Shown: in pieces, positions 1 through 64,000 of the stretch
Layout: each line of letters opens with the position of its first letter
How positions within the stretch are numbered: position 1 is the first letter of the stretch
NCBI GenBank assembly: GCA_029248525.1
Contig: JAQWJE010000049.1
Span: forward strand, 1 to 64,000
Source: Candidatus Binatia bacterium
GTDB lineage: Bacteria > Desulfobacterota > Binatia > UBA12015
DNA: 64,000 nt
Direction of reading: 5' to 3'
Program-made: the position numbers and the translations under genes
Notes under the pieces: generated by a model
What the model saw: the letters and a program-made list of their open reading frames with translations, nothing else
Databases searched by the model: none
Told to the model about the DNA's origin: nothing

Positions 1-305
1 AGAGTCGCGAGTTGCTTGGCAAAGGTGATCGGGTCGTGCTGCGCGGGCAAACCGATGCCCGTCCCAAGACGAATTTTTTCCGTCATGGCAGCGGCGGCCG
101 CAAGCGCGATATAAGGATCCAGGCTGCGCTTGTATTCCTCGGCCAGCTCGGCCTCGCCCGTAGGCGCCGGGGTACGGCGGCTTGTCGGGATGTGGGTATG
201 CTCGGGGATATAGATCGAGTAGAAGCCGCGCTCCTCGGCCGCACGCGTCAACGCAACCAGATCCATGGTCAGGTCCGTTGCATGAATTGTAACTCCCAGC
301 TTCAT
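1..305 (-). CDS. LLM-class (luciferase-like) oxidoreductase, 3' part missing
   Basis: The frame opens with ATG at 305 and stays open to the window edge, giving the first 101 residues of the protein. The start reads MKLGVTIHATDL, followed by EHTHIPTSRR and by a LGTGIGL segment. These are hallmarks of the luciferase-like flavin/F420-dependent oxidoreductases, especially the subgroup often annotated TIGR03619. The ATG overlaps the TGA of the SnoaL-like gene upstream (ATGA, 302-305), so the two are translationally coupled. The substrate cannot be read from sequence. Cofactor F420 is inferred from the family; FMN is possible. Confidence 0.85.
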   Translation of the reverse strand, partial: MKLGVTIHATDLTMDLVALTRAAEERGFYSIYIPEHTHIPTSRRTPAPTGEAELAEEYKRSLDPYIALAAAAAMTEKIRLGTGIGLPAQHDPITFAKQLAT

Positions 306-820
306 TGCGAAACTCCTCCCGACCAACCCTTCTCGAACGAGGCCAGCATCACTGTTTCCAACTGCATGGATGCATGCAACCAGACGCCATCAACACGATG
401 GTAGGTGTCGTTCTCCACGCCGACCATCCAGCGCTGCGATCCGTCCTGCAGTGTACAGGGAGAAAAGAGATCCCAGGTACCCTCGGCAAAATCTCCCCGC
501 ACCCTGATCCGGGGCTTGAGAAAGAAATGCCAGGCCCATCGGACCGTCGGATTTGCCAGACGGTCCTGGATCGCGGCTCGACCGCGCGCCACACCCAGAG
601 AGCGTCCGCCATCCCAAACCGCATCTTCGGTAAACAACTCGGCCACCCGAGCGGCCATTTCCGATACGTGGGCGGGGTCCGGTGCCCCAGCGGAAATATG
701 CGCGTGGCGGGAATCGACACGGGCGGCGTACTCCGCCTTGAGGCGCTCGATCGCCAACGTGCTCTCGGCCGCATCCAGGCGGGTCTCCAGGCTGGCAATT
801 CGTTCTTCGAGAGATGGCAT
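302..820 (-). CDS. SnoaL-like / nuclear transport factor 2-fold protein
   Basis: A 172-residue protein beginning MPSLEERIASLE. A short N-terminal helix (about residues 1-30, coiled-coil-like) precedes a SnoaL-like domain with the pattern of the family: a helix with AARVAELFTEDAVWDGG, then GRAAIQDRL and later WHFFLKPRIRV. Such domains are small alpha+beta barrels used as isomerases, cyclases, dehydratases or simply binding proteins, so no reaction can be assigned. I chose the ATG at 820 because an AGAGGAAG ribosome-binding site sits just upstream; a longer in-frame extension to 988 lacks one. Its stop overlaps the start of the LLM-class oxidoreductase, implying a shared operon and perhaps a shared substrate. 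Confidence 0.75.
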   Translation of the reverse strand: MPSLEERIASLETRLDAAESTLAIERLKAEYAARVDSRHAHISAGAPDPAHVSEMAARVAELFTEDAVWDGGRSLGVARGRAAIQDRLANPTVRWAWHFFLKPRIRVRGDFAEGTWDLFSPCTLQDGSQRWMVGVENDTYHRVDGVWLHASMQLETVMLASFEKGWSGGVSQ

Positions 821-913
821 GCAAGCTTCCTCTAGTCTTCCGCACCGCCAGTCTCCAGCGTCCATCCACCCGCACTTGCCGACCACCCTCTCCATAAGGC
901 AATAGTCCTGAGT

Positions 914-1882
914 ATGCGGATTCTTGTTACCGGCGGCGCCGGCTACGTCGGTAGCCATTGTGCCAAGCTCCTGAAAAGAGCGGGCCATGAGGTCGTCGTG
1001 CTCGACAATCTATCCCGCGGCCATCGCGAGGCGGTGCGATTTGGTCCCCTGATCGATGCGGACCTGCGCGACGGGGCGGCCATCCGGGCAGCCCTCCAGG
1101 AACATCCGGTCGATGCCGTCATCCATTTCGCTGCACTGGCGGCTGTGGGTGAATCCATGGCTGCGCCGGAGCTCTACTTCGAGAACAATGTGCATGGCAC
1201 GCTGAACCTGCTTGAGGCCATGCGCCAACAAGGCATCGACAAGATTGTCTTTTCCTCGACGTGCGCGACCTACGGCATCCCGCAGGAGGACCCGATCTCC
1301 GAGGCGACTCAGCAGAATCCGGTCAGCCCCTATGGCGAGACCAAACTCATGGTCGAGCAAATGTTGCGCTGGTACGGAACCTGCCACGGTCTGCGATGGG
1401 CCGCCTTGCGCTATTTCAACGTTGCCGGTTGCGACCCCGAAGGCGAATTGGGCGAGGAGCACGACCCCGAGACGCATCTGATTCCTCTGGCCATTGATGC
1501 CGCGCTCGGCAAGCGCCCGCCATTGGAAGTATTCGGCGACGACTATGCCACACCCGATGGCACCGCCATCCGCGACTATATTCACGTCTGGGATCTCGTC
1601 GAAGCCCATCGCCTCGCGCTCGAGAAACTCTGCGGCGATACCGTGAGTTTCGCCTGCAATCTGGGTACGGGAACAGGTGCCAGCGTCCGTCAGGTTCTGG
1701 CGGCAGTAGAAGAGGTGACCGGACACCCTGTTCCCCACAACATCGGACCCCGGCGGGCCGGTGATCCACCCAGTCTGGTTGCAGCCCCCGAGAAAGCCAA
1801 CAAGATTCTCGATTGGTCGCCAACCTACCCATCCCTGGTCGACAGCGTCCGGCATACGCTCCAATGGCGCCAAAAACGCTGA
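914..1882 (+). CDS. galE: UDP-glucose 4-epimerase
   Basis: A 322-residue extended SDR enzyme that interconverts UDP-glucose and UDP-galactose. The NAD-binding loop TGGAGYVG lies at residues 6-13, the SSTCATYG segment with the catalytic Ser/Thr at 114-121, and the catalytic Tyr140/Lys144 in YGETK. Sugar-nucleotide motifs such as RYFNVAGCDP follow. Length and motif spacing are normal for GalE. It stands alone, divergent from the SnoaL/LLM pair, with about 90 bases between the divergent starts. Other UDP-sugar epimerases share this architecture, so the exact sugar specificity is an inference. Confidence 0.93.
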   Translation: MRILVTGGAGYVGSHCAKLLKRAGHEVVVLDNLSRGHREAVRFGPLIDADLRDGAAIRAALQEHPVDAVIHFAALAAVGESMAAPELYFENNVHGTLNLLEAMRQQGIDKIVFSSTCATYGIPQEDPISEATQQNPVSPYGETKLMVEQMLRWYGTCHGLRWAALRYFNVAGCDPEGELGEEHDPETHLIPLAIDAALGKRPPLEVFGDDYATPDGTAIRDYIHVWDLVEAHRLALEKLCGDTVSFACNLGTGTGASVRQVLAAVEEVTGHPVPHNIGPRRAGDPPSLVAAPEKANKILDWSPTYPSLVDSVRHTLQWRQKR

Positions 1883-2079
1883 CGCTTTCGTGGAGGCGCG
1901 CACAGATCGCCGAGGGTGGCGCCTCGAAGTCGCCGAGGGTGGCGCACCCGGCGGGCCTCGCAAGCTCGGCCGTGGCGCTACTGGACGCAGAAAAAATTAC
2001 CTGGATCGGCCCTTCTCCCATTCCGCGGAATCCCTGTTAGAGGTAATGTAGGGACAATCGTCTTTCGAAGGAGAAATTT
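1883..2079. other. intergenic stretch with a short direct repeat
   Basis: This 197-base gap between galE and the nitronate monooxygenase gene holds a 16-base direct repeat (TCGCCGAGGGTGGCGC) at 1907-1922 and 1930-1945. An AAGGAG ribosome-binding site lies at 2068-2073, just before the next gene. I see no convincing promoter or terminator. Confidence 0.5.
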
Positions 2080-3198
2080 GTGCATACAGATCTTTGTGAA
2101 CGTCTCGGTATCGACCTCCCCATTTTCGCTTTCACCCACTGCCGTGACGTCGTTGTCGCAGTGAGCAAGGCCGGTGGTATCGGCGTCCTGGGTGCGGTCG
2201 GATTCACCCCGGAACAGCTGAAGGTGGAATGCGATTGGATCGACGAACGTATCGGCGACAAGCCTTATGGCGTCGATATCGTGATCCCGGGCAAATACGA
2301 GGGCATGGACCAGGTCGATCCTGAAAAACTCGAAGAGCAACTTCGCTCGATGATCCCTGATCAGCACCGCACCTTTGCCAAGAAGGTCTTTGCCGACCAT
2401 GGCGTGCCGGAGCTCCCCGCAGAAGACAAGCACCACGAACTCCTTGGATGGACGGCGGTGACGGCGGCCCCTCAAGTCGACGAGGCCTTACGTCACCCCA
2501 ACGTCAAACTCATCGCCAACGCACTTGGCACCCCTCCCGAAGATGTCATCGAACAATGCCAGAACGCCGGGCGGCTGGTCGCCGCCCTCTGCGGTAGCCC
2601 GCGGCAGGCGCTCAAGCATAAGGAAGCCGGTATCGATATCATTATCGCTCAGGGCACCGAGGGTGGCGGACATACCGGCGAGGTCGGAAGCCTTGTTCTC
2701 TGGCCACAGGTCATCGACGCCGTAGCGCCCACTCCTGTACTGGCCGCCGGCGGCATCGGCACCGGCCGCCAGATTGCAGCAGCCATGGCACTCGGCGCCG
2801 CCGGCGTCTGGAGCGGCTCGCTCTGGCTTGCCGTAGAAGAAGCAGAAGCACCCCCCGCGCAGAAGGAAAGTTATTTCAGTGCTTCGAGTCGCGACACTGT
2901 GCGCTCGCGTTCCTTTACCGGCAAGCCCTGCCGCATGCTGAAAAACGAATGGACCGAGGCATGGGAGAACCCCGAGAATCCCGACCCGCTCGGGATGCCC
3001 CTCCAGGGCATGGTCACCATGGAGTCCATCAGGCGCTCGCACCAATATGCCGAGGTCGCCCAGCCCGTCGCCTTCAACCCGGTTGGTCAGGTCGTCGGCA
3101 TGATCAACGAGAGCGAGTCCGTGCGTCGGGTAATGCAGCGCCTTTCCGAGGAATACCTCGGTGCTGTGGACCGTCTCGACAGCCTGCAACCCAAATAG
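2080..3198 (+). CDS. nitronate monooxygenase family (2-nitropropane dioxygenase-like) flavoprotein
   Basis: A 372-residue FMN-dependent TIM-barrel protein. It starts MHTDLCERLGIDLPIF, typical of the family, and carries the glycine-rich flavin-phosphate region GTEGGGHTGEVGS (about residues 193-205) followed by PVLAAGGIGTGRQIAAA. Known members oxidise alkyl nitronates; others act on different substrates, so the family name is firm but the substrate is not. The start codon is GTG at 2080, chosen because an AAGGAG site lies about 7 bases upstream. The gene precedes msrA by 24 bases on the same strand, and the two may be cotranscribed. Confidence 0.87.
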   Translation: MHTDLCERLGIDLPIFAFTHCRDVVVAVSKAGGIGVLGAVGFTPEQLKVECDWIDERIGDKPYGVDIVIPGKYEGMDQVDPEKLEEQLRSMIPDQHRTFAKKVFADHGVPELPAEDKHHELLGWTAVTAAPQVDEALRHPNVKLIANALGTPPEDVIEQCQNAGRLVAALCGSPRQALKHKEAGIDIIIAQGTEGGGHTGEVGSLVLWPQVIDAVAPTPVLAAGGIGTGRQIAAAMALGAAGVWSGSLWLAVEEAEAPPAQKESYFSASSRDTVRSRSFTGKPCRMLKNEWTEAWENPENPDPLGMPLQGMVTMESIRRSHQYAEVAQPVAFNPVGQVVGMINESESVRRVMQRLSEEYLGAVDRLDSLQPK

Positions 3199-3222
3199 TC
3201 GCGAATCGCGGGGAGAACCTCG

Positions 3223-3894
3223 ATGGAAGATCGTCTTTCACGCCTGTTTGGCAGGCTGACCATGCCGAGCGAAAAGCTCAGCCTGCCCGCGGCAAACGAA
3301 GCCCTGCCCGGGCGGGACGAGGCCATACCGGTGGCTGGCAAGCACTTCGTTTTGGGAACCGATATCCAACCGCCTTTTCCCGAAGGCCTCGAGCAGATCG
3401 TGGTCGGGCTGGGTTGTTTTTGGGGTGCCGAAAAATGCTTCTGGACAATTGAAGGCGTCCATACCACGGCCGTGGGCTACGCGGCCGGGCACACACCCAA
3501 TCCCACCTATGAGGAAGTCTGCTCGGGCCGTACCGGTCATAACGAGGTGGTATTGGTCGTCTTTGATCCGGCAAAGACGTCTCTCGAAGATCTGCTCAAA
3601 GCGTTTTGGGAAGGCCATGACCCCACCCAAGGTATGCGCCAGGGAAACGATATGGGCACTCAGTACCGCTCGGGCATCTATACAACCAGCGATGCCCAAC
3701 AAGTAGCCGCGGTTGCCTCCCGAGACCGGTACGCGACCGCACTCCGAGCCGTGGGCATGGAGGCTATTACGACCGAAATTCTCGGATCGGGCCCTTTCTA
3801 CTATGCCGAGGATTACCACCAGCAGTATCTCGCCAAGAATCCGGCAGGTTATTGCGGACTCGGCGGCACCGGCGTGGTCTGCCCGGGAAGCTAG
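3223..3894 (+). CDS. msrA: peptide-methionine (S)-S-oxide reductase
   Basis: A 223-residue MsrA that reduces methionine-S-sulfoxide in proteins and free methionine sulfoxide. The catalytic motif GCFWG is at residues 64-68 with nucleophilic Cys65. The [20 protein letters not shown] block and the [11 protein letters not shown] block follow. The C-terminal [11 protein letters not shown] and VVCPG keep both recycling cysteines, as in the Escherichia coli-type enzyme. The roughly 60-residue N-terminal extension with [10 protein letters not shown] also matches the E. coli type. It lies 24 bases after the nitronate monooxygenase gene and converges on a sensor kinase gene 27 bases away. Confidence 0.96.
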
Positions 3895-3921
3895 CGCAGG
3901 AACATTTCCGACGCCGGCGAT

Positions 3922-5271
3922 CTAGAGCGGTAAAATCAGGGAAACGCGAAGTCCGGGTTCCGCATCTTCCAAAGTCACCTCACCACCATGAAGGTGAGCC
4001 ACTGCGCGGACCAGTGACAATCCAAGCCCGCTGCCGGGCTCGGTGCGGCTGCCATCGGCGCGGCTGAAACGCTCGAAGGCACGATCGCGAAAATCTTCTG
4101 CCATGCCGGGTCCATCGTCCTGAACCATCAGGGTCTGGGAATCTTCCGTGCGCACCAGACGAATCTGAATTCGACCTCCGGAGGGCACATATTTTATCGC
4201 ATTATCGAGCAAGTTCGCGAGAGCCTGTGCCAACAAATGAGGCTCGCCGCGAACCAGTGCCTGCCCCGTCGAGTCGCGAACCAGCTGCAAACCCGTCTCG
4301 GTCGCCAGAGGCTCGTAGGTATCGACCACATCGCCGGCCATATCGTCGAGATCGACATCCTGAAAGCGCTCTCTCTCGGCACCGGATTCCGCCAGCGTAA
4401 TGGCTAGCAGCGCATTGAAGATGGACAGGATCCGATCCGCTTCGACCACCGTTTCCTGAAGAACCTGGCGGTAGGAGCCAGGATCATCTTCGGTCAATAA
4501 TGCGACCTCGATCCGGCTTTTGAGCCGCGAGATCGGGCTGCGGAGATCGTGGGCGATCTCGTCCGACACCGATCGCATTCCCTCCATCAGACCCTCGATA
4601 CGGTCGAGCATCCGGTTGAGGTTCTCCGAGAGATCATCGAATTCGTCGCCACCCGAACCGACCGGCATGCGCCGAGAGAAATCTCCGGCGAGAATCGCGA
4701 CACTATTCTGGTTGATCTTTTCCAGCCGCGAGGACACGCGTCGACCGACGAAAAGCCCGCCAGCCACGCCCAAAACCAGCGTCAGGCCGAAGGCGCCGAA
4801 CATCGCCTGCACAATCAAATCACGGAGTTTGGCGACTTCACCCAAATTGCGCCCGACCAAAAGGCGCAACCCGTCGGGCAGGTCGACAGCGCGAGCGCGC
4901 GCAAGCTCACTGCTCTCCCCCAGCGGAAATTCCACCACCTCTTGTCCCGCGGCCTCTCCGGCCGGCCAGTCCCTCAGATTCCCCGCCACCCATTCGAGCC
5001 TTTGGGTAGCGAGCATATAGATGGTGCTCCCCCCCGGTCGATCGGTGCTGCGTCGCGCCAGAATCGTCTTGATCTCGGCGACGCCCTTGCGCGAGAATTT
5101 CTCCTGTAACAACTCCGCTTCGGCCGAAATTTCAGCATCCACGCGTCCCTGGTCCAGAGAGAACGTCGACCAATAGAGAAAGCCGAGAATCGCAAGACTC
5201 GTGACGCAAAAGAGCAGCGTATAGACGAGTGCGTAGCGGAAGATAAGGCTGCGCTTGCGAGACGGCTTCAT
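3922..5271 (-). CDS. sensor histidine kinase (HAMP, HisKA, HATPase)
   Basis: A 449-residue inner-membrane kinase. Membrane segment 1 is at about residues 11-34, a periplasmic sensor region at 35-150, and membrane segment 2 at about 152-176. A HAMP linker follows. The phospho-acceptor His241 lies in SDEIAHDLRSPISRL. The ATPase domain has LANLLDNAIKYVPSG (N box) and DDGPGM plus GSGLGLSLV (G boxes). It is of the EnvZ/QseC/CusS general class. Its ATG overlaps the stop of the response-regulator gene (ATGA, 5268-5271), so the pair is coupled. The signal sensed cannot be told from sequence. Confidence 0.93.
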   Translation of the reverse strand: MKPSRKRSLIFRYALVYTLLFCVTSLAILGFLYWSTFSLDQGRVDAEISAEAELLQEKFSRKGVAEIKTILARRSTDRPGGSTIYMLATQRLEWVAGNLRDWPAGEAAGQEVVEFPLGESSELARARAVDLPDGLRLLVGRNLGEVAKLRDLIVQAMFGAFGLTLVLGVAGGLFVGRRVSSRLEKINQNSVAILAGDFSRRMPVGSGGDEFDDLSENLNRMLDRIEGLMEGMRSVSDEIAHDLRSPISRLKSRIEVALLTEDDPGSYRQVLQETVVEADRILSIFNALLAITLAESGAERERFQDVDLDDMAGDVVDTYEPLATETGLQLVRDSTGQALVRGEPHLLAQALANLLDNAIKYVPSGGRIQIRLVRTEDSQTLMVQDDGPGMAEDFRDRAFERFSRADGSRTEPGSGLGLSLVRAVAHLHGGEVTLEDAEPGLRVSLILPL

Positions 5272-5939
5272 TCGCCCAACCGGTAACCGGCGCCTCGAAC
5301 TGTCTCAAGCAGCGGCCTGTCGGGCGATCCACCAAGTTTTTTTCGCAGGCGACTCATATGAACATCAATCACATTGGTCTGCGGATCGAATTGATAGTCC
5401 CAGACACTCTCCAGAAGCATGGTTCGAGTGACCACCTGGCCGGGATGTCGCATCAGAACTTCGAGAATTTTGAACTCTCGCGGTTTCAGATCCAGGGTCT
5501 CCCCGCCCCGCCGCACGCGACGCGCCAGGAGGTCCATTTCCAGATCTGCCACTCTCAATGTGGTATCCGCCAGCGGCTGTTGCCCTCGACGCGTCAGAGC
5601 CTCCAGCCGCGCCAGCAGCTCCGAGAAGGCAAAAGGTTTGGTCAGGTAATCATCGCCCCCGGCACGCAGCCCCTCCACCCGATTGTCGACGCTATCCATG
5701 GCGCTCAGAATCAGAACCGGCGTCGCACTGCCCGTGCGCCTGACGGTTTCCACAATCGTCAATCCATCCATCTCGGGAAGCATGCGATCGACGATCAATG
5801 CATCGAAAGGGCCACTCAAGGCCAACGCGAGTCCGCGAGCTCCATCCCCTGCCAAATCGACGGTCCAGCCGCTTTCCCGGAGGCCCTTGGCGACAAATTG
5901 GGCCGCCTCCGCATCATCCTCGATCACCAAAACCCGCAC
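5268..5939 (-). CDS. OmpR/PhoB-family response regulator
   Basis: A DNA-binding response regulator of about 223 residues. The receiver domain starts VRVLVIEDD, has phospho-acceptor Asp51 in ALIVDRMLPEMDG and the conserved Lys in LTKPFAFSEL. The C-terminal winged helix (about residues 125-221) contains LDLKPREFKILEVL and the closing RGAGYRL. I place the start at the GTG at 5939, which gives the usual length; the only longer start is a TTG at 6005 that adds 22 unconserved residues. It is the first gene of a coupled pair with the histidine kinase and presumably controls that operon and others. Confidence 0.9.
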   Translation of the reverse strand: MRVLVIEDDAEAAQFVAKGLRESGWTVDLAGDGARGLALALSGPFDALIVDRMLPEMDGLTIVETVRRTGSATPVLILSAMDSVDNRVEGLRAGGDDYLTKPFAFSELLARLEALTRRGQQPLADTTLRVADLEMDLLARRVRRGGETLDLKPREFKILEVLMRHPGQVVTRTMLLESVWDYQFDPQTNVIDVHMSRLRKKLGGSPDRPLLETVRGAGYRLGE

Positions 5940-6172
5940 AGTCCTTGCTTTGGCCGATGCTCGCCTCGCTCGCAACCGCCCGCTGATCCCGAAATCTGAT
6001 TGCAAATAAAACCCGTTTAAAAACAGCTACTTGGCAGAGTCCATCGTTCTCCTGCTTCGCGGATCACCCCCGCCTGAAAGCGTGGCGCAAAATACGCGAA
6101 TTTTCTCAGTTTGTTCACTCCCCGCGGCGTGTTAATCCTCACAGAACTTGAGGTATTCATTGAAGGAGAAAC
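5940..6172. other. divergent intergenic region between the response regulator and infC
   Basis: About 233 bases separate the divergent response-regulator and infC starts. The part near 6005-6030 is A/T-rich for this genome, which fits a promoter region for the two-component pair. A weak TTGTTC (6111-6116) is followed about 15 bases later by TTAATC. An AAGGAG site at 6163-6168 serves infC. No attenuator-like leader is evident. Confidence 0.35.
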
Positions 6173-6793
6173 ATGCACAGACCGCGCGGTAGGCGCTTCG
6201 TACCGGTACGCCCCGAGGAATCCAATCGTATCAACCGGCAAATCCGGGTCCCCGAGGTTCGCCTTGTAGGGGTCGACGGAGAGCAGTTGGGCGTCGTGGA
6301 AACGCAGGAAGCGTTGCAACGAGCACAAGAGGCCGGCCTCGATCTGGTTGAAGTCGCTGCCAAGGCACGACCACCGGTGTGCCGCATGATGGACTACGGC
6401 AAATTTCGCTACGCCAAGCAGAAAAAAGAAGCCGAAGCGAAAAAAAAGCAGCACACCACGCAGGTCAAGGAATTGCGCGTGCGGCCAGGTACCGATGTTC
6501 ACGATATCGCTCGCCAGACCAAAAAAGCTCAGGAATTTCTGGAAGATGGTCAGCGTGTGAAATTCACCCTCCGGTTCCGTGGCCGAGAGATGGCCCACCA
6601 GTCGCTCGGGAAGCAGAAACTTCTCGATATCGCGGAGAATCTCGTGGAGTGCGGATTTGTCGAATTGGCGCCGCGGACCGAAGGGCGCATCATGCATCTG
6701 GTGATGGCTCCCGGCGCACGTAAAGCCAAGATCGAGCGACCCGCAGTCGCGCCGACGCCTGCAGCCAAGACCGAGCCGCCCCCTGCGAAGTGA
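6173..6793 (+). CDS. infC: translation initiation factor IF-3
   Basis: A 206-residue IF-3, which binds the 30S subunit and enforces start-codon selection. The N-terminal domain begins NRQIRVPEVRLVGVDGEQLG; then come the DLVEVAAKARPPVCRMMDYGKF signature and the basic linker helix KQKKEAEAKKKQ. The C-terminal domain has KELRVRPGTDVHD and ALQ-like RGREMAHQSLG. The C-terminus has an extra Pro/Ala-rich tail of about 25 residues. The start is an ordinary ATG with AAGGAG upstream, unlike the AUU start of enteric infC. Unusually, rpmI and rplT do not follow; the next genes are ccmABCD. Confidence 0.97.
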   Translation: MHRPRGRRFVPVRPEESNRINRQIRVPEVRLVGVDGEQLGVVETQEALQRAQEAGLDLVEVAAKARPPVCRMMDYGKFRYAKQKKEAEAKKKQHTTQVKELRVRPGTDVHDIARQTKKAQEFLEDGQRVKFTLRFRGREMAHQSLGKQKLLDIAENLVECGFVELAPRTEGRIMHLVMAPGARKAKIERPAVAPTPAAKTEPPPAK

Positions 6794-6929
6794 CCACGAG
6801 AAGTGAGCACCCAGTAGGGGCTGGCGGGGGTACGGCACGAAATCAATCGCCGTATCCATTGCGGAGTCCGCCAAGCCCGGCGGGGGCGGGTAGTGGACCT
6901 TTGCAGGCCGCTCCGTCAGACTCGTCGAC

Positions 6930-7649
6930 GTGACCGAAATCGATCTCGCGATTCGTGCGGAAGTGCTGCACAAATCCTTCGGAGGGCGCCGTATCCTGAA
7001 CGGCTTGTCACTCGAGTTGCGCGCCGGAGAGTGTCTGGGGCTGATGGGAGGCAATGGGGCCGGGAAGAGCACCCTGCTCCGCGTTCTCGGGGGCACCATG
7101 CGACCCACTTCCGGCAAGATCGAAATCTTCGGCTCGACACTACACGGCGACAAGGGTGTCCGAGCCCGCTCGCGGATCGGGTTTCTCGGCCACGAGAGCA
7201 TGCTCTATCGTGACCTGAACCCGCGCGAGAATCTGGAAGTCTTCGCATCGCTCTATCGCTTGCCGGAAATCGACATCCGCGCTTGCCTCGATCGTGTCGG
7301 TCTGAGCCACGTCGGAAACCGACCCACGCGAACACTCTCGCGCGGCATGCTGCAGCGACTGGCTCTCGCGCGAGCGACGCTCCACAAACCTTCAATTCTC
7401 CTGCTCGACGAACCGTTCACCGGACTCGATGACAACGGAGCCAGTCTGCTTCGCGAAATTCTCGGGGAACACACCCGCCATGGCGGGGCCACTCTTCTGA
7501 TCAGCCACGCGCTGCCGGAAGTCGCAGAACTCTGCTCGCGGGGCGTGATTCTGGACCGGGGTGCGTTCGCCTGCGAATTGCCCGAAATGCCTGGGGTCGA
7601 AGATCTGCAGCGGGTCTATCGCCAGACGATTCAGGGGCGACCATCCTGA
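6930..7649 (+). CDS. ccmA: haem exporter ATP-binding protein CcmA
   Basis: A 239-residue ABC ATPase of the CcmABCD complex, which releases holo-CcmE in cytochrome c maturation. Walker A is GGNGAGKST (about residues 39-47), the signature is LSRGMLQRLALARA, and Walker B is SILLLDEPFTGLD. The start is GTG at 6930. The identification rests on the gene order: ccmB, ccmC and a ccmD-sized gene follow with overlaps. The TGATG overlap at 7647-7651 couples it to ccmB. There are 136 bases between infC and this gene. Confidence 0.93.
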   Translation: MTEIDLAIRAEVLHKSFGGRRILNGLSLELRAGECLGLMGGNGAGKSTLLRVLGGTMRPTSGKIEIFGSTLHGDKGVRARSRIGFLGHESMLYRDLNPRENLEVFASLYRLPEIDIRACLDRVGLSHVGNRPTRTLSRGMLQRLALARATLHKPSILLLDEPFTGLDDNGASLLREILGEHTRHGGATLLISHALPEVAELCSRGVILDRGAFACELPEMPGVEDLQRVYRQTIQGRPS

Positions 7650-8308
7650 TGTGGCAGATTCTCCGCAAAGATCTCCGCATCGAGTGGCGTACCGGCGAGA
7701 TTCTCTCGTCCATGCTCCTGCTGTCGATTCTGATCACTTTGGTTTTTGCCTTTACGTTGGAGCCTTCCCGTCTCCGTGGGCCGGAATTTCTGGGGGGGCT
7801 TCTGTGGGCAACCCTGCTTTTCTCAGGCACGCTTGCCCTGAACCGATCCTTCCTCCTCGAGCGCGAAGCAGGTGCCTGGACTGCTCTGGCCCTTTGCCCG
7901 ATCGATCGAGGCTCCATCTATCTGGGCAAATTACTCGCCAATCTCGTTGTTCTTCTCGTCGGGGCGGCTGTGCTGCTCCCCTTGATGGTCTTGCTGCTCG
8001 GCACTCGCGATCTGCAGCCGAACCTTCTGCTCCCCGCCTCCCTGATTCTGGGATTGATCGGATTTGCCGCCATCGGAACCTTGTTTTCGGCGATGGCGAG
8101 CGGCACCCGAGCTCGCGAAGTTTTGATGCCCCTGTTGACCTTTCCGCTCCTGGCGCCTCTTTTGATCGCCGCTGCTCGCACCACCACCGCCGGGTTGACC
8201 GGCGAGCCCCTGGAGGCTGTCCAATCGTGGCTCCTGCTGCTCGGAGCTTTTGACCTTGTATTCGCCGTAGCTGGCTGGTTGTTTTTCGATTATGTCCTTG
8301 AAGACTGA
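7649..8308 (+). CDS. ccmB: haem exporter permease CcmB
   Basis: A 219-residue, mostly hydrophobic protein with about six membrane segments. It starts MWQILRKDLRIEWRTGEIL, the cytoplasmic lead-in typical of CcmB, and contains LLWATLLFSGTLALNRSF and EREAGAWTALALCPIDRGSIYLGK, which are well conserved in the family. It is the membrane half of the CcmAB transporter. The start overlaps the ccmA stop and its own 3' end overlaps ccmC by 17 bases, so all three are translated together. Confidence 0.93.
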   Translation: MWQILRKDLRIEWRTGEILSSMLLLSILITLVFAFTLEPSRLRGPEFLGGLLWATLLFSGTLALNRSFLLEREAGAWTALALCPIDRGSIYLGKLLANLVVLLVGAAVLLPLMVLLLGTRDLQPNLLLPASLILGLIGFAAIGTLFSAMASGTRAREVLMPLLTFPLLAPLLIAAARTTTAGLTGEPLEAVQSWLLLLGAFDLVFAVAGWLFFDYVLED

Positions 8309-9002
8309 CACTCGGGTTTCTCATCCGTGGCGAGATTTCGCACTGCCCTTGCTGACAGGCGGCTTCATGCTGGCCGCCGTGATCCTGATTTTTTTCGTTG
8401 TTCCCAACGAGAAAGTTCAGGGCGTCACGCAGCGAATCTTCTACTTTCATGTCCACCTCGCGTGGATGGCCTTTGGTGGTTTCATTTTCGTCGCGATCGC
8501 CAGCGTCTGGTATCTCAGAACCGGCAGCGCTCGAGCCGACCAACTCGCACTCGCCAATGCCGAGGTCGGGCTGCTCTTCACCACTCTGGTTCTGGTGACA
8601 GGAGCGATCTGGGCGCGACCAATCTGGGGCGTTTGGTGGACTTGGGATCCACGGCTGACCATGTCCGTCGTCCTATGGGCCATCTATGCGGCCTACATCA
8701 TGTTGCGCCGGCTGGGGCGTGGGGATGAAACAATCACCCGCTATGCAGCCGTGCTCGGCATCGTCGGCGTTTTGGATATCCCGATCCTTGTTCTGGCAAT
8801 TCGACTCTGGCGCGGCGTCCATCCCGCTGTGGTGATTTCCAAGGACCCCGAAGCCGGCCTCAAGGATCCGACCATGATCTGGACCCTCGTTATCACAGGG
8901 GTCGCACTCGCCTTGCTCTTTACTTGGCTGGTCTCGTTGCGTGCACGCTTCGCCGCCATCGATGATGAACTCGAAACACTCCATTTGGAGGGAGAACGCT
9001 GA
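8292..9002 (+). CDS. ccmC: haem-handling protein CcmC
   Basis: A 236-residue inner-membrane protein with six predicted membrane segments. The tryptophan-rich WWD motif WGVWWTWDPRLT lies at about residues 115-126. His residues flank it in the segments FYFHVHLAWMAFG and RGVHPAV. CcmC presents haem to CcmE for cytochrome c maturation. The related CcsA/CcmF proteins share the motif, but the length and position after ccmAB indicate CcmC. Its TGA overlaps the ccmD ATG (TGATG, 9000-9004). Confidence 0.95.
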   Translation: MSLKTDTRVSHPWRDFALPLLTGGFMLAAVILIFFVVPNEKVQGVTQRIFYFHVHLAWMAFGGFIFVAIASVWYLRTGSARADQLALANAEVGLLFTTLVLVTGAIWARPIWGVWWTWDPRLTMSVVLWAIYAAYIMLRRLGRGDETITRYAAVLGIVGVLDIPILVLAIRLWRGVHPAVVISKDPEAGLKDPTMIWTLVITGVALALLFTWLVSLRARFAAIDDELETLHLEGER

Positions 9003-9127
9003 TGACTGGTATCGATTTTCTCGGATATGCGTACAGTGCGATCTGGGTCGCTTTTTTCTTCTACCTCGTTTCCCTCGGGCGCAAGGCCCATCGTCTCGAA
9101 GAGGAACTTCGAGATCTGAAGAAATGA
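9002..9127 (+). CDS. ccmD: small haem exporter subunit CcmD
   Basis: A 41-residue protein read directly from the bases. It begins MTGIDFLGYAYSAIW and has one membrane segment (about residues 9-25, with a FFFYL run) followed by a charged helix KAHRLEEELRDLKK. Size, topology and position right after ccmC, with an overlapping start, are those of CcmD, which helps release holo-CcmE from CcmABC. It is easy to miss because of its length. No ccmE, ccmF, ccmG or ccmH follows; the next gene is an efflux component 49 bases on. Confidence 0.85.
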   Translation: MTGIDFLGYAYSAIWVAFFFYLVSLGRKAHRLEEELRDLKK

Positions 9128-9176
9128 TCCCTGCGCCGGGGTGGAATCACGGCTTTAGCCAGGAGCCAAGCTGCGC

Positions 9177-10613
9177 ATGAAACATGCCCTGCTTTCCATT
9201 GTCGCAAGCTGCTTTCTAATCCTCGGCAATACTGGTTGTGGACCGACATCACGAGGACACGTCTCCCCGAACCTGCGTACCCCCTGGACTCCTCCCTCCG
9301 CAGCCGTTCTCGCTGCACCGCAGGAGGCTCCTGCCTATCCTCTGGAGGCAATTCCCGCCGACACGGCGCTCGACCTCGCGCAGATCATTGATATCGGACT
9401 CACCAACGACCCGGCGACCGCTCGGGCCTGGCTTACCGCCAAGCGAGCTGCCGCAAAGCGCATGGAAACCTTTGCGCTCTATCTGCCGGAAGGATCCCTC
9501 GATATTCGCGGCGGATGGATCGATATTGATGCCAATAAAACAGTTGAACTAAAACCAACTTACAGCATCGTGAATTGGGGACCGTCGACCTCGGTGGGGC
9601 TCCTCCTCTTTGACTTTTTTGGTCGCGAAGCATCGGTCGCCGCAGCGACACGAGCTCTCGATGCAGCCAACTTCAGTTTCAATCAGGAACTGCAGGACAC
9701 CGTCGCCCGGGTCAGTCGGCAATATTACGACCTATGGTCAGCAACCGAGTCGGCCACAGCTGCTGCTGCAAGCCTCGAGGATGCCGAGGCTTCGCTCGAA
9801 GCCACTGATGAGAAATTCGAGGCAGGCCTCGCTCCAGTGCAGGACGTTTATCGCTCCAGGGCCCGGCTGGAAGACGCGCGCTTTCAGCTCTCGGAAACGC
9901 GCACGCAGATCGAGGAAGCGCGCGCGAGCCTCGCGGCCAGCATCGGCCTCGAAGAAATAGGCGCACTGCAGATCCACCCGCCAAGTCTTCCGGAGGATCA
10001 GATCTTTCTACTCGAGACGGTAAACGAGGCCACCGCGCATGCACTCCGCGTCAAGCCATCCTTGCTGGCTTCCTACGCCGAATTCGCCGCCGCCGAAGAG
10101 ATAACCCGCGCAACCGAAAGCCTCCTCTTCCCGCAAATCGTGGCGGCGTATAATGCGGATTGGACCTGGGGCAAGTACACCAACAACCCCAGCCAGCAGC
10201 AAACTGCGTTTGCCGAGCTCCGTTGGAACGTCTTCGACCTCTTTCGAAATTACTATCAATTGGAAGAGTCGAAGATGGCAGCTCAGGAAGCCGCCGAAGC
10301 CGCACGTGCCGCCGAGCTCGAAACCGTATCGTCTGTCTGGTCCAGCTGGTACGCGTTCCGCTCCTCCATAGAGCAGGCGCGAGCGCGCGCCGCCGGGCTC
10401 TCAGCCGCCGACGAGACCTGGAAACTCACCAAGGCCAGCTACGATGCCGGCCTCAGCGATATTCTGGATCTGCTCACAGCTCAGTCCGACCTCGCGAGTG
10501 CTCGCGAGGAGAATATTCGAGCGCAGGCCAATGTCGCCACAGGCCTCATCGACCTCGCTCATGCCACCGGAACACTTTTCCCCGGTGAGCCGCTGCCGGA
10601 GACCAACAAATGA
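9177..10613 (+). CDS. TolC-like outer-membrane efflux lipoprotein
   Basis: A 478-residue outer-membrane channel subunit. The N-terminus is a lipoprotein signal with a cysteine after LILGNTG (Cys at about residue 21). Two homologous OEP repeats follow (about 70-250 and 270-460) with long Ala/Glu-rich helices such as DLWSATESATAAAASLEDAEASL and KLTKASYDAGLSDILDLL, typical of TolC/OprM. It forms a trimeric exit duct with the adaptor and RND pump encoded next. The stop overlaps the adaptor's ATG (ATGA, 10610-10613). Confidence 0.9.
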   Translation: MKHALLSIVASCFLILGNTGCGPTSRGHVSPNLRTPWTPPSAAVLAAPQEAPAYPLEAIPADTALDLAQIIDIGLTNDPATARAWLTAKRAAAKRMETFALYLPEGSLDIRGGWIDIDANKTVELKPTYSIVNWGPSTSVGLLLFDFFGREASVAAATRALDAANFSFNQELQDTVARVSRQYYDLWSATESATAAAASLEDAEASLEATDEKFEAGLAPVQDVYRSRARLEDARFQLSETRTQIEEARASLAASIGLEEIGALQIHPPSLPEDQIFLLETVNEATAHALRVKPSLLASYAEFAAAEEITRATESLLFPQIVAAYNADWTWGKYTNNPSQQQTAFAELRWNVFDLFRNYYQLEESKMAAQEAAEAARAAELETVSSVWSSWYAFRSSIEQARARAAGLSAADETWKLTKASYDAGLSDILDLLTAQSDLASAREENIRAQANVATGLIDLAHATGTLFPGEPLPETNK

Positions 10614-11734
10614 GAATCTTCCCTGCCCTTGCTCTGCTGATACTACTGATCTCTGCCTGCGGCGGCGATAGCCCACCTCAGGTCAAACCGGGAACTCCCG
10701 TGGAGGTCGCCACCAGTCGGACCGCTACCGTACCGCTCTACCTCGATGCCTTGGGGCGACTGGCTGCTTCCGACGCAGTCAATATTACGCCCCAGGTCAG
10801 TGGGCAGCTACTCAGCGCTCACTTCGAACAAGGCAGTCGCGTCGAAAAGGGGCAACTTCTCTTCCGAATTGATCCGCGCAAATATACAGCGAACCTGCAG
10901 GAAGCCGCGGGCAGGCTGGAACAAGCGGTGGCTGAGCTCACGGTCCGAGAGTTGGAGCTCGCGCGTAACGCCAATCTGGCCAAAAAAGATTTTGTATCCA
11001 AGCAACAATACGACCGCTTCGGCGCAGAGGTTGCCGAGGCAGAGGGAAGCGTCCTCAGCGCACAAGGTTCTCTCGCGACGGCAGAAATCAATCTCGCCTT
11101 CACCGAAGTTCGCGCACCAATCGCGGGTATTGCCGGCCTCTACCAAACTGATGTCGGAAATATCGTCACCATGGGAGGATCGGATACCCTCACCACAATC
11201 GAGTCACATGATCCGCTGTGGGTCGATATCGGCCTTCCGGGCTCAAGCATCGGCCGGCTCACGAAGCATCTTGCCAAGGCCGGAGGCCAATTGACGATCG
11301 AGGTGCGCGCGCTTGGAAGCAAGGCACCTCCGGCACCCGCCTTGCTCTCGATTGTCGATAATCGGGTTTCGGACAAAACCGGGACGGTCACCCTCCGGGC
11401 GACCCTCGATAACTCTGCAGGGAATTTCTGGCCGGGCCAACCCGTGCAAACCAGAACCCTGCTCCAGCAGGTCCCGGGAGCCATTCTGGTTCCCCAGTCC
11501 AGCGTGGGAGTTGGTCAGGCCGGCCCCTTTGTCTTTGTGGTCGAGGAAGACAAAAAAGTTCGGCAGCAATCTGTGACTCTGGGCCAGACACAAGGCAAGG
11601 ATATCGTCGTCCTCACGGGCCTGAAGGCAGGCGTCGAGGTGGTTACGACCGGACGCATTCTCCTGAGTGATCAAGCGGAAGTCCGAATCGAAACGGCACC
11701 GACACCGACCCCAGGGAAGAACAAGGCCTCGTGA
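10610..11734 (+). CDS. RND efflux periplasmic adaptor (MFP/HlyD family) lipoprotein
   Basis: A 374-residue membrane-fusion protein. The signal ends in a lipobox (LLISAC, Cys at about 17). The barrel-sandwich halves are seen in NITPQVSGQLLSAHFEQGSRVEKGQLLFRID and TEVRAPIAGIAGLYQTDVGNIV, with a coiled-coil hairpin of about 60 residues between them. The C-terminal beta-barrel holds LVPQSSVG and LKAGVEVVTTG. It bridges the RND pump and TolC-like channel. The GTG start of the pump gene overlaps its TGA (11731-11734). Confidence 0.92.
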   Translation: MRIFPALALLILLISACGGDSPPQVKPGTPVEVATSRTATVPLYLDALGRLAASDAVNITPQVSGQLLSAHFEQGSRVEKGQLLFRIDPRKYTANLQEAAGRLEQAVAELTVRELELARNANLAKKDFVSKQQYDRFGAEVAEAEGSVLSAQGSLATAEINLAFTEVRAPIAGIAGLYQTDVGNIVTMGGSDTLTTIESHDPLWVDIGLPGSSIGRLTKHLAKAGGQLTIEVRALGSKAPPAPALLSIVDNRVSDKTGTVTLRATLDNSAGNFWPGQPVQTRTLLQQVPGAILVPQSSVGVGQAGPFVFVVEEDKKVRQQSVTLGQTQGKDIVVLTGLKAGVEVVTTGRILLSDQAEVRIETAPTPTPGKNKAS

Positions 11735-14700
11735 ACCTATCCGAACCATTTATCCGCCGCCCCGTCACGACCGTTCTGGTGGCACTATCCGCAGTACTCT
11801 TCGGCATCTACGCGTACCTCACCTTGCCCGTGAGCGATATGCCCGATGTGGACTATCCGGTCTTTGTCGTCAACGCACAATTTCCGGGGGCCGAACCCTC
11901 CGTGATGGCCAACAACGTGGCTACCCCGCTCGAGCGTCAGATGATGGAGATTCAGGGCCTTGCTCAGCTCATCTCCAACAACACCTTCGGCAACACCCAA
12001 ATCGTTCTGGTCTTCGATCTCGACCGCGACAGTGCAGGGGCCGCTGCCGATATTGAAGGTGCGATCAGTCGCGCTCAGCCCCAACTCCCCCCGGACCTCC
12101 CGACGCCTCCCAGCTACCGAAAATATAACCCGAATGAATTGCCGATTTTTTATGCCGGCCTCGCCAGTACTACGCTCACCGAATCTCAACTCTATGACTA
12201 CGCCTACACACAGGTTGCACAACGACTGAACATCCTCCCCGGTGTCTCGAATGTCGTGGTCTACGGCTCGCCGCGAGCCGTGCGGATTCAGGTCGATCCC
12301 GAGAAGCTCTGGGCGTTGGGGATAGACATCACGGAAATTGCGGATGTCGTGCAACAGGGCTCCATGCTCACAGCCTCCGGAAAACTGCGCGGGCAGAAAG
12401 AAGCCTTTCTGCTTCTCCCCGAAACCCAACTGGAGACGGCAGAGGATTACGGAAATCTTGTCGTCGCAACGCAGAATGGCGAGGTGGTGCGGATCCGCGA
12501 TATTGCGGATGCCGTCGACGGGATCCAACAACAGTATTTCCATATGGACTTCTGGGCCGACGAAGGCCTGCCCGAAGGAGCCACATCCGCCGGGTTTGCC
12601 GCCGTCGTACTTGGCGTCAGCAAGGCCGACGGGGCGAACTCCGTAGAGGTCGTTTCCGAAGTACTGGGATTGCTGCCCTTGCTTCGCCAACTGCTCCCGG
12701 GGTCGATCGAAATCGTCCCGATCTACAACAAGGCTACCAGCATTGTTGCTTCAGTAGACGATGTGCAGACCACCCTGCTGATTGCGTTCCTGCTGGTAGT
12801 TCTCGTGATTTTCCTTTTTCTCGGTCGCTTTCGAGACACAATTATTCCAAGTGTCGCGCTGCCTCTTTCTTTTGTCGTCACGCTCATCGCAATGTCGCTG
12901 CTGGGATTCAGTCTTGATAACCTGTCGCTTCTTGCTCTGACTTTGGCCATCGGTTTTCTGGTCGACGATGCTGTTGTTTTTCTCGAGAACGCCGTGCGAC
13001 GAATGCAGCAATACGGCGAAACAGCCCCGGTAGCATCCGTCCGAGGTGCCAAGGAAATCAGTTTCACAATTCTTTCAATGACGCTGTCCCTTGCAGCAGT
13101 CTTCATCCCGCTCGTCTTCATGCCGGGCCTGATCGGTCGGATCTTTCGGGAATTTTCGATCACGATCATGATCGCAATCCTCGCCAGCGGCCTGATCTCT
13201 CTTACCGTGACGCCCATGATGTGCGCTCGCATGCTCGCGGCCCGCAATGAAGAGAACGAAACCAGGCTCGAGGCGTTCGCCAATCGGCTCGAGAAGCGCG
13301 TACTCGGCTTTTATGGGCGCACGCTGAACTGGTTCCTCGATTACAAACCGGTATCGGTTGCGATCTGGATCGCATGCATGGCCGGCACCATCATCCTGTT
13401 TCGCGCGCTACCCTCCGAATTCATGCCTGTTGGCGATAGTGGTTTTATCCAGGGCGTCTTTATCAGCAGCAGTAGTACCTCCCCCGAAGAAGTCCAGAAG
13501 CTTCAGGCCCAGGTCGATGGTGTTCTACGCGAGAACCCGGCTGTCTCCCGTGTGGTCACTGTCACCGGAATTCCGCAATACCTTTCCGAATCGCAAGGAA
13601 TGGTGATCGCATTCCTTCGCGACCTGGACGAGAAATACGAAGTCGACGGGGTGACGCGAACCCGCCCACCGATCGACGTGGTCAACGCCGAGCTGCTCGC
13701 GAAGATGGGGGACCTCCCGGGAGTCCAGACTCTGATACGCCCGCAGCCGGTCATGAATATTGGCGGCAGCTCGGGAGTCAGCACAAATCAGGGGCAATAT
13801 GCCTATCTGCTTTCCGGACTCGATGAGGAAAAACTCTTTGCGGTGTCAGAGCAACTTGTCGCCGCCATGAAGAAAGAAAAGGGGGCCCTTTTTGCCGATG
13901 TTTCGTCGAGCCTCTTCATGGATCTGCCCGAGCTGAACGTGGCGATCGATCGCGACTATGCGTCCACGCTAGGCGTTTCCGCGGGCGAATTCGCTCAGGT
14001 GATGTTTAACGCCTACTCGCAAAACTACTCCTACCTGATCAAGGATCCGAACGAACAATACCAAGTCATCGTCGAGATGGCCGACGACTTTCGCTCGGAA
14101 CCGCAAAACCTTGCCAACCTGTACTTCCAACCACCACCCTCTCTCATTGATTCAGGATCGCCTCAGGGCTCCTCCAACCTGCCGAACCTCATTCCGTTCG
14201 AGGCGATGGCGACGAGCAGCCTGACCGCCGGCCCGCTGAGCATTTCGCACTTCGGCGGCATCCCCTCGGTGACTCTCTATTTCGATACAGCGCCGGGCGT
14301 TCCCCTCGGGAATGCGACCGATTGGCTGGAGCAAAAAGCAGCCGAAATCATTCCGGGCGATATCACGCACGGGCTCACCGGAAGCGCACAGGAATTCGCT
14401 GCCGTTGGGGAAGAGCTCGTTCTCCTGCTTTTTGTCGCGATCTTCGTGATGTACGTGATTATGGGGATTCTTTACGAAAGCTATATCCACCCCCTGACTG
14501 TGCTGCTCTCCTTACCCACAGCGACAGTGGGCGGCCTTTTGACGCTCTGGATCTTCGGCTCATCGGTATCGTTCTACGTGTTTGTGGGCATGTTCATGCT
14601 GATCGGCATCGTAAAAAAGAACGGGATCATGATGGTCGACTTCGCAATCCAGAGGCAGGAAGCAGGTGCAGATGCCCGCACGGCCATCCACGAAGCATCC

Positions 14701-14991
14701 TTGAATCGCTTCCGGCCCATCTTGATGACAACGGTTGCGGCGATCATGGGCGCGATGCCGATCGCGCTTGGCCTCGGAGCAGACGCCTCCTCCAGGATCC
14801 CGCTCGGACTGACGGTCGTCGGCGGTCTGGTGCTCTCCCAGCTACTCACGCTCTACGTGACTCCGGTCACCTTCCTCCTGATGGAAGCCGTTCAAGTAGG
14901 CGTCCTCGACAAATCGGCATTTTTCTCGCGACGTGACGTTCTAGCCGAAGCTCAGGCCGCAGACGAGGCCGATCAGACCAGCCAGAGCTGA
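11731..14991 (+). CDS. RND multidrug efflux permease (HAE1/MdtBC-like)
   Basis: A 1086-residue inner-membrane proton-drug antiporter. It starts MNLSEPFIRRPVTTVLVAL, the standard beginning of HAE1 pumps. Twelve membrane segments flank two large periplasmic loops. The proton-relay Asp pair is in LALTLAIGFLVDDAVVFLEN (about residues 401-420), and the second half has GIVKKNGIMMVDFAIQRQ. Length is slightly more than the usual 1030-1050 owing to periplasmic loop inserts. GTG start overlapping the adaptor gene. Substrate unknown; MdtB/MuxB-type pumps export varied drugs, bile salts or metabolites. Confidence 0.94.
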   Translation: MNLSEPFIRRPVTTVLVALSAVLFGIYAYLTLPVSDMPDVDYPVFVVNAQFPGAEPSVMANNVATPLERQMMEIQGLAQLISNNTFGNTQIVLVFDLDRDSAGAAADIEGAISRAQPQLPPDLPTPPSYRKYNPNELPIFYAGLASTTLTESQLYDYAYTQVAQRLNILPGVSNVVVYGSPRAVRIQVDPEKLWALGIDITEIADVVQQGSMLTASGKLRGQKEAFLLLPETQLETAEDYGNLVVATQNGEVVRIRDIADAVDGIQQQYFHMDFWADEGLPEGATSAGFAAVVLGVSKADGANSVEVVSEVLGLLPLLRQLLPGSIEIVPIYNKATSIVASVDDVQTTLLIAFLLVVLVIFLFLGRFRDTIIPSVALPLSFVVTLIAMSLLGFSLDNLSLLALTLAIGFLVDDAVVFLENAVRRMQQYGETAPVASVRGAKEISFTILSMTLSLAAVFIPLVFMPGLIGRIFREFSITIMIAILASGLISLTVTPMMCARMLAARNEENETRLEAFANRLEKRVLGFYGRTLNWFLDYKPVSVAIWIACMAGTIILFRALPSEFMPVGDSGFIQGVFISSSSTSPEEVQKLQAQVDGVLRENPAVSRVVTVTGIPQYLSESQGMVIAFLRDLDEKYEVDGVTRTRPPIDVVNAELLAKMGDLPGVQTLIRPQPVMNIGGSSGVSTNQGQYAYLLSGLDEEKLFAVSEQLVAAMKKEKGALFADVSSSLFMDLPELNVAIDRDYASTLGVSAGEFAQVMFNAYSQNYSYLIKDPNEQYQVIVEMADDFRSEPQNLANLYFQPPPSLIDSGSPQGSSNLPNLIPFEAMATSSLTAGPLSISHFGGIPSVTLYFDTAPGVPLGNATDWLEQKAAEIIPGDITHGLTGSAQEFAAVGEELVLLLFVAIFVMYVIMGILYESYIHPLTVLLSLPTATVGGLLTLWIFGSSVSFYVFVGMFMLIGIVKKNGIMMVDFAIQRQEAGADARTAIHEASLNRFRPILMTTVAAIMGAMPIALGLGADASSRIPLGLTVVGGLVLSQLLTLYVTPVTFLLMEAVQVGVLDKSAFFSRRDVLAEAQAADEADQTSQS

Positions 14992-14999
14992 CGCGCCAT

Positions 15000-16820
15000 T
15001 CAGCTGAGTTCGAGTCCCTCGAGGCTCCCCTCATCGCGCCAGGCCTGCAACAATTCGAAGAACTTCACCGATCCAGCGCCATAGGGGCCATTCTGACCGC
15101 TGCGCTCCCCGGGCTTGCCCTCGTTATTATAATAGCCCGGGGTGCATTCCTCGAGGAACTTCTGGCCGTCCCGAGCAAGACTGATGATGGTTTCGACCCA
15201 TGCATCTTCCGCTTCTCGCGTCGTCTCGACGCGCGTCACCTCATTGGCCAGAGCATGGTTCACGATATAGGCGAGGTGCTTGGCCTGCTCGGCCAGAGCG
15301 TGCGGGAAGTTGACAGTGAACGCCGACTGCGTGTTCGAGAGAATAAAACAATTGGGGAAATCGCGGCTATGCATTCCATGCAATGTGCGAACTCCCTGCT
15401 CCCATTTGTCGGACAGGCTCAGACCATCGCGGCCATGCAGCTCGTAGCCCGAGCGCCGCACGTAGGAAGTACCCACCTCAAATCCGGTGGCGTAAATCAG
15501 ACAATCTATCTCGTAAGAGACACCATCTACGACCACCGCGTTCTCGGTAATCCGCTCGACCCCCTTGCCTGCCGTATCCACGAGACTAACTGAAGGCCGG
15601 TTGAAGGTCGCCAGATAATCATCATGGAAACAGGGCCGCTTGCAGAACTGGCGATACCACGGCTTCAATGCCTCGGCGGTCGACTCGTCCTCGACAATCT
15701 CGTTCACTCGGTCACGGATTTGTTCCATTTTCTGGAAATCCGCGAGTTCCATTTTCTTCGCAATACCCGCCGGTGAAAGGTCTGCATTCTCCTCGTTTTG
15801 GACCATCACGAGAAGCTTGCGAATGATATCCGTCCAACCGTCCTTGACCAGATCTTCCGGTTGCCAGCCTCCGGATACGAGAATGTTGAAGTTATCCATC
15901 CGCGCTTGCTGCCAGCCGGGTTCCAGCGACTCCGACCAGGAAGAATCTGTCGGTCGATTATCGCGAATATCCACTGACGAGGGCGTGCGTTGGAAAACGA
16001 AGAGTTCCTTGGCTGCGGCTCCGACATGCGGAACGCATTGGATCGCAGTCGCGCCGGTGCCGATGATCCCGACCCGCTTGTCCGCCAGCTTGGTCAGATT
16101 GCCCGTGGAGTCCCCGCCGGTGTACGCGTAATCCCAACGACTGGTGTGAAAAGTATGTCCCTTGAATGAAGAGACACCGGGGATGCCCGGCAGTTTGGGT
16201 CGGTGCAAGGGGCCGTTTGCCATGCAGACGAAACGAGCACGCATGCGATCGCCACGGTTGGTCGAAACAATCCAACGGTTGGTCTCCTCGTCCCAATCCA
16301 TGGCTGTGACTTCCGTCTGGAAGCACGCGTTTCGATAGAGGTCATATTTCTCGGCAATCGCGCGACTGTGGCGCAAAATTTCCGGAGCGTGAGCGTACTT
16401 CTCCTTCGGTACGTAGCCGACTTCCTCGAGCAATGGCAGATAAACGTAGGATTCGACATCACAGGCCGCACCCGGGTAGCGATTCCAATACCAGGTACCG
16501 CCGACATCGCCGCCTTTCTCGATCAGGCGCAAATCTTCGACGCCCGCCTGCCGTAAATGCGCCGCCGTCAATAACCCTCCGAAGCCACCGCCAACAATGA
16601 TGACATCCACTTCATCGGAGAGCGGCGCGCGTGTATCGGCTCCGTCGATATAGGGATCTTCGACATAGGACGAAAACTCACCACTTACGTCCACATATTG
16701 TTCATTCCCGTCGGTGCGAATCCGCTTGTCGCGCTCCTGCCGATATTTTTCGCGCAAAGCCTCGGGATTGAAGCCGAGATCCTCGGCTGAGCTATTTTCC
16801 GTGTTTTCTGTCGATGCCAT
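15000..16820 (-). CDS. flavin-containing monooxygenase, Baeyer-Villiger type
   Basis: A 606-residue FAD/NADPH enzyme. The FAD Rossmann motif GGGFGG is at about residues 77-82, preceded by VDVIIV. The Baeyer-Villiger fingerprint (F-x-G-x3-H-x3-W) appears as [13 protein letters not shown] near residue 219, with Asp where Pro is usual. The NADPH motif [12 protein letters not shown] follows. Length fits phenylacetone/cyclohexanone monooxygenase relatives with an N-terminal extension of about 65 residues. It would insert oxygen into ketones or oxidise heteroatoms. ATG with AAGGAC upstream. It converges on the RND operon with 8 bases between. Confidence 0.88.
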
Positions 16821-17045
16821 TCAAAAGTCCTTCTTTCGTCCCTCGTACCATGCCTCACTACGACGGCGATCGCACGAAGATTCCGCAGCAACGGCGAATC
16901 CGGGCTCCCACCCGGTCCGCTGAGCTTCCTACCCGCACTTCTCCTGATCCATACGATCCAGAATTTCCGGCCGAGAGGGAGCTTCTTGCCCCTGGCCGTG
17001 CGCAGCCGTTGGCACTCTCGCACGGGGTCTGAAAAGCTGTGCCTG
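16821..17045. other. divergent intergenic region
   Basis: These 225 bases separate the divergent monooxygenase and osmoprotectant-transporter genes and must hold both promoters. I do not see a clear -35/-10 pair on either strand, nor a palindromic operator. A short in-frame extension of the ATPase gene back to a TTG at 16986 has no family support. Confidence 0.4.
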
Positions 17046-17804
17046 TTGATTGAACTAAAGAATATTACCAAGGTTTATGACGGCAAAAAAGTAGTCGATG
17101 AACTGGATCTGACCGTCCGGGAAGGCGAGCTGCTCGTTCTGCTCGGGAGTTCCGGGTGCGGAAAAACGACGACTCTCAAGATGATCAACCGCCTCATCGA
17201 ACCAACCAGCGGCACGATCCGGATCGACGGCGAGGACCATCGCCGCCGTGAAGCGTACGAGGTACGCCGCAGCATTGGCTACGTTTTCCAGCGAATCGGT
17301 CTTTTCCCCCATATGACGCTGGCCGAGAATATCGCGATCACGCCGCAGCTTCTTGGCTGGGGCGATTCGAAGATTCGCTCCCGAGTCGACGAACTTCTCG
17401 AGTTGGTAGAACTCGACCCGGAGCGTTTGCGCGATCGTCTCCCCGAAGAGATCTCCGGCGGGCAACAACAACGCGTGGGGGTCGCCCGAGCGCTCGCAGC
17501 TTCCCCGCGATTGATGCTGCTCGATGAACCCTTCGGCGCGCTGGACCCAATGACCCGCGATCGCATGCAGACGTCCTTTCGCTCGATTCACCGCCAACTG
17601 AATCTCACCGCCATCTTCGTCACCCACGATATGACCGAAGCACTTCTTCTCGGAGATCGGATTGCCGTGATGAAGGAAGGTGCTCTCATCCAGATCGGGA
17701 CGCCGACCGAACTCATCCAGAATCCAGCCAGCGACACCGTCCGAGAGTTGATGGATACCCCGCGTCGGCAAGCCGACGCCGTCGAGGCCCTGCTCGGCAG
17801 GTAG
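17046..17804 (+). CDS. osmoprotectant/glycine betaine ABC transporter ATP-binding protein (OpuCA/ProV type)
   Basis: A 252-residue ABC ATPase. With the TTG at 17046 as start the protein begins MIELKNITKVYDGKKVVDEL, as OpuCA proteins do. Walker A is GSSGCGKTTTLKMINRL, the Q-loop is in YVFQRIGLFPHMT, the signature is ISGGQQQRVGVARAL, and Walker B is LMLLDEPFGALDP. The KMINRL sequence and RDRM after Walker B are typical of the quaternary-amine subfamily. It has no C-terminal CBS domains, unlike ProV and full-length OpuCA. It powers uptake through the fused permease/binding protein encoded 5 bases downstream. Confidence 0.88.
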   Translation: MIELKNITKVYDGKKVVDELDLTVREGELLVLLGSSGCGKTTTLKMINRLIEPTSGTIRIDGEDHRRREAYEVRRSIGYVFQRIGLFPHMTLAENIAITPQLLGWGDSKIRSRVDELLELVELDPERLRDRLPEEISGGQQQRVGVARALAASPRLMLLDEPFGALDPMTRDRMQTSFRSIHRQLNLTAIFVTHDMTEALLLGDRIAVMKEGALIQIGTPTELIQNPASDTVRELMDTPRRQADAVEALLGR

Positions 17805-17808
17805 GCGC

Positions 17809-19338
17809 ATGGAGCATCTACTCGAACTCCTCCCCGACTATCTGACCGGGCACCTCCAGCTAACGCTACTGGCACTGCTCGCGGCCACCCTGATCAGTAT
17901 TCCGCTGGGCATCGCAGCCAGCAGAGCGGCGCGCGTACAATCGATCGTTCTGGGTTTTGCCGGAGTCGTGCAGACAATTCCCAGTCTGGCACTACTTGCG
18001 GCGATGGTGCCGCTGCTCGCGATGCTGAACTTGCCCAGCATCGGGTTTCTGCCGGCCATCATCGGTTTGACCCTCTATGGACTCTTGCCGATTCTTCGAA
18101 ATACCGTGACTGGCCTGCAGGAAGTAGACCCCGCATACAAAGAGGCTGCACGAGGTGTCGGAATGACGACCTGGCAGCAACTGCGGCTCGTCGACTTGCC
18201 GCTGGCCATGCCCGTGATCGTCGGCGGCGTACGCACAGCCACCGTCTGGACGGTCGGGATCGCAACGCTCTCCACTCCCGTGGGAGCTACCAGCTTGGGA
18301 AACTATATTTTTGGAGGCTTGCAGACACGCGATTTTGCGTCCGTCCTGCTCGGCTCGGTTGCCGCCGCATGCTTGGCCCTGGTGCTGGATGGTCTGGTGA
18401 GCAGCCTCGAGAAAAGTATACGCACGGGAAATCGACGTCGACGCTGGGCGACGCTGGCGATGATGGCCGCGCTCTATATCTTTGCGATCGGCAGCCTTGT
18501 TCTTCCCTGGATTCGCGGCGGTGAGCGCCCCATCACTCTGGCCGCGAAGCCGTTCACCGAGCAATATATCCTCGCGGGCATCCTTGCCGAACAAATCCAT
18601 ACGGAAACCGGGCTCGCGACCGACACGCTCGAGTCTATCGGATCGACCGTGGCATACGAGGCGCTGCTGGACGGCAGTATCGATGTCTACGTCGATTACT
18701 CGGGCACCCTGTGGCTCGGCCTGCTCAAGCGCAAAGATGCTCCAAGGTCTCGCGAGGAAGCCCTCGAGGCTATCGAGGCCTACCTCGCCACCAAGACGAA
18801 CGCAGTCTATGTGGGAGCGATCGGGTTCCAGAACAACTATGCCCTCGCCATGCGAAGCAAAGAGGCAAAGCGTCTTGGCGTGAAAACAATCAGCGACCTT
18901 GTCCCCTATGCTCCGCAGCTCAAGCTGGGAGGCGACCTTGAATTCTTCTCGAGGGCGGAGTGGCCCTCCCTGAAAGAAACCTACGGGATTCGCTTCGCTC
19001 AGACCCGACCGATGGATCCCTCTCTCATGTATCAGGCCGTTGCACACGGCGGCGTCGACCTGATCACGGCCTATACGACCGACGGCCGTATCTCGGCGCT
19101 GGACCTGACCGTTCTGACAGACGATCGCCATGCTATCCCACCCTACGACGCCATCATTCTTGCGAGCGCTCGGGTGGCGCGAGAACACCCCGAGGTCCTC
19201 CGTGCCCTGCGCCCCTTGATTGGTGCGATTGATGCCGATGAAATGCGTGCGATGAATTTCGAAGTCGACGAGGGACAGAAGCAACCGCGAGCCGTTGCCG
19301 CCGCCTTCCGTAAAAATTCCCTGCCTCCGACCCCATGA
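17809..19338 (+). CDS. osmoprotectant ABC permease fused to substrate-binding protein
   Basis: A 509-residue fusion. Residues 1-215 form the permease, with about five membrane segments and the EAA-type loop YKEAARGVGMTTWQQL. One more membrane helix (about 205-230) leads to the binding domain (about 235-500), which begins PITLAAKPFTEQYILAGILAEQI and contains DVYVDYSGTLW and GVDLITAYTTDGRI, features of OpuCC/ProX-type quaternary-ammonium binding proteins. Such permease-binder fusions are known in this transporter class. The binder is thus tethered to the membrane. Its stop overlaps the nth ATG (ATGA, 19335-19338). Confidence 0.9.
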   Translation: MEHLLELLPDYLTGHLQLTLLALLAATLISIPLGIAASRAARVQSIVLGFAGVVQTIPSLALLAAMVPLLAMLNLPSIGFLPAIIGLTLYGLLPILRNTVTGLQEVDPAYKEAARGVGMTTWQQLRLVDLPLAMPVIVGGVRTATVWTVGIATLSTPVGATSLGNYIFGGLQTRDFASVLLGSVAAACLALVLDGLVSSLEKSIRTGNRRRRWATLAMMAALYIFAIGSLVLPWIRGGERPITLAAKPFTEQYILAGILAEQIHTETGLATDTLESIGSTVAYEALLDGSIDVYVDYSGTLWLGLLKRKDAPRSREEALEAIEAYLATKTNAVYVGAIGFQNNYALAMRSKEAKRLGVKTISDLVPYAPQLKLGGDLEFFSRAEWPSLKETYGIRFAQTRPMDPSLMYQAVAHGGVDLITAYTTDGRISALDLTVLTDDRHAIPPYDAIILASARVAREHPEVLRALRPLIGAIDADEMRAMNFEVDEGQKQPRAVAAAFRKNSLPPTP

Positions 19339-19997
19339 CTCGACTCGAAAAAGCTCGTCGTATCCACCGTATTCTTGAAGACTACTATCCTGAGCCGCCC
19401 GTACCACTCCTCCATACCGACGCGTTTACGCTGCTGATCTCGGTCCTGCTTTCCGCGCAAACTACCGATGCACGAGTCAATATCGTGACACCGGCCCTCT
19501 TCGCAGAGGGCCCGGACCCGATACGAATGGCTCGTCTCGGAGCACCACGAATCCTTCATCATATTCGTTCGTGTGGTCTGGCGCCCGGGAAGGCTAAAAA
19601 TATCGACGCACTTGCCAAGCTTCTTCTCGAGCATCACGACGGCGAAGTACCCGCGGACCTCGTTGCTCTCGAAAAACTACCGGGCGTCGGTCATAAGACA
19701 GCCAGTGTCGTCATGGCGCAGGCCTTCGGTGTTCCTTCTTTCCCGGTGGACACGCATATCCACCGACTGGCTGCGCGATGGAATCTTTCCAACGGTCGTA
19801 ACGTGGAGCAAACCGAGCGAGACCTGAAGAAAGTGTTTCCTCGAGATTCGTGGAATAAACTACACCTGCAAATCATTTACTTCGGACGCGAGCATTGTCC
19901 CGCGCGAGGGCATTCTCTGGCAGATTGTCCGATCTGCGGATGGGCCGCTACGAAGAAGCGGATGCGCGAGGAGAAGAACGGATCGAACCCAAGGTAG
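19335..19997 (+). CDS. nth: endonuclease III (DNA glycosylase/AP lyase)
   Basis: A 220-residue base-excision-repair enzyme that removes oxidised pyrimidines. The helix-hairpin-helix LEKLPGVGHKTASVV carries catalytic Lys121, and Asp139 is in FPVDTHIHR. The C-terminal iron-sulfur region is atypical: only Cys188, Cys198 and Cys201 are present (C-x9-C-x2-C) where the canonical loop has four cysteines (C-x6-C-x2-C-x5-C). Whether a cluster forms is therefore uncertain. It is coupled to the osmoprotectant transporter gene, and its 3' end overlaps the opposing symporter gene by 50 bases. Confidence 0.93.
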   Translation: MTRLEKARRIHRILEDYYPEPPVPLLHTDAFTLLISVLLSAQTTDARVNIVTPALFAEGPDPIRMARLGAPRILHHIRSCGLAPGKAKNIDALAKLLLEHHDGEVPADLVALEKLPGVGHKTASVVMAQAFGVPSFPVDTHIHRLAARWNLSNGRNVEQTERDLKKVFPRDSWNKLHLQIIYFGREHCPARGHSLADCPICGWAATKKRMREEKNGSNPR

Positions 19998-21399
19998 CCA
20001 CCACCAGGTTTACGCCCAATCCCAGCAGGCCGGAGTGGACGCCGAAGACCGTCTTTGCGCCGAGGAGAGCCCCGCCCACCGCGATCCCCGTACCAAGCAG
20101 AAGTCCGATCAATGTAGGCCACGCTCGCAAACGGCTCCAGTGCAGCGCCACCAGAAATGCCGGCACGCATTGCACCAAAAGCTCCATTTTCAACTCGATC
20201 AGACGCCATAACGTGAGCTCTCTTTGGATCGCGAAAGGAACCATCGCAAAAAGAACCAGCGCCGCGAGCCATTTGCCGATCTTTGTTGTCCCGGGATCGC
20301 TCCGATCGCGACCGAGGATATCGCCAACAGCGAGGGAGCCCAGCGACAGCAGGCAAGAGTCCGCTGTCGACATGATCGCTGCCAGGGCGCCCACAAACAC
20401 CAGAATCGCGGCAAACATCGGGATACCGCCTGCGGTCGCCCATTCCCCCAGCAGGTAGGGCATCACTTCGTCGCTGGCGACACCAGCAGCAGGATCGATC
20501 CGGGCAATTGCAGCAAACCCGATCAAGGTCACGACCAGTGTCGTCGTGAGCGGCATGAAGGTCATGATGGCGAAGGAGCGCTGCAGGACTCGTCCACTGC
20601 GTGCTGCAAATATCCGTTGAATCGCCTGGGGGTACAAAATACTACCGAGGCCGAGAAGTGCGACCGTGCTGAACCAATTGATGCAGGTCTCCGTATCCGG
20701 AATCGCGATAGCGCCCGGCCGCAGGGCCTCGACGCGCTCCGTAATATTGGAAAGACCGCCACCATCTCCCATCAACCAGAACAGGAGTGCCGACAAACCA
20801 AAGAGCATCAGAATTCCCTGCCCGGCATCCGTCCAGGCAACTGCCCGCATTCCACCCAGACTTTCGTAAAAAAGGATCACCAGGGCCAGACTGATGACAC
20901 CGACTTCGTGTGGAATGATACCTTCGGTCACGCGACTCGTCATCGTGCCCATCGCCTGCAGTTGCGCGAGAAGGAAATTGGCCAGTGCGATCACCATCAG
21001 AATACCGATCGCCGTTGCCAAAAGCGGCCCGGCCGGATCATCGCGGAAACGATGCCGAACCCAGTCCCCCGGCGTCACAAATCCATGCTCGGCGGCGATC
21101 GGTCGGAGTCGCGGAGCGATCGCATGAAAGAGGACAATGATCGCCATCATGAATCCGGTCGACATGATAAAGGAGAATCCCGCCTGATAAGCGCGGCCCG
21201 GGTAACCGAGAAGCGAGTTCCCGCTGTAGGCAGTTGCGTAGAGTGTCAGAAAGAGAACGAATACGCCCAAATCTCTACCCGCGAGAAAGTGATCGCTGGG
21301 CGAAGCATCCTGCCGGGAGCGGCGGGCGATCTCGGCCACGGTTGCGAGGACCAGAAGGTAGCCCCCCAGAGCAACGACACCCAGCTCACCGAAGCTCAT
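19948..21399 (-). CDS. sodium:solute symporter (SSS family)
   Basis: A 483-residue transporter with about 13 membrane segments. It contains the family patterns YLLVLATVAEIARRSRQD and DHFLAGRDLGVFVLFLTLYATAYSGNSLLGYPGRAYQAG at the front and GGMRAVAWTDAGQGILMLFG in the middle. It probably imports an organic acid or similar nutrient with Na+. The small membrane protein encoded upstream overlaps its start (ATGA, 21396-21399), an arrangement seen for PanF and related symporters with small partner subunits. The substrate is not readable. Confidence 0.9.
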   Translation of the reverse strand: MSFGELGVVALGGYLLVLATVAEIARRSRQDASPSDHFLAGRDLGVFVLFLTLYATAYSGNSLLGYPGRAYQAGFSFIMSTGFMMAIIVLFHAIAPRLRPIAAEHGFVTPGDWVRHRFRDDPAGPLLATAIGILMVIALANFLLAQLQAMGTMTSRVTEGIIPHEVGVISLALVILFYESLGGMRAVAWTDAGQGILMLFGLSALLFWLMGDGGGLSNITERVEALRPGAIAIPDTETCINWFSTVALLGLGSILYPQAIQRIFAARSGRVLQRSFAIMTFMPLTTTLVVTLIGFAAIARIDPAAGVASDEVMPYLLGEWATAGGIPMFAAILVFVGALAAIMSTADSCLLSLGSLAVGDILGRDRSDPGTTKIGKWLAALVLFAMVPFAIQRELTLWRLIELKMELLVQCVPAFLVALHWSRLRAWPTLIGLLLGTGIAVGGALLGAKTVFGVHSGLLGLGVNLVVATLGSIRSSPRASASS

Positions 21400-21620
21400 G
21401 ATCCCTCAACCTCGGGGTCTTGCAACATCCAGGCGATTGAATTCAAAATTGCGACCCCTGTATAGCAGGCGACCGCATACGCCACCCAATCAGGGAGCCC
21501 GAAGACGATCTCGACCGGATAGTCAGCAGGGCGGTACCAGGGCACCGAGAGAATATAGAGCCCCGCAATGCAGACAAACAAAAACCGCCGCAGCCGAGTT
21601 CGCCAGTTGCGTGTGTTCAT
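21396..21620 (-). CDS. small membrane protein, probable symporter partner
   Basis: A 74-residue protein with two hydrophobic segments (about residues 11-26 and 44-65) separated by a PADYPVEIVFGLPDW loop. The basic N-terminus (RNWRTRLRRF) suggests the N-terminus stays in the cytoplasm. It directly precedes and overlaps the SSS symporter gene. Small two-helix proteins commonly accompany SSS genes, and the FGLPDW segment resembles those families, but I do not recognise the exact one. Function as an accessory subunit is inferred from context. Confidence 0.7.
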   Translation of the reverse strand: MNTRNWRTRLRRFLFVCIAGLYILSVPWYRPADYPVEIVFGLPDWVAYAVACYTGVAILNSIAWMLQDPEVEGS

Positions 21621-21626
21621 CCCGGG

Positions 21627-22034
21627 TCACTCGGTAGCTGGCACGGGCGTAGCTGCTGCGTCGGCGACTGGCGCCGCGCTGGCAGTGGGAGCCGACGCGG
21701 CAGCGTCGTCCTCAAGAGGCAACAAGGCCGTGACTCGATCCATGAACCCGATCGTCTCGGCGACAATCTGATCGGCGTTTGAAACTGCTGCGCATCCACC
21801 ACCCGACAAACGAGAAAACGTGAGCTTCATGCGCCTGACGGCCTTCTCAAGACAACTATTTTCGATAGGCTCACCGCTGCGAGCCGCAAGACCGTAGCAT
21901 CGGACCATCATTTTGGTGCCCTGCACCGCGGTCGCCAGTTGCTTCTGCATGCAGCCCCCCTTGGATCGAGCCTCTGCCGAAACCGGGAAGAGAAGCAATC
22001 CGGCCAGGAGTGTCAGCGCAAGAAGAGATCTCAA
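21627..22034 (-). CDS. hypothetical secreted protein
   Basis: A 135-residue protein with a clear signal peptide (MRSLLALTLLAGLLLFPVSAEA). The mature part has five cysteines, including GGCMQKQL, MVRCYGL, NSCLEKAV and GGGCAAV, which could form disulfides in the periplasm. The last 30 residues are a low-complexity Ala/Pro/Thr tail. The start codon is TTG, whose overlap with the stop of the upstream hydrolase gene (TTGA, 22031-22034) suggests translational coupling. I do not recognise the family. Confidence 0.65.
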   Translation of the reverse strand: MRSLLALTLLAGLLLFPVSAEARSKGGCMQKQLATAVQGTKMMVRCYGLAARSGEPIENSCLEKAVRRMKLTFSRLSGGGCAAVSNADQIVAETIGFMDRVTALLPLEDDAAASAPTASAAPVADAAATPVPATE

Positions 22035-22792
22035 GATGCAGCCTCGATGAATTTGCGGATCTCCGCTGCAGTTTCTACCGGCTTCGCCACATGTGGCACC
22101 TCGCCGACATCAGCGATGCTTGCCGTTGCAGCGCCCTCGATTCCATTCGCAATCGCCTGCATTCGCTCCGGCCAGGAGACATCCCTCTCGCCTGCGAGGC
22201 AAAGCGTGCGTGTGGAGACCGCCGCCAGTGTCGGTGCGACTGTCTCCTCGGCCAGTCGTTGCACCAAGGCAGCTACGGCGGTCAGATCCATCGGTCGACC
22301 TTCGACTTTCTCTCGACTGATCGGGCCGAAGAGAGCATGCGCGATCCCTTCAAGCCCATTCATTCGACCCGATTTCACGATCTCATTGAAAAGAGTTTGC
22401 TGCGCAGGCGTCGCGTTCATCCCGTCGCCGATGACCACCAGACTGGAAACGCGGGATCGATCAATCCTCGAGATGTGCAAGGCAACCAGACCTCCCAACC
22501 CGTGTCCGACAATATCTGCGGCCGCAATATCGAGCCCATCCATCGCCTTGAGCACATCGCCGGCGAGATCTTCCCACTGATAAGGCGGCTTCGGCGACCC
22601 CGACCAACCATGCGCGCGGAGTTCCAGCAGCAGGACACGCCCCATGGACTGAAGTTCCGGGACGATATCATTCCAGACGTCGATCGTCTCGGCGAACCCG
22701 TGCAGGAGGATAATCGTGCGATCCCCTTCCCCGCTCAAACGGTAGCGAAGCTCGTGTCCCCCTACGTCGATCTTTGTAGTCTCCTCAGCCAT
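22031..22792 (-). CDS. alpha/beta-hydrolase-fold protein lacking the nucleophile
   Basis: A 253-residue alpha/beta-hydrolase. The oxyanion region IILLHGFAETIDVW is at residues 27-40, and the fold continues to AGERDVSWPERM (acid position) and EVPHVAKP (His position). The nucleophile elbow, however, reads GHGLGG (residues 96-101), with Gly98 where Ser, Asp or Cys should be. The codon is GGG, so this is not a one-base sequencing slip from TCN. It may be a non-catalytic relative or use another mechanism. It is upstream of and coupled to a small secreted protein gene. Confidence 0.85.
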   Translation of the reverse strand: MAEETTKIDVGGHELRYRLSGEGDRTIILLHGFAETIDVWNDIVPELQSMGRVLLLELRAHGWSGSPKPPYQWEDLAGDVLKAMDGLDIAAADIVGHGLGGLVALHISRIDRSRVSSLVVIGDGMNATPAQQTLFNEIVKSGRMNGLEGIAHALFGPISREKVEGRPMDLTAVAALVQRLAEETVAPTLAAVSTRTLCLAGERDVSWPERMQAIANGIEGAATASIADVGEVPHVAKPVETAAEIRKFIEAAS

Positions 22793-22851
22793 GGTCTGCC
22801 TCTCAGGTTATCCTTTTGAATAAGTCTCGTTCTTGCGATGATGGCCGGTCG

Positions 22852-24396
22852 CTAGTCACTGACTTGCGGTCTCGTTGCCATGAAAAGAACAGCTACACCG
22901 GCAAGAATATAACCGCCAGCGATCGCCATGGGTATGGAGTTTTCCACATTCCACGGAAGAAATGCCGGCGATCCGGGAAACGGCGAATGAATAATCCCGA
23001 AGAGCGCGGCCCCGGCAGCCAAAAACAGCACGCCCGCGGCCGCTGCAAAGCGTCCATCGATCAGATGAGCCACTACGGATCCAAAAATCATCGCAGAAAA
23101 TACGAATCCGGCACCGAGGATCAACAAGCTTTGATAACGGATACCCGCCTCGCCGGTCAGATTCGGCCCATTACCGCCCGCACCGACAAGCATCTGATCG
23201 ACAATAATCAGGATCGTGCTGGCCATGACCGGAATAAAGCACGCAGCCACCGCCGGCCCGTGACGCTTCGGTACTGCGTGAAAAGCCTGTGAGCCGATTT
23301 CGATACCGATGAAAACGAGAATCGGAATAATGGCGACCTCCGGGAGTACATGGACCAGCCAGGAGAGGTACCCGAACATACCCCCCAGACCAACAAAAAG
23401 AGCGGTGGCCAGAGTGTAGGCGGCCCGCCCTCCCATCCGCTTGTAGGCCGGGTGACCAATATAGGGGGTCGTCTGCACCACACCCCCCACCAATCCGGCA
23501 ATCAATGTGCTGATGCCCTCGGTCAGCAGAATGGATCGAGTATCGTACACATCTCCGGCCGACGCGGCCGATTCGACGTTATCGATACCTCCAATGATCG
23601 TGGCAAAGGCCAGCGGCAAGGCGAGGGGCAGGTAATCGACAGCAAGCGAAATGCCCTGCCAAAATCCCGTGGTTGGCCACGGAAACGTAACGGCAAAACC
23701 CGGCGTCCCGGGGAATAGAGGCGCATGTGGCAACCAACCTGCGGATCCCAGGCCGTAGAACAAGCCGGTGGAGATCGCGACCACCAGAAGAACCGGTGGC
23801 AAGCGAAGCGGGAGCTCCACCCGACGCAGCAAAACCAGAAGCAGCAGGAAAAGTGAGAACACACCAACCAGCGGGTTCTCGAAGAGCTCCAGCATCGGCA
23901 TGAAGGCGATCAGGCAAATGCCGATCGAGCCGATCGTGCCCAGCATCGCGGCCTGTGGGATCCAATGCCGGAGACGTGCTGCCGGCCAGGTCACCAGCAA
24001 TTTGAAAATGCCCATAAAGACCATCAGCGCCATGCCGGCCTGCCATGCCAGGTCAGCATCGCCCGTCCGCTGGTACAGCGGCCCCAGAGCACCGAACGTC
24101 AGCCCGAAGAGAGAGACCGTATCGATACCCAGAGGCATCGCCGTCACATCATCGCGGCCGGTTTTTTTCGCCAGACGAAAGGCCATCCAGGTGTAGATCA
24201 GATCTCCGATCAGGACACCGGCCGCTGTTCCGGGCAACATTTTCCCCAAAACCAGATCTGCCGGATAGTCGAATACCTGAATCAAAATCGTGCTGAAGAC
24301 GATCAGTTGGGCAACGTTGTCGAAGGTCAGGCCCAAAAAGGCGCTGAAATCTCCCGCCCTGGCCCACCGATACTTGCCGCTCTCCTCGTCCGCCAT
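22852..24396 (-). CDS. NCS2-like (xanthine/uracil-type) permease
   Basis: A 514-residue protein with 12-14 membrane segments. The front has DFSAFLGLTFDNVAQLIVF and the GRDDVTAMPLGIDT segment, which resembles AzgA-type NCS2 proteins. GGIDNVESAASAGDVYDTRSILLTEGISTLIAGLVGG in the middle matches the NCS2 substrate-site half-helix region. Nucleobase uptake is the family role, but this divergent branch may carry something else. I chose the ATG at 24396 for its GAGGTGAGGG ribosome-binding site; the open frame continues to 24492 without family support. Confidence 0.78.
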   Translation of the reverse strand: MADEESGKYRWARAGDFSAFLGLTFDNVAQLIVFSTILIQVFDYPADLVLGKMLPGTAAGVLIGDLIYTWMAFRLAKKTGRDDVTAMPLGIDTVSLFGLTFGALGPLYQRTGDADLAWQAGMALMVFMGIFKLLVTWPAARLRHWIPQAAMLGTIGSIGICLIAFMPMLELFENPLVGVFSLFLLLLVLLRRVELPLRLPPVLLVVAISTGLFYGLGSAGWLPHAPLFPGTPGFAVTFPWPTTGFWQGISLAVDYLPLALPLAFATIIGGIDNVESAASAGDVYDTRSILLTEGISTLIAGLVGGVVQTTPYIGHPAYKRMGGRAAYTLATALFVGLGGMFGYLSWLVHVLPEVAIIPILVFIGIEIGSQAFHAVPKRHGPAVAACFIPVMASTILIIVDQMLVGAGGNGPNLTGEAGIRYQSLLILGAGFVFSAMIFGSVVAHLIDGRFAAAAGVLFLAAGAALFGIIHSPFPGSPAFLPWNVENSIPMAIAGGYILAGVAVLFMATRPQVSD

Positions 24397-24490
24397 GGTT
24401 CCCTCACCTCTCTTGCGACGGAACATACCATGTTCCCACCAGAGCTCGACCTGTTGGTCGGATGTCCGCTGGAGTGCTACCCGAGGCAAC

Positions 24491-24949
24491 ATGAAGCATC
24501 TTCTGATCCTTCATCATTCCCAGACCGGCGGAACGGGGAAGATGACGGCAGCCGTCCTCGAAGGCGCTCGCCGAGAACCAACGATCGATACCCGGGAGCG
24601 CTCGGCTCTGGAAGGAACCCTGGAAGACCTTCTTTGGGCCGATGGCGTCATCTTCGGCACCCCCGAGAACTTCGGCACGATGTCGGGGGCTCTGAAATTT
24701 TTCTTCGACGAAACTTTTTATCCCGCGCAAGGAAAAATCCGGTCTCTGCCCTATGGTCTTTTCGTCAAATGCGCCAATGACGGAACAGGAGCTGTTCGCG
24801 ACGTCGAAAGAATTCTGCGCGGCTACCCGATGAGTCCCATCGCCCCCGCACTTGTCGCCAAGGGAGATCTTACCGAGGAGGTTCTGCAAAATTGTCGCGA
24901 TCTCGGTCAGACAATGGCCGCAGGCCTGGATATGGGATTATGGAGTTGA
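24491..24949 (+). CDS. flavodoxin-family protein
   Basis: A 152-residue flavodoxin-fold protein. The FMN-phosphate loop is SQTGGTGKM at about residues 9-17, and the second loop is GTPENFGTMSGALKFFFDETF, as in NAD(P)H-dependent FMN reductases and WrbA-like flavodoxins. It could shuttle electrons or reduce quinones. The chosen ATG follows immediately after the divergent permease start. Its stop overlaps the next gene by 10 bases (24940-24949). Confidence 0.85.
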   Translation: MKHLLILHHSQTGGTGKMTAAVLEGARREPTIDTRERSALEGTLEDLLWADGVIFGTPENFGTMSGALKFFFDETFYPAQGKIRSLPYGLFVKCANDGTGAVRDVERILRGYPMSPIAPALVAKGDLTEEVLQNCRDLGQTMAAGLDMGLWS

Positions 24950-25818
24950 TCCGTCGCACGACCTGGGCTCTCTCCGCCACGTTGTCGATCGCGACCGTGA
25001 TGGTTGTCCTGATCACCGCTCACGCCCCCCGACAGGAGGGCCTTTTAAGGGACCTCACACGAGAAAATGGAGTCGTGGAATGGGCCAGCGTGGTGATCCT
25101 TGTCGTGATCGCCCTCGTCGCCGGCCGCGCGCTGCTCCTCGACCGCAAACAGCCCGCCCTGCCGGCGGGCGGGCGCGGGATCCTGATTGCACTGGTTTTT
25201 CTGGCCACTCTCGCCGCTCTCGAAGAAATCAGCTGGGGGCAGCAAGTTTTCGGTTTTCGATCGAATAAATTCTTCCTCGATCACAACCTGCAGCGGGAAA
25301 CCAACCTTCACAATTTGATGCCTGCTTCCATCTCCTCATCCGCGATCAATACGGTGATTTATGTCTTCTTTCTCTGGATTCCATGCGGTTTTCGGATGGC
25401 ACCGAACTCTCGGCTGGCAATCGGGATTCGCTCCCGTGAGTGGGACAACTTCCTGCCGAGCCTGAACACAATCCTGATCTTTGCCTTTGGCTCGACCCTG
25501 CAAGCCTACTTTCTGCTGCCGACATGGAGCGACACCTTGGCACTTCTGGTGACTCTAGCCCTCCTGGGTCGAACACTCCTTGTTCAACCCGCCACACGAT
25601 CAAACGACTGGGCTCATTGGGCGTGGGTTGTCTTTTGTGCGGCGACCTTTGCGATCCACCACGACATCTTTCGCTTCGCGAATATGCAATACGAAATTCG
25701 GGAACTTGTGGTGGTTCTCGGCTGCCTGCACTGGATCACCGACTGGACAATCCCAGCGATCCAACAGCCGAAGGGGTCCACTCGGGAATCAGCGGCAAAG
25801 CAGGGGATCGCGGCCTGA
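24940..25818 (+). CDS. polytopic membrane protein of unknown function
   Basis: A 292-residue protein with about seven membrane helices (for example residues 8-28, 46-64, 77-95, 130-148, 180-200, 213-225, 238-255). Between helices is a conserved-looking acidic/aromatic stretch ALEEISWGQQVFGF followed by NLQRETNLHNL. The EEISWGQ and NLHN words recur in unnamed bacterial membrane proteins, but I cannot assign a reaction. It is coupled to the flavodoxin gene upstream and converges on a sensor-kinase gene 4 bases away. Confidence 0.75.
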   Translation: MELIRRTTWALSATLSIATVMVVLITAHAPRQEGLLRDLTRENGVVEWASVVILVVIALVAGRALLLDRKQPALPAGGRGILIALVFLATLAALEEISWGQQVFGFRSNKFFLDHNLQRETNLHNLMPASISSSAINTVIYVFFLWIPCGFRMAPNSRLAIGIRSREWDNFLPSLNTILIFAFGSTLQAYFLLPTWSDTLALLVTLALLGRTLLVQPATRSNDWAHWAWVVFCAATFAIHHDIFRFANMQYEIRELVVVLGCLHWITDWTIPAIQQPKGSTRESAAKQGIAA

Positions 25819-25822
25819 TACG

Positions 25823-27469
25823 TCAGCTGGCAACGATCCCGGGAGCGGGCAGCCAGACGCGGAAAATAGCTCCTTCGCCGGGCGCACTCTCGACCGCCAG
25901 GGTTCCTCCCAGAAGATCCACCAATTGGCGCACCACATGGAGACCGAGACCCGTGCCCCGCAAGACACGACCCTCAGTGCGATCGATCTGCCGAAACGGC
26001 TCGAAGATGATCTTCTGAGCTTCCTTGCCAATACCGATACCGGTATCTTCCACCGCGATCTCGACGCCGGTATCGCGGGCCGTCGCCCGCAAAAAAATAC
26101 CACCTTCATCCGTGAACTTTACGGCATTGGAAATCAGATTCTTGATAATCAGTTTGATCTTGTCCGCGTCGGATTGGAGCGCCGGCAGGTTCGGTGCGAT
26201 ATCCCAGGCGTAGGAGAGACCTGCCTCCTGCCGGATCTCTCGGGTCTCGATTTCCACCTCCCGCAGAAGGTCGGAGAGGACCACTTTCCCGAGGCTGACA
26301 TCTCCCACCTTGGGATCAATGCCGGCAGCAAGAGAACCTTCCAGCATCTCGGCCAATTGGCGCCCGCTGCGATCGATCCGTCGAATCAAGTCTCGGGGGT
26401 CAGTCGACGTCAGGTCGCGCTCCTCTTCGAGGAGCAGCTCCGTGTACCCCAGAATCACATGCAATGGCGATCGCAGAGCGTGCGATAATGCGGAAACGAA
26501 CTCTTCCTTGCGACGATTCGCTCGTCCCAATTCCTGAACCAATCGGGCATTCTCGAGGGCGAGAGAGCAGAGCTGCGCTGTGCCACGAGCCAGTCTGCGC
26601 TGTTGCTCATCGAACCCTTTTTCGGCATCCCGCAAACAGGCGCTATGGAAGCCGATAATTTCCTCGCCGCGACGCAAAGCCATGAACAAGGTTCGCTCCG
26701 GAAGGTTGATGGGTTGCCGCTCGATCGATCGGACGGCCCCTCCAGCCTCGGATCGAACCTCGACGATTTCGTCTCGGTCAAAGGCCTCAAGAATTTCGCC
26801 AAAGCTCTCTCGCAAAGGTTCCGCCGTCTGGAGATGCCTCCATTGCTCGGCTGAATCCCCATCACCGGCCACAATCAGGAAAGAGCTTTCCTCCGGGCTC
26901 CAGAGATACGTATGGCTGGCATCACATTCGAGAATTTCCGTCGTCGCTTCGCAAAGTCGATGCAGCATGACGGAGGTATCCGATGACCACGCGAGCTGGC
27001 GACGAATTTTTGCCAGACCTGCATTCACCCATACCTCGTCGCTGAGCAGCAACCGGGCCTGACGGACTTCCGTGATGTCACGAAAAAGGAGCACCCCGCC
27101 CGAGATCAAGCCTCCATCGATTCGCGGCGACCAGCGGTACTCGATGATGCGACCATCCGGAAACTCGATCTCTGCGGGCGGAGGCGTCTCTGATTGGGCC
27201 AACAAACTCAGAAATTGATCGCGAGCGGCCAGGGGGTCCGGGAGCAGCTGAACCATCCGATCACAAATATCCAGCGCGGAACCCTGCTCAAGTGCCGCGG
27301 GTAGAATCCCCCACATCTCCACGAAACAGCGATTGAACTGAGAGATCTCACCCGCCTCATTGATGACCAGAATTGCCTCGCTGGTCGCGTCGAGAACAAC
27401 ATCGATCCACCGATTGGATCGGTCTCCCGACGCGGAATCGACCGGTTTTATTTGCGAAGAAGTTGCCAT
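25823..27469 (-). CDS. PAS-GAF sensor histidine kinase
   Basis: A soluble 548-residue kinase without membrane segments. The PAS domain is at about residues 20-135 (DATSEAILVINEAGEISQFN), with a PAC-like LLFRDITEVRQA. A GAF-like domain covers about 150-310. The phospho-acceptor His330 is in EEFVSALSHALRSPLHVILGYTELLL. The ATPase has IIKNLISNAVKFTDEGG, EDTGIGIGKEAQ and GTGLGLHVVRQL. No response regulator lies next to it. The start at 27469 is the first ATG; an upstream TTG at 27613 would add 48 poorly structured residues. Confidence 0.9.
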   Translation of the reverse strand: MATSSQIKPVDSASGDRSNRWIDVVLDATSEAILVINEAGEISQFNRCFVEMWGILPAALEQGSALDICDRMVQLLPDPLAARDQFLSLLAQSETPPPAEIEFPDGRIIEYRWSPRIDGGLISGGVLLFRDITEVRQARLLLSDEVWVNAGLAKIRRQLAWSSDTSVMLHRLCEATTEILECDASHTYLWSPEESSFLIVAGDGDSAEQWRHLQTAEPLRESFGEILEAFDRDEIVEVRSEAGGAVRSIERQPINLPERTLFMALRRGEEIIGFHSACLRDAEKGFDEQQRRLARGTAQLCSLALENARLVQELGRANRRKEEFVSALSHALRSPLHVILGYTELLLEEERDLTSTDPRDLIRRIDRSGRQLAEMLEGSLAAGIDPKVGDVSLGKVVLSDLLREVEIETREIRQEAGLSYAWDIAPNLPALQSDADKIKLIIKNLISNAVKFTDEGGIFLRATARDTGVEIAVEDTGIGIGKEAQKIIFEPFRQIDRTEGRVLRGTGLGLHVVRQLVDLLGGTLAVESAPGEGAIFRVWLPAPGIVAS

Positions 27470-27636
27470 TGGGTCTGAGGCAGGAGATCCCTGCACCCCT
27501 GATTCTAGCACTCGCTGACAACCACGGGAAATCCCCTGAATCGAGGGACGGGTCCTTGTCGGTGCCGGCAAAGTGGACAGCAGCCCTCTCAAGGCGTTAT
27601 CCAGACCAGACAAGTTATTCTGCAGGAGAAATCGAT

Positions 27637-28398
27637 ATGAGCGAAAAGCGTTTTGAGGGAAAAGTATGCATCGTCACGGGCGCGGCTTCCGGGTTGGGCC
27701 AAGCCACCGCCGAGGTCCTGGCCGCCGAGGGGGGACGCGTTGCCTGTGTGGACATTTCCTCAGCAGCTGCCGAGGAAACCGCTGAGGGAATTCGCAAATC
27801 CGGCGGTGACGCCAGCGCCTATACGATCGACGTCAGCGACTTTGCTTCCGTCGAAGCCGGCGTGGAGGCTGTTGCTGACAGCCTCGGTCGCCCTGAAGTT
27901 CTGATCAATTGTGCGGGCATCGGTCGATTCCAGCATTCCCACGAAGTCGGAATGGACGATTGGCAACGAATTATAGGGGTCAACCTGACCGGCACCTTCC
28001 TGATGTGCAGACACACGCTGCCGCATCTTCTCGAAGGTGGCGGCGCCATCATCAATATCGCATCCAATGCCGGCCTGATGGGACAACCCTATTCGGCAGC
28101 CTACTGCGCCTCCAAGGGGGGCGTCGTGAATCTGACGCGAGCGCTGGCGGATGAATATCTCGAACAGGATATCCGGGTCTCCTGCATTGCGCCCGGTGGC
28201 ATCGAAACAGCGATCCAGAAATCCTTCCAGGAAACCATGCCCGAGGGATCCAACTTCAAGAAGCTGATGCGGATCACGTCGCCGTTGGGCAACTCGCAGC
28301 CTATCGAGATCGCCCGGTTTATTGCTTTCGTTGCCTCCGAGCATGGCCGTTATATCACGGGAACCATCCACTCGATGGACGGCGGTCTGACCCGCTGA
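27637..28398 (+). CDS. short-chain dehydrogenase/reductase
   Basis: A 253-residue classical SDR. The NAD(P) loop TGAASGLG is at residues 14-21, NCAG at about 90-93, the catalytic Ser in NIASNAG, and Tyr-x3-Lys in YCASKGG. CIDVSDF and VACVDIS suggest NAD(H) preference (Asp after beta-2). It oxidises an alcohol or reduces a ketone, and the substrate is unknown. The ATG at 27637 has GCAGGAG upstream; the open frame extends 264 bases further without support. The stop lies in a strong hairpin shared with the convergent downstream gene. Confidence 0.92.
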   Translation: MSEKRFEGKVCIVTGAASGLGQATAEVLAAEGGRVACVDISSAAAEETAEGIRKSGGDASAYTIDVSDFASVEAGVEAVADSLGRPEVLINCAGIGRFQHSHEVGMDDWQRIIGVNLTGTFLMCRHTLPHLLEGGGAIINIASNAGLMGQPYSAAYCASKGGVVNLTRALADEYLEQDIRVSCIAPGGIETAIQKSFQETMPEGSNFKKLMRITSPLGNSQPIEIARFIAFVASEHGRYITGTIHSMDGGLTR

Positions 28399-28414
28399 GG
28401 AACGTCCTCAGCGG
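28392..28414. terminator. bidirectional hairpin over two convergent stop codons
   Basis: CCGCTGAGGA and TCCTCAGCGG form a perfect 10-base-pair stem with loop ACG. The stem contains the TGA of the SDR gene (28396-28398) and, on the other strand, the TGA of the membrane protein gene (28408-28410). No U-tract follows in either direction, so it is a likely but non-canonical bidirectional terminator. Confidence 0.5.
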
Positions 28415-28821
28415 AAAATAGCGCCCGCAAGCGCCAATCCGAGCGCAGCCAGGGTCGCCGAGTTGAGCATCGCGGAAAATTGGTGCAAGCGGGCGTAATA
28501 CGGATCGTCGGCATTCTTGTCGCGCAGACGAGGCCGGAGAACTTCGCCGCCGTAAAGGGAGGCCACCAGGGCGAGGGCTACAGGAAGCGCAAGCCGGGCC
28601 AGTTCCCCCTCGCTCAAGCCCTCCCGCCCCAGTAACACGGCCCCCAGAGCGACGAATCCGCACAGGACCCCGAGTCGGTAGTAGCGCGTGAAAATAGGGC
28701 GCAGAAAACGACGCGCCTCACCGGGAAAATTACGATGAGCCGCTGGAGCGACTACGAACGAGAAGAAGAAAACCGAGCCGAACCAGGCGGCGACCGCGAG
28801 AGAAAATACCAAACGCAACAA
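28408..28821 (-). CDS. DUF4149-type (TMEM205-like) membrane protein
   Basis: A 137-residue protein with four membrane segments (about 2-22, 48-65, 77-95, 115-135). The pattern FGSVFFFSFVVAPAAHRNFP followed by RFLRPIFTRYYRLG, and a late LHQFSAMLN, matches the DUF4149 family. The function is unknown. The start is one of two consecutive TTG codons (28816-28821) with a GAGGGGG site upstream. It is 10 bases downstream of an SDR gene on the same strand, so the pair is probably an operon. Confidence 0.78.
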   Translation of the reverse strand: MLRLVFSLAVAAWFGSVFFFSFVVAPAAHRNFPGEARRFLRPIFTRYYRLGVLCGFVALGAVLLGREGLSEGELARLALPVALALVASLYGGEVLRPRLRDKNADDPYYARLHQFSAMLNSATLAALGLALAGAIFR

Positions 28822-28831
28822 GAGAACCCCC

Positions 28832-29599
28832 TCAGGTCGGGATATCGGCTTTTTCGCGCAGTACGATTTTATCCAATCGCACTCGCGAGGAGCTGCTCAA
28901 AGCATAGACGACTGCTTCGACGACATCCTCCACCCGCATCATTTCGGGGGTTCCGGTCCAGCGGGAGATTGCCTCGACCGAAGCCATCAAGCCCGGATCA
29001 AATTCTCGGACGGCCGCACCACCCCCCTCGGTGCCACCCACGTTACCGATATGCATCTCGGTAAATCTCACGCCCGTGCTGCCATACTCGCCACGCAAGG
29101 CCGTCAGAAAATGGGACAGACCCGCTTTGCCGGTCGAATAAATCGCCAGATGCGGGATCGCGAGGCCCGCTGCGGTCGACGTTACGTGAAGGATATGGCC
29201 GCTATCGCGCGGCAGCATGTCCTGGAGAGCCGCCTGGGTGACACGGATCGAGCCCAATAAATTGGTCTCGAGCATAGTCACCCACTCCTCTTCCGGCTGA
29301 TCCGCGAAAGGAGCAAACCAGAGCACAGCCGCGGTTCCGATCAAGGCATCCAGCGGCACGCCGCCCTCGCGAATCGAGGCAAATAGTCGGGTGACGCTCT
29401 CCGGATCACTGACATCGCAGGCATGCGCTACAATCCGGCCTTCGGAATCGCGAGCATAGGCCTCGATCGCATCCACGCGTCGAGCCGCCGCATGAACCGT
29501 GGCACCCTCGGCGGCCAGCCGTTGGGCGATGCCGGCGCCGATTCCTACAGATGCCCCCACCACCAGAAATGTTTTCTCTGAAAAAATTCCCATACTCAT
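28832..29599 (-). CDS. short-chain dehydrogenase/reductase
   Basis: A 255-residue classical SDR. GASVGIGAGIA forms the cofactor loop, VAHACDVSDPESV the Asp of the adenine pocket, HVTSTAAG the catalytic Ser, and IYSTGKAGLSHF the Tyr-x3-Lys pair. Arg28-type residues after beta-2 (AAARRVD) suggest NADP(H). The N-N-A-G element is replaced by IGTAAVL, which is unusual for active SDRs and may alter structure. I chose ATG 29599 with AAGGTAGG upstream. The frame is open to 29689 but without family similarity. Confidence 0.88.
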   Translation of the reverse strand: MSMGIFSEKTFLVVGASVGIGAGIAQRLAAEGATVHAAARRVDAIEAYARDSEGRIVAHACDVSDPESVTRLFASIREGGVPLDALIGTAAVLWFAPFADQPEEEWVTMLETNLLGSIRVTQAALQDMLPRDSGHILHVTSTAAGLAIPHLAIYSTGKAGLSHFLTALRGEYGSTGVRFTEMHIGNVGGTEGGGAAVREFDPGLMASVEAISRWTGTPEMMRVEDVVEAVVYALSSSSRVRLDKIVLREKADIPT

Positions 29600-29707
29600 G
29601 GTCCTACCTTCTTCCGCCGACTTCTCCATCCCCCCGCCAACGATGCGATGCGACCCCGCAAGCTCAAACATCGCCAATGACCGGCCCACCGCCCGGTTCA
29701 GCAGACG

Positions 29708-29743
29708 AAAAAAAAGGGTTGGAGCATGCGCTCCAACCCTTTT
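29708..29743 (-). terminator. rho-independent terminator of hppA
   Basis: On the minus strand a perfect 14-base-pair stem (AAAAGGGTTGGAGC with its complement at 29712-29725/29730-29743, loop GCAT) is followed by eight U residues from 29715 down to 29708. It lies 22 bases after the hppA stop and before the next minus-strand gene, so it separates the two transcripts. Confidence 0.9.
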
Positions 29744-29764
29744 CTTGTTGCGTTATCGCGCCGC

Positions 29765-31891
29765 CTAGAGCTTTCCCATCGCCGCGAGGAAGGGGATGAT
29801 GACCAATGAGACGATCGACATCAATTTGATCAGAATGTTCAGGGACGGACCCGATGTATCCTTGAAAGGATCTCCGATCGTATCGCCGATCACAGCCGCG
29901 GAGTGGGCTTCTCCGCCCTTGCTCTCGCCGGGGATCTTGCCCTGCTCGATCGACTTCTTGGCGTTATCCCAGGCGCCACCGGCGGTTGCCATGAAGAGTG
30001 CCATCAAAACGCCTGTCGTGGTCGCCCCGGCCAGCAATCCACCCAAAGCAGAGGCACCCAGCAACCATCCGACGATAACCGGACTGGACACGGCAATCAG
30101 ACCCGGCATCACCATTTCCCGCAGCGCCGCCTTGGTGGAGATATCGACACAACGCGCGGAATCGGGTTTCACGCCTTCCTTGCCTTCCAGAAGGCCGGGA
30201 ATCTCGCGGAATTGACGACGAATCTCCTCAACCATCTCGCCTGCGGCCTTGCCCACCGAGGTCATCGTCATGGCAGCCACGACGAACGGCAAGGAGCCGC
30301 CGATCAGAAGTCCGATCACAACGATCGGATCGGTCAGCTCAAGCGAGAAGGGAATATATTCCGTACCATTTTCGAGCGCGCTCATGCGCAGGAAGCGCTC
30401 CACTTCGGAGGAGAAGGCTGCAAAGAGGGCTAACGCGGTGAGCGCCGCAGAGCCGATCGCAAATCCCTTGCCGATCGCCGCTGTGGTGTTGCCGATCGAA
30501 TCAAGACCATCGGTGATTTCGCGCGTTTCCTCGCCCAAACCACCCATCTCCGAAATGCCACCGGCATTGTCAGCGACCGGGCCGTAGGCATCGACGGTCA
30601 TCGTCGCACCAACGGTCGCCAACATCCCGACAGCCGCCAGAGCAATGCCGTAGAGTCCCGCGAAGTAGTTGGCGATAAAGATCCCGATGGTGATCAGAAT
30701 GAGCGGCAGGAAGACACTTTCCATGCCGATGGCAAGACCGGTGATCGCGTTGGTCGCCGGACCGGTCTTCGAGGCTTCGGCAATCCGTTGCACCGATTTG
30801 GTCTGAAAGCCGAGGACCTTGTCCACGGAAGTGTAGTACTCGGTCGCCAACCCAATGGCGACGCCAACGATCGAACCGCAGATCACGGCGTAGACCGGAG
30901 CCAGCGGAAGTCCCAAAAAGGAGACGACGATCAAGGAGATAATCCAGAACAAGGCTGCGGCAATCAGGGTGGTATTTCGCAGCGCGGCGGAAGCCTCGCC
31001 CTCTTTCAACCAGTTCATCGAGAAGACGCCGACCAGGCTGGCACCGAGGCCGATCAGTCCGAGAAGAATGGGCAACGCCATCAGACCCACGCGATCCTGA
31101 GCGGTAATTTCATAGGCCATATCGTACATGCCGCCGGAGGCGGCCGCGGTGACTGTCGCGCCCAGCACGATCGACGCGATAATGGATCCGACAAAGGATT
31201 CAAAGATATCGGCGCCCATGCCGGCAACGTCACCAACGTTATCGCCGACGTTATCAGCGATAACGCCCGGGTTGCGGGGATCATCCTCGGGAATCCCGGC
31301 TTCGACCTTGCCCACCAGATCGGCCCCGACGTCGGCGGCCTTGGTGAAGATTCCACCGCCCACGCGGGCGAAGAGGGCAATGGACGAGGCTCCCATGCCG
31401 AATCCGGAAATATATTGCACCGTCGAAGTATCGCTTCCCCAAACGAGATAGAGGACGGCCACGCCAAGCAAGCCCAGGCCCGCCACGGACAGGCCCATCA
31501 CCGCGCCGCCGTTGTAGGCGGTCAGCAGCGCCGCACCGGCACCGTCCTGCTTTGCCGCCATCGCAGTCCGCACATTGGCCGAGGTCGCCGCACGCATGCC
31601 TGAATAACCAGCGACGATACTCAGCAAAGCGCCCATCAGAAACGCGACCGCGGTCTGCCAGTCAATCGCCAACAGCAGGAGTATCGCGACGCCGGCAACG
31701 AATACCGCCAAAACACGATATTCGGCCCGGAGAAACGCCATGGCTCCGTCCTGGATCTGCTGTCCGATGTCGGCAACGACGGGGTCATCGACCTGAACGG
31801 CGTCCACTTTCCGATAAAGACGGAAAGCTGCCACCAAGCCAATCAAGGCCAAAATGAGAGCAAGTACACCTAACGTTGTCGTGGAAATCAT
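29765..31891 (-). CDS. hppA: membrane-bound ion-translocating pyrophosphatase
   Basis: A 708-residue integral membrane enzyme with about 16 helices that couples pyrophosphate hydrolysis to H+ (or Na+) pumping. The substrate site contains the family signature around [35 protein letters not shown] (starting near residue 187). Near residue 465 it reads [10 protein letters not shown], with Ala where K+-independent enzymes have Lys; by established knowledge this marks the K+-dependent class. H+ versus Na+ specificity is not settled by what I can see. A strong terminator follows at 29708-29743. Confidence 0.96.
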
Positions 31892-32082
31892 TCGTGAACC
31901 ACCGGTTCTCGGGCCAATTGAACCCGTCTATCTATAAGGAAGAAAAGTCTTCGAGGACCACGAATCATTAGCGAATCCGATGCTGTGGGACAAGGCTGCC
32001 TTCAAGCGTGCTGCCATCCTCTCTGCCTCCCCCTGCGCGGGGATTCGTGCGATAATTGAAGCCTCGGGGGACATTGGCACAC
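31892..32082. other. divergent intergenic region between hppA and the glucokinase-like gene
   Basis: These 191 bases must carry both promoters. On the plus strand a GATAAT (32051-32056) sits 27 bases before the GTG start, without a clear -35. On the minus strand a TTATAGATAG segment (near 31935-31945) is the best -10-like region for hppA. A small CCCC-TGCG-CGGGG hairpin-like run lies at about 32030-32043. None of these is firm. Confidence 0.3.
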
Positions 32083-32853
32083 GTGGATTACGACACCATT
32101 GGAGAAAAAGCGGGCCTGAGAACTCTGGCCATCGATATCGGCGGTACCGGATTGAAGATGATGGTGCTCGACGCCTCGGGCGTTCCGGTGAATGAAAGGG
32201 ATCGCGAGCGCACGCCATCGCCCGGGACGCCTCGGGCCATTCTCGCGGTCCTCGCAACGCAGATCGACCGCCAGCCGCAATTCGACCGAATTTCCGTCGG
32301 TTTTCCCGGCGTCGTGATCGAAGGAATCGTTCGAACCGCTCCGAACCTGAGCCCCGAATGGCACGAATTTCCGCTCGCGGAAGCCCTGCGAAAGCAGACG
32401 GGCCGAGAGACCCGGGCAGCGAATGATGCAGATGTTCAGGGCCTCGGCGACATCGAGGGCATTGGCGTCGAACTCGTTCTGACCCTCGGAACCGGCTTCG
32501 GTTCAGCTCTGTTTATGGCGGGCACCCTGGTTCCGAATCTCGAGCTTGGACACCATCCCTTTCGCGGCGACCGGACCTACGAGGACTATGTCGGCAAGCC
32601 GGCCCTCGAAGACATCGGGAAAAAACGCTGGCGCAAACGGCTGCTCAAGGTCCTCACCCAGATTCAGCCCATCTGGAATCCCCGCAAAATTTATTTGGGC
32701 GGGGGGAATGCCAAGCTGGTCAAACCCGAGGATCTGCCTGAAAACGTAAAGATTTGCCCCAATGCGGCGGGCATCACCGGGGGAATCGCCCTCTGGCGAC
32801 AGACAGCCGGCCCTCGCGACCAGGGGGCGCATCCCGCAAAGCATAACCCCTAA
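32083..32853 (+). CDS. ROK-family kinase, probable polyphosphate glucokinase
   Basis: A 256-residue sugar kinase. The phosphate-binding loop TLAIDIGGTGLKMMVLD lies at about residues 14-30, the catalytic Asp in AANDADVQGLG, and a second loop in LTLGTGFGSALF. The pattern GFPGVV...GIVRTAPNL and the ELGHHPFR block resemble polyphosphate/ATP glucokinases of the PPGK type. It would make glucose-6-phosphate, and zwf downstream uses that product. The start is taken at GTG 32083; a TTG at 32056 would add nine residues. Polyphosphate use is a family inference. Confidence 0.82.
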   Translation: MDYDTIGEKAGLRTLAIDIGGTGLKMMVLDASGVPVNERDRERTPSPGTPRAILAVLATQIDRQPQFDRISVGFPGVVIEGIVRTAPNLSPEWHEFPLAEALRKQTGRETRAANDADVQGLGDIEGIGVELVLTLGTGFGSALFMAGTLVPNLELGHHPFRGDRTYEDYVGKPALEDIGKKRWRKRLLKVLTQIQPIWNPRKIYLGGGNAKLVKPEDLPENVKICPNAAGITGGIALWRQTAGPRDQGAHPAKHNP

Positions 32854-32972
32854 TCCGCGCATCCCGGCCTGATTTGGCCAGTAACCGCGCATTATTGCAC
32901 GCTTTGCGACTACCGGAACGCCCTGAATCCGGGGGTCATTTCGGCACAGCGGTTGCAAATGAAGGGCACCCG

Positions 32973-33671
32973 ATGCCCCGCCACCCCTCCTACAACCCAA
33001 CCCCTGATCCACCGAAATCAGCTGCGGGCCTGGTCGATATGGCCGCGCTGAATGCGGATCTGGAGGATGCCAACACAGCAACCCACGCCATAGGGCTGAT
33101 CGCCGCGATCTTGGGAGCGCGGTTTCTGCTGACCTCCGTATCCCCCGAGGCAAGTCCCGCTGTTTATGTCGCCTGCGGCGTCTACGCCGCGTCTTTGATC
33201 AGCGTTTTTGCCGCGTCATGCCTCTACCACAGCGCGACCGCACCTCGCCAAAAGCGGATCCTCCGAGCGGTCGACCAAATATGCATCTATTTGCTGATTG
33301 GAGGGACGGCGACGCCTCTCTTCGAGACGCTGCTTCCGCCGCCGCTCGCAGGGACCATGGTCCGCACCGTCTGGAGCATCGGTGCATTGGGGATTGCCCT
33401 GCGCGTCTGCTTTCCCTCACGGTTCGATGGGATCGGAATCCTCCTTTGCCTCGCCATGGGGTGGTGCGGGGCCGGAACATTGGATTTCTTTGTGCCCGAG
33501 ACACCCTCGCTCGCCAAACCTCTGATCATTGGTGGCGGGATCGCGTTTACCGGCGGACTGCTCTTCTATCTGAGCGAACCCTGGTTTCGCTGGGGGCATG
33601 TCATCTGGCACCTTTTTGTTCTGGCCGGCACCGCGCTCCATTTTGGTGCGGTTCTGGTCTCGGTAGCCTAG
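32973..33671 (+). CDS. hemolysin III family (PAQR-type) membrane protein
   Basis: A 232-residue protein with seven membrane segments. Conserved family elements include ANTATHAIGL (residues about 30-39), CLYHSA with the first metal-ligand His, DQICIYLLIGGTATP, and WHLFVLAGTALHFGAV with the last His pair. These His, Asp and Ser residues bind zinc in PAQR relatives and suggest hydrolase-type activity, though the bacterial function is not established; the haemolysin name is historical. It follows the glucokinase-like gene by 119 bases and overlaps the opposing zwf 3' end by 4 bases. Confidence 0.88.
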   Translation: MPRHPSYNPTPDPPKSAAGLVDMAALNADLEDANTATHAIGLIAAILGARFLLTSVSPEASPAVYVACGVYAASLISVFAASCLYHSATAPRQKRILRAVDQICIYLLIGGTATPLFETLLPPPLAGTMVRTVWSIGALGIALRVCFPSRFDGIGILLCLAMGWCGAGTLDFFVPETPSLAKPLIIGGGIAFTGGLLFYLSEPWFRWGHVIWHLFVLAGTALHFGAVLVSVA

Positions 33672-35089
33672 CGCTTCGCGGGCGACCCCCGCTTTGGCTG
33701 CTGTGGGTCTGCTGGCTGCACCCAACCGCCGAAGCCCCGCGTGAGGGCATCGGCCGCTTTCGGCCCCATCGATCCGCAATCGTAACGGTGCGCTCGTCCC
33801 ACCGGGCCAAGAATCTTGTCGATCACACCCCAGGTCCCTTCGACCGCACGCTCGGTTGCAAACAGGGTGGGATCTCCATGCAGGGCATCCCCGATCAGTC
33901 GCTCGTAGGGCAGCGCCGTATGCCCGAGAGCCTCCGAAAAGTCGACATTCAAATTCACACTCGCGGATTCCAGCCCGGATCCAGGTCGCTTGGCCTGCAC
34001 ATCCATCGAAACCCCGGGATTGTGTCCGAGTCGGAAGTGCAGCCGGTTCGGCAAGGGATCTTTTTTTCCGTGACCGAAAAATGCCTTGGGCGGCTCGTGC
34101 AATTCGATAACCGCTTCGGTTGCTGTGACACCCAACCCCTTGCCCGTCCTGATAAAGAAGGGCACGCCTCCCCAGCGCCAATTTTCGATGTCCAGACGCA
34201 GGGCGCAAAACGTTTCTGTTTTTGATCCGCGACGGACGCCTTCGACCTCCTGATAGCCCCGATACTGCCCACGAATATAATTCTCGGGTTGCACTTGCTG
34301 CATCGAATGGAAGACCTTGATTTGCTCCTCATGCAGACTCGATGCTTCCGCACTCGCTGGCGGCTCCATCGCGAGAAGCGCCACCACCTGCATCAAATGG
34401 TTCTGGACTACATCCTTGAGGGCCCCAACATCGTCGTAGAAAGCCCCACGGTCCTCGACAGCAAAAGACTCGGCCATGGTGATTTGCACCGAGCGTATAT
34501 AGCGCCGGTTCCAGATTGGCTCGAAAAGCGTATTCCCGAAGCGAAAGACCAGAAGATCCTGAACCGGATGCTTCCCGAGATAATGGTCGATTCGGTAGAT
34601 TTGGTCTTCACGCAGCACCCGAAGCAACGCCTTGTTGAGCTCCCTTGCCGACTTCAGGTCGTGTCCGAAGGGCTTCTCGATCACCACCCGAGCGCCCGAA
34701 ACAAGATCCGCTGCCTGCAGCTGGAGAACCACCTTTTCGAAAAGTGCCGGCGGGATCTCGAGATAAAAGAGCGGGTGTTTTTTCTTGCCCATCGCTTTTT
34801 TCAGCCGGGCAAAAGTCTCGGCATCCAGATAGTCGCCGCGAATATACTTCATTTTTGATGCCATCTGGCGAAACACGGAGGGCTTGCATTTGATGCCTGC
34901 CGCCTCGATCGCCTCGCGGGCGTATTTCACCAACCCGGCATCGTCGATATCGGAGAACGCCACACCGATAATGGGAACCTTCAGCAAGCCTCTTTCGGCC
35001 AGTCGATAAAGTGAGGGGAAAGTCATCTTGCGAGCCAGATCACCGGTCGCACCGAAGACCACGAGTACATCGGAGCTTTTAGAACCCAT
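33668..35089 (-). CDS. zwf: glucose-6-phosphate 1-dehydrogenase
   Basis: A 473-residue enzyme of the oxidative pentose-phosphate pathway. The NADP-binding start is VLVVFGATGDLARK (residues 7-20). VIEKPFGHDLKSA carries the conserved EKPxG segment, and RIDHYLGKHPVQDLLVFRFGN is the active-site signature with the catalytic His. Length is slightly shorter than the usual 485-500. GAAAGGGGCAGG precedes the ATG. No pgl or gnd follows, so it stands alone, though the glucokinase-like gene nearby may supply substrate. Confidence 0.96.
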   Translation of the reverse strand: MGSKSSDVLVVFGATGDLARKMTFPSLYRLAERGLLKVPIIGVAFSDIDDAGLVKYAREAIEAAGIKCKPSVFRQMASKMKYIRGDYLDAETFARLKKAMGKKKHPLFYLEIPPALFEKVVLQLQAADLVSGARVVIEKPFGHDLKSARELNKALLRVLREDQIYRIDHYLGKHPVQDLLVFRFGNTLFEPIWNRRYIRSVQITMAESFAVEDRGAFYDDVGALKDVVQNHLMQVVALLAMEPPASAEASSLHEEQIKVFHSMQQVQPENYIRGQYRGYQEVEGVRRGSKTETFCALRLDIENWRWGGVPFFIRTGKGLGVTATEAVIELHEPPKAFFGHGKKDPLPNRLHFRLGHNPGVSMDVQAKRPGSGLESASVNLNVDFSEALGHTALPYERLIGDALHGDPTLFATERAVEGTWGVIDKILGPVGRAHRYDCGSMGPKAADALTRGFGGWVQPADPQQPKRGSPAKR

Positions 35090-35185
35090 GAACGCGACCT
35101 GCCCCTTTCGCGCCTCCGGGTCAAGCGCAATCCGAGGGAATCAGCCGGGGCGTAAAACCAATCCGTTTATGATTCAATCTCCCCG

Positions 35186-35416
35186 ATGGATGATGCAGAC
35201 GAACAACCACTCGAAATTCCCTGGCGCGACCTCTCCGGTTCTGCTCTCGACGCCCTGATCGAAGAATTTGTCACTCGCGACGGAACGGACTACGGAGCAC
35301 AAGAGCGCGATCTCGCATCGCGCAAACAGGATGTGCAAAGACAAATCGAGCGCGGGGAAGTGTGGATTGCCTTCGACCAGAACTCGCAATCCGTGAATCT
35401 ACTGCGCCGACGGTAA
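35186..35416 (+). CDS. UPF0270 / YheU-family protein
   Basis: A 76-residue protein matching the small YheU family: LEIPWRDLSGSALDALIEEF followed by VTRDGTDYGAQERDL and VQRQIERGEVWIAFDQ. The core is an all-alpha fold ahead of a short strand; the family's role is unknown. No Shine-Dalgarno is seen before the ATG at 35186, where the upstream bases are pyrimidine-rich, so translation may be weak or leaderless. It is divergent from zwf, 96 bases away. Confidence 0.85.
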   Translation: MDDADEQPLEIPWRDLSGSALDALIEEFVTRDGTDYGAQERDLASRKQDVQRQIERGEVWIAFDQNSQSVNLLRRR

Positions 35417-35452
35417 CTCTGGCGAATGGGAGCGACTCGATGGCAAGATCCC

Positions 35453-36172
35453 TCAACTCGAAGAGCCCGGAGGGAACGGCCCGTATGACTCGAGAAGGCG
35501 GGGCCGCAGAAGCTCCGTCCAGCGGTCATAACCATCCTGGTTCAAATGCAGGCCGTCGAAAATATAGAAGTCACCGGGAGTGCCCCCTTCATCCAGAAGG
35601 GTCCGGCCTGTAGGCACGAAGAAAATCCGCGGGTTCTCCTGCGCCATCGATTCAAGCGCGGCATCTACTTTGATCATTTCAGGCCACTTCTCCCACCGGA
35701 GTGGCGAGGGCTTCATCGAAAGCAGCCACACATCCACCTGCGGCAGTTCTGTCTGCACGATATCGACAAATTCCTTGAAATCGTCGATCAAGTCGTCCGC
35801 GCTTTTCCCGGAACCGAGATCATTACCCCCGACGAAGACGACGACCGCCCGAGGCGCATAAGGTATGATGATCCGGCGAATATTATGGACCACGTGCTCC
35901 ATATGAGCACCCCCGAATCCCCGTTGGAGGACTCGAAGAGGCGACATATCCGCCGTCAAGGAGCGCCAGAACCGAATGCTTGAGCTTCCGGTGAATACGA
36001 TTCCCCCCGGAAGTGGCGCCTGCTGTGCATCGGCTGCCTCGAAGACCAGAATTTCATCTTCGAAAAACGTCGGATCGCCGGCGGCCAGTCCTTGCCGCCA
36101 AAGAAGGAATGCGATGAGCAACGCGATGCCGCAGGCGAGAGCGAAAACGGTCAGCAGAAGCTTCTTGATCAT
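35453..36172 (-). CDS. SGNH/GDSL-type hydrolase, membrane-anchored
   Basis: A 239-residue protein with an N-terminal membrane anchor or uncleaved signal (residues 5-25). The SGNH blocks are visible: block I IVFTGSSSIRFW (nucleophile Ser), block II RGFGGAHMEH (Gly), block III VVFVGGNDLGSG (Asn), and block V FDGLHLNQDGY with the Asp-x2-His pair. It would be a periplasmic esterase or lipase/acetylhydrolase of the platelet-activating-factor type. GGAGAGAG precedes the ATG at 36172. It converges on YheU with 36 bases between. Confidence 0.9.
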   Translation of the reverse strand: MIKKLLLTVFALACGIALLIAFLLWRQGLAAGDPTFFEDEILVFEAADAQQAPLPGGIVFTGSSSIRFWRSLTADMSPLRVLQRGFGGAHMEHVVHNIRRIIIPYAPRAVVVFVGGNDLGSGKSADDLIDDFKEFVDIVQTELPQVDVWLLSMKPSPLRWEKWPEMIKVDAALESMAQENPRIFFVPTGRTLLDEGGTPGDFYIFDGLHLNQDGYDRWTELLRPRLLESYGPFPPGSSS

Positions 36173-36279
36173 CCGGCTCTCTCCGGCGCCACGCGGGCGG
36201 CCCGCTCGAGGTTGGCGCAGGCGCCCGGAATGCGAGCGCGCTGCAAGGCACGCGCGCATTCCGGATCGACCACTGTAAC

Positions 36280-37461
36280 TTAACTCAACTCAGCCCGAGT
36301 ATAGCCAAGCAGGCTTCGAGCGATGATCAGGTGCTGAATTTGACCGGTGCCCTCATAGATATCGATGATCCGACAGTCTCGAAACCACTTCTCGAGCAAA
36401 TGATCTTCCGAGATTCCCATTGGGCCGAGGATCTCGATACAACCCTGCGTCACTTTGCGGACCGCCTCCCCGCCCTTGGCTTTGGCGATCGAGGCCTCCA
36501 TATTGTTGGGCTGACCCTCGTCCGCCAACCAGGCCGCGCGCATCACCGTCAGGTAGGCAGCTTCCTGAAGCGCTTCCAATTCAAGAAATCGCTTCACAAT
36601 CGCATTTTCGCTTCCGGCACCACCCCCGTATGTGAGTTCAATCCCGACCTTGCTCAGCTCGTCCTTGGTGAAGTCGAGCGCTGCCTGCGAGATTCCCAGA
36701 CCGAGAGCTGCGACCGCAGGACGGGTCATATTGAAGGTCTTCATCGCACCCTTGAAGCCCCCGGAGCCTTTCTGGGCGACCTTCTCGTCCCCACCAAGCA
36801 GGTTCTCCCGCGGAATGCGACAATTCTCGAAATGGTAGGCCGCTGTATCCTCGGCACGAATCCCGAGTTTCTTTTCTTTTTTGACAACATTGAAACCGGG
36901 AGTTCCCTTTTCGATCAGGAAGGATTTGATCCCTGCCCGACCGGCGGTCGGGTCGAGTGTCGCCCAAACCACCACCCCTGCCGCACGGACACCGAGCGTC
37001 ACAAAAATCTTCTCTCCATTGATGACCCACTCATCGCCATCGAGCGTGGCTGTTGTGCGCAACGCCGAAGGATCCGACCCGCAGCCGGGCTCGGTGATGG
37101 CCATGGCCAAAGTCATCGAACTCCAGCGGGCGACCTGCTCGGGGGAACCTGCAGCCTGCAAGGCCGCATTGCCAAGACCACCGGGGGACCGGCGGACTTC
37201 GACCGCATAATCTCCCCAGGTCCTCTCGATGGTCAGACCCATATGGAGGACGGCAAACCCGCCATCTTCGCCGATGACGCGCTGCCCGATGAGATCACGG
37301 CGAGCGGCCGGAAGGTCGGCCCCCTCGGGCAGGACCTCCGGTGGCATTTCATGCTCTTCCTGAGCGTCATAGTATCGCGCGTATTTGCGCGCGATCAGAC
37401 TCTCTTCTCGCATCATGTTGAAAATTTTCTCGTCTCTTTCGGAAACCTGAAAGTCTATCAT
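36280..37461 (-). CDS. acyl-CoA dehydrogenase
   Basis: A 393-residue FAD-dependent acyl-CoA dehydrogenase. The N-terminal helical domain holds RKYARYYDAQEEHEMP; the beta domain has AMAITEPGCGSDPSALRTTATLDGDEWVINGEKIFVTLG, the FAD-binding signature. The C-terminal signature is IYEGTGQIQHLIIARSLLG. It makes trans-2-enoyl-CoA from acyl-CoA and passes electrons to ETF. The start is ATG at 37461. A second acyl-CoA dehydrogenase gene lies 14 bases upstream on the same strand, so the two are an operon and may form a heteromeric enzyme. Confidence 0.93.
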   Translation of the reverse strand: MIDFQVSERDEKIFNMMREESLIARKYARYYDAQEEHEMPPEVLPEGADLPAARRDLIGQRVIGEDGGFAVLHMGLTIERTWGDYAVEVRRSPGGLGNAALQAAGSPEQVARWSSMTLAMAITEPGCGSDPSALRTTATLDGDEWVINGEKIFVTLGVRAAGVVVWATLDPTAGRAGIKSFLIEKGTPGFNVVKKEKKLGIRAEDTAAYHFENCRIPRENLLGGDEKVAQKGSGGFKGAMKTFNMTRPAVAALGLGISQAALDFTKDELSKVGIELTYGGGAGSENAIVKRFLELEALQEAAYLTVMRAAWLADEGQPNNMEASIAKAKGGEAVRKVTQGCIEILGPMGISEDHLLEKWFRDCRIIDIYEGTGQIQHLIIARSLLGYTRAELS

Positions 37462-37475
37462 TTTTAAACTCCTGC

Positions 37476-38588
37476 TCAGACCGTTGCGGCGCCTTCAAGG
37501 ACCCCGAGTGTGCGCGCATGGCGGTACCACATCTCTACAGGGTACTCGCGAATGAAGCCGTGGCCACCAAAAACTTGAAGGCCATTGTCAGCGATTTTCA
37601 TGGACTGCTCCGCGGCATAGCGTGAAGCAAGATGAGCCGATCGGGTCGCCTCCACGCCTTTCTCAAGCTCCGAGGCGGCTTTCCAGACCAACCAACGCAT
37701 GGAGTCAATCTCGATGGCCATATCCGAGAGCATGAATGCGACTGCCTGTTTGCGGCCAATCGCCTCACCAAAAGCGACACGCTCGGTGGCATAAGGCGTA
37801 GCGTACTCCAGAACAGCCCGGGACAATCCTACCTGAACGGCAGCTGTACCCACGCGGGCCGCATCCAGAATCGAGCGGATATCACCACCTTCATCGCCGC
37901 CGAGTCGGTCGGCCGCCGACACGCGGACCTGATCCAGGTCCAGAGAAGCTGTTGGAAGCGCGCGCAAGCCGAGAGATTTGCCGGACTCACTAATCGTCAG
38001 ACCCGCAGCATCTCGCTCGACGATGAAGGCTTCAAGGTTCTTGTCAGCGCCCTCGGCATCACCATTACGCGCGATGACAAGGAAATGACTCGCCGAGTCC
38101 GCGAGGGGAACGAAGCTCTTCTTGCCAGTCAAGATCCACTCATTCCCGGAAAGGGTAGCCGTTGTTTTCAACTGCAAAGGATCAAAAAGAGGTCCGGGCT
38201 CAATCAACGCGAGCGAGGCCGGGTGAAACTTTTCTTCGCAAAAAAGTGGGAGGAAACGATCCTTCTGATCCTCGGTGCCATGGTCGACAATCGCAAAAGC
38301 AAAAAGCGCCGGCGCCATCGCCGCCATCGCGAGTGCCGGGTCTCCGTAGGCAAGCTCCTCGAGCGCCATCGCGCCAAGCAGGGGCGAGCGTGGCATTCCC
38401 GCACCGCCATTCTCCTCGGGAATTTGTGCGACGGTCAGCCCGAGCGCCCACGAAGCGTCGAGAAAACCCTCCGGGAGTGCTGCCTGTTCGTCCGCATCAC
38501 GAGCGGAATCGCGCATCGCTGCGGCCGCAAACTCACGTGCCGTGGTTCGGATCAGCTCCTGCTCTTCTGTTGGCTTAAAAGAAATCAA
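37476..38588 (-). CDS. acyl-CoA dehydrogenase, divergent
   Basis: A 370-residue acyl-CoA dehydrogenase-fold protein. It begins ISFKPTEEQELIRTTAREFA, typical of the family. The beta domain reads KTTATLSGNEWILTGKKSFVPLAD, but the usual TEPxxGSD FAD segment appears only as LALIEPGPLFDPLQL, so the FAD contact is changed. The C-terminal FGGHGFIREYPVEMWYRHARTLGVLEGAATV is canonical. I set the start at the TTG at 38588 because CAGGAGA lies upstream; a TTG at 38654 has no such site. It is the first gene of the pair, likely a partner subunit. Confidence 0.88.
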   Translation of the reverse strand: MISFKPTEEQELIRTTAREFAAAAMRDSARDADEQAALPEGFLDASWALGLTVAQIPEENGGAGMPRSPLLGAMALEELAYGDPALAMAAMAPALFAFAIVDHGTEDQKDRFLPLFCEEKFHPASLALIEPGPLFDPLQLKTTATLSGNEWILTGKKSFVPLADSASHFLVIARNGDAEGADKNLEAFIVERDAAGLTISESGKSLGLRALPTASLDLDQVRVSAADRLGGDEGGDIRSILDAARVGTAAVQVGLSRAVLEYATPYATERVAFGEAIGRKQAVAFMLSDMAIEIDSMRWLVWKAASELEKGVEATRSAHLASRYAAEQSMKIADNGLQVFGGHGFIREYPVEMWYRHARTLGVLEGAATV

Positions 38589-38611
38589 GTCGTTGTCTCC
38601 TGATGTTTCGG

Positions 38612-38639
38612 TTGAATTTTGATCACCCGCAAGATTAAT
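38612..38639 (+). promoter_or_regulatory. possible promoter of the LLM-class gene
   Basis: TTGAAT at 38612-38617 and ATTAAT at 38634-38639 are spaced 16 bases apart, each matching four of six consensus bases. The ATG of the oxidoreductase lies 48 bases further. It sits in the 98-base gap between divergent genes. Weak evidence. Confidence 0.3.
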
Positions 38640-38686
38640 GCACTGAAACCGCAAATTTCAAGGCGACCACAACGGAGGAGATATCG

Positions 38687-39547
38687 ATGAAATTCGGAGT
38701 GATGTTCAGCAACGTGGGCCCCATGGGAACACCAGACTTTCTTCCCGATTTCGCACGAATGAACGAAGCAGCGGGCATGGAGTCTCTCTGGACGGTGGAG
38801 CACGTCGTTGTGCCGGAAGGGTACAAATCTCAGTACCCCTACAGTCGGGATGGTCGTATGCCCGGCCCGGAAAACTCACCAATTCCGGATCCGATCATGC
38901 CGCTGGTTTACGCCGCAGCCTTCACGACCAAGATCAAGCTGGGCACGGGTATCCTGATCCTGCCGCAACGACACCCCTTCTACGTTGCGAAGGAGGTCGC
39001 TACTCTCGATGTTTTATCCAAAGGCCGCGCGATCTTCGGCATCGGTGTGGGATGGCTTGAGGAAGAATTTGACGGCCTCGGCATCCCCTTTCAGGACCGG
39101 GCCTCGCGGACGCGAGAATCCGTCGCCGCGCTGCGGTCGCTCTGGAAGGCCGATCCCGAAGCATTCGACGGAAAGTTCTTCAGTTGGGGACCCATGAACT
39201 CCAATCCCAAACCAGTCCAGGGGCACCTCCCCATCGTGATGGGCGGTCACACGGATATCTCCGCCAAACGGGCCGCTCGCTATTGCGACGGCTTCTTCCC
39301 CGCGATCGCTGATCCGGAAAAGGTCGCGCACCTCATTCAGGTGCTGCATGCCGAGTGCGACAAATTGGGCCGTGACCCGTCCGAGATCGAGCTATCCGTG
39401 GGTGCGGGTGCGATCGACCTCGACGGTATCAAGCGCTTCGAGGATATGGGCGTTGCTCGGATTGGTGTGGCCCCCGCAGGTTTCGACAAGAACTCCCTGG
39501 AGCAGGGCCTCTCGGCGTTCACGGATTCCGTTCTTTCCAAACTCTGA
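38687..39547 (+). CDS. LLM-class flavin/F420-dependent oxidoreductase
   Basis: A 286-residue luciferase-like TIM-barrel protein. It begins MKFGVMFSNVGPMGTPDF and contains ESLWTVEHVVVPEGY, TKIKLGTGILILPQRHPF and RAIFGIGVGWLEEEF, then PIVMGGHTDISAKRAARYCDGFFP. These match the F420-type subgroup seen also at the window's left edge. It would transfer hydride between a reduced deazaflavin (or FMN) and an unknown substrate. GGAGATATCG precedes the ATG. It is divergent from the two acyl-CoA dehydrogenase genes, suggesting a shared catabolic role. Confidence 0.9.
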   Translation: MKFGVMFSNVGPMGTPDFLPDFARMNEAAGMESLWTVEHVVVPEGYKSQYPYSRDGRMPGPENSPIPDPIMPLVYAAAFTTKIKLGTGILILPQRHPFYVAKEVATLDVLSKGRAIFGIGVGWLEEEFDGLGIPFQDRASRTRESVAALRSLWKADPEAFDGKFFSWGPMNSNPKPVQGHLPIVMGGHTDISAKRAARYCDGFFPAIADPEKVAHLIQVLHAECDKLGRDPSEIELSVGAGAIDLDGIKRFEDMGVARIGVAPAGFDKNSLEQGLSAFTDSVLSKL

Positions 39548-39576
39548 CTCTCACCGGAATTGGTCTGCCGGGAGAG
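39548..39576. terminator. hairpin between convergent genes
   Basis: CTCTC-A-CCGG (39548-39557) can pair with CCGG-GAGAG (39568-39576) around a ten-base loop, with one bulged A. It lies between the ends of the LLM-class gene and the kinase gene. It has no U-tract, so it is a weak candidate. Confidence 0.3.
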
Positions 39577-39585
39577 CCCCGGCAA

Positions 39586-41679
39586 TCACGGCAGATCAAG
39601 ACCGGCTTGTGCCTCGACTGCACTTCGAGCGGCCTGCCGAAGATCCTGTTCATTGCCCGGTCGAGTCACAAGGCGTCCAATATCAGGAAACCGCTCGCGA
39701 ACGCTGCGTGCCTCGCCGATCGGGCAAGTCGCAAGGACTGCGGTTTTTGCCTCGCCCGCCAGACGCAAAACTTGCTCGATCTCTTCGGTGACGAGGCTTG
39801 GATCGGCGCGAAGTACCAAAAGATCGTAGGGGACGTCGGCTGATGCCAGAATCCGACAGACATCCGAGAAGCTGTCGGCGAGAGTCACCTCACAACCCCA
39901 GGATTCAAAGAGCCCCCGGAGATGGAGAGCAAGCCGGCCCGGTTTTTCCCATAGAACGAGCCGGCCAGCCGATGGCACCTCGAGGTCCATGGCAATCTCG
40001 GCATCTCCCTCGACGAGGGGGAGCTCGAAAGAAAAACGACTTCCCTTGCCAAGTACTGATTTGACTTGAATCTCGGCGCCCATCATGACGACCAGCCGTT
40101 GCGAAATTGCCAGACCGAGTCCAACACCGCCAAACTGCCGCGTGGTCGATGCATCTGCCTGGCGAAAGACATCGAAAATAATTCCCATATCCTCCTTTGC
40201 CATTCCGATGCCGCTATCCTCGACGGAAACCCGTAGCCGAGCGCTATCATCGGCACCGGTTGCATCGGAAACTTTGATGTCCAGGGCAACATGGCCGCTA
40301 TGAGTGAATTTCACGGCATTCCCGATCAGGTTCAGCAGGACCTGACGGAAACGCGTCGGATCACCCACAATGAACTGGGGGACATCGGCATTTGCGGCCA
40401 GAATCAGTTCGACACCCTTGGCCGAGGCTTGCACCGCAAAGGTATCGATCACGCCTTCTGCCAGCCTTCGAATATCAAAGGAGATTTTTTCCAATTCGAT
40501 CTGACCGCTCTCGAAACGCGAGAAATCCAGAACATCACCGACCAGCGCGATGAGGGTTTCTGCGCATGATTGGGACCGATTGAGGAAATCGCGGCGCTCC
40601 CCATCATCAGTGGCCTCGAGCGCCATCTCCGTCATACCAAAGATACCATTCAGCGGGGTGCGGATCTCATGGCTGATCGTCGCCAGAAACTCGCTTTTCA
40701 GGCGGTCGGCCTCCTCTGCCGCCTCTCGCGCGCGTACCTGCGTCCGTTCCGCCGAACGACGTTCGCTAATGTCGCGCAAGAATGCCGTAAATTGGACCGA
40801 CGCCGAAAGACTGGATCGCGTGATGGTAAGTTCGATCGGAAACTCCCGACCGGTTTGGTGCAATGCCTCAATCTCGATACGAGAACCTACGACCCGAGGG
40901 GCACTCCCGCTGCGCAGGCGCGCCATACCGGCCCCATGCGCTTCGCGATAGCGGGCCGGGATAATCGTATCTGCCAAACGTCTCCCGACGACTTCTTCGC
41001 GTGACCATCCAAAGATCGCGTGCGCCTGATCATTCCACTCAACGATATTTCCCATATCGTCGGCAATCACGACCGCATCGAGAGCACCATCGAGAACGAT
41101 TCTCTCCCCCTGAATCCGAAGCTCGAGTTCATGAATTGATTGAACGGCATCCGTCAAGGTCGAACGACGGATCCACGTCAGCAGGATCGCGAGGGCACCG
41201 GTGCCGAGCAATTGGGGAACCAGGTTCGATCCCGTATCCGGTGGCAAGCGAAACTCGATCGTCAGCCATCCAAACACCCAGGCGATCAGGGTCAGCAAAC
41301 TCATCGCGCGAAGATCAAACGACAGGCAGCCGATTCCGACCATGCTGGATAAAAGAACGTAAAAACTGGACGCGTTGGCAGATACTTCAACTACGGCAGC
41401 GCTGAAAGAAAGCCCGACCAGTCCAGCCAAAAACAGCGCACGGACTTCCCGGCCGCCTTTGCCGCCCCGGACCCAACGCCCCAGGCCGAGAAAGATCGCC
41501 CCCACAACCAACGACGGCAGGACGAAGCTGCTGTCCAGATCGTCTGGCGGCAAAAAGAAATTCACCAATGCCAATCCAAGATAGATCACGCCGACCCAGA
41601 GCAAGGCTCTTGCAGTGGTTTCGTGAGCTTGCTCACTCATCGCGGCTTCGAAAGCAGCCGGTTGGATCGGGCTGGACAC
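39586..41679 (-). CDS. membrane PAS sensor histidine kinase with degenerate receiver domain
   Basis: A 697-residue kinase. Residues about 20-160 hold five or six membrane helices (for example WVGVIYLGLALVNFFL). A PAS domain spans about 195-310 (ALDAVVIADDMGNIVEWND). The phospho-acceptor His lies in KSEFLATISHEIRTPLNGIFG, with the ATPase motifs VLLNLIGNAVKFTHSG, EDSGIGMAKED and GGVGLGLAISQRL. The last 130 residues have receiver-like spacing, but the site reads YDLLVLRADPSL without a clear phospho-accepting Asp. The GTG at 41679 has AGAGAGAA upstream; an ATG at 41640 is the alternative. Confidence 0.9.
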   Translation of the reverse strand: MSSPIQPAAFEAAMSEQAHETTARALLWVGVIYLGLALVNFFLPPDDLDSSFVLPSLVVGAIFLGLGRWVRGGKGGREVRALFLAGLVGLSFSAAVVEVSANASSFYVLLSSMVGIGCLSFDLRAMSLLTLIAWVFGWLTIEFRLPPDTGSNLVPQLLGTGALAILLTWIRRSTLTDAVQSIHELELRIQGERIVLDGALDAVVIADDMGNIVEWNDQAHAIFGWSREEVVGRRLADTIIPARYREAHGAGMARLRSGSAPRVVGSRIEIEALHQTGREFPIELTITRSSLSASVQFTAFLRDISERRSAERTQVRAREAAEEADRLKSEFLATISHEIRTPLNGIFGMTEMALEATDDGERRDFLNRSQSCAETLIALVGDVLDFSRFESGQIELEKISFDIRRLAEGVIDTFAVQASAKGVELILAANADVPQFIVGDPTRFRQVLLNLIGNAVKFTHSGHVALDIKVSDATGADDSARLRVSVEDSGIGMAKEDMGIIFDVFRQADASTTRQFGGVGLGLAISQRLVVMMGAEIQVKSVLGKGSRFSFELPLVEGDAEIAMDLEVPSAGRLVLWEKPGRLALHLRGLFESWGCEVTLADSFSDVCRILASADVPYDLLVLRADPSLVTEEIEQVLRLAGEAKTAVLATCPIGEARSVRERFPDIGRLVTRPGNEQDLRQAARSAVEAQAGLDLP

Positions 41680-41769
41680 GTTTTCTCTCTAGCACTAGTG
41701 AACCGTCGGCCCCACCCAAGTCGCGCGAATTCACTTGCAGCCGATCGTCGCAGATGGCAGTCCCGTTCC

Positions 41770-42927
41770 ATGGCTATGGAGACCCGTCCTTTTACCATCG
41801 ATATTCCCGAAACAGTATTGCAAGATTTGCAGGAGCGTCTGGCACGCACGCGCTTTCCCGGCGAAATCGCCGGTGCGGACTGGGGCTATGGGACGGACCT
41901 CTCCTATCTCCGTGATCTCGTTACCTTCTGGAAGGATAGCTACGATTGGCGCCAGCACGAGACACGATTGAACCAACTCAACCAATTTGAGGCACGGGTA
42001 GACGATCTATGGGTCCACGTCGTCCATGAAAAAGGGACGGGACCGGCACCCATGCCTTTATGCATTACTCATGGTTGGCCGGGTTCGTTCGTGGAATTTG
42101 AACAAATCCTCGGTCCGCTGACCGATCCCGCAGCGCATGGCGGTGATCCCGCTGATGCCTTCGACGTCATCCTTCCATCAATGCCGGGATACGGATTCTC
42201 CGAAGCGGCCACCACGCCCGGTATGGATTGTGAGAAAATCGCTGATATGTGGGTCAAGCTGATGCGTGGACTTGGCTACGATCACTTTGCCGCACAAGGT
42301 GGTGATTGGGGCGCGATGGTTACGGGTATGCTGGGGTCGAAATACCCCGAAGAACTCATCGGCATTCACCTGAACATGGTCGTTGCCTTCCCCGGTGATC
42401 CCGCGAAAGCTCTCGAAGGACTCAGCCCGGAGGACATGGCCGCACTCGGCGATCTTGACCACTTCCAGAAACAGGAGACCGGCTACCAGCAAATTCAGGG
42501 GACCAAGCCACAAACGCTCGCATACGGATTAAATGACTCGCCGGCCGGGTTGGCTGGTTGGATCATCGAAAAATTTCGCACCTGGAGTGACTGCGACGGC
42601 GACCTGGAAAGCATCTACACCAAAGACCAACTGCTGACCAATATCATGCTCTACTGGCTACCTGAATCGATCGGGTCTTCGGTGCACCTTTACTGCGAAT
42701 CGATGCGTGCGGGTAAATTCCCGCCAACCGATTACCGGGTAGAGGTTCCCACGGGTGCGGCCATCTTCCCGCAGGAAATCATCCGCCCCCCACGGGCGTG
42801 GATCGAAGACACCTACAACCTCCAGCATTACCGCACCTTCGATAAAGGCGGTCATTTTGCGGCCATGGAGCAGCCTGCCGCCTTGGTGGAATCGATTCGG
42901 GACCATTTCCGACCGCTGCGAGGATAG
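41770..42927 (+). CDS. epoxide hydrolase (EHN / juvenile-hormone type)
   Basis: A 385-residue alpha/beta hydrolase. The N-terminal EHN region (TRPFTIDIPETVLQDLQERLARTRFP) lies at residues 5-30. The oxyanion motif HGWPGS is at 101-106, the nucleophile Asp179 in GGDWGA, and the catalytic His in GGHFAAMEQP near residue 357. These define microsomal/JH-type epoxide hydrolases, which open epoxides to diols. It is cytosolic or membrane-peripheral here, as no signal is seen. The ATG at 41770 or the next at 41776 is the start. It is divergent from the sensor kinase, and argC converges 3 bases away. Confidence 0.92.
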   Translation: MAMETRPFTIDIPETVLQDLQERLARTRFPGEIAGADWGYGTDLSYLRDLVTFWKDSYDWRQHETRLNQLNQFEARVDDLWVHVVHEKGTGPAPMPLCITHGWPGSFVEFEQILGPLTDPAAHGGDPADAFDVILPSMPGYGFSEAATTPGMDCEKIADMWVKLMRGLGYDHFAAQGGDWGAMVTGMLGSKYPEELIGIHLNMVVAFPGDPAKALEGLSPEDMAALGDLDHFQKQETGYQQIQGTKPQTLAYGLNDSPAGLAGWIIEKFRTWSDCDGDLESIYTKDQLLTNIMLYWLPESIGSSVHLYCESMRAGKFPPTDYRVEVPTGAAIFPQEIIRPPRAWIEDTYNLQHYRTFDKGGHFAAMEQPAALVESIRDHFRPLRG

Positions 42928-42930
42928 TTC

Positions 42931-43887
42931 TCAGGCGCGGAGTCCCGTGTCCTCGGGGAAACCCAGCATCAAGTTCAGATTCTGAATCGCGGCGCCAGCG
43001 GCGCCCTTGCCCAGGTTGTCGAGGAGACCAACCAGCAAAATATGCCCGTCCGGGTGCGGCAGTACCGATAACGAAACCGCGTTCGTCCCGTTCCATCGGC
43101 CGGGGTCCAGCGTCTTTTCGTCACCGAGGAACTCCTCGGAAAACGGCATCACTTTCACAAAGAGCTCGCTCGCATAGCGATCTTTCAGAAGAGCATGAAT
43201 CGTCGCGCCGGTGGCACCCGGCTGCAAAAAAGAGGCATGCAGCGGAATCTCGACTCGCATCCCGCTGGCGAAGGGCCCTACGGCCGGAAGAAAATAGGGT
43301 GCCTGTTCCAGACCGCAAAAATGGACCATCTCCGCGATATGCTTATGCTGTCGATCGAATGCGTAAGGCGCCTCAAAAGGTAATCCCGCCAAATCACCTT
43401 GAGGATCCTCCCACTTTTCAATCAACTGCCGTCCTCCGCCCGAATAACCCGATAGAGCGTGAATGGTAATCGGCGCTTCCTTCAGCAGAAACCCCTCCTC
43501 CAGAAGCGGCGCGAGTCCGAGGATCACGCTGGTCGGGTAACAACCCGGGTTGGCCACCAGGCGGCCTTCCCGAATGGACTCCCGCTGCAGATCCGAAATC
43601 TCGGGCAACCCGTAAACAAAATCCAGGCTGACGCGGTGAGCACTGCTCGCGTCGATGATCCGTGTATCTCCAGCTGCGACACTCGCGACCGCCTCACGCG
43701 ATGCTTCATCGGGAAGGCAGAGAATTGCCAGATCCGCCTGACGCAGAAAATCACGCCGGACATCCAGAATCTTGCGATCGGCTTCCGCTGGAGCGATCAG
43801 TTCGATATCCGACCGTGCGGCCAATGCTTCATGAATCCGCAGGCCAGTGGTGCCAACGTGCCCATCGATGAAAACTTTCACAGCCAT
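42931..43887 (-). CDS. argC: N-acetyl-gamma-glutamyl-phosphate reductase (type 2)
   Basis: A 318-residue NADPH enzyme of arginine biosynthesis. It begins VKVFIDGHVGTTGLRIHEAL, the short type 2 form of the Rossmann start. The catalytic Cys is in VANPGCYPTSVILGL, and the substrate segment HALSGYSGGGRQLIEKW follows. The late HKHIAEM and TNAVSLSVLPHPDG are also conserved. The length fits type 2 rather than the roughly 345-residue type 1. No other arg gene adjoins it. The ATG at 43887 follows an extended open frame that is not conserved. Confidence 0.95.
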   Translation of the reverse strand: MAVKVFIDGHVGTTGLRIHEALAARSDIELIAPAEADRKILDVRRDFLRQADLAILCLPDEASREAVASVAAGDTRIIDASSAHRVSLDFVYGLPEISDLQRESIREGRLVANPGCYPTSVILGLAPLLEEGFLLKEAPITIHALSGYSGGGRQLIEKWEDPQGDLAGLPFEAPYAFDRQHKHIAEMVHFCGLEQAPYFLPAVGPFASGMRVEIPLHASFLQPGATGATIHALLKDRYASELFVKVMPFSEEFLGDEKTLDPGRWNGTNAVSLSVLPHPDGHILLVGLLDNLGKGAAGAAIQNLNLMLGFPEDTGLRA

Positions 43888-43980
43888 CTGGGCATCATCG
43901 CAGGCCCGACCCCCTCTGCGCCAGTCCGGCACTTCCACAAACGTCGATGCCGACTTACAGGCCGTCTCGGCTCAATCTGC

Positions 43981-44577
43981 CTACCGAGTGGCCCACGCCG
44001 CCTGCAGGCGCAGCAGAGCCGCAGCCAGAAGCGGGATCGCCACAGGCCAGGCGGCCGGACTACTGGTCTGGGCGAGTACAATCCAGATCCACCAGGACCC
44101 GATCAGGTGAAATCGACGCCACCGGACACGACCGAGCATCCTGACCGAACGATCATTCGATGTGGCTGCCATGGCAAAAGTGAAAAAATAAGCCAATCCG
44201 CCACCAGCCAAAGTCAGAATATCGAGACCGGCCAGAAAGGGGTCCGGGTACCACAAACCCAGCGCCAGCAACGCAAAAAGATGAAGGAGTTGGGACCAGG
44301 CAAAAAGCAGACCCACGGCACGACGGTTCCGGCGCATCCAGCTCGTGGTCGTGTTGGTGAAAAGCCGGCACACGGGCGCGGTGGCAAAGGCCAACGCGAA
44401 TATCAGCATGGATGCACGGCCGCTGCTCCGAATCATCAAACGCAGATTGGCCTCGGAAACCGGGAGCAGCAGCCCCAGATAGGCGACGGCCAGCAGCGCA
44501 CAGAAAACCGGCAACCAGGTCTTTCCCGCGCGCTTATGCCGGCCAGCCTTCTCTCCCAATCGATTTTCAAAGCTCAT
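43981..44577 (-). CDS. ferric-reductase-like transmembrane (MsrQ-like) protein
   Basis: A 198-residue protein with five or six membrane segments (for example 22-40, 49-68, 86-104, 118-135, 153-190). His residues in LLHLFALLALG and VRWRRFHLIGSWW are placed as haem b ligands in the ferric-reductase transmembrane family. By family it may reduce quinones or transfer electrons to a periplasmic partner such as MsrP, but no msrP is beside it. The ATG at 44577 gives the family length. It is 93 bases downstream of and in opposite order to argC, on the same strand. Confidence 0.75.
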   Translation of the reverse strand: MSFENRLGEKAGRHKRAGKTWLPVFCALLAVAYLGLLLPVSEANLRLMIRSSGRASMLIFALAFATAPVCRLFTNTTTSWMRRNRRAVGLLFAWSQLLHLFALLALGLWYPDPFLAGLDILTLAGGGLAYFFTFAMAATSNDRSVRMLGRVRWRRFHLIGSWWIWIVLAQTSSPAAWPVAIPLLAAALLRLQAAWATR

Positions 44578-44656
44578 GCATTCTCGAAGATGACAGTCCC
44601 CCGTAGGCAAGCAAACGAAACTTGGGTAGAGGTGGGCGCGTGCGAGAAGTGAAACC

Positions 44657-45595
44657 TTGAACAAGACGATTGCCCGGCTCCTCGTCAGTCTGGTCGTCCT
44701 CGGGGTCCTCTTCATCAATGTCGGCCCGGCAAAGTTGGGGCACGTACTGCTCGAGGTGCAGCCCCTCTGGTTTTGGGGAGCATTTATCGCCTACAATTCA
44801 GGCCAGGTCGTCAGTGCATTGCGCTGGAAGACACTCGGTGATGCGGTGGGCTTCGAGACAAGCGGATTGTCCTACATCCGCATCTATTTCATCGGGATGT
44901 TCTTTGGAATCGCGATCCCCAGTACGCTGGGAACCGATGGCACCCGAGCACTCTACCTGGGACGAATACCACCTGGCGCCACCAGGGCCCTGTCGACGGT
45001 GGTCGGAGATCGAGTCATTGGTCTGGTCACACTGATGACCGTGGCAGCGCTGGCGCTCCTGTTCGGCCCGCGCGGCGATCTACCACCTATCCTCGCTCTG
45101 GCGCTTGGTCTCCTGTCGGGGGGAAGTCTGCTCGCCTGGATCACGGCCCCTGCTCTGGCCTCCTTGCTTCCCGAAGGAAACCGCCTGCGCGAGTTGATCC
45201 GAGGCGACCTCCTGCCGCTCTTTCGCCACCCAAAACTTCTCGGCAAAGCATTTACGCTTTCGATTCTGGTGCATCTGCTCCATATCGCCGGGCAGAAGTT
45301 CCTTACCGATGCTCTGAGCCTCGACGTCAGTTGGGGATTCATCGCGATTTATCATCCCTTGATCGTCCTCGCGACAGCGATTCCGATCACCATAGGCGGC
45401 TTCGGCTTGCGCGAAGCAACCTATGCTCTGCTGCTCCCCTTCGCGGGCATTCCGGCCGACGATGCCATCGTCCTGTCCTTATTGTGGTGGGCTGTAGGCG
45501 CGCTTGGTGGCCTGCTCGGTGGTGTCATCTACGCCGCCAGCGGAGGAGCGCCCGCGGCACCCGGCAGGCCACCTGCCGGACCCGCGACCGGCTGA
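44657..45595 (+). CDS. YbhN/LPG-synthase-transmembrane-like membrane protein
   Basis: A 312-residue protein with about eight membrane segments. It has the family elements ALRWKTLGDAVG, FFGIAIPSTLGTDGTRALYLGRI and IGLVTLMTVAAL, and the C-terminal AIPITIGGFGLREATYALLLPFAGI. These match the lysylphosphatidylglycerol-synthase membrane domain family (YbhN, AglD-like), which handles lipid or isoprenoid carriers. It lacks the catalytic soluble domain. The start is TTG at 44657. A second member of the family lies at 47935-48912. Its last 117 bases overlap the opposing exported fusion gene. Confidence 0.85.
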   Translation: MNKTIARLLVSLVVLGVLFINVGPAKLGHVLLEVQPLWFWGAFIAYNSGQVVSALRWKTLGDAVGFETSGLSYIRIYFIGMFFGIAIPSTLGTDGTRALYLGRIPPGATRALSTVVGDRVIGLVTLMTVAALALLFGPRGDLPPILALALGLLSGGSLLAWITAPALASLLPEGNRLRELIRGDLLPLFRHPKLLGKAFTLSILVHLLHIAGQKFLTDALSLDVSWGFIAIYHPLIVLATAIPITIGGFGLREATYALLLPFAGIPADDAIVLSLLWWAVGALGGLLGGVIYAASGGAPAAPGRPPAGPATG

Positions 45596-46813
45596 TTGCG
45601 ATATGGTCGCCAGCAACGCCGTTACAATCGGATCGATGCTCGCATCGTTGACTCCGGGCAAGGGCGCCCACTCGAGAATTCGACGACGCAGTGGTCCCGC
45701 GCGAAGATTCTCCGGGCGCAAGGCCAGTTCCTGCCGCAAGGCGTGATCGATACGATCAATCGCGGGTCGGATCTGCTCCTGCAAGGAGAAGATTTCGAGC
45801 GCACCCTCGCCTCGCTGCAACTGGGCCCGCTGCACTGCTTTGGCCGCCGCAAATTGTGCCTCGACCAATGCCACATAGGGCTCGATTTCCAGATGCGCTT
45901 CCGCAGCAACTCGTGCCGCGCGACGACGGATAGCCTGCTCCCGGCCGGAATCCTGAATCGGCAGCGATTGAGCTCTTTTTGTTTCTGCGACAAAGGGCAT
46001 GACCTGCAGCCGGCGCGCCACCAGATCCGCGAGGCGCTCCTCTGCGGGGGACAGCCTTGGGCCGGTATCCGGAATGTAGCGCCGCCGGCGCTCCGCAAGC
46101 TGGCCGCTCGCCTCTTGCGCGGCCAGCCAGGTATCGATGGATTCGAGCAAGCCCGCCTCACCAGCGCCTAGCCAATAAGCCTTGCGATCCGATTGGAGAA
46201 CCCGCGCTACCCGCGGCGCCGGATGAAAACTTCGGATCTCGAGGGTATCGGTCACCACAGCATCCACTAAGCCGCGGGCGAGCAAATCGGGAAGTGTCCG
46301 GTTCTCGTCCACCAGGATCAGAGCGACTCCGGGCAAGTGGGCCCGGGCGACGCGCTCCAGGTGACCGCCTCGATTCACGGCAACGCGCAGACCGGGAGTA
46401 TCCAGCATCGGCACTGCTCGTTGGTTAGAAACGACTACAATGGCATCGGCTGTGGCTACGGCCCGCGACATTGGCGCCTGAATCAACCGATCACCACGAA
46501 CCGTAATCCCGCTCATCGCCACCGCAAATCGCTCGTCAGCGAGGTCGCTGGTCAGATCCGGCCAGGTAAAGGGAACAACCTCGAGGATGCGGCCCTTGTC
46601 GACAGACCACGCCTTGGCCATCGCGACATCATAGCCCTGCAAGCATCCCTTGGCGTCGCGGTAGGCGAACGGAGGGTAATCGCCACTCATCCCGACTCTG
46701 ACAGGATGGGCGCACCCCACCAGGCCCAGCAGAATCAGCAGAACTATCGCCTGTCGGCATTTTATTGGTTGAGCCGACGGCGGCACTGTCTTACGCTTGT
46801 TCCATGATCGCAT
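45479..46813 (-). CDS. exported cyclohexadienyl dehydratase - chorismate mutase fusion lipoprotein
   Basis: A 444-residue protein. The signal ends in lipobox LVGC (Cys34), so it should be lipid-anchored in the periplasm. Residues 36-247 match the binding-protein fold of Phe[41 protein letters not shown] and VVTDTLEI, the last holding the catalytic Glu. Residues 255-405 match AroQ-gamma chorismate mutase: VARRL, K279 in VAETKR, D288/R291 in IQDSGRE and AAAKAVQ. Together they would convert chorismate to prephenate and then phenylpyruvate (or arogenate to Phe) in the periplasm. The last 35 residues lie in the antisense of the neighbouring gene. ATG 46813 or GTG 46786 is the start. Confidence 0.85.
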
Positions 46814-47421
46814 GTCTTGACCTCGAAGGTGTTCTCATACCGGAAATCTGGATCAATGTTGCCGAAAGAACCGGTATCGAAGCATTGACCCGCACGACCC
46901 GCGAAGAGCCGGATTACGACAAACTGATGCAGTACCGGCTGGACATTCTTGACCAGCACGGGATCACCCTGCCGCAAATACAGGAAGTGATCGATGGCAT
47001 GGGTCCCCTCCCGGGCGCCAAGGAGTTCCTGCTCTGGCTCAAAAGCCGGGCCCAGGTGATTATTCTCTCGGATACTTTCTATCAATTCGCTCACCCGTTG
47101 ATGCGGCAACTCGAATTCCCCTGCCTGTTCTGCCACCGGTTGGAGGTCGAACCCAGTGGCCATATCAGCGGATACGAACTGAGGTTGGAGGATGGCAAAC
47201 GTCGCGCGGTGCAGGCGCTGAAAGAGCTGAATTTCCATATCGTGGCATCCGGTGATTCCTACAACGATACCACGATGCTCGGCGCCGCCGACGGCGGTAT
47301 TCTCTTCCAGCCGCCGCAGAATGTCATCGATGAGTTCCCCCAGTACCCCGTCGCACGAGACTATGATGATCTGCGACGAGAATTCATCGCGGCCTCCAAT
47401 GGCGAAATTTCAGATGATTGA
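46804..47421 (+). CDS. thrH: phosphoserine phosphatase / homoserine phosphotransferase ThrH
   Basis: A 205-residue HAD-family enzyme. It begins [21 protein letters not shown], where the HAD nucleophile motif reads DLEG (Asp-x-Glu-Gly), the ThrH variant of DxDGT. Further ThrH matches are [28 protein letters not shown] (motif II Ser) and [12 protein letters not shown] (motif III). In Pseudomonas ThrH acts on phosphoserine and can pass phosphate to homoserine. The start at 46804 lies within 10 bases of the opposing fusion gene's ATG, so each promoter would lie inside the other gene. Confidence 0.92.
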
Positions 47422-47461
47422 TTCGGTTTTACCGCCGCCCTCTCTCGGCTAAGGTCTTCGT

Positions 47462-47926
47462 ATGATCGAGCTCGAAAAAGACCTCTACGATGAGATCAAG
47501 ACATTCGCTCTTGAAGCCTTCCCCGAGGAATGCTGCGGCTTCATCCTGTACGATATCGCCGAGGAAAAAGAGGTCGTTCGTCCGATCTCCAACGTAGCCA
47601 CCGAACGCCATGCTGCCGACCCGAAGAACTTCCCCCGCGACGGCAGCGACGGTTATATCATGGAGGAAAAAGAGCTTCTGACCGTCAGTCAGGACCTCGA
47701 TTCGGGCGCCTACGAGCTCCGCTCAATCTACCACTCTCATCCGAACAGTCGGGCCTATTTCTCCAGCGAGGACGAAGCCCGAGCGATGCTTTGGGACGAG
47801 CCCATCTACCCGGAGGCCGTCTATATCGTGCTCGGCGTTGACGGAAAGGCAGTCCACGGAATGTCCGCGCATCAATGGAACGAGGAGCGGCGCGAATTCG
47901 AGGACGTCCGCATTCGCCACCTCTGA
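47462..47926 (+). CDS. JAMM/MPN metalloprotease-fold protein (Mov34 family)
   Basis: A 154-residue protein of the JAB1/MPN family. Glu in EECCGFILY (residues 21-29) and the zinc motif YHSHPNSRAYFSSEDEARA (about 91-109: His-x-His-Pro...Ser-x2-Asp) are all present, so it should bind zinc and be active. Bacterial relatives cut C-terminal extensions from ubiquitin-like sulfur carriers. No ThiS/MoaD-like gene is nearby in this window. It is 40 bases after thrH and may be cotranscribed. The PISNVATERHAADPKNF segment is typical of the Mec/CysO-type group. Confidence 0.88.
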   Translation: MIELEKDLYDEIKTFALEAFPEECCGFILYDIAEEKEVVRPISNVATERHAADPKNFPRDGSDGYIMEEKELLTVSQDLDSGAYELRSIYHSHPNSRAYFSSEDEARAMLWDEPIYPEAVYIVLGVDGKAVHGMSAHQWNEERREFEDVRIRHL

Positions 47927-47934
47927 TTTCCAAC

Positions 47935-48912
47935 CTATTCGGCAGTACGCTCCTGTCCGGTCTGCCCCAGCACCATCAACACCGCGCCCGGCAAGGCACG
48001 AAATAAATCGCGACTGCGTGCAACAATCGCAGCGGTCACCGCAAGCCCCGTCCCACTTCCCTGGAAACTGAAGATTGCCGCTTGCGCCCCTTCCAAGGCT
48101 CCCACCGAGCCTGGGATCGGCAGCGCGTGAGCCAAGCCGACTCCCATGATGGCGCCAGCCAGCTCAGGCAATGTCGGTGACGCCGCGAAGACCTGGAAGG
48201 CAATGGTGAATTCAAGAAAGATCAGCGCGTTCAGAAATAGTGCAAAACCGATGATCCAACCCATTTGGGATCGACGCTGAAAGAGCAGGAGTCGCAACGA
48301 ATCTTCGATATCGATCAAAGCCTCCGGGGTTGCTCCCAACCGCTCCAACATGCGAGCAAACCGCCCTCGCATCAAGGAGTCTCCACGACCCAGTCGCCGC
48401 ACGAGATAGATCCCGACAGCAAAAAAGCTCAATCCGCCCAAAACGACTGCCAACAGCAACTGCTCGCCCAGCGCCTGATTCCGAGTCGCGAAAAGTGTGC
48501 AATAGACGACGGCAAAGCTCAGATTCGCCAGCAACTCGATCGCTCGGTCAATGATGACACTTGCAACCGCCGGCCCCGGCGGTACCGGGCGTTTTACGAG
48601 GAGAAAAGCGCGCAACGGATCTCCGCCCAGCTTGGCGCCCGTTGTCACCGAACTCACCGTCACCCCGGCAAACCACATCGACAACAGCGACGAGAGTGGA
48701 ACGGATACGCCCAGTGCCCGCAAGACCATCCGCCAACGAAAAGCGATGCCTGTGGCAATCAAAAAAAATGAAGCCACGTAAACGGGCAGCCAACGAATCT
48801 GCACCCTCTCGAGCGTATCGAGAATCAGGCGCGGACCCGCTTGCCAAATCAACCAAAAAAACAACAGGAAGCCGAGCCCCGAAAACAGGGATCGGTAGAG
48901 GCCGCGCTTCAT
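47935..48912 (-). CDS. YbhN/LPG-synthase-transmembrane-like membrane protein
   Basis: A 325-residue protein with about eight membrane segments. It shows FRWRMVLRALG, LLSMWFAGVTVSSVTTGAKLGGDPLRAFLL, and the C-terminal PIPGSVGALEGAQAAIFSF, matching the same family as the protein at 44657-45595. Proteins of this type flip or handle lipid-linked intermediates. Its ATG overlaps the stop of the MMPL transporter gene (ATGA, 48909-48912), making it the last gene of an ACP-LolA-MMPL-YbhN operon and a likely lipid-trafficking part of it. Confidence 0.87.
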   Translation of the reverse strand: MKRGLYRSLFSGLGFLLFFWLIWQAGPRLILDTLERVQIRWLPVYVASFFLIATGIAFRWRMVLRALGVSVPLSSLLSMWFAGVTVSSVTTGAKLGGDPLRAFLLVKRPVPPGPAVASVIIDRAIELLANLSFAVVYCTLFATRNQALGEQLLLAVVLGGLSFFAVGIYLVRRLGRGDSLMRGRFARMLERLGATPEALIDIEDSLRLLLFQRRSQMGWIIGFALFLNALIFLEFTIAFQVFAASPTLPELAGAIMGVGLAHALPIPGSVGALEGAQAAIFSFQGSGTGLAVTAAIVARSRDLFRALPGAVLMVLGQTGQERTAE

Positions 48913-51392
48913 GCGCGCTCGTCCGGCAATGCAAGCGGAAGCACCCAGATCATGAGAGAAAAGGCCGTGAGCAGACCCAGCGCGGCCACCATACCCAACC
49001 CGCCAAGTGCGGGGTATCTGGAGAGAGCCAGTGCACCGAATCCGACCATGGTGGTCGCTGTCGTGATTGACAATGCCCGCCCGCCGCGCTCCATCGCGGG
49101 CCCTACCGCCTTCTCCTCACGATAGCGAGCGAGCAGAAAAAGGCCGTCGTCCAGGGCAATCCCCGCGACTAGCGGGAGCATGATGATGTTGACGGGTGTC
49201 AATACGATTCCCAGCCAACCCGCCATGCCGAGCGTCCCCAAAACGCTCAAAATCGGCAATGCCAAAAGCGCGAATAAAGTCCGCGGTTGCCGCTCGCGCC
49301 AAGCCAATAGAGCCACGGTCAGGAGCATGACCAGAACCAGAAAATTCATGACCTCCTCGCGCAAGGTCTTTTTGAGCTCGGCTTCCATCAAGGGACGCGC
49401 AGCCACCTGCAAGGAAACTTCGGGGGGCAAGAGGAGATCCTGCTCGAGTTCCTCGGCGACCAACCGGAGCGCCGCAGAGCTCTGCGGCGTAAACGAAACC
49501 AGAATGGCGGTCCCGGCAGCATCTCGCCTGATATGGTGCTCGAGAATTGGCTCCATCCCGGGGAGTGGTCTCTCCAACGCCGACTCTGGTTGTGGCACCG
49601 TGCGGAGAGACCGCAATCCCGCAGCGAAAGCGGTCGTTCGAAAACCGGCTTCTTCGAGGGCATTCTCCAGAGCGGCTGCAGCCTCTTCTCGTGGCTGCGC
49701 TGTCCACCAGTCGATCCTCTCGGTCTGAGTCGCCAGTGAAGGCAGCAAGCTCGCGGGACTGGTCACCGAAACGACCGCACCGCTTTCGATAAAATCTTCA
49801 AGGCGCTGCGTCGTCACTTCGACACCCTGCAAAAGGGCCTCCACGCCGTCCGCCCCAGCATCCGGACCAATGCCCAGCATTACGGATCCGTGTGGGTTGG
49901 TGAAACCGAAATGCTTTCCGATCTCGTCCTGAACTGCGGCGGCCTCACTTTGACGAGGCCGCAAGGCAAAGAGATCTGTATTGAGGCGAACATGCGAGAG
50001 GCCCACGACGACCCACACGAGCCACAAAACCAGCGCGAATCCAAATAGCCGTCGTCGTCGCGCAACCACCGAAGCCAGTCGTGCCAACCATATGGCCCGG
50101 CCGGGAGCATGCCCACCAACACCGGCCCCCAGCAATAAAGCCGGCAGCAGAATCATCGTTGCCAGAGCATTCCAGAAGATTCCGATAGAGGTCAGCAAGC
50201 CCAGCTGCGCGATTCCCTGCAGGGAGGCAAAACCAAGCAACCCGAAAGCCAGACCCGTCGTGACCGAAGCGATCGCTATGGGCCAGAAAAGGTGGCCCAG
50301 CGTCGACGCCAGAGCGTCCTCCGGGCTTCGATCTCCCCTGACCTCTTCGCGAAAACGCGTATGGAAATGAATAGCGGCATCGATTGCCAAACCATAGAAG
50401 ATCGCGGCAAAGGCCAGGGAGATCACGTCGAGGCGCTGGAAAATCAGCAGACCCGCGGCAAGCGTAACGAGAGACCCCAGCAGGAGATGATAGCCCAGGA
50501 TCGGCAAGAAACGTCCGCTGCGGGCCGCCACAAGAAAGATGAACAGGACTCCAAAAAAGGCGGCGCCGGTATAGCGCATCAAATCGAGTCGCATCATCGC
50601 GGCGTCTTCTCGAGCGAACGCGAATGCACCTGTATAACCAACACCAAGAGATTCCTGCTCAAGCGGTGTCCATTGGCTGCGGGCCTTGGCCTCGGCTCGC
50701 GCCAACCCCTCGGAGAGACGAGCGACCTCGTCCATCGAATAGCCGGCGTTGGTCGGTTGGATCAGGAGAAGCAGACGCTGTCCGTCTTTGGACATCAGGT
50801 ATTTGCTTCCCGGTGACAAAGCGCGATCGGGCCGATTCCGCTCGAGCGATTCTCCCAGAATCCCCGTGAATCCAAGCGGATCCGCGGCCATTCGTGCAGC
50901 CATGGCTCCGCTGCCCGGCAACGCCAGAAGACCGCGGATGCCCGCGGCAATCTCCTGCCCCAGACTCGGGTCGAGACGCTCCTGCACCGCGGGTCGGAAA
51001 TCCTTGCTGGTATAACGGACGAAACCGCCGTCGACTGAAAAGTCCACAAAAGCGCCGACATCGATCGACCCGCGAACACCGGCTACCGCTTCTTCGACCG
51101 CAAGCGCTGCCACGAAGTCTTCCGCGAAACGAGTTGCCATCGCCTCATCGGGCGCACGAAGCACCGCAACAGCCGCGTCTCGCGCGGCAAATCGACTGAC
51201 AAATTGTGCGTAGGATTCAAAGGCAGGAGCGCCGGATGGAAGCATCGAAACCAATCCGACATCAACTCGTAACCAAAAGAGAGACGACGCGGAAACGAAC
51301 AAAAGAAATAGCGACGCCCAGCGAATCCCGGCGGCATAACGAACGATCCATGCCGCCAGAGTCCGGATGCGAGGGTTCGCGTCGCGATTCAC
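48909..51392 (-). CDS. MMPL/RND-family lipid exporter
   Basis: An 827-residue transporter with two six-helix halves. Features include FAAIFYGLAIDAAIHFHTRF (the Asp/His-bearing GxxxDxxxH segment) in the first half and LPLVAGIALDDGLFLLARYREE in the second. Large periplasmic domains precede each half. This is the class of exporter found in aryl-polyene and hopanoid (HpnN) clusters. It is coupled to LolA upstream (ATGA, 51389-51392) and to the YbhN-type gene downstream. It probably moves the lipid product from the inner membrane toward the outer membrane. Confidence 0.9.
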   Translation of the reverse strand: MNRDANPRIRTLAAWIVRYAAGIRWASLFLLFVSASSLFWLRVDVGLVSMLPSGAPAFESYAQFVSRFAARDAAVAVLRAPDEAMATRFAEDFVAALAVEEAVAGVRGSIDVGAFVDFSVDGGFVRYTSKDFRPAVQERLDPSLGQEIAAGIRGLLALPGSGAMAARMAADPLGFTGILGESLERNRPDRALSPGSKYLMSKDGQRLLLLIQPTNAGYSMDEVARLSEGLARAEAKARSQWTPLEQESLGVGYTGAFAFAREDAAMMRLDLMRYTGAAFFGVLFIFLVAARSGRFLPILGYHLLLGSLVTLAAGLLIFQRLDVISLAFAAIFYGLAIDAAIHFHTRFREEVRGDRSPEDALASTLGHLFWPIAIASVTTGLAFGLLGFASLQGIAQLGLLTSIGIFWNALATMILLPALLLGAGVGGHAPGRAIWLARLASVVARRRRLFGFALVLWLVWVVVGLSHVRLNTDLFALRPRQSEAAAVQDEIGKHFGFTNPHGSVMLGIGPDAGADGVEALLQGVEVTTQRLEDFIESGAVVSVTSPASLLPSLATQTERIDWWTAQPREEAAAALENALEEAGFRTTAFAAGLRSLRTVPQPESALERPLPGMEPILEHHIRRDAAGTAILVSFTPQSSAALRLVAEELEQDLLLPPEVSLQVAARPLMEAELKKTLREEVMNFLVLVMLLTVALLAWRERQPRTLFALLALPILSVLGTLGMAGWLGIVLTPVNIIMLPLVAGIALDDGLFLLARYREEKAVGPAMERGGRALSITTATTMVGFGALALSRYPALGGLGMVAALGLLTAFSLMIWVLPLALPDERA

Positions 51393-51988
51393 GGTTGATT
51401 CTCCGCAACCTCGCGACGGACCACCACATCGATAAAGCGAATCTTGCTGGTATCGCCGGCTGTCGTCTCGAGCATCACCTCCGATAGACCGCCTTCGGGC
51501 CCACCGAGGACCATTACCATCCGGGTCAGATCACTACCGGCTCCCGCTATCCTAGGCGTCAGCGCAAAGCTGTCTTTCACCGGGCCTGCGACGACTCGAA
51601 ACTGATCTATCTGAGCTGCGCTCCCGCCGAGAAACAAATCGGTCATTTCCCGAAGCCCTGCGGCTGCTCCCACCGAGGGCAATGTGCGTAACTGTCCGGG
51701 GCGCCCCGCTCGGATCTGATCACCCTCGATCTCCAGAACTAACGCTTCCGGGTTTTCAATTACCCATCGAACCCGATCGGGGCGCTCCAGCATAAAAGTT
51801 CCTGCCGACACCAGAGGCTTGGCAAGCAGCGGGGTCTGCCGGTGCTGCAAAAAGCGTCCCTCGATCCTCTGCACATCCGACTGTCGAATCATCCAGGCCT
51901 TCAGATCACTTTCGACCTCTCCCCCGGAAGCATTCGCATGAGCGATCAAGCAGATAAAAAACGCGGCCGAAAGAGCACATCGCACCAT
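51389..51988 (-). CDS. LolA-like periplasmic lipid/lipoprotein carrier
   Basis: A 199-residue protein with a signal peptide (residues 1-21, ending AHANA). The mature protein has the LolA-type open beta-barrel features: RIEGRFLQHRQTPLLAKPLVSAGTFML, then RPDRVRWVIENPEALVLEIEGD and the late MVMVLGGPEGGLSEVMLE. LolA proteins carry hydrophobic ligands across the periplasm. Beside an ACP, MMPL exporter, and KS/CLF pair, it more likely carries the polyene or lipid product than lipoproteins. It overlaps the exporter gene by 4 bases. Confidence 0.87.
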   Translation of the reverse strand: MVRCALSAAFFICLIAHANASGGEVESDLKAWMIRQSDVQRIEGRFLQHRQTPLLAKPLVSAGTFMLERPDRVRWVIENPEALVLEIEGDQIRAGRPGQLRTLPSVGAAAGLREMTDLFLGGSAAQIDQFRVVAGPVKDSFALTPRIAGAGSDLTRMVMVLGGPEGGLSEVMLETTAGDTSKIRFIDVVVRREVAENQP

Positions 51989-51991
51989 TTT

Positions 51992-52264
51992 TCAGGAAGC
52001 AGTCTGTTCCTGTGCTGCGATAATGAAGTCCGCCAGAGCAGCGATCGATGCGAAAGCCGTTTTTGCTGCTTCTTCGTCCGCGATCACGACTTCGAATTCT
52101 TCCTCGATCAGGACGACGAATTCGAGGGCGTCAATCGAATCCAGCCCCAGGCCATCGCCGAAGATGGCGTCGTCGTCGACAATCTCGGCCGGGGACACCT
52201 CGAGACGAAGGCCGTCGACCAGCAGTTCCTTGGAGCGTTCGATTATTTCGCTTCGCGACCTCAT
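51992..52264 (-). CDS. acyl carrier protein
   Basis: A 90-residue acyl carrier protein. The phosphopantetheine site is Ser43 in FGDGLGLDSIDALEF. Helix I is RSRSEIIERSKELLVDGL, and helix II-III spans EFVVLIEEEFEVVIADEEAAKTAF. The GLDSIDALE word is the form common in polyene-type ACPs rather than the ADSLDTVE of housekeeping fatty-acid ACPs. It heads an operon with lolA, the MMPL exporter and a YbhN-type gene, with only 3 bases before LolA. It is divergent from the ketoreductase/ketosynthase operon. Confidence 0.93.
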   Translation of the reverse strand: MRSRSEIIERSKELLVDGLRLEVSPAEIVDDDAIFGDGLGLDSIDALEFVVLIEEEFEVVIADEEAAKTAFASIAALADFIIAAQEQTAS

Positions 52265-52437
52265 CTTGATCGAATGCTTACTTCTAGATTCCCGGTGGTA
52301 CAAGGAGCGGAAACCATGAAAAAGTCCTGAATCCGGGCCCGGCAAGTGAATTTCATCCAAACCGGAAACATATATTCAGCAGGGGGCCGCCTTGCCCAAG
52401 AGATCAAGAAACGCGAGACTGGAGCAGGTAGACTTTC
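52265..52437. promoter_or_regulatory. divergent promoter region of the polyene-like cluster
   Basis: These 173 bases separate the ACP and ketoreductase operons. A TATATT at 52371-52376 is the best -10-like site for the plus operon, with GAATTT at 52348-52353 a poor -35. AAGGAG at 52302-52307 precedes a four-codon ORF (ATG 52316 to TGA 52330, MKKS), then a CCGGGCCCGG palindrome at 52333-52342. I could not find a clear minus-strand promoter. The region may hold a shared operator. Confidence 0.35.
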
Positions 52438-53181
52438 ATGGAACTTGAACTGCAGGGAAAAAAAGCTTTGGTCACGGGGGCCAGTCGCGGAATCGGCCTG
52501 AGCATAGCGAAACGACTCTCGGCCGAGGGCGTTACTGTCGCCATGAATGCCGGGCACGACGAAGAACGTCTGGACGCGGCCGTGGGCGGCGTCCAGAATG
52601 CCGTCGCCGCATTCGGCGATATCTCCGACCCGTCCGCAGTCGATGCTCTTTTCAAGGGACTGAAAAAAAGCATCGGCGGCATCGACATTCTGGTTCATAA
52701 CGCCGCTCGCACCAGCGATGGGCTTCTGATGATGATGAATCATGCAAGTTGGCGAGAGACTCTCGATGTCTCCCTCGATGGCGCCTTCCTATGCTCCAAG
52801 GCCGCCCTGCGATCCATGATTGCCGCTCGCGGCGGGAGAATCATTCAGGTCATCTCGCCAGCGGCCTTTCTCGGCAAGCCCGGTGCCGCCAACTACGCTG
52901 CGGCGAAAGCCGGTCTGCTCGGACTGACCAAGACGTTGGCCGGCGAGGTCGGTCGCTACGGCATAACCGCGAACGCCATCTGTCCCGGCTGGGTGGATAC
53001 CGAACTGATCGCGGGAATGGAACCGGAAATTCGCTCACTTGAGGAATCTCGAATTCCCCTGGGCCGGTTCGCTGAAACCGAAGAAATCGCAGACGCCGTT
53101 CTCTTTCTGGCTTCACGGCGGGCAAACTATATCACCGGCACGACTCTGGTCGTCGATGGTGGTTTGACGATGCACGGATGA
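52438..53181 (+). CDS. 3-oxoacyl-ACP reductase-like SDR (ketoreductase)
   Basis: A 247-residue SDR of FabG type. The NADP loop TGASRGIG is at residues 15-22, [11 protein letters not shown] carries the Asn, VISPAAF the catalytic Ser position, and [19 protein letters not shown] the Tyr-x3-Lys pair. The end [24 protein letters not shown] is standard. In a cluster with ACP, KS and CLF it would reduce the beta-keto group of each elongation round. Its stop overlaps the ketosynthase ATG (ATGA, 53178-53181). Confidence 0.93.
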
Positions 53182-54383
53182 GACGAGTTTATATCACCGG
53201 CATGGGTGCGATCACCGCAGCGGGCCCCGATGTCGCGTCCTTGATGAAAGCGCTGCGCGAAAATCGCTCCTGCATAGGACCGCTCGATCTGTTTCCCACC
53301 GGCGACACCCCTGTCCAGATCGCCGGGCAAGTCGGCGATATACCCGCGCCTGAAACGCTCGATCGTAAAGATCTTCAACGCGCTTCACGCAGCGACCTGC
53401 TTGCGGCCGCAGCCACAGCCGAAGCATTCGCCGAATCGGGCCTGGCCGCAGCGCCTCCCGACCCCGCCAGGTTTGGCGTGGCGATCGGAAGCTCGACCGG
53501 GGGGATGCTCGAAACTGAATCCTACTACGAATCCTACCATTCGGGCCTTCCCCTGAACCCACACAGGCGAACCCTGCTATCGGCGACCGTCGGAGCCAGC
53601 GCAGACCTTGTTGCCAGCATGGTCGGGGCACAGGGCCGACGCCTCGCGCCCTCCACCGCATGCTCCAGCAGCGCTCTGGCCATCGCGATGGGCAAATTAT
53701 GGATTGAATCCGATGCCGCCGATGTTGTGGTGGCCGGAGGTACGGATGCCCTCTGCCGCATGACCTTCTCGGGATTCCAATCTCTGCGCGCGATGAGTCC
53801 GGAACCGTGCCGGCCTTTCGATCTCAATCGTCAGGGTCTCTCCCTTGGCGAAGGCGCTGGTATCGTGATTCTGGAGTCGGAAAGCCACGCCGCCAAACGA
53901 GGCGCACTCCCTCTCGCGCGAGTCGCCGGAGCCGGTATGTCCTGCGATGCAACGCATCCAACCGCTCCGCACGAAGAAAGCCGCGGCGCCATTGCCGCAC
54001 TCAGCGGCGCACTCGAGGATGCGGGACTCGTGCCGGGCGATATTGATTATATCAATGCGCACGGCACTGGTACTCCACAAAACGATGCCGCCGAGGCCCG
54101 CGCGATCCGACGAGTTCTCGGAGATACGGGTGATTGTCCGGTATCTTCCACCAAGGGTGTTTTCGGGCATCTCCTCGGGGCCGCTGGCTCTGTCGAGGCA
54201 ATTTTGTCGAGCCGCGCCATGATCGAAGGCTTTCTTCCGCCACAGGTCGGGCTGCTCGATCCCGACCCCGAGTGTCTTCTTTCGTTCGTGCGCGAGCCTC
54301 GCCCCGCTGTCCTCGAAACTGTCGTTTCCAATTCCTACGGTTTCGGCGGGAACAACGTCAGTCTCGCTCTGAGTCGGACATGA
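53178..54383 (+). CDS. beta-ketoacyl-ACP synthase (catalytically complete)
   Basis: A 401-residue thiolase-fold enzyme. All catalytic residues are present: Cys in [13 protein letters not shown] (about residue 159), His in [14 protein letters not shown], Lys/His in [15 protein letters not shown]. The N-terminus [18 protein letters not shown] and C-terminus [14 protein letters not shown] are typical of FabF/KSalpha. It performs the condensation step with malonyl-ACP. It is coupled to a ketosynthase-like gene without catalytic residues, so the two probably form a KS-CLF heterodimer. Confidence 0.94.
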
Positions 54384-55570
54384 ACGATCCTGTCGTGATC
54401 TCCGGGGCGGGTCTGATCACCCCACTCGGCACAGGAGCCAGCGCTGTTTGGGCAGCCATCGAGCGAGGCGAATCCGGTATTCGACATCTCGAAGACGACG
54501 ACCCGCGATTCGCCCGCGGCGTCGATCCCGACAAGGCACCCGCCTGCCGGTTCGGGGGCTTCGTTCAGGGCTTCACGCCGCGAGAATTGATCCAGTCCAA
54601 CCAGCTCCGACGGATGGATTGGTTGTCACGCCTGCTGCTGGGTTCCGCGCGCCTTGCCATTCAGCACGCCAATATCGAAGAAGAGATCGCCTCGGCCCCC
54701 GAGCGAACGGCGATCGTCGCGGGATCTGCTTTCGGAGCCCAGCGCGAAACTCAGGAGTATATTGATCGGCTTTTGAGCCGTGGACTCGGGGCCGGCCAGC
54801 CTTTCCTCTTCCCTAATCTCGTCCTGAATGCTGCCGCTGGTTGGGCGGCGATCGAATTTGATATTCAGGGACCCAATATCACGGTCTCCGAGCATGAAGC
54901 ATCCGGCGAAACTGCTCTGGTCACAGCCTTCGACCTTCTTGCGTCCGGTTCTGTCGACCGAGTCCTCGCCTCCGGCATGGACGAGTTCAGCCAGGTACTG
55001 CTGCACGCGTTGGAAGATCGCCACCTGCTGGACCCTCGATGTCTCGGCAAACCGGAGAATAAGGCCTCGGGCAGACGCAATTTGATCCCCGGTGAAAGCG
55101 GCAGCACCTTGGTGCTGGAACGCCTCTCGAGGGCTCGCACGCGCGGGCACGAACCGCTCGCTGTTCTCGCGGATGCGGCCACCATGGGAACCGGTAGTCG
55201 AGCCCATCAATTTACGGCACCGAAAGCTGCCGCTGCTGCTGTGCAAGGGTGGCTACAGAACCGGGATGTTGACCTCCTGATCAGTTCCGGTGCCTGCAGT
55301 GCAGCCCGAGATGCTGTCGATCAAGCGATCGGCGAAGCTGCCGGGAACCCGACACAAATCGACCTGAGCGCCTATGTCGGAGAGACTCCCTCCGGTGGGG
55401 TCCTCGCTGCCGCGATCGGCGCTCTCTCTTGCGCCGCCGGGCACGGCCCGGGCACAGCAGCCGTATCGCCTCTCTCCAATGTTCTGATCAGCGGCGTCGC
55501 CCGCGGGGGTCTGGTCGCACCCCTCCTTTTACAAAGCCTCGAGAAAGGGATCGCCGGCCCTCAATCCTGA
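54380..55570 (+). CDS. ketosynthase-like chain-length factor (KSbeta)
   Basis: A 396-residue thiolase-fold protein starting [18 protein letters not shown]. Where the catalytic Cys would sit, in a T-A-C-A-S-G context, it reads SEHEASGETAL, with Glu in the Cys position. The NAHGTGT motif is replaced by ISSGACSAARDA, and the second His region reads YVGETPSGGVLAA. It therefore cannot condense by itself. Chain-length factors of polyketide and aryl-polyene systems are such dead partners, usually with Gln in place of Cys. It is coupled by ATGA to the active ketosynthase gene. Confidence 0.88.
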   Translation: MNDPVVISGAGLITPLGTGASAVWAAIERGESGIRHLEDDDPRFARGVDPDKAPACRFGGFVQGFTPRELIQSNQLRRMDWLSRLLLGSARLAIQHANIEEEIASAPERTAIVAGSAFGAQRETQEYIDRLLSRGLGAGQPFLFPNLVLNAAAGWAAIEFDIQGPNITVSEHEASGETALVTAFDLLASGSVDRVLASGMDEFSQVLLHALEDRHLLDPRCLGKPENKASGRRNLIPGESGSTLVLERLSRARTRGHEPLAVLADAATMGTGSRAHQFTAPKAAAAAVQGWLQNRDVDLLISSGACSAARDAVDQAIGEAAGNPTQIDLSAYVGETPSGGVLAAAIGALSCAAGHGPGTAAVSPLSNVLISGVARGGLVAPLLLQSLEKGIAGPQS

Positions 55571-57372
55571 TCGCCGGAAGGTGAAGTCTTCGGCTCCGAG
55601 TTCTCGGCGGCCGCGCCACCTCCGCGGCGGCCGCGTCGACGCCGACGCCGTCTTTTTTTCGGCGCACCGTCCGCACCGGCGGCCTCTGCCGAGGGCCGAT
55701 TTTCGTTATTGGCGCCCGTTTTCTTTCGGCCGCGACCCTTGCGTTTTTTCTTGCCGCGACGAGGCGGTGCCGTGACTGGCTGAAAGAAGGTTGCGGGACG
55801 TTCGGGGCGACCTCGGCAGATATCGCATAGGCCGCATTCTTCCCCGTCCTCTTCGCCGAAATAAGATCGGAGATAAACGGCCCGACAAACCGTGCTCTTG
55901 GCATAATCAGCCAACGAATCGAGTCGCCGTGAATCCTGCGTCCGCAAGTTGGCAAACTGGCCCGCGAGGCTGCGTACCTTTTCGTCCACTTCATCTGTCG
56001 GCACCAGTACTTCGATGATGCCTTCCTCATCGAACTTCACGATGCCGGCCTCTTCGATTGGTACCAACAACGCATTCGTGGTGCGGTCGCCGAGTTCAGC
56101 AGACAGAGCCAAAGTTTTCAGATCCGGCTTTCTTCCCTCGCCCGCCCAGGCAGCAAGAGCCTCGCCCAGTCGATAGAGTTGCTCGGGGCGCAGCCGGCTG
56201 CGTGAGAGCAGAGCCTCATGGGTTTTTCGATCCTCCTGAGGGTCATGCAAGAGGATACAATTCGACTTGTTACCGTCGCGACCACTGCGTCCCGCTTCCT
56301 GAACGTATTGCTCCAACGACGCCGGTGACTGCGCGTGCGCCACATATCTTATATCCGGTTTATCGATACCCAGACCGAATGCACTGGTCGCCACCATCAC
56401 GGTGCGACGACCGGGCTTCATGAACATTTCCTGCTCTTTGTTCCGGTCGCCCGCGCTCATTTTCCCATGATAGCGATGCGCCGGAATACCCAATTTCAGA
56501 AGGATACCGTAGACGATATCGACTTCCTTGGTTGTCGTGCAGTAGATGATGCCGGGACGCCGCAGGCGCTGTGCCAACCGCGCGAGTCCCCGAAGGCGCT
56601 CGGCCTGTTGCGACTCGAGGACTTCGAAGGCAAGGTTCGACCGATGAGGTGAACCCGCCACGATCCTTGGTTCCCGCATTCCCAAAAAGCGCATCACGTC
56701 CGTGCGAACTTTTTCCGTGGCTGTAGCCGTCAGGGCCATCAGCGGCGGCGCACCCAGCGCGCGGAGCCTCTCACCAAGTCGCTGATAGGCCGGCCGGAAG
56801 TCATAGCCCCATTCCGAAATACAATGCGCCTCATCGATTGCAGCGAGCGAAATTCCGGACTCCTTCAGCGCTCCGGAAATTTCTTCGTTTGCCAGGGATT
56901 CAGGCGTCGTCATGACGAGCAGAGGTCCACCCTGGCGAATCTCCTCAATCGCCGCCTCCCGCTTCTTCCCGCGAACCGTACCGTCGATACGAACGCACGG
57001 CACCTCGTATTTGATCAACTTTTCGTGTTGGTCCCGCAGAAGAGCCAACAACGGCGAGATCACTACCGTAGGCTTCGGTAGCAGCATGGAGGGCACCTGA
57101 TAACAGGCTGATTTGCCGAAACCGGTCGGCATGACCAAAAGGACATCCTCTCCGGTCAAGGCAGCATCGATCCCGCTTCGCTGCTCTTCGTGCAAGGAAG
57201 GGATCCCGATCCGACGAGCCGCATGATCCATCGGCTCTGCGTCCTCCGGAAGGGGCTCCATCACGACTTTTTCCGGCGCTCGGTTTGTTTCCGAATCATT
57301 TCGACGCCGGCCACGGCCCGAGCGACGTCTACGTCGTCGAGGGGTTTGTTCTCCAGAGACCTCTGCGCTCAT
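55561..57372 (-). CDS. RecQ-family ATP-dependent DNA helicase with basic tails
   Basis: A 603-residue superfamily 2 helicase. Walker A reads MPTGFGKSACYQ, motif II IDEAHCISEWGYDFRPAY, motif III ALTATATEKV, and motif VI QEAGRSGRDG. Four cysteines at the end of the RecQ-C zinc region are seen in AVYLR...EECGLCDICRG with Cys before AVYLR. There is no HRDC domain. Instead the N-terminus (RRRRRRSGRGRRR) and the C-terminus (GKKKRKGRGRKK, KKRRRRRRRGRRGGG) are strongly Arg/Lys-rich. The start at 57372 follows GGAGG; the open frame extends further but lacks support. It overlaps the chain-length factor gene end by 10 bases. Confidence 0.93.
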   Translation of the reverse strand: MSAEVSGEQTPRRRRRRSGRGRRRNDSETNRAPEKVVMEPLPEDAEPMDHAARRIGIPSLHEEQRSGIDAALTGEDVLLVMPTGFGKSACYQVPSMLLPKPTVVISPLLALLRDQHEKLIKYEVPCVRIDGTVRGKKREAAIEEIRQGGPLLVMTTPESLANEEISGALKESGISLAAIDEAHCISEWGYDFRPAYQRLGERLRALGAPPLMALTATATEKVRTDVMRFLGMREPRIVAGSPHRSNLAFEVLESQQAERLRGLARLAQRLRRPGIIYCTTTKEVDIVYGILLKLGIPAHRYHGKMSAGDRNKEQEMFMKPGRRTVMVATSAFGLGIDKPDIRYVAHAQSPASLEQYVQEAGRSGRDGNKSNCILLHDPQEDRKTHEALLSRSRLRPEQLYRLGEALAAWAGEGRKPDLKTLALSAELGDRTTNALLVPIEEAGIVKFDEEGIIEVLVPTDEVDEKVRSLAGQFANLRTQDSRRLDSLADYAKSTVCRAVYLRSYFGEEDGEECGLCDICRGRPERPATFFQPVTAPPRRGKKKRKGRGRKKTGANNENRPSAEAAGADGAPKKRRRRRRRGRRGGGAAAENSEPKTSPSGDQD

Positions 57373-57661
57373 CGGCAGGCCTCCGGGCAAGAATCTCTGC
57401 CCATTTAACAGCTCCTGAAAATAGGCCCCGAAAAGCACTGCTCCTGATCGACATCGAACAAGGAAGGAAGATTCGGGGTAAAGCGAACGAGGTCGGAAAG
57501 TTGGTGGAAGCCCGAACTCGCACTTGGGGCGGGGTCTCCCCCGCGTGAGAAAATCATAAGGCGCATACCCGTGGAAAGCAACCCCCCACCGGCAGTGCCC
57601 CACAAACGACAAAGGGATTGCGCTTTTCGACCACAGCGGCGCCAACGGCTATGCAACGTAC
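57373..57661. other. intergenic region between recQ-type and ACT-domain genes
   Basis: A 289-base divergent gap. GCGGGG (57529-57534) and CCCCGC (57539-57544) form a six-base-pair hairpin with loop TCTC. No U-run follows. The stretch has open frame continuing upstream of RecQ but without family similarity. I see no clear promoter, repeat or RNA gene in it. Confidence 0.35.
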
Positions 57662-58186
57662 ATGGAAAAGACGTCTCTGGTCCTGACCTGCATTGGCGAA
57701 GATCGCGAGGGCCTTGTTGAAGCTCTGAGCGAGGTGGTGCAATCCCATCAAGGAAATTGGCAGGAAAGCCGCATGGCGCGTCTCGGTGGACGCTTTGCCG
57801 GCATCCTTCAGGTCGAGATCCCCACCACAAAGGAAGCCTCGCTGCGTACCGCTCTCGACGCACTCTCGGGGGCAGGCCTTCGAGTCGTTGTCGAAACCAC
57901 AGCGGAACACGAGCCCCTGGACCATCCTCTGGAGCTCGAACTGATCGGCCTGGATCGGCCGGGAATTGTTTTCGAGATTTCCCGGGTTTTGAGGTCCTAT
58001 GGGGTCAATGTCGAGGAACTCGACACCACCCGACAAAATGCTCCCCAATCCGGCGAGCTCCTTTTTCAGGCCCGGGCCTCCCTGCGGATACCGCCGGAGC
58101 TGGACCCTGCAGAACTCTTCGCGAAGCTCGAAGCGATCGCGGGCGATTTGATGGTCGACGTTCTTCTGGAGCCCCCCGAGGACTGA
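57662..58186 (+). CDS. tandem ACT-domain protein (GcvR-like)
   Basis: A 174-residue protein with two ACT domains: about residues 4-70 (LVLTCIGEDREGLVEALSEVVQSHQGN) and 85-165 (LELIGLDRPGIVFEISRVLRSYGVNVEELD). This layout is that of GcvR, the accessory repressor of the glycine-cleavage system in enteric bacteria, and related amino-acid-sensing proteins. No gcv genes lie nearby, so the role is uncertain; it may sense an amino acid for another process. It converges on the patatin gene 9 bases away. Confidence 0.85.
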   Translation: MEKTSLVLTCIGEDREGLVEALSEVVQSHQGNWQESRMARLGGRFAGILQVEIPTTKEASLRTALDALSGAGLRVVVETTAEHEPLDHPLELELIGLDRPGIVFEISRVLRSYGVNVEELDTTRQNAPQSGELLFQARASLRIPPELDPAELFAKLEAIAGDLMVDVLLEPPED

Positions 58187-58195
58187 AGCCGACCC

Positions 58196-59659
58196 TCAAG
58201 AGCCTTCGGGAACCCAGCCGAACGGCTGGAGCGAGGCCTGCAATGATGGAGCAATCCTCTCGGTTTGCCGACGCCCTTCCAGCATCACCCGCTCAATCGC
58301 TTCGCGACCCGGCAGCAGGGAGACCGGCGAGAGCGTGCCAGTGAAACGAATCAGGAAACTCGCATAGGGTTCCTGCTCACCAAGCTGAACTTCGACCATC
58401 CGCATGACGGGCCAAAGCCAGGCATGCGACGGTGTCAGCCGCGGCCGGAACGAATCGAGTGCAAGTACGCAAGCATTGCGAGTCCCGATGCGACCTTGAT
58501 GCACCGCTTGCCGCGCCAGACGAACCGGCACATTGGCGGCCACGCCTCCATCGATCAATGCAACGACTTGCTCGCGCTCCATCACGGACTCGAGAATGCC
58601 ATGCATTTCCGGATCGTTTCGGGTCACATCGTAGTGCAGAATGCCCGGAATCGCCGCCGAAAAGCCGACCGCATCGACCGCATTCGCGTCAAGCGTCCGC
58701 GCGTCTTCTCCCAAACCGATAGCCCTGACCGAGACGGGATTCACGAAATCCATCATCTGCAAAAGCTGTTTGCCGATCTGCGCAGACAAGGCGATTCGAC
58801 TCGGCTTTTCTGTCGCGCCCAGCTTCCGCGTCGATGCCCACTCCTCGGGTGAAGCCCTTAGTGCATCCGGACGTACCCCTGCCACCACGGAGACAAAGGG
58901 AATCTCGAGTTCGGACAATCGACATGGCGATCCATCTGCCAAATTCAACCGCTCTCCGATCGAACTCTGCAAAAACAGCCGCATGACACCCGGCAGTCCA
59001 TAGCGCCTGCGAATGCTCGCAAACCGAAAAACCTTGTCGGGTTCCAGACTAGTGGCCAACTCCAGTTGACTGTTGAAATCCGGATTTCGCCAACGAGCCC
59101 GAAACAGACCGATCACCGCGCCCATCGACGCACCCACAATCATGCCGGGCATAATGCCGAGACGGTCCAGCGCGGCAAAGGCCCCAAGATAAATATAGCC
59201 CGCACCGCCTCCCCCGCCCGCGACGACGACGAGAGCTTTTCTACCGATCTCAGCATCGAGTTCAGCGGACGAGAAGTCTTCCTGATGCGCGCGCAAAAGG
59301 CGTTCACGCGTCGCCGTGATCTGCGGTCGGAATTCCTCCAACCACTTCCGCGCACGAATCAACTGGGCCCCCGGCTCCATCTTCGCTCCGAGAATTGGTC
59401 CCAAGGTCGCGAAAATTCTCTCGCGGAGGGCCTCGATCGGACCCTGGTCGACCGAGACTTCTCTGCGACCAATCGATGCGCCGGCAGCCGCGGCGCCGGG
59501 CTCAAATGTCCCGAGCCGAGCCAGCGAAAGACCATAGCGAATCTTGGTATATTGTTCGTGCGAGAGGACCCCGGGCAAGAGCAGACCTGCTTCCACCAGC
59601 GCCTTGTCCATCTTCTCCAGATGGCACCGTTGAATTTCGATCTCCGCTTCTATCGACAT
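58196..59659 (-). CDS. patatin-like phospholipase
   Basis: A 487-residue protein. An N-terminal helical region (about residues 1-135) precedes the patatin domain. The oxyanion motif GGGGGAGYIYLG lies at 148-159, the nucleophile Ser178 in GASMG, and the catalytic Asp in LIDGGVAANVP. The LDSFRPRL region follows. It would hydrolyse phospholipids or lysophospholipids. Unusual is the long N-terminal extension ahead of the glycine-rich loop, which I do not recognise. The ATG at 59659 has AGGGGAAA upstream; the longer start at 59740 is not supported. Confidence 0.9.
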   Translation of the reverse strand: MSIEAEIEIQRCHLEKMDKALVEAGLLLPGVLSHEQYTKIRYGLSLARLGTFEPGAAAAGASIGRREVSVDQGPIEALRERIFATLGPILGAKMEPGAQLIRARKWLEEFRPQITATRERLLRAHQEDFSSAELDAEIGRKALVVVAGGGGGAGYIYLGAFAALDRLGIMPGMIVGASMGAVIGLFRARWRNPDFNSQLELATSLEPDKVFRFASIRRRYGLPGVMRLFLQSSIGERLNLADGSPCRLSELEIPFVSVVAGVRPDALRASPEEWASTRKLGATEKPSRIALSAQIGKQLLQMMDFVNPVSVRAIGLGEDARTLDANAVDAVGFSAAIPGILHYDVTRNDPEMHGILESVMEREQVVALIDGGVAANVPVRLARQAVHQGRIGTRNACVLALDSFRPRLTPSHAWLWPVMRMVEVQLGEQEPYASFLIRFTGTLSPVSLLPGREAIERVMLEGRRQTERIAPSLQASLQPFGWVPEGS

Positions 59660-59762
59660 CTGCCGGGTTTCCCCTCTATGATTCAGCCGTGCTTGCCCAT
59701 GGGGCCGATTTCTCGCGCGTTCGCAGAGGAACATTGTCACCGGGCCGAATTTGGAGGATCAG

Positions 59763-60533
59763 ATGCTTCTCGATCGTTTTCGCATGGATGGAAAAACCGC
59801 TCTCATCACGGCTGCCGGCAAGGGAATAGGTGCTGCATGCGCCCGAGCCTTGGCTGAATGCGGCTGCAACGTCATGGTCGCCGCACGCACCGAGAGTGAT
59901 ATCGAAAGCGTCGCGGCTGAGGCACGCGCGCTCGGCGTCCGCGCCTCGGCCCTGCGCTGTGACATGACCAAGCGCGAAGATATCGAAGCTCTCGTCGCGG
60001 CTACCATGGAGGAGTTCGGCAGGATCGACGTTCTGATCAACAACGTTGGCGGCTACCCTCCGATGCCGGCCTTGAAGACGAGCGAGAAGGCCTTCAACGA
60101 TGCATTCAAATTCAATGCGACGACCGCTTTTATCACCAGCCGTCTGGTGATCCCCCATATGCTCGCAGGTGAAGGGGGTTCGGTCGTTGCCATTTCGTCG
60201 GCCGCCGGACGCGTCCCCGCCTCCGGGTTTGTCGCCTACGGCACCTCCAAGGCTGCGATGACCTTCATGATGCGAAATTTTGCGCAGGAGTTCGCGCCCA
60301 AAATTCGCTTCAACACCATTGCGGTCGGTTCCACCGCCACAACCGCTCTGACCAACTTTCTCGATGATAAAACCCGATCTCTGATGGAGGACTCCACGCC
60401 GATGAAGCGCCTGGCCGAACCGGAGGATATCGCGATGGCGGCGATCTATCTGGCCTCGGATGCGGGCAGTTATGTGACCGGAAAGGTGCTTGAAGTCGAC
60501 GGCGGACTGGAATGGAATAACTGGCCCTTCTGA
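59763..60533 (+). CDS. short-chain dehydrogenase/reductase
   Basis: A 256-residue classical SDR. The cofactor loop reads TAAGKGIGAACA at residues 16-27, an unusual Ala for Gly at the first loop position. NNVGGYPP holds the Asn, AISSAAGRVPA the catalytic Ser, and VAYGTSKAAMTF the Tyr-x3-Lys. AARTESDIES suggests NADP(H). It has the usual GGLEWNNWPF end. The ATG at 59763 has GGAGGATC upstream. It ends 5 bases before the convergent adenylating-enzyme gene. It may be part of the polyene-like cluster, or independent. Confidence 0.9.
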   Translation: MLLDRFRMDGKTALITAAGKGIGAACARALAECGCNVMVAARTESDIESVAAEARALGVRASALRCDMTKREDIEALVAATMEEFGRIDVLINNVGGYPPMPALKTSEKAFNDAFKFNATTAFITSRLVIPHMLAGEGGSVVAISSAAGRVPASGFVAYGTSKAAMTFMMRNFAQEFAPKIRFNTIAVGSTATTALTNFLDDKTRSLMEDSTPMKRLAEPEDIAMAAIYLASDAGSYVTGKVLEVDGGLEWNNWPF

Positions 60534-60538
60534 GGGAG

Positions 60539-61834
60539 TCACATGGACTCCTGACTCTCCAGTACCCGCATCAGGGCACGCCGGCGAGAATCGCGCCGGC
60601 GTGCCTCGCGATGACCTTGCCACCGAGCCAAAGAAAAGAACCCGGGGGTTGGACTCGCGTCAGGCACGGACGAAGCCCTGGGCTCGGATGTCCAATCAGC
60701 AAGGCGCCACAACTGAGCCGCAGGCACCTCCGCGAGATCCGCGAGCGAGACACTGCCGGGATCAGGCGCCCGGTCGACCAGCCGAACATCCATGGGCAAA
60801 CCGATCTGGCGACGGAGGTCGAGGTATTCCTTGGTGGGAAGCGCCATCCCCGGATCGGAAACCTCAACGAGAATCCGCAGATCCTGTGCGCGGACACCCG
60901 TATAAAAAATACGACCACCCAATGCGGCAGCAAACGTCTGCGCAGCGGCCAGGATATCTACCGCCATCGCTTCACGGCCACCGAAAGCGACAGAGTCCCG
61001 AGCGGAACCCAAACGTCGCACCGGGAAATCCGGCCGTTTGCATTTACATGCGGCGGTAGCGACCTCGACCAAATCTCCCGTGCTCCAACGGACCAGGGGA
61101 GCCCGCGCTTGCTGCAGGCTGGTGATCACCAACACGCCACACTCGCCGGGCGGAACCGGTTCTCCATCCACAAGGTCGAGAATCTCGCAGGAGTATAGGT
61201 CATTCGCCAAATGCAGCGAGCCTTCCGCACACGATACGCCAAGCAAAACCGCTTCCGGTCTCTGGTAAACCTCGACCACCCGACTGCCCCAGTCCTTTTC
61301 CAACTGCAAACGCAGCGAGTCCGGCAATAGACCGGTCGCGAGAAGCAGCTCGACCGAGGAGGGAATTTGGCAAACCCCTCCGGCATCGACCTCTTCCGCC
61401 AGCAAGAGAAGAGCTCGGGAATCACCGAAAACCACACGTGGCTCGAAGGCCGCCAGTTCGCGCAGGACACGGTCGATCGTCTCCGAATGCCAGATACGAA
61501 TTTCTTCCGTTGGCAGCGGACCTTTCGCCACCAAGGTCATTCGGGAGGGCCCCGCCTGCTGATCCGAATGCATGGCCTGCAAAAGAGTGTGCGGATCTGA
61601 CTCGGGCACAAAACTCGAGAGAAGTTGAGCGGCAGGGGCGATCTCGTCTCCGCCTGTGTCCGAGAAAAACAACTGGGATATGCCCGCCTCTCCGAGGTCT
61701 CGAATAGAACTTGTCGGCAGCTTCTGGAACTCGGCCCGGGTCGAGCATGGATATCCCTGCAGATGTCGGGCGTAAAACGAGCCCTCCCGCGCATGGGCAA
61801 CACAGCTCGCCAGTTGCCCCTCGGTTACCGGCAT
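60539..61834 (-). CDS. adenylate-forming enzyme, LuxE/PaaK-like
   Basis: A 431-residue ANL-superfamily protein. The C-terminal core shows WSTGDLVEVATAACKCKRPDFPVRRLGSARDSVAFGGREAMAVDILAA, like the YRTGDL...GRxDD...GxNVxP hinge of PaaK. The expected P-loop (SSGTTGKP) is changed: at residues 58-65 it reads SDTGGDEI. It probably activates an acyl or aryl acid for loading on ACP, or its ATP use is altered. It lies 28 bases after a glycosyltransferase gene on the same strand, so it belongs to the acyltransferase operon. ATG 61834 follows GAGAAGG. Confidence 0.78.
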   Translation of the reverse strand: MPVTEGQLASCVAHAREGSFYARHLQGYPCSTRAEFQKLPTSSIRDLGEAGISQLFFSDTGGDEIAPAAQLLSSFVPESDPHTLLQAMHSDQQAGPSRMTLVAKGPLPTEEIRIWHSETIDRVLRELAAFEPRVVFGDSRALLLLAEEVDAGGVCQIPSSVELLLATGLLPDSLRLQLEKDWGSRVVEVYQRPEAVLLGVSCAEGSLHLANDLYSCEILDLVDGEPVPPGECGVLVITSLQQARAPLVRWSTGDLVEVATAACKCKRPDFPVRRLGSARDSVAFGGREAMAVDILAAAQTFAAALGGRIFYTGVRAQDLRILVEVSDPGMALPTKEYLDLRRQIGLPMDVRLVDRAPDPGSVSLADLAEVPAAQLWRLADWTSEPRASSVPDASPTPGFFSLARWQGHREARRRDSRRRALMRVLESQESM

Positions 61835-61862
61835 GAGGACCTTCTCTCGGCACGAAGGGCGC

Positions 61863-62564
61863 TCATCTTCGAACCTTCGAAACAAAGGGTATGATCATGA
61901 GAATAATCCGCAACGTATCCAACCATGGGTGGTAGTGGCTATGCCTTTCATCCGGCGGTGGGTAGTAGACCTGAACGTCCACGGTTTCGATGCACAGGCC
62001 ACGACGAACGGCGAGGATCAGAACTTCACTCTCGAATTCGAAATGGCGACCGCGAATCTCCTTCGAGAGGATGTTGGCCAGAGATGCCATTGGATAAATT
62101 CGAAACCCTGATTGCGTATCGAGGATCTTCTTGCCCGAGGCTCGCTCGACCCAACCGTCAGCGAAATCATTCGCCCAACGCTTCAGCGGATCGATTTCAT
62201 GCACACCGTCACGGCAACGAGAACCGATAATTATCCTTTCCGGGTAACGCTCGGACTGCGCCACCAGAACCGGAATTTGCGAAGCGAGATGCTGGCCATC
62301 CGCGTCGAGTGTCACGACATGCGTAAAGCCTTGCCCCGAAAGTTCCTGAAAACCCTCTCGCAAGGCCGCACCCTTACCCCGGTTGCGAGTATGGGTGATC
62401 ACCTGAGCACCTGCCTCTCTCGCTCGATCGGACGATTCATCGCGCGATCCATCGTCGACCACCAGAACTTTCTCCACATATGCGAGAGCGGACGAGACCA
62501 CGGAGGCAACGGTAGTTCCAGCCCCGTAACAAGGAACCAGAGCGGCAAGGCGAAACTGACTCAC
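61863..62564 (-). CDS. family-2 glycosyltransferase
   Basis: A 233-residue GT-A enzyme. It starts FRLAALVPCYGAGTTVASVV, with VLVVDDGSRDES (nucleotide binding), TRNRGKGAALREGF and the DxD motif VTLDADGQHL. KKILDTQSGFRIYP is typical of dolichyl-phosphate-mannose-synthase-type enzymes, which use lipid carriers. There is one membrane-like end (TLRIILMIIPFV). It would glycosylate a lipid or polyene head group. Its start overlaps the PlsC-type gene end (ATGA, 62561-62564). Confidence 0.91.
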   Translation of the reverse strand: MSQFRLAALVPCYGAGTTVASVVSSALAYVEKVLVVDDGSRDESSDRAREAGAQVITHTRNRGKGAALREGFQELSGQGFTHVVTLDADGQHLASQIPVLVAQSERYPERIIIGSRCRDGVHEIDPLKRWANDFADGWVERASGKKILDTQSGFRIYPMASLANILSKEIRGRHFEFESEVLILAVRRGLCIETVDVQVYYPPPDERHSHYHPWLDTLRIILMIIPFVSKVRR

Positions 62565-63340
62565 CCGCGCAGAGCCTGCAGGCGTTGATGGATGCGGCCC
62601 TGCACCCGATCGCGAAGGTCTTCGCGATCCTCGTAAGAAAGCCCTTTGGTCTCGATCGGTTCGAGAACTTCCATCACGACACGTCCGGGGTGAATCGACA
62701 GATATTTTCCGCGAGGCATGACCTCGTCACTTCCGTGAATGGCGATCGGAACGATTGGGCGTTCCATTTGAATCGCCAAAGTGAACGCACCTTTCTTGAA
62801 TTCCTGCAGGCCGCCCCCTGCCGGCGAACGAGTCCCCTCGGGAAACATGATCAGGGAAAAAGCGCCCTTCCCTTTGGCCGCAATCCGATTGAGCTTTTCG
62901 ATGGATTTGGCTGGATCCTTCCGATCGATCGGAACCATCCCCAGCGTCTTCATCACGGCACCAAGAATGGGCTCCCGAAACAACTCCATCTTCGCAGCAA
63001 ACCGAATATGACCGGGTAGGTGTCCCAATAATGCCACGATATCAAAATGACTTGCATGGTTAGGCGTGACGACCGACGCCTCCGCAGGGAGGTTCTCGGC
63101 ACCCCGCAAATCAATCTTCACACCTGTTGTCGTGCCAATATTTCGAGCCACGGCTTTTGCGGTTTCCCAGCCGAATTCAGGGTTCGCAAAATGAAGGGCA
63201 CTGACCAGAGCGCCTCCACCTAAAACCGAGGCACGGAAAACAGCCCGGTTTAGGAAGAGCTTCCCCGCGCCAGCCGGATCGGCTCCGAATCGGAGGAGAT
63301 CTTCCCGGTTTGCATCGTCGGATATATCGGCTCCGGTCAT
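62561..63340 (-). CDS. 1-acyl-sn-glycerol-3-phosphate acyltransferase-like protein
   Basis: A 259-residue PlsC-family acyltransferase. Motif I is NHASHFD (His-x4-Asp), motif II KMELFREPILG, motif III FPEGTRSPAGGG, and motif IV VPIAIHGSDEV. An N-terminal hydrophobic segment (about residues 30-50) should anchor it to the inner membrane. In the context of the adjoining LpxL-type acyltransferase and glycosyltransferase it probably acylates a lipid acceptor rather than doing general phospholipid synthesis. ATGA overlap with the upstream gene (63337-63340). Confidence 0.9.
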   Translation of the reverse strand: MTGADISDDANREDLLRFGADPAGAGKLFLNRAVFRASVLGGGALVSALHFANPEFGWETAKAVARNIGTTTGVKIDLRGAENLPAEASVVTPNHASHFDIVALLGHLPGHIRFAAKMELFREPILGAVMKTLGMVPIDRKDPAKSIEKLNRIAAKGKGAFSLIMFPEGTRSPAGGGLQEFKKGAFTLAIQMERPIVPIAIHGSDEVMPRGKYLSIHPGRVVMEVLEPIETKGLSYEDREDLRDRVQGRIHQRLQALRG

Positions 63341-64000
63341 ACTTTCTGATTAGCCCAGAAGTCGCGAAACTGAAACCATTGGAGGGGGTATTGACGAACC
63401 TTCGCTTCGAAGAAACCGACCACTTCCTCGATCGTTTCCTGAAGAACCTCGTCGGACGACCCGCGCGGGATGCGGTAGACTTTCGACGGCAGAAATTTAT
63501 ATCTTCGGCGCGATTCACTGACCGCGAAAACGGGCCAGATGGGGACGCCAGCCGCACGTGCCAAATGGAAAGGCCCCACCTGAAAGGGCGCGGCCTTGTC
63601 AAAAAATGGCAGGTTTTGCGTTACTTGCCCGGGGGCTGATCGATCGAGCTGAATCGCAACCACTTCCCCTCGGCGAAGCGCTCGCAGCATCTCGACAGAC
63701 GCAAAGGGGGAGTTGTCCGAATGAATAATTTTCAGCCCCATCTGACCGCGCATCTTGTCCTGGAAAGCCTGCACCGTCGGGTTTCCCTCATGAGCCATGA
63801 CCAGATTGACGGGCCGATCAAATCGCTGCATGACTCGTGCGCCAATTTCCCAACAACCGAAATGCGAGGTCAAGGCGATCAGGCCGGAGTCTTCCGGGAC
63901 GATCGCATCCAGATCCAGATCCGGCGGAAGTTCGATGCCCAAATTCGACTCCAGGTTGAGTCCCAGTTCTTCTTCGTGCTGCACCTCGCAAGTTTCGCGG
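63337..64000 (-). CDS. LpxL/HtrB-type lipid acyltransferase (5' end missing)
   Basis: The reading frame runs off the window edge, so only the C-terminal 221 residues are seen. The acyltransferase motif HFGCWE (His-x4-Glu) appears in IALTSHFGCWEIGARV, followed by AIQLDRSAPGQ and GPFHLARAAGVPIWPVFAV, as in lipid A secondary acyltransferases. The tail FQFRDFWANQ also matches. Members of this family transfer acyl or aryl-polyene chains to membrane lipids in aryl-polyene clusters. It is coupled to the PlsC-type gene downstream. Confidence 0.88.
   Translation of the reverse strand, partial: RETCEVQHEEELGLNLESNLGIELPPDLDLDAIVPEDSGLIALTSHFGCWEIGARVMQRFDRPVNLVMAHEGNPTVQAFQDKMRGQMGLKIIHSDNSPFASVEMLRALRRGEVVAIQLDRSAPGQVTQNLPFFDKAAPFQVGPFHLARAAGVPIWPVFAVSESRRRYKFLPSKVYRIPRGSSDEVLQETIEEVVGFFEAKVRQYPLQWFQFRDFWANQKV

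Follow-up and report, generated by a model that had tools for sequence, protein, structure and literature searches.

The window analysed here, a stretch of 64,000 nucleotides, corresponds to positions 1-64000 of contig 49 (951 kb) in a genome of 4.27 Mb that is 98.9% complete. Seven core genes, all open frames of the expected families (YbhN, MMPL, LolA, ACP, SDR/KR, KS and CLF), are arranged in two divergent blocks (Table 1). Direct reading of the junctions revealed ATGA overlaps for KR/KS, KS/CLF and MMPL/YbhN, a GTGA overlap for LolA/MMPL, and a 3-base gap between ACP and LolA. The gene order and coupling given in a preliminary description of this DNA were thus recovered for all seven genes, except that the LolA/MMPL junction had been read as ATGA. 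The span assigned to the cluster in that description (51992-55570) contains ACP to CLF, but LolA, MMPL and YbhN lie outside it, at 47935-51988. A second minus-strand operon (60539-64266), absent from the description, encodes LpxL-type, PlsC-type, GT2 and PaaK-like proteins and adjoins MiaB; its LpxL-type gene runs past the end of the window.

Table 1. Genes of the cluster and of the neighboring operon, in window coordinates.
Feature	Position	Strand	Evidence
YbhN-type (LPG_synthase_TM / flippase-like) membrane protein	47935..48912	-	PF03706 1.5e-28
MMPL/RND lipid exporter, ApeM-like	48909..51392	-	PF03176; 23% to E. coli ApeM, 6e-13
LolA-like periplasmic carrier, ApeL position	51389..51988	-	PF03548 1.7e-7; hydrophobic N-terminal stretch
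Acyl carrier protein (ACP), nearest ApeE family	51992..52264	-	PF00550; PRK09184; DSI serine
SDR ketoreductase (KR), FabG/ApeQ-like	52438..53181	+	adh_short_C2 7e-62
Ketosynthase (KS), intact Cys-His-His	53178..54383	+	PF00109+PF02801; tree
Chain-length factor (CLF), full length, EASGE replacing active-site Cys motif	54380..55570	+	PF00109
Second SDR, role unsure	59751..60533	+	near GT2 operon in most family loci read
PaaK-like adenylate-forming protein, degenerate	60539..61885	-	DVU_1553/PaaK models below cut-off
GT2 glycosyltransferase, matches N-terminal half of ApeJ	61863..62564	-	PF00535; 31% to ApeJ, 2e-30
PlsC-type acyltransferase, ApeD-like	62561..63340	-	PF01553 2e-27; NHx4D, FPEGTR; 26% to ApeD, 5e-8
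LpxL-type acyltransferase, matches C-terminal half of ApeJ	63337..64000 (to contig 64266)	-	PF03279; 28% to ApeJ, 6e-15

The KS retains the catalytic residues Cys162, His295, Lys326 and His331, and the motifs STACSS, NAHGT and GHLLGA. In a 38-row tree it was placed with ApeO, the APE-like KS of the relative G012 and one Streptomyces KS (support 97/97), and the FabF of the same genome grouped with E. coli FabF; joining the KS with FabF was rejected (AU p 0.023). The narrower ApeO group has support of 88/79 and is not firm, because ApeO is a long branch. A grouping with housekeeping FabF/FabB, which the preliminary description had named as evidence against its polyene reading, was therefore not seen: the KS falls among the ketosynthases of KS-CLF pairs. 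A role of the KS as the housekeeping FabF was ruled out by the tree, the AU test and the separate FabF on contig C8. Throughout the CLF family the Cys position is occupied by EASGE, and the HGT and GHLLG motifs are missing, which identifies the protein as a real CLF. The locus thus holds a KS-CLF pair of the type II PKS kind, with a coupled KS whose Cys-His-His is intact and a CLF lacking the catalytic Cys. The CLF matches PF00109 only (E. coli ApeC matches PF13723) and forms a separate family in the tree (100/100); no ApeC-type CLF was found, with no ApeC match at 1e-3 by blastp. Plasmid records searched for the KS and the CLF gave distant matches only. The cluster has one ACP, whose best NCBIfam model is also matched by E. 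coli ApeE and which is 42-45% identical to ApeE. The KR contains the TGxxxGIG and YxxxK motifs, and is closer to E. coli FabG (41%) than to ApeQ (33%).

The proteins of the second operon were compared with the aryl-polyene cluster of E. coli CFT073. GT2 aligns with the first half of ApeJ, LpxL with its second half and PlsC with ApeD, indicating that aryl-polyene-type attachment genes are present 6-9 kb from the core cluster, with ApeJ split here into separate GT2 and LpxL genes. Eight further species of the family encode LpxL orthologues (49-59% identity), and all of these except G006 also possess the CLF; G001 has the CLF and an LpxL match of only 36%, and three genomes of genus g3 have neither the CLF nor a close LpxL. 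The PaaK-like protein adjoins GT2 in three relatives. It showed no Pfam match, no recognizable P-loop motif and no match in a PHROGs scan; the first two results disfavor its gene as the starter ligase.

A search of the genome with the FabA model returned a single firm match, the housekeeping FabZ fused to LpxA, and the ApeI and ApeP models gave no match in this genome. The FabA model proved able to recognize E. coli ApeP; the genome search with PF22817 was run without a positive control. No hidden dehydratase was found in the cluster with the FabA, ApeI-like and ApeP-like models. Since no dedicated dehydratase was found, the product is at best a putative polyene. The preliminary description had also counted the absence of dehydratase and starter genes from the longer contig against itself; the dehydratase is indeed missing from the contig, but a probable starter ligase is present on it (see below).

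A FabA-like dehydratase lies inside the operon of two more distant relatives, L065 and G373. In L065, the genes form one run, ligase-KR-ACP-KS-CLF-LolA-dehydratase-LolB-like-MMPL; in G373, the order is ligase-ACP-KS-CLF-dehydratase, and an APE-type set that includes ApeO, ApeC and ApeQ lies a few kb away. In the latter locus (L126:4002-12317), the ApeO/ApeC pair is situated about 4 kb from the second, window-type KS-CLF pair. In the search of the phylum, G373 and a few other matches were looked at, and most of the lower-scoring matches may be FabF. The parsimonious reading is that this family lost the linked dehydratase; FabZ may then take over its role, or the chain may keep its hydroxyl groups or be saturated. 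An orphan hotdog protein on contig 39 (L130:7518-8330) aligns weakly to the L065 dehydratase (33%, E 0.002); because its neighbors are unrelated genes, it is kept only as a weak dehydratase candidate. This alignment, together with the operon-borne dehydratases of L065 and G373, would fit a genuine, conjugated aryl polyene, for which FabZ or an unlinked hotdog protein acts as the dehydratase after the family lost the dedicated one. However, ApeI, ApeP and a second FabA/FabZ were not found in the genome, and the orphan hotdog protein is unlinked to the cluster. We regard this as a possible but doubtful outcome; it is a narrower form of the explanation preferred here, and the likelihoods of the two overlap.

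An acyl-AMP ligase (288124-289464) and a flavin halogenase (289469-290824) are located on the same contig, 233 kb from the cluster. The two genes at 288-291 kb are convergent, as is the pair in the relatives' clusters. Among enzymes of solved structure, the halogenase most resembles other halogenases (8zop, 5bul/5bva, ChlB4 and PltA among them), and several of these act on carrier-bound substrates. The distant ligase is of the relatives' type, the PaaK-like gene linked to the cluster is degenerate, and the distant gene is probably the starter ligase of the cluster. Xanthomonadin clusters are known to contain halogenases (PMC3691225), as are the arcuflavin clusters of Azoarcus, which are split (PMC3949708). 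In relatives of genus g5, a NosL/NocL-type radical SAM protein is encoded beside the CLF (L045:7305-8471, L043:8272-9423, L046:10302-11442); it belongs to the 3-methyl-2-indolic acid synthase family (244 bits to 6htk/4r33), and a benzoate/4-hydroxybenzoate-type ligase is encoded near it.

The ligase and halogenase also bear on whether the locus could instead be devoted to making an unusual fatty acyl chain, one that is long, hydroxy or saturated, with no aryl starter or polyene. In such a system, FabZ and an enoyl reductase would finish the chain, and LpxL, PlsC and GT2 would put it on a glycolipid, which is then exported. The housekeeping FabZ as the sole dehydratase found, the proximity of the KR to FabG, and the FabF model as the highest-scoring profile of the KS, albeit below its cut-off, are in keeping with this. 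However, the relatives' clusters contain a ligase and often a halogenase-like protein, and the pair is present here; the ApeE-like ACP, the KS-CLF phylogeny, the ApeJ/ApeD equivalents and the separate FabF on another contig likewise argue against a special fatty acyl product, which we consider unlikely.

Both divergent blocks are found again, in unchanged order, in other genera of the family, where the KS shares 55-60% and the CLF 37-45% identity with those of the window. These relatives were deposited as Deltaproteobacteria, Candidatus Binatia, Proteobacteria or only 'bacterium'. Where visible, one flank of their clusters consists of JAB-HAD-SBP-YbhN2, and the opposite flank carries RecQ in several of them. 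In the window, YbhN2, a second YbhN paralogue kept in relatives, is found at 44657-45595 on the cluster flank, and positions 45479-46813 encode a fusion of an SBP_bac_3 solute-binding protein and a type II chorismate mutase domain; relatives keep this fusion adjacent to the cluster site, as does the genus that has no cluster. The relatives' clusters add an acyl-AMP ligase, and in several the ACP and KR genes are separated by genes for a halogenase-like flavoprotein and an isocitrate-dehydrogenase-like protein. In G012 (L047, L054), a second aryl-polyene-like set with halogenase-like proteins surrounds the window-type KS-CLF.

Genus g3, which lacks KS-CLF, is informative about YbhN. The SBP, HAD and JAB flanks stay in G002 and G004, plus YbhN2 in G004, but YbhN, MMPL and the rest of the cluster are absent from the stretches read in both; YbhN thus goes with the cluster, being missing together with it where the flanks remain. 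In G006, MMPL abuts JAB and YbhN is missing, so YbhN is not strictly required. Synteny and joint absence in g3 therefore bear out the earlier view that YbhN is built into the export operon. Its position beside MMPL, which had been taken as a possible sign of a new product, does not by itself point to one; HpnL/HpnN profiles are among the matches of both proteins. Relatives carry an extra gene between LolA and MMPL with an invariant lipobox Cys, and its predicted structure (mean pLDDT 69.5) matches LolA and LolB structures; its product is thus LolB-like. It was not found in the window's genome by a search run without a positive control. Of an ApeL-M-N-type export set, LolA and MMPL are therefore present here, and the LolB-like member in relatives.

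The missing LolB-like protein and linked dehydratase, along with the degenerate AMP-ligase-like gene at 60539, could indicate a decaying remnant, in which the dehydratase and the LolB-like gene were lost, the ligase moved, and no product is made any more. However, the core frames, junctions and catalytic motifs are all intact. The genes are also nearly identical in another MAG of this species (UBA12015, filed as a deltaproteobacterium), although MMPL aligns there as two segments separated by about 300 bases (G007, L051:4900-7702), which may reflect an insertion or an assembly artifact. Decay of the pathway is thus quite improbable.

Several known systems resemble the locus. The apeA-R cluster of E. 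coli CFT073 shares KS, KR, an ApeE-like ACP, LolA, MMPL, GT2 and LpxL-type proteins (the ApeJ halves) and a PlsC-type protein (ApeD). Unlike apeA-R, the locus has a CLF of another family and an added YbhN, no ApeI/ApeP or LolB-like protein was found, there is no second ACP, no thioesterase or methyltransferase was seen, and the ligase is unlinked. The xanthomonadin and arcuflavin systems of Xanthomonas and Azoarcus BH72, the genes of which may be split over two loci (PMC3949708), are alike in KS, KR, GT2, acyltransferases, LolA, exporter, ACP, AMP ligase and halogenase. They possess dehydratases, an unusual CLF-like protein and a chorismate-derived starter enzyme, whereas only FabZ was found as a dehydratase here, and the CLF is a full-length PF00109 protein. 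Flexirubin clusters share LolA, the exporter, an acyltransferase and a glycosyltransferase with polyene clusters (PMC3949708). Here, matches to the FlxB, FlxY and flexirubin LolA2 models were weak and far below the curated cut-offs, and no resorcinol-forming genes were seen in the stretches read. Cispentacin-type AmcB/AmcF/AmcH models also gave weak matches below their cut-offs. Highly reducing type II PKSs of the ishigamide type share KS-CLF and KR, and the KS of a KS-rich Streptomyces cluster joins the KS group; unlike the window, the part of that cluster that was read has dehydratases and no LolA/MMPL export. Hopanoid export by HpnL/HpnN likewise places YbhN-type and MMPL-type proteins side by side, and both models were matched weakly; however, the scores are far below the cut-offs, and the genes here are for carrier-protein synthesis, not hopanoids.

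The carrier, KS-CLF, attachment and export parts of the locus thus resemble the pathway of the yellow aryl-polyene pigments and of xanthomonadin, and on the strength of the sequence comparisons we favor, with moderate confidence, a divergent type II polyketide pathway of this kind that makes an envelope lipid. The assignment to the aryl-polyene class made earlier is supported by the KS placement, the ApeE-like ACP, the ApeJ/ApeD equivalents and a probable starter ligase on the same contig, but not by the CLF type or by dedicated dehydratases. Because neither an ApeC-type CLF nor a dedicated dehydratase was found, the pathway is better described as a variant of the aryl-polyene pathway than as a member. 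Its chain-length partner differs and it has no dedicated dehydratase, so it probably does not make a textbook aryl polyene; the pathway is most likely a rearranged one, whose product would be an aryl-primed, probably halogenated envelope lipid.

From the gene content, catalytic motifs, synteny, KS placement, ApeJ/ApeD homology and ligase-halogenase pair, we infer a substrate, step order, lipid attachment, export and product as follows. An aryl acid would be activated by the acyl-AMP ligase and loaded on the ACP, where the flavin halogenase may halogenate it. KS-CLF would then extend the aryl starter with malonyl units, the KR would reduce each beta-keto group, and FabZ, if anything, would serve as the dehydrating enzyme. 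The LpxL-type and PlsC-type acyltransferases and GT2 may attach the finished chain to a sugar or lipid. At the inner membrane, YbhN may help to flip the lipid over, and MMPL would hand it to LolA for transfer to the outer membrane.

In sum, an export and attachment module is paired here with a different KS-CLF lineage and has YbhN in its export operon, and relatives add to this module a LolB-like lipoprotein and exchangeable head-group genes. More tentatively, a separate KS-CLF lineage of uncultured deltaproteobacteria and their relatives might make halogenated, aryl-primed lipids of the outer membrane instead of aryl polyenes, with a head group that varies by genus; in one genus, the NosL-type radical SAM protein and an aryl ligase might supply an indole-derived starter. 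The locus offers a testable case in which a conserved module for envelope-lipid assembly and export has taken on new chemistry for both chain and starter, in a lineage represented here by MAGs alone.
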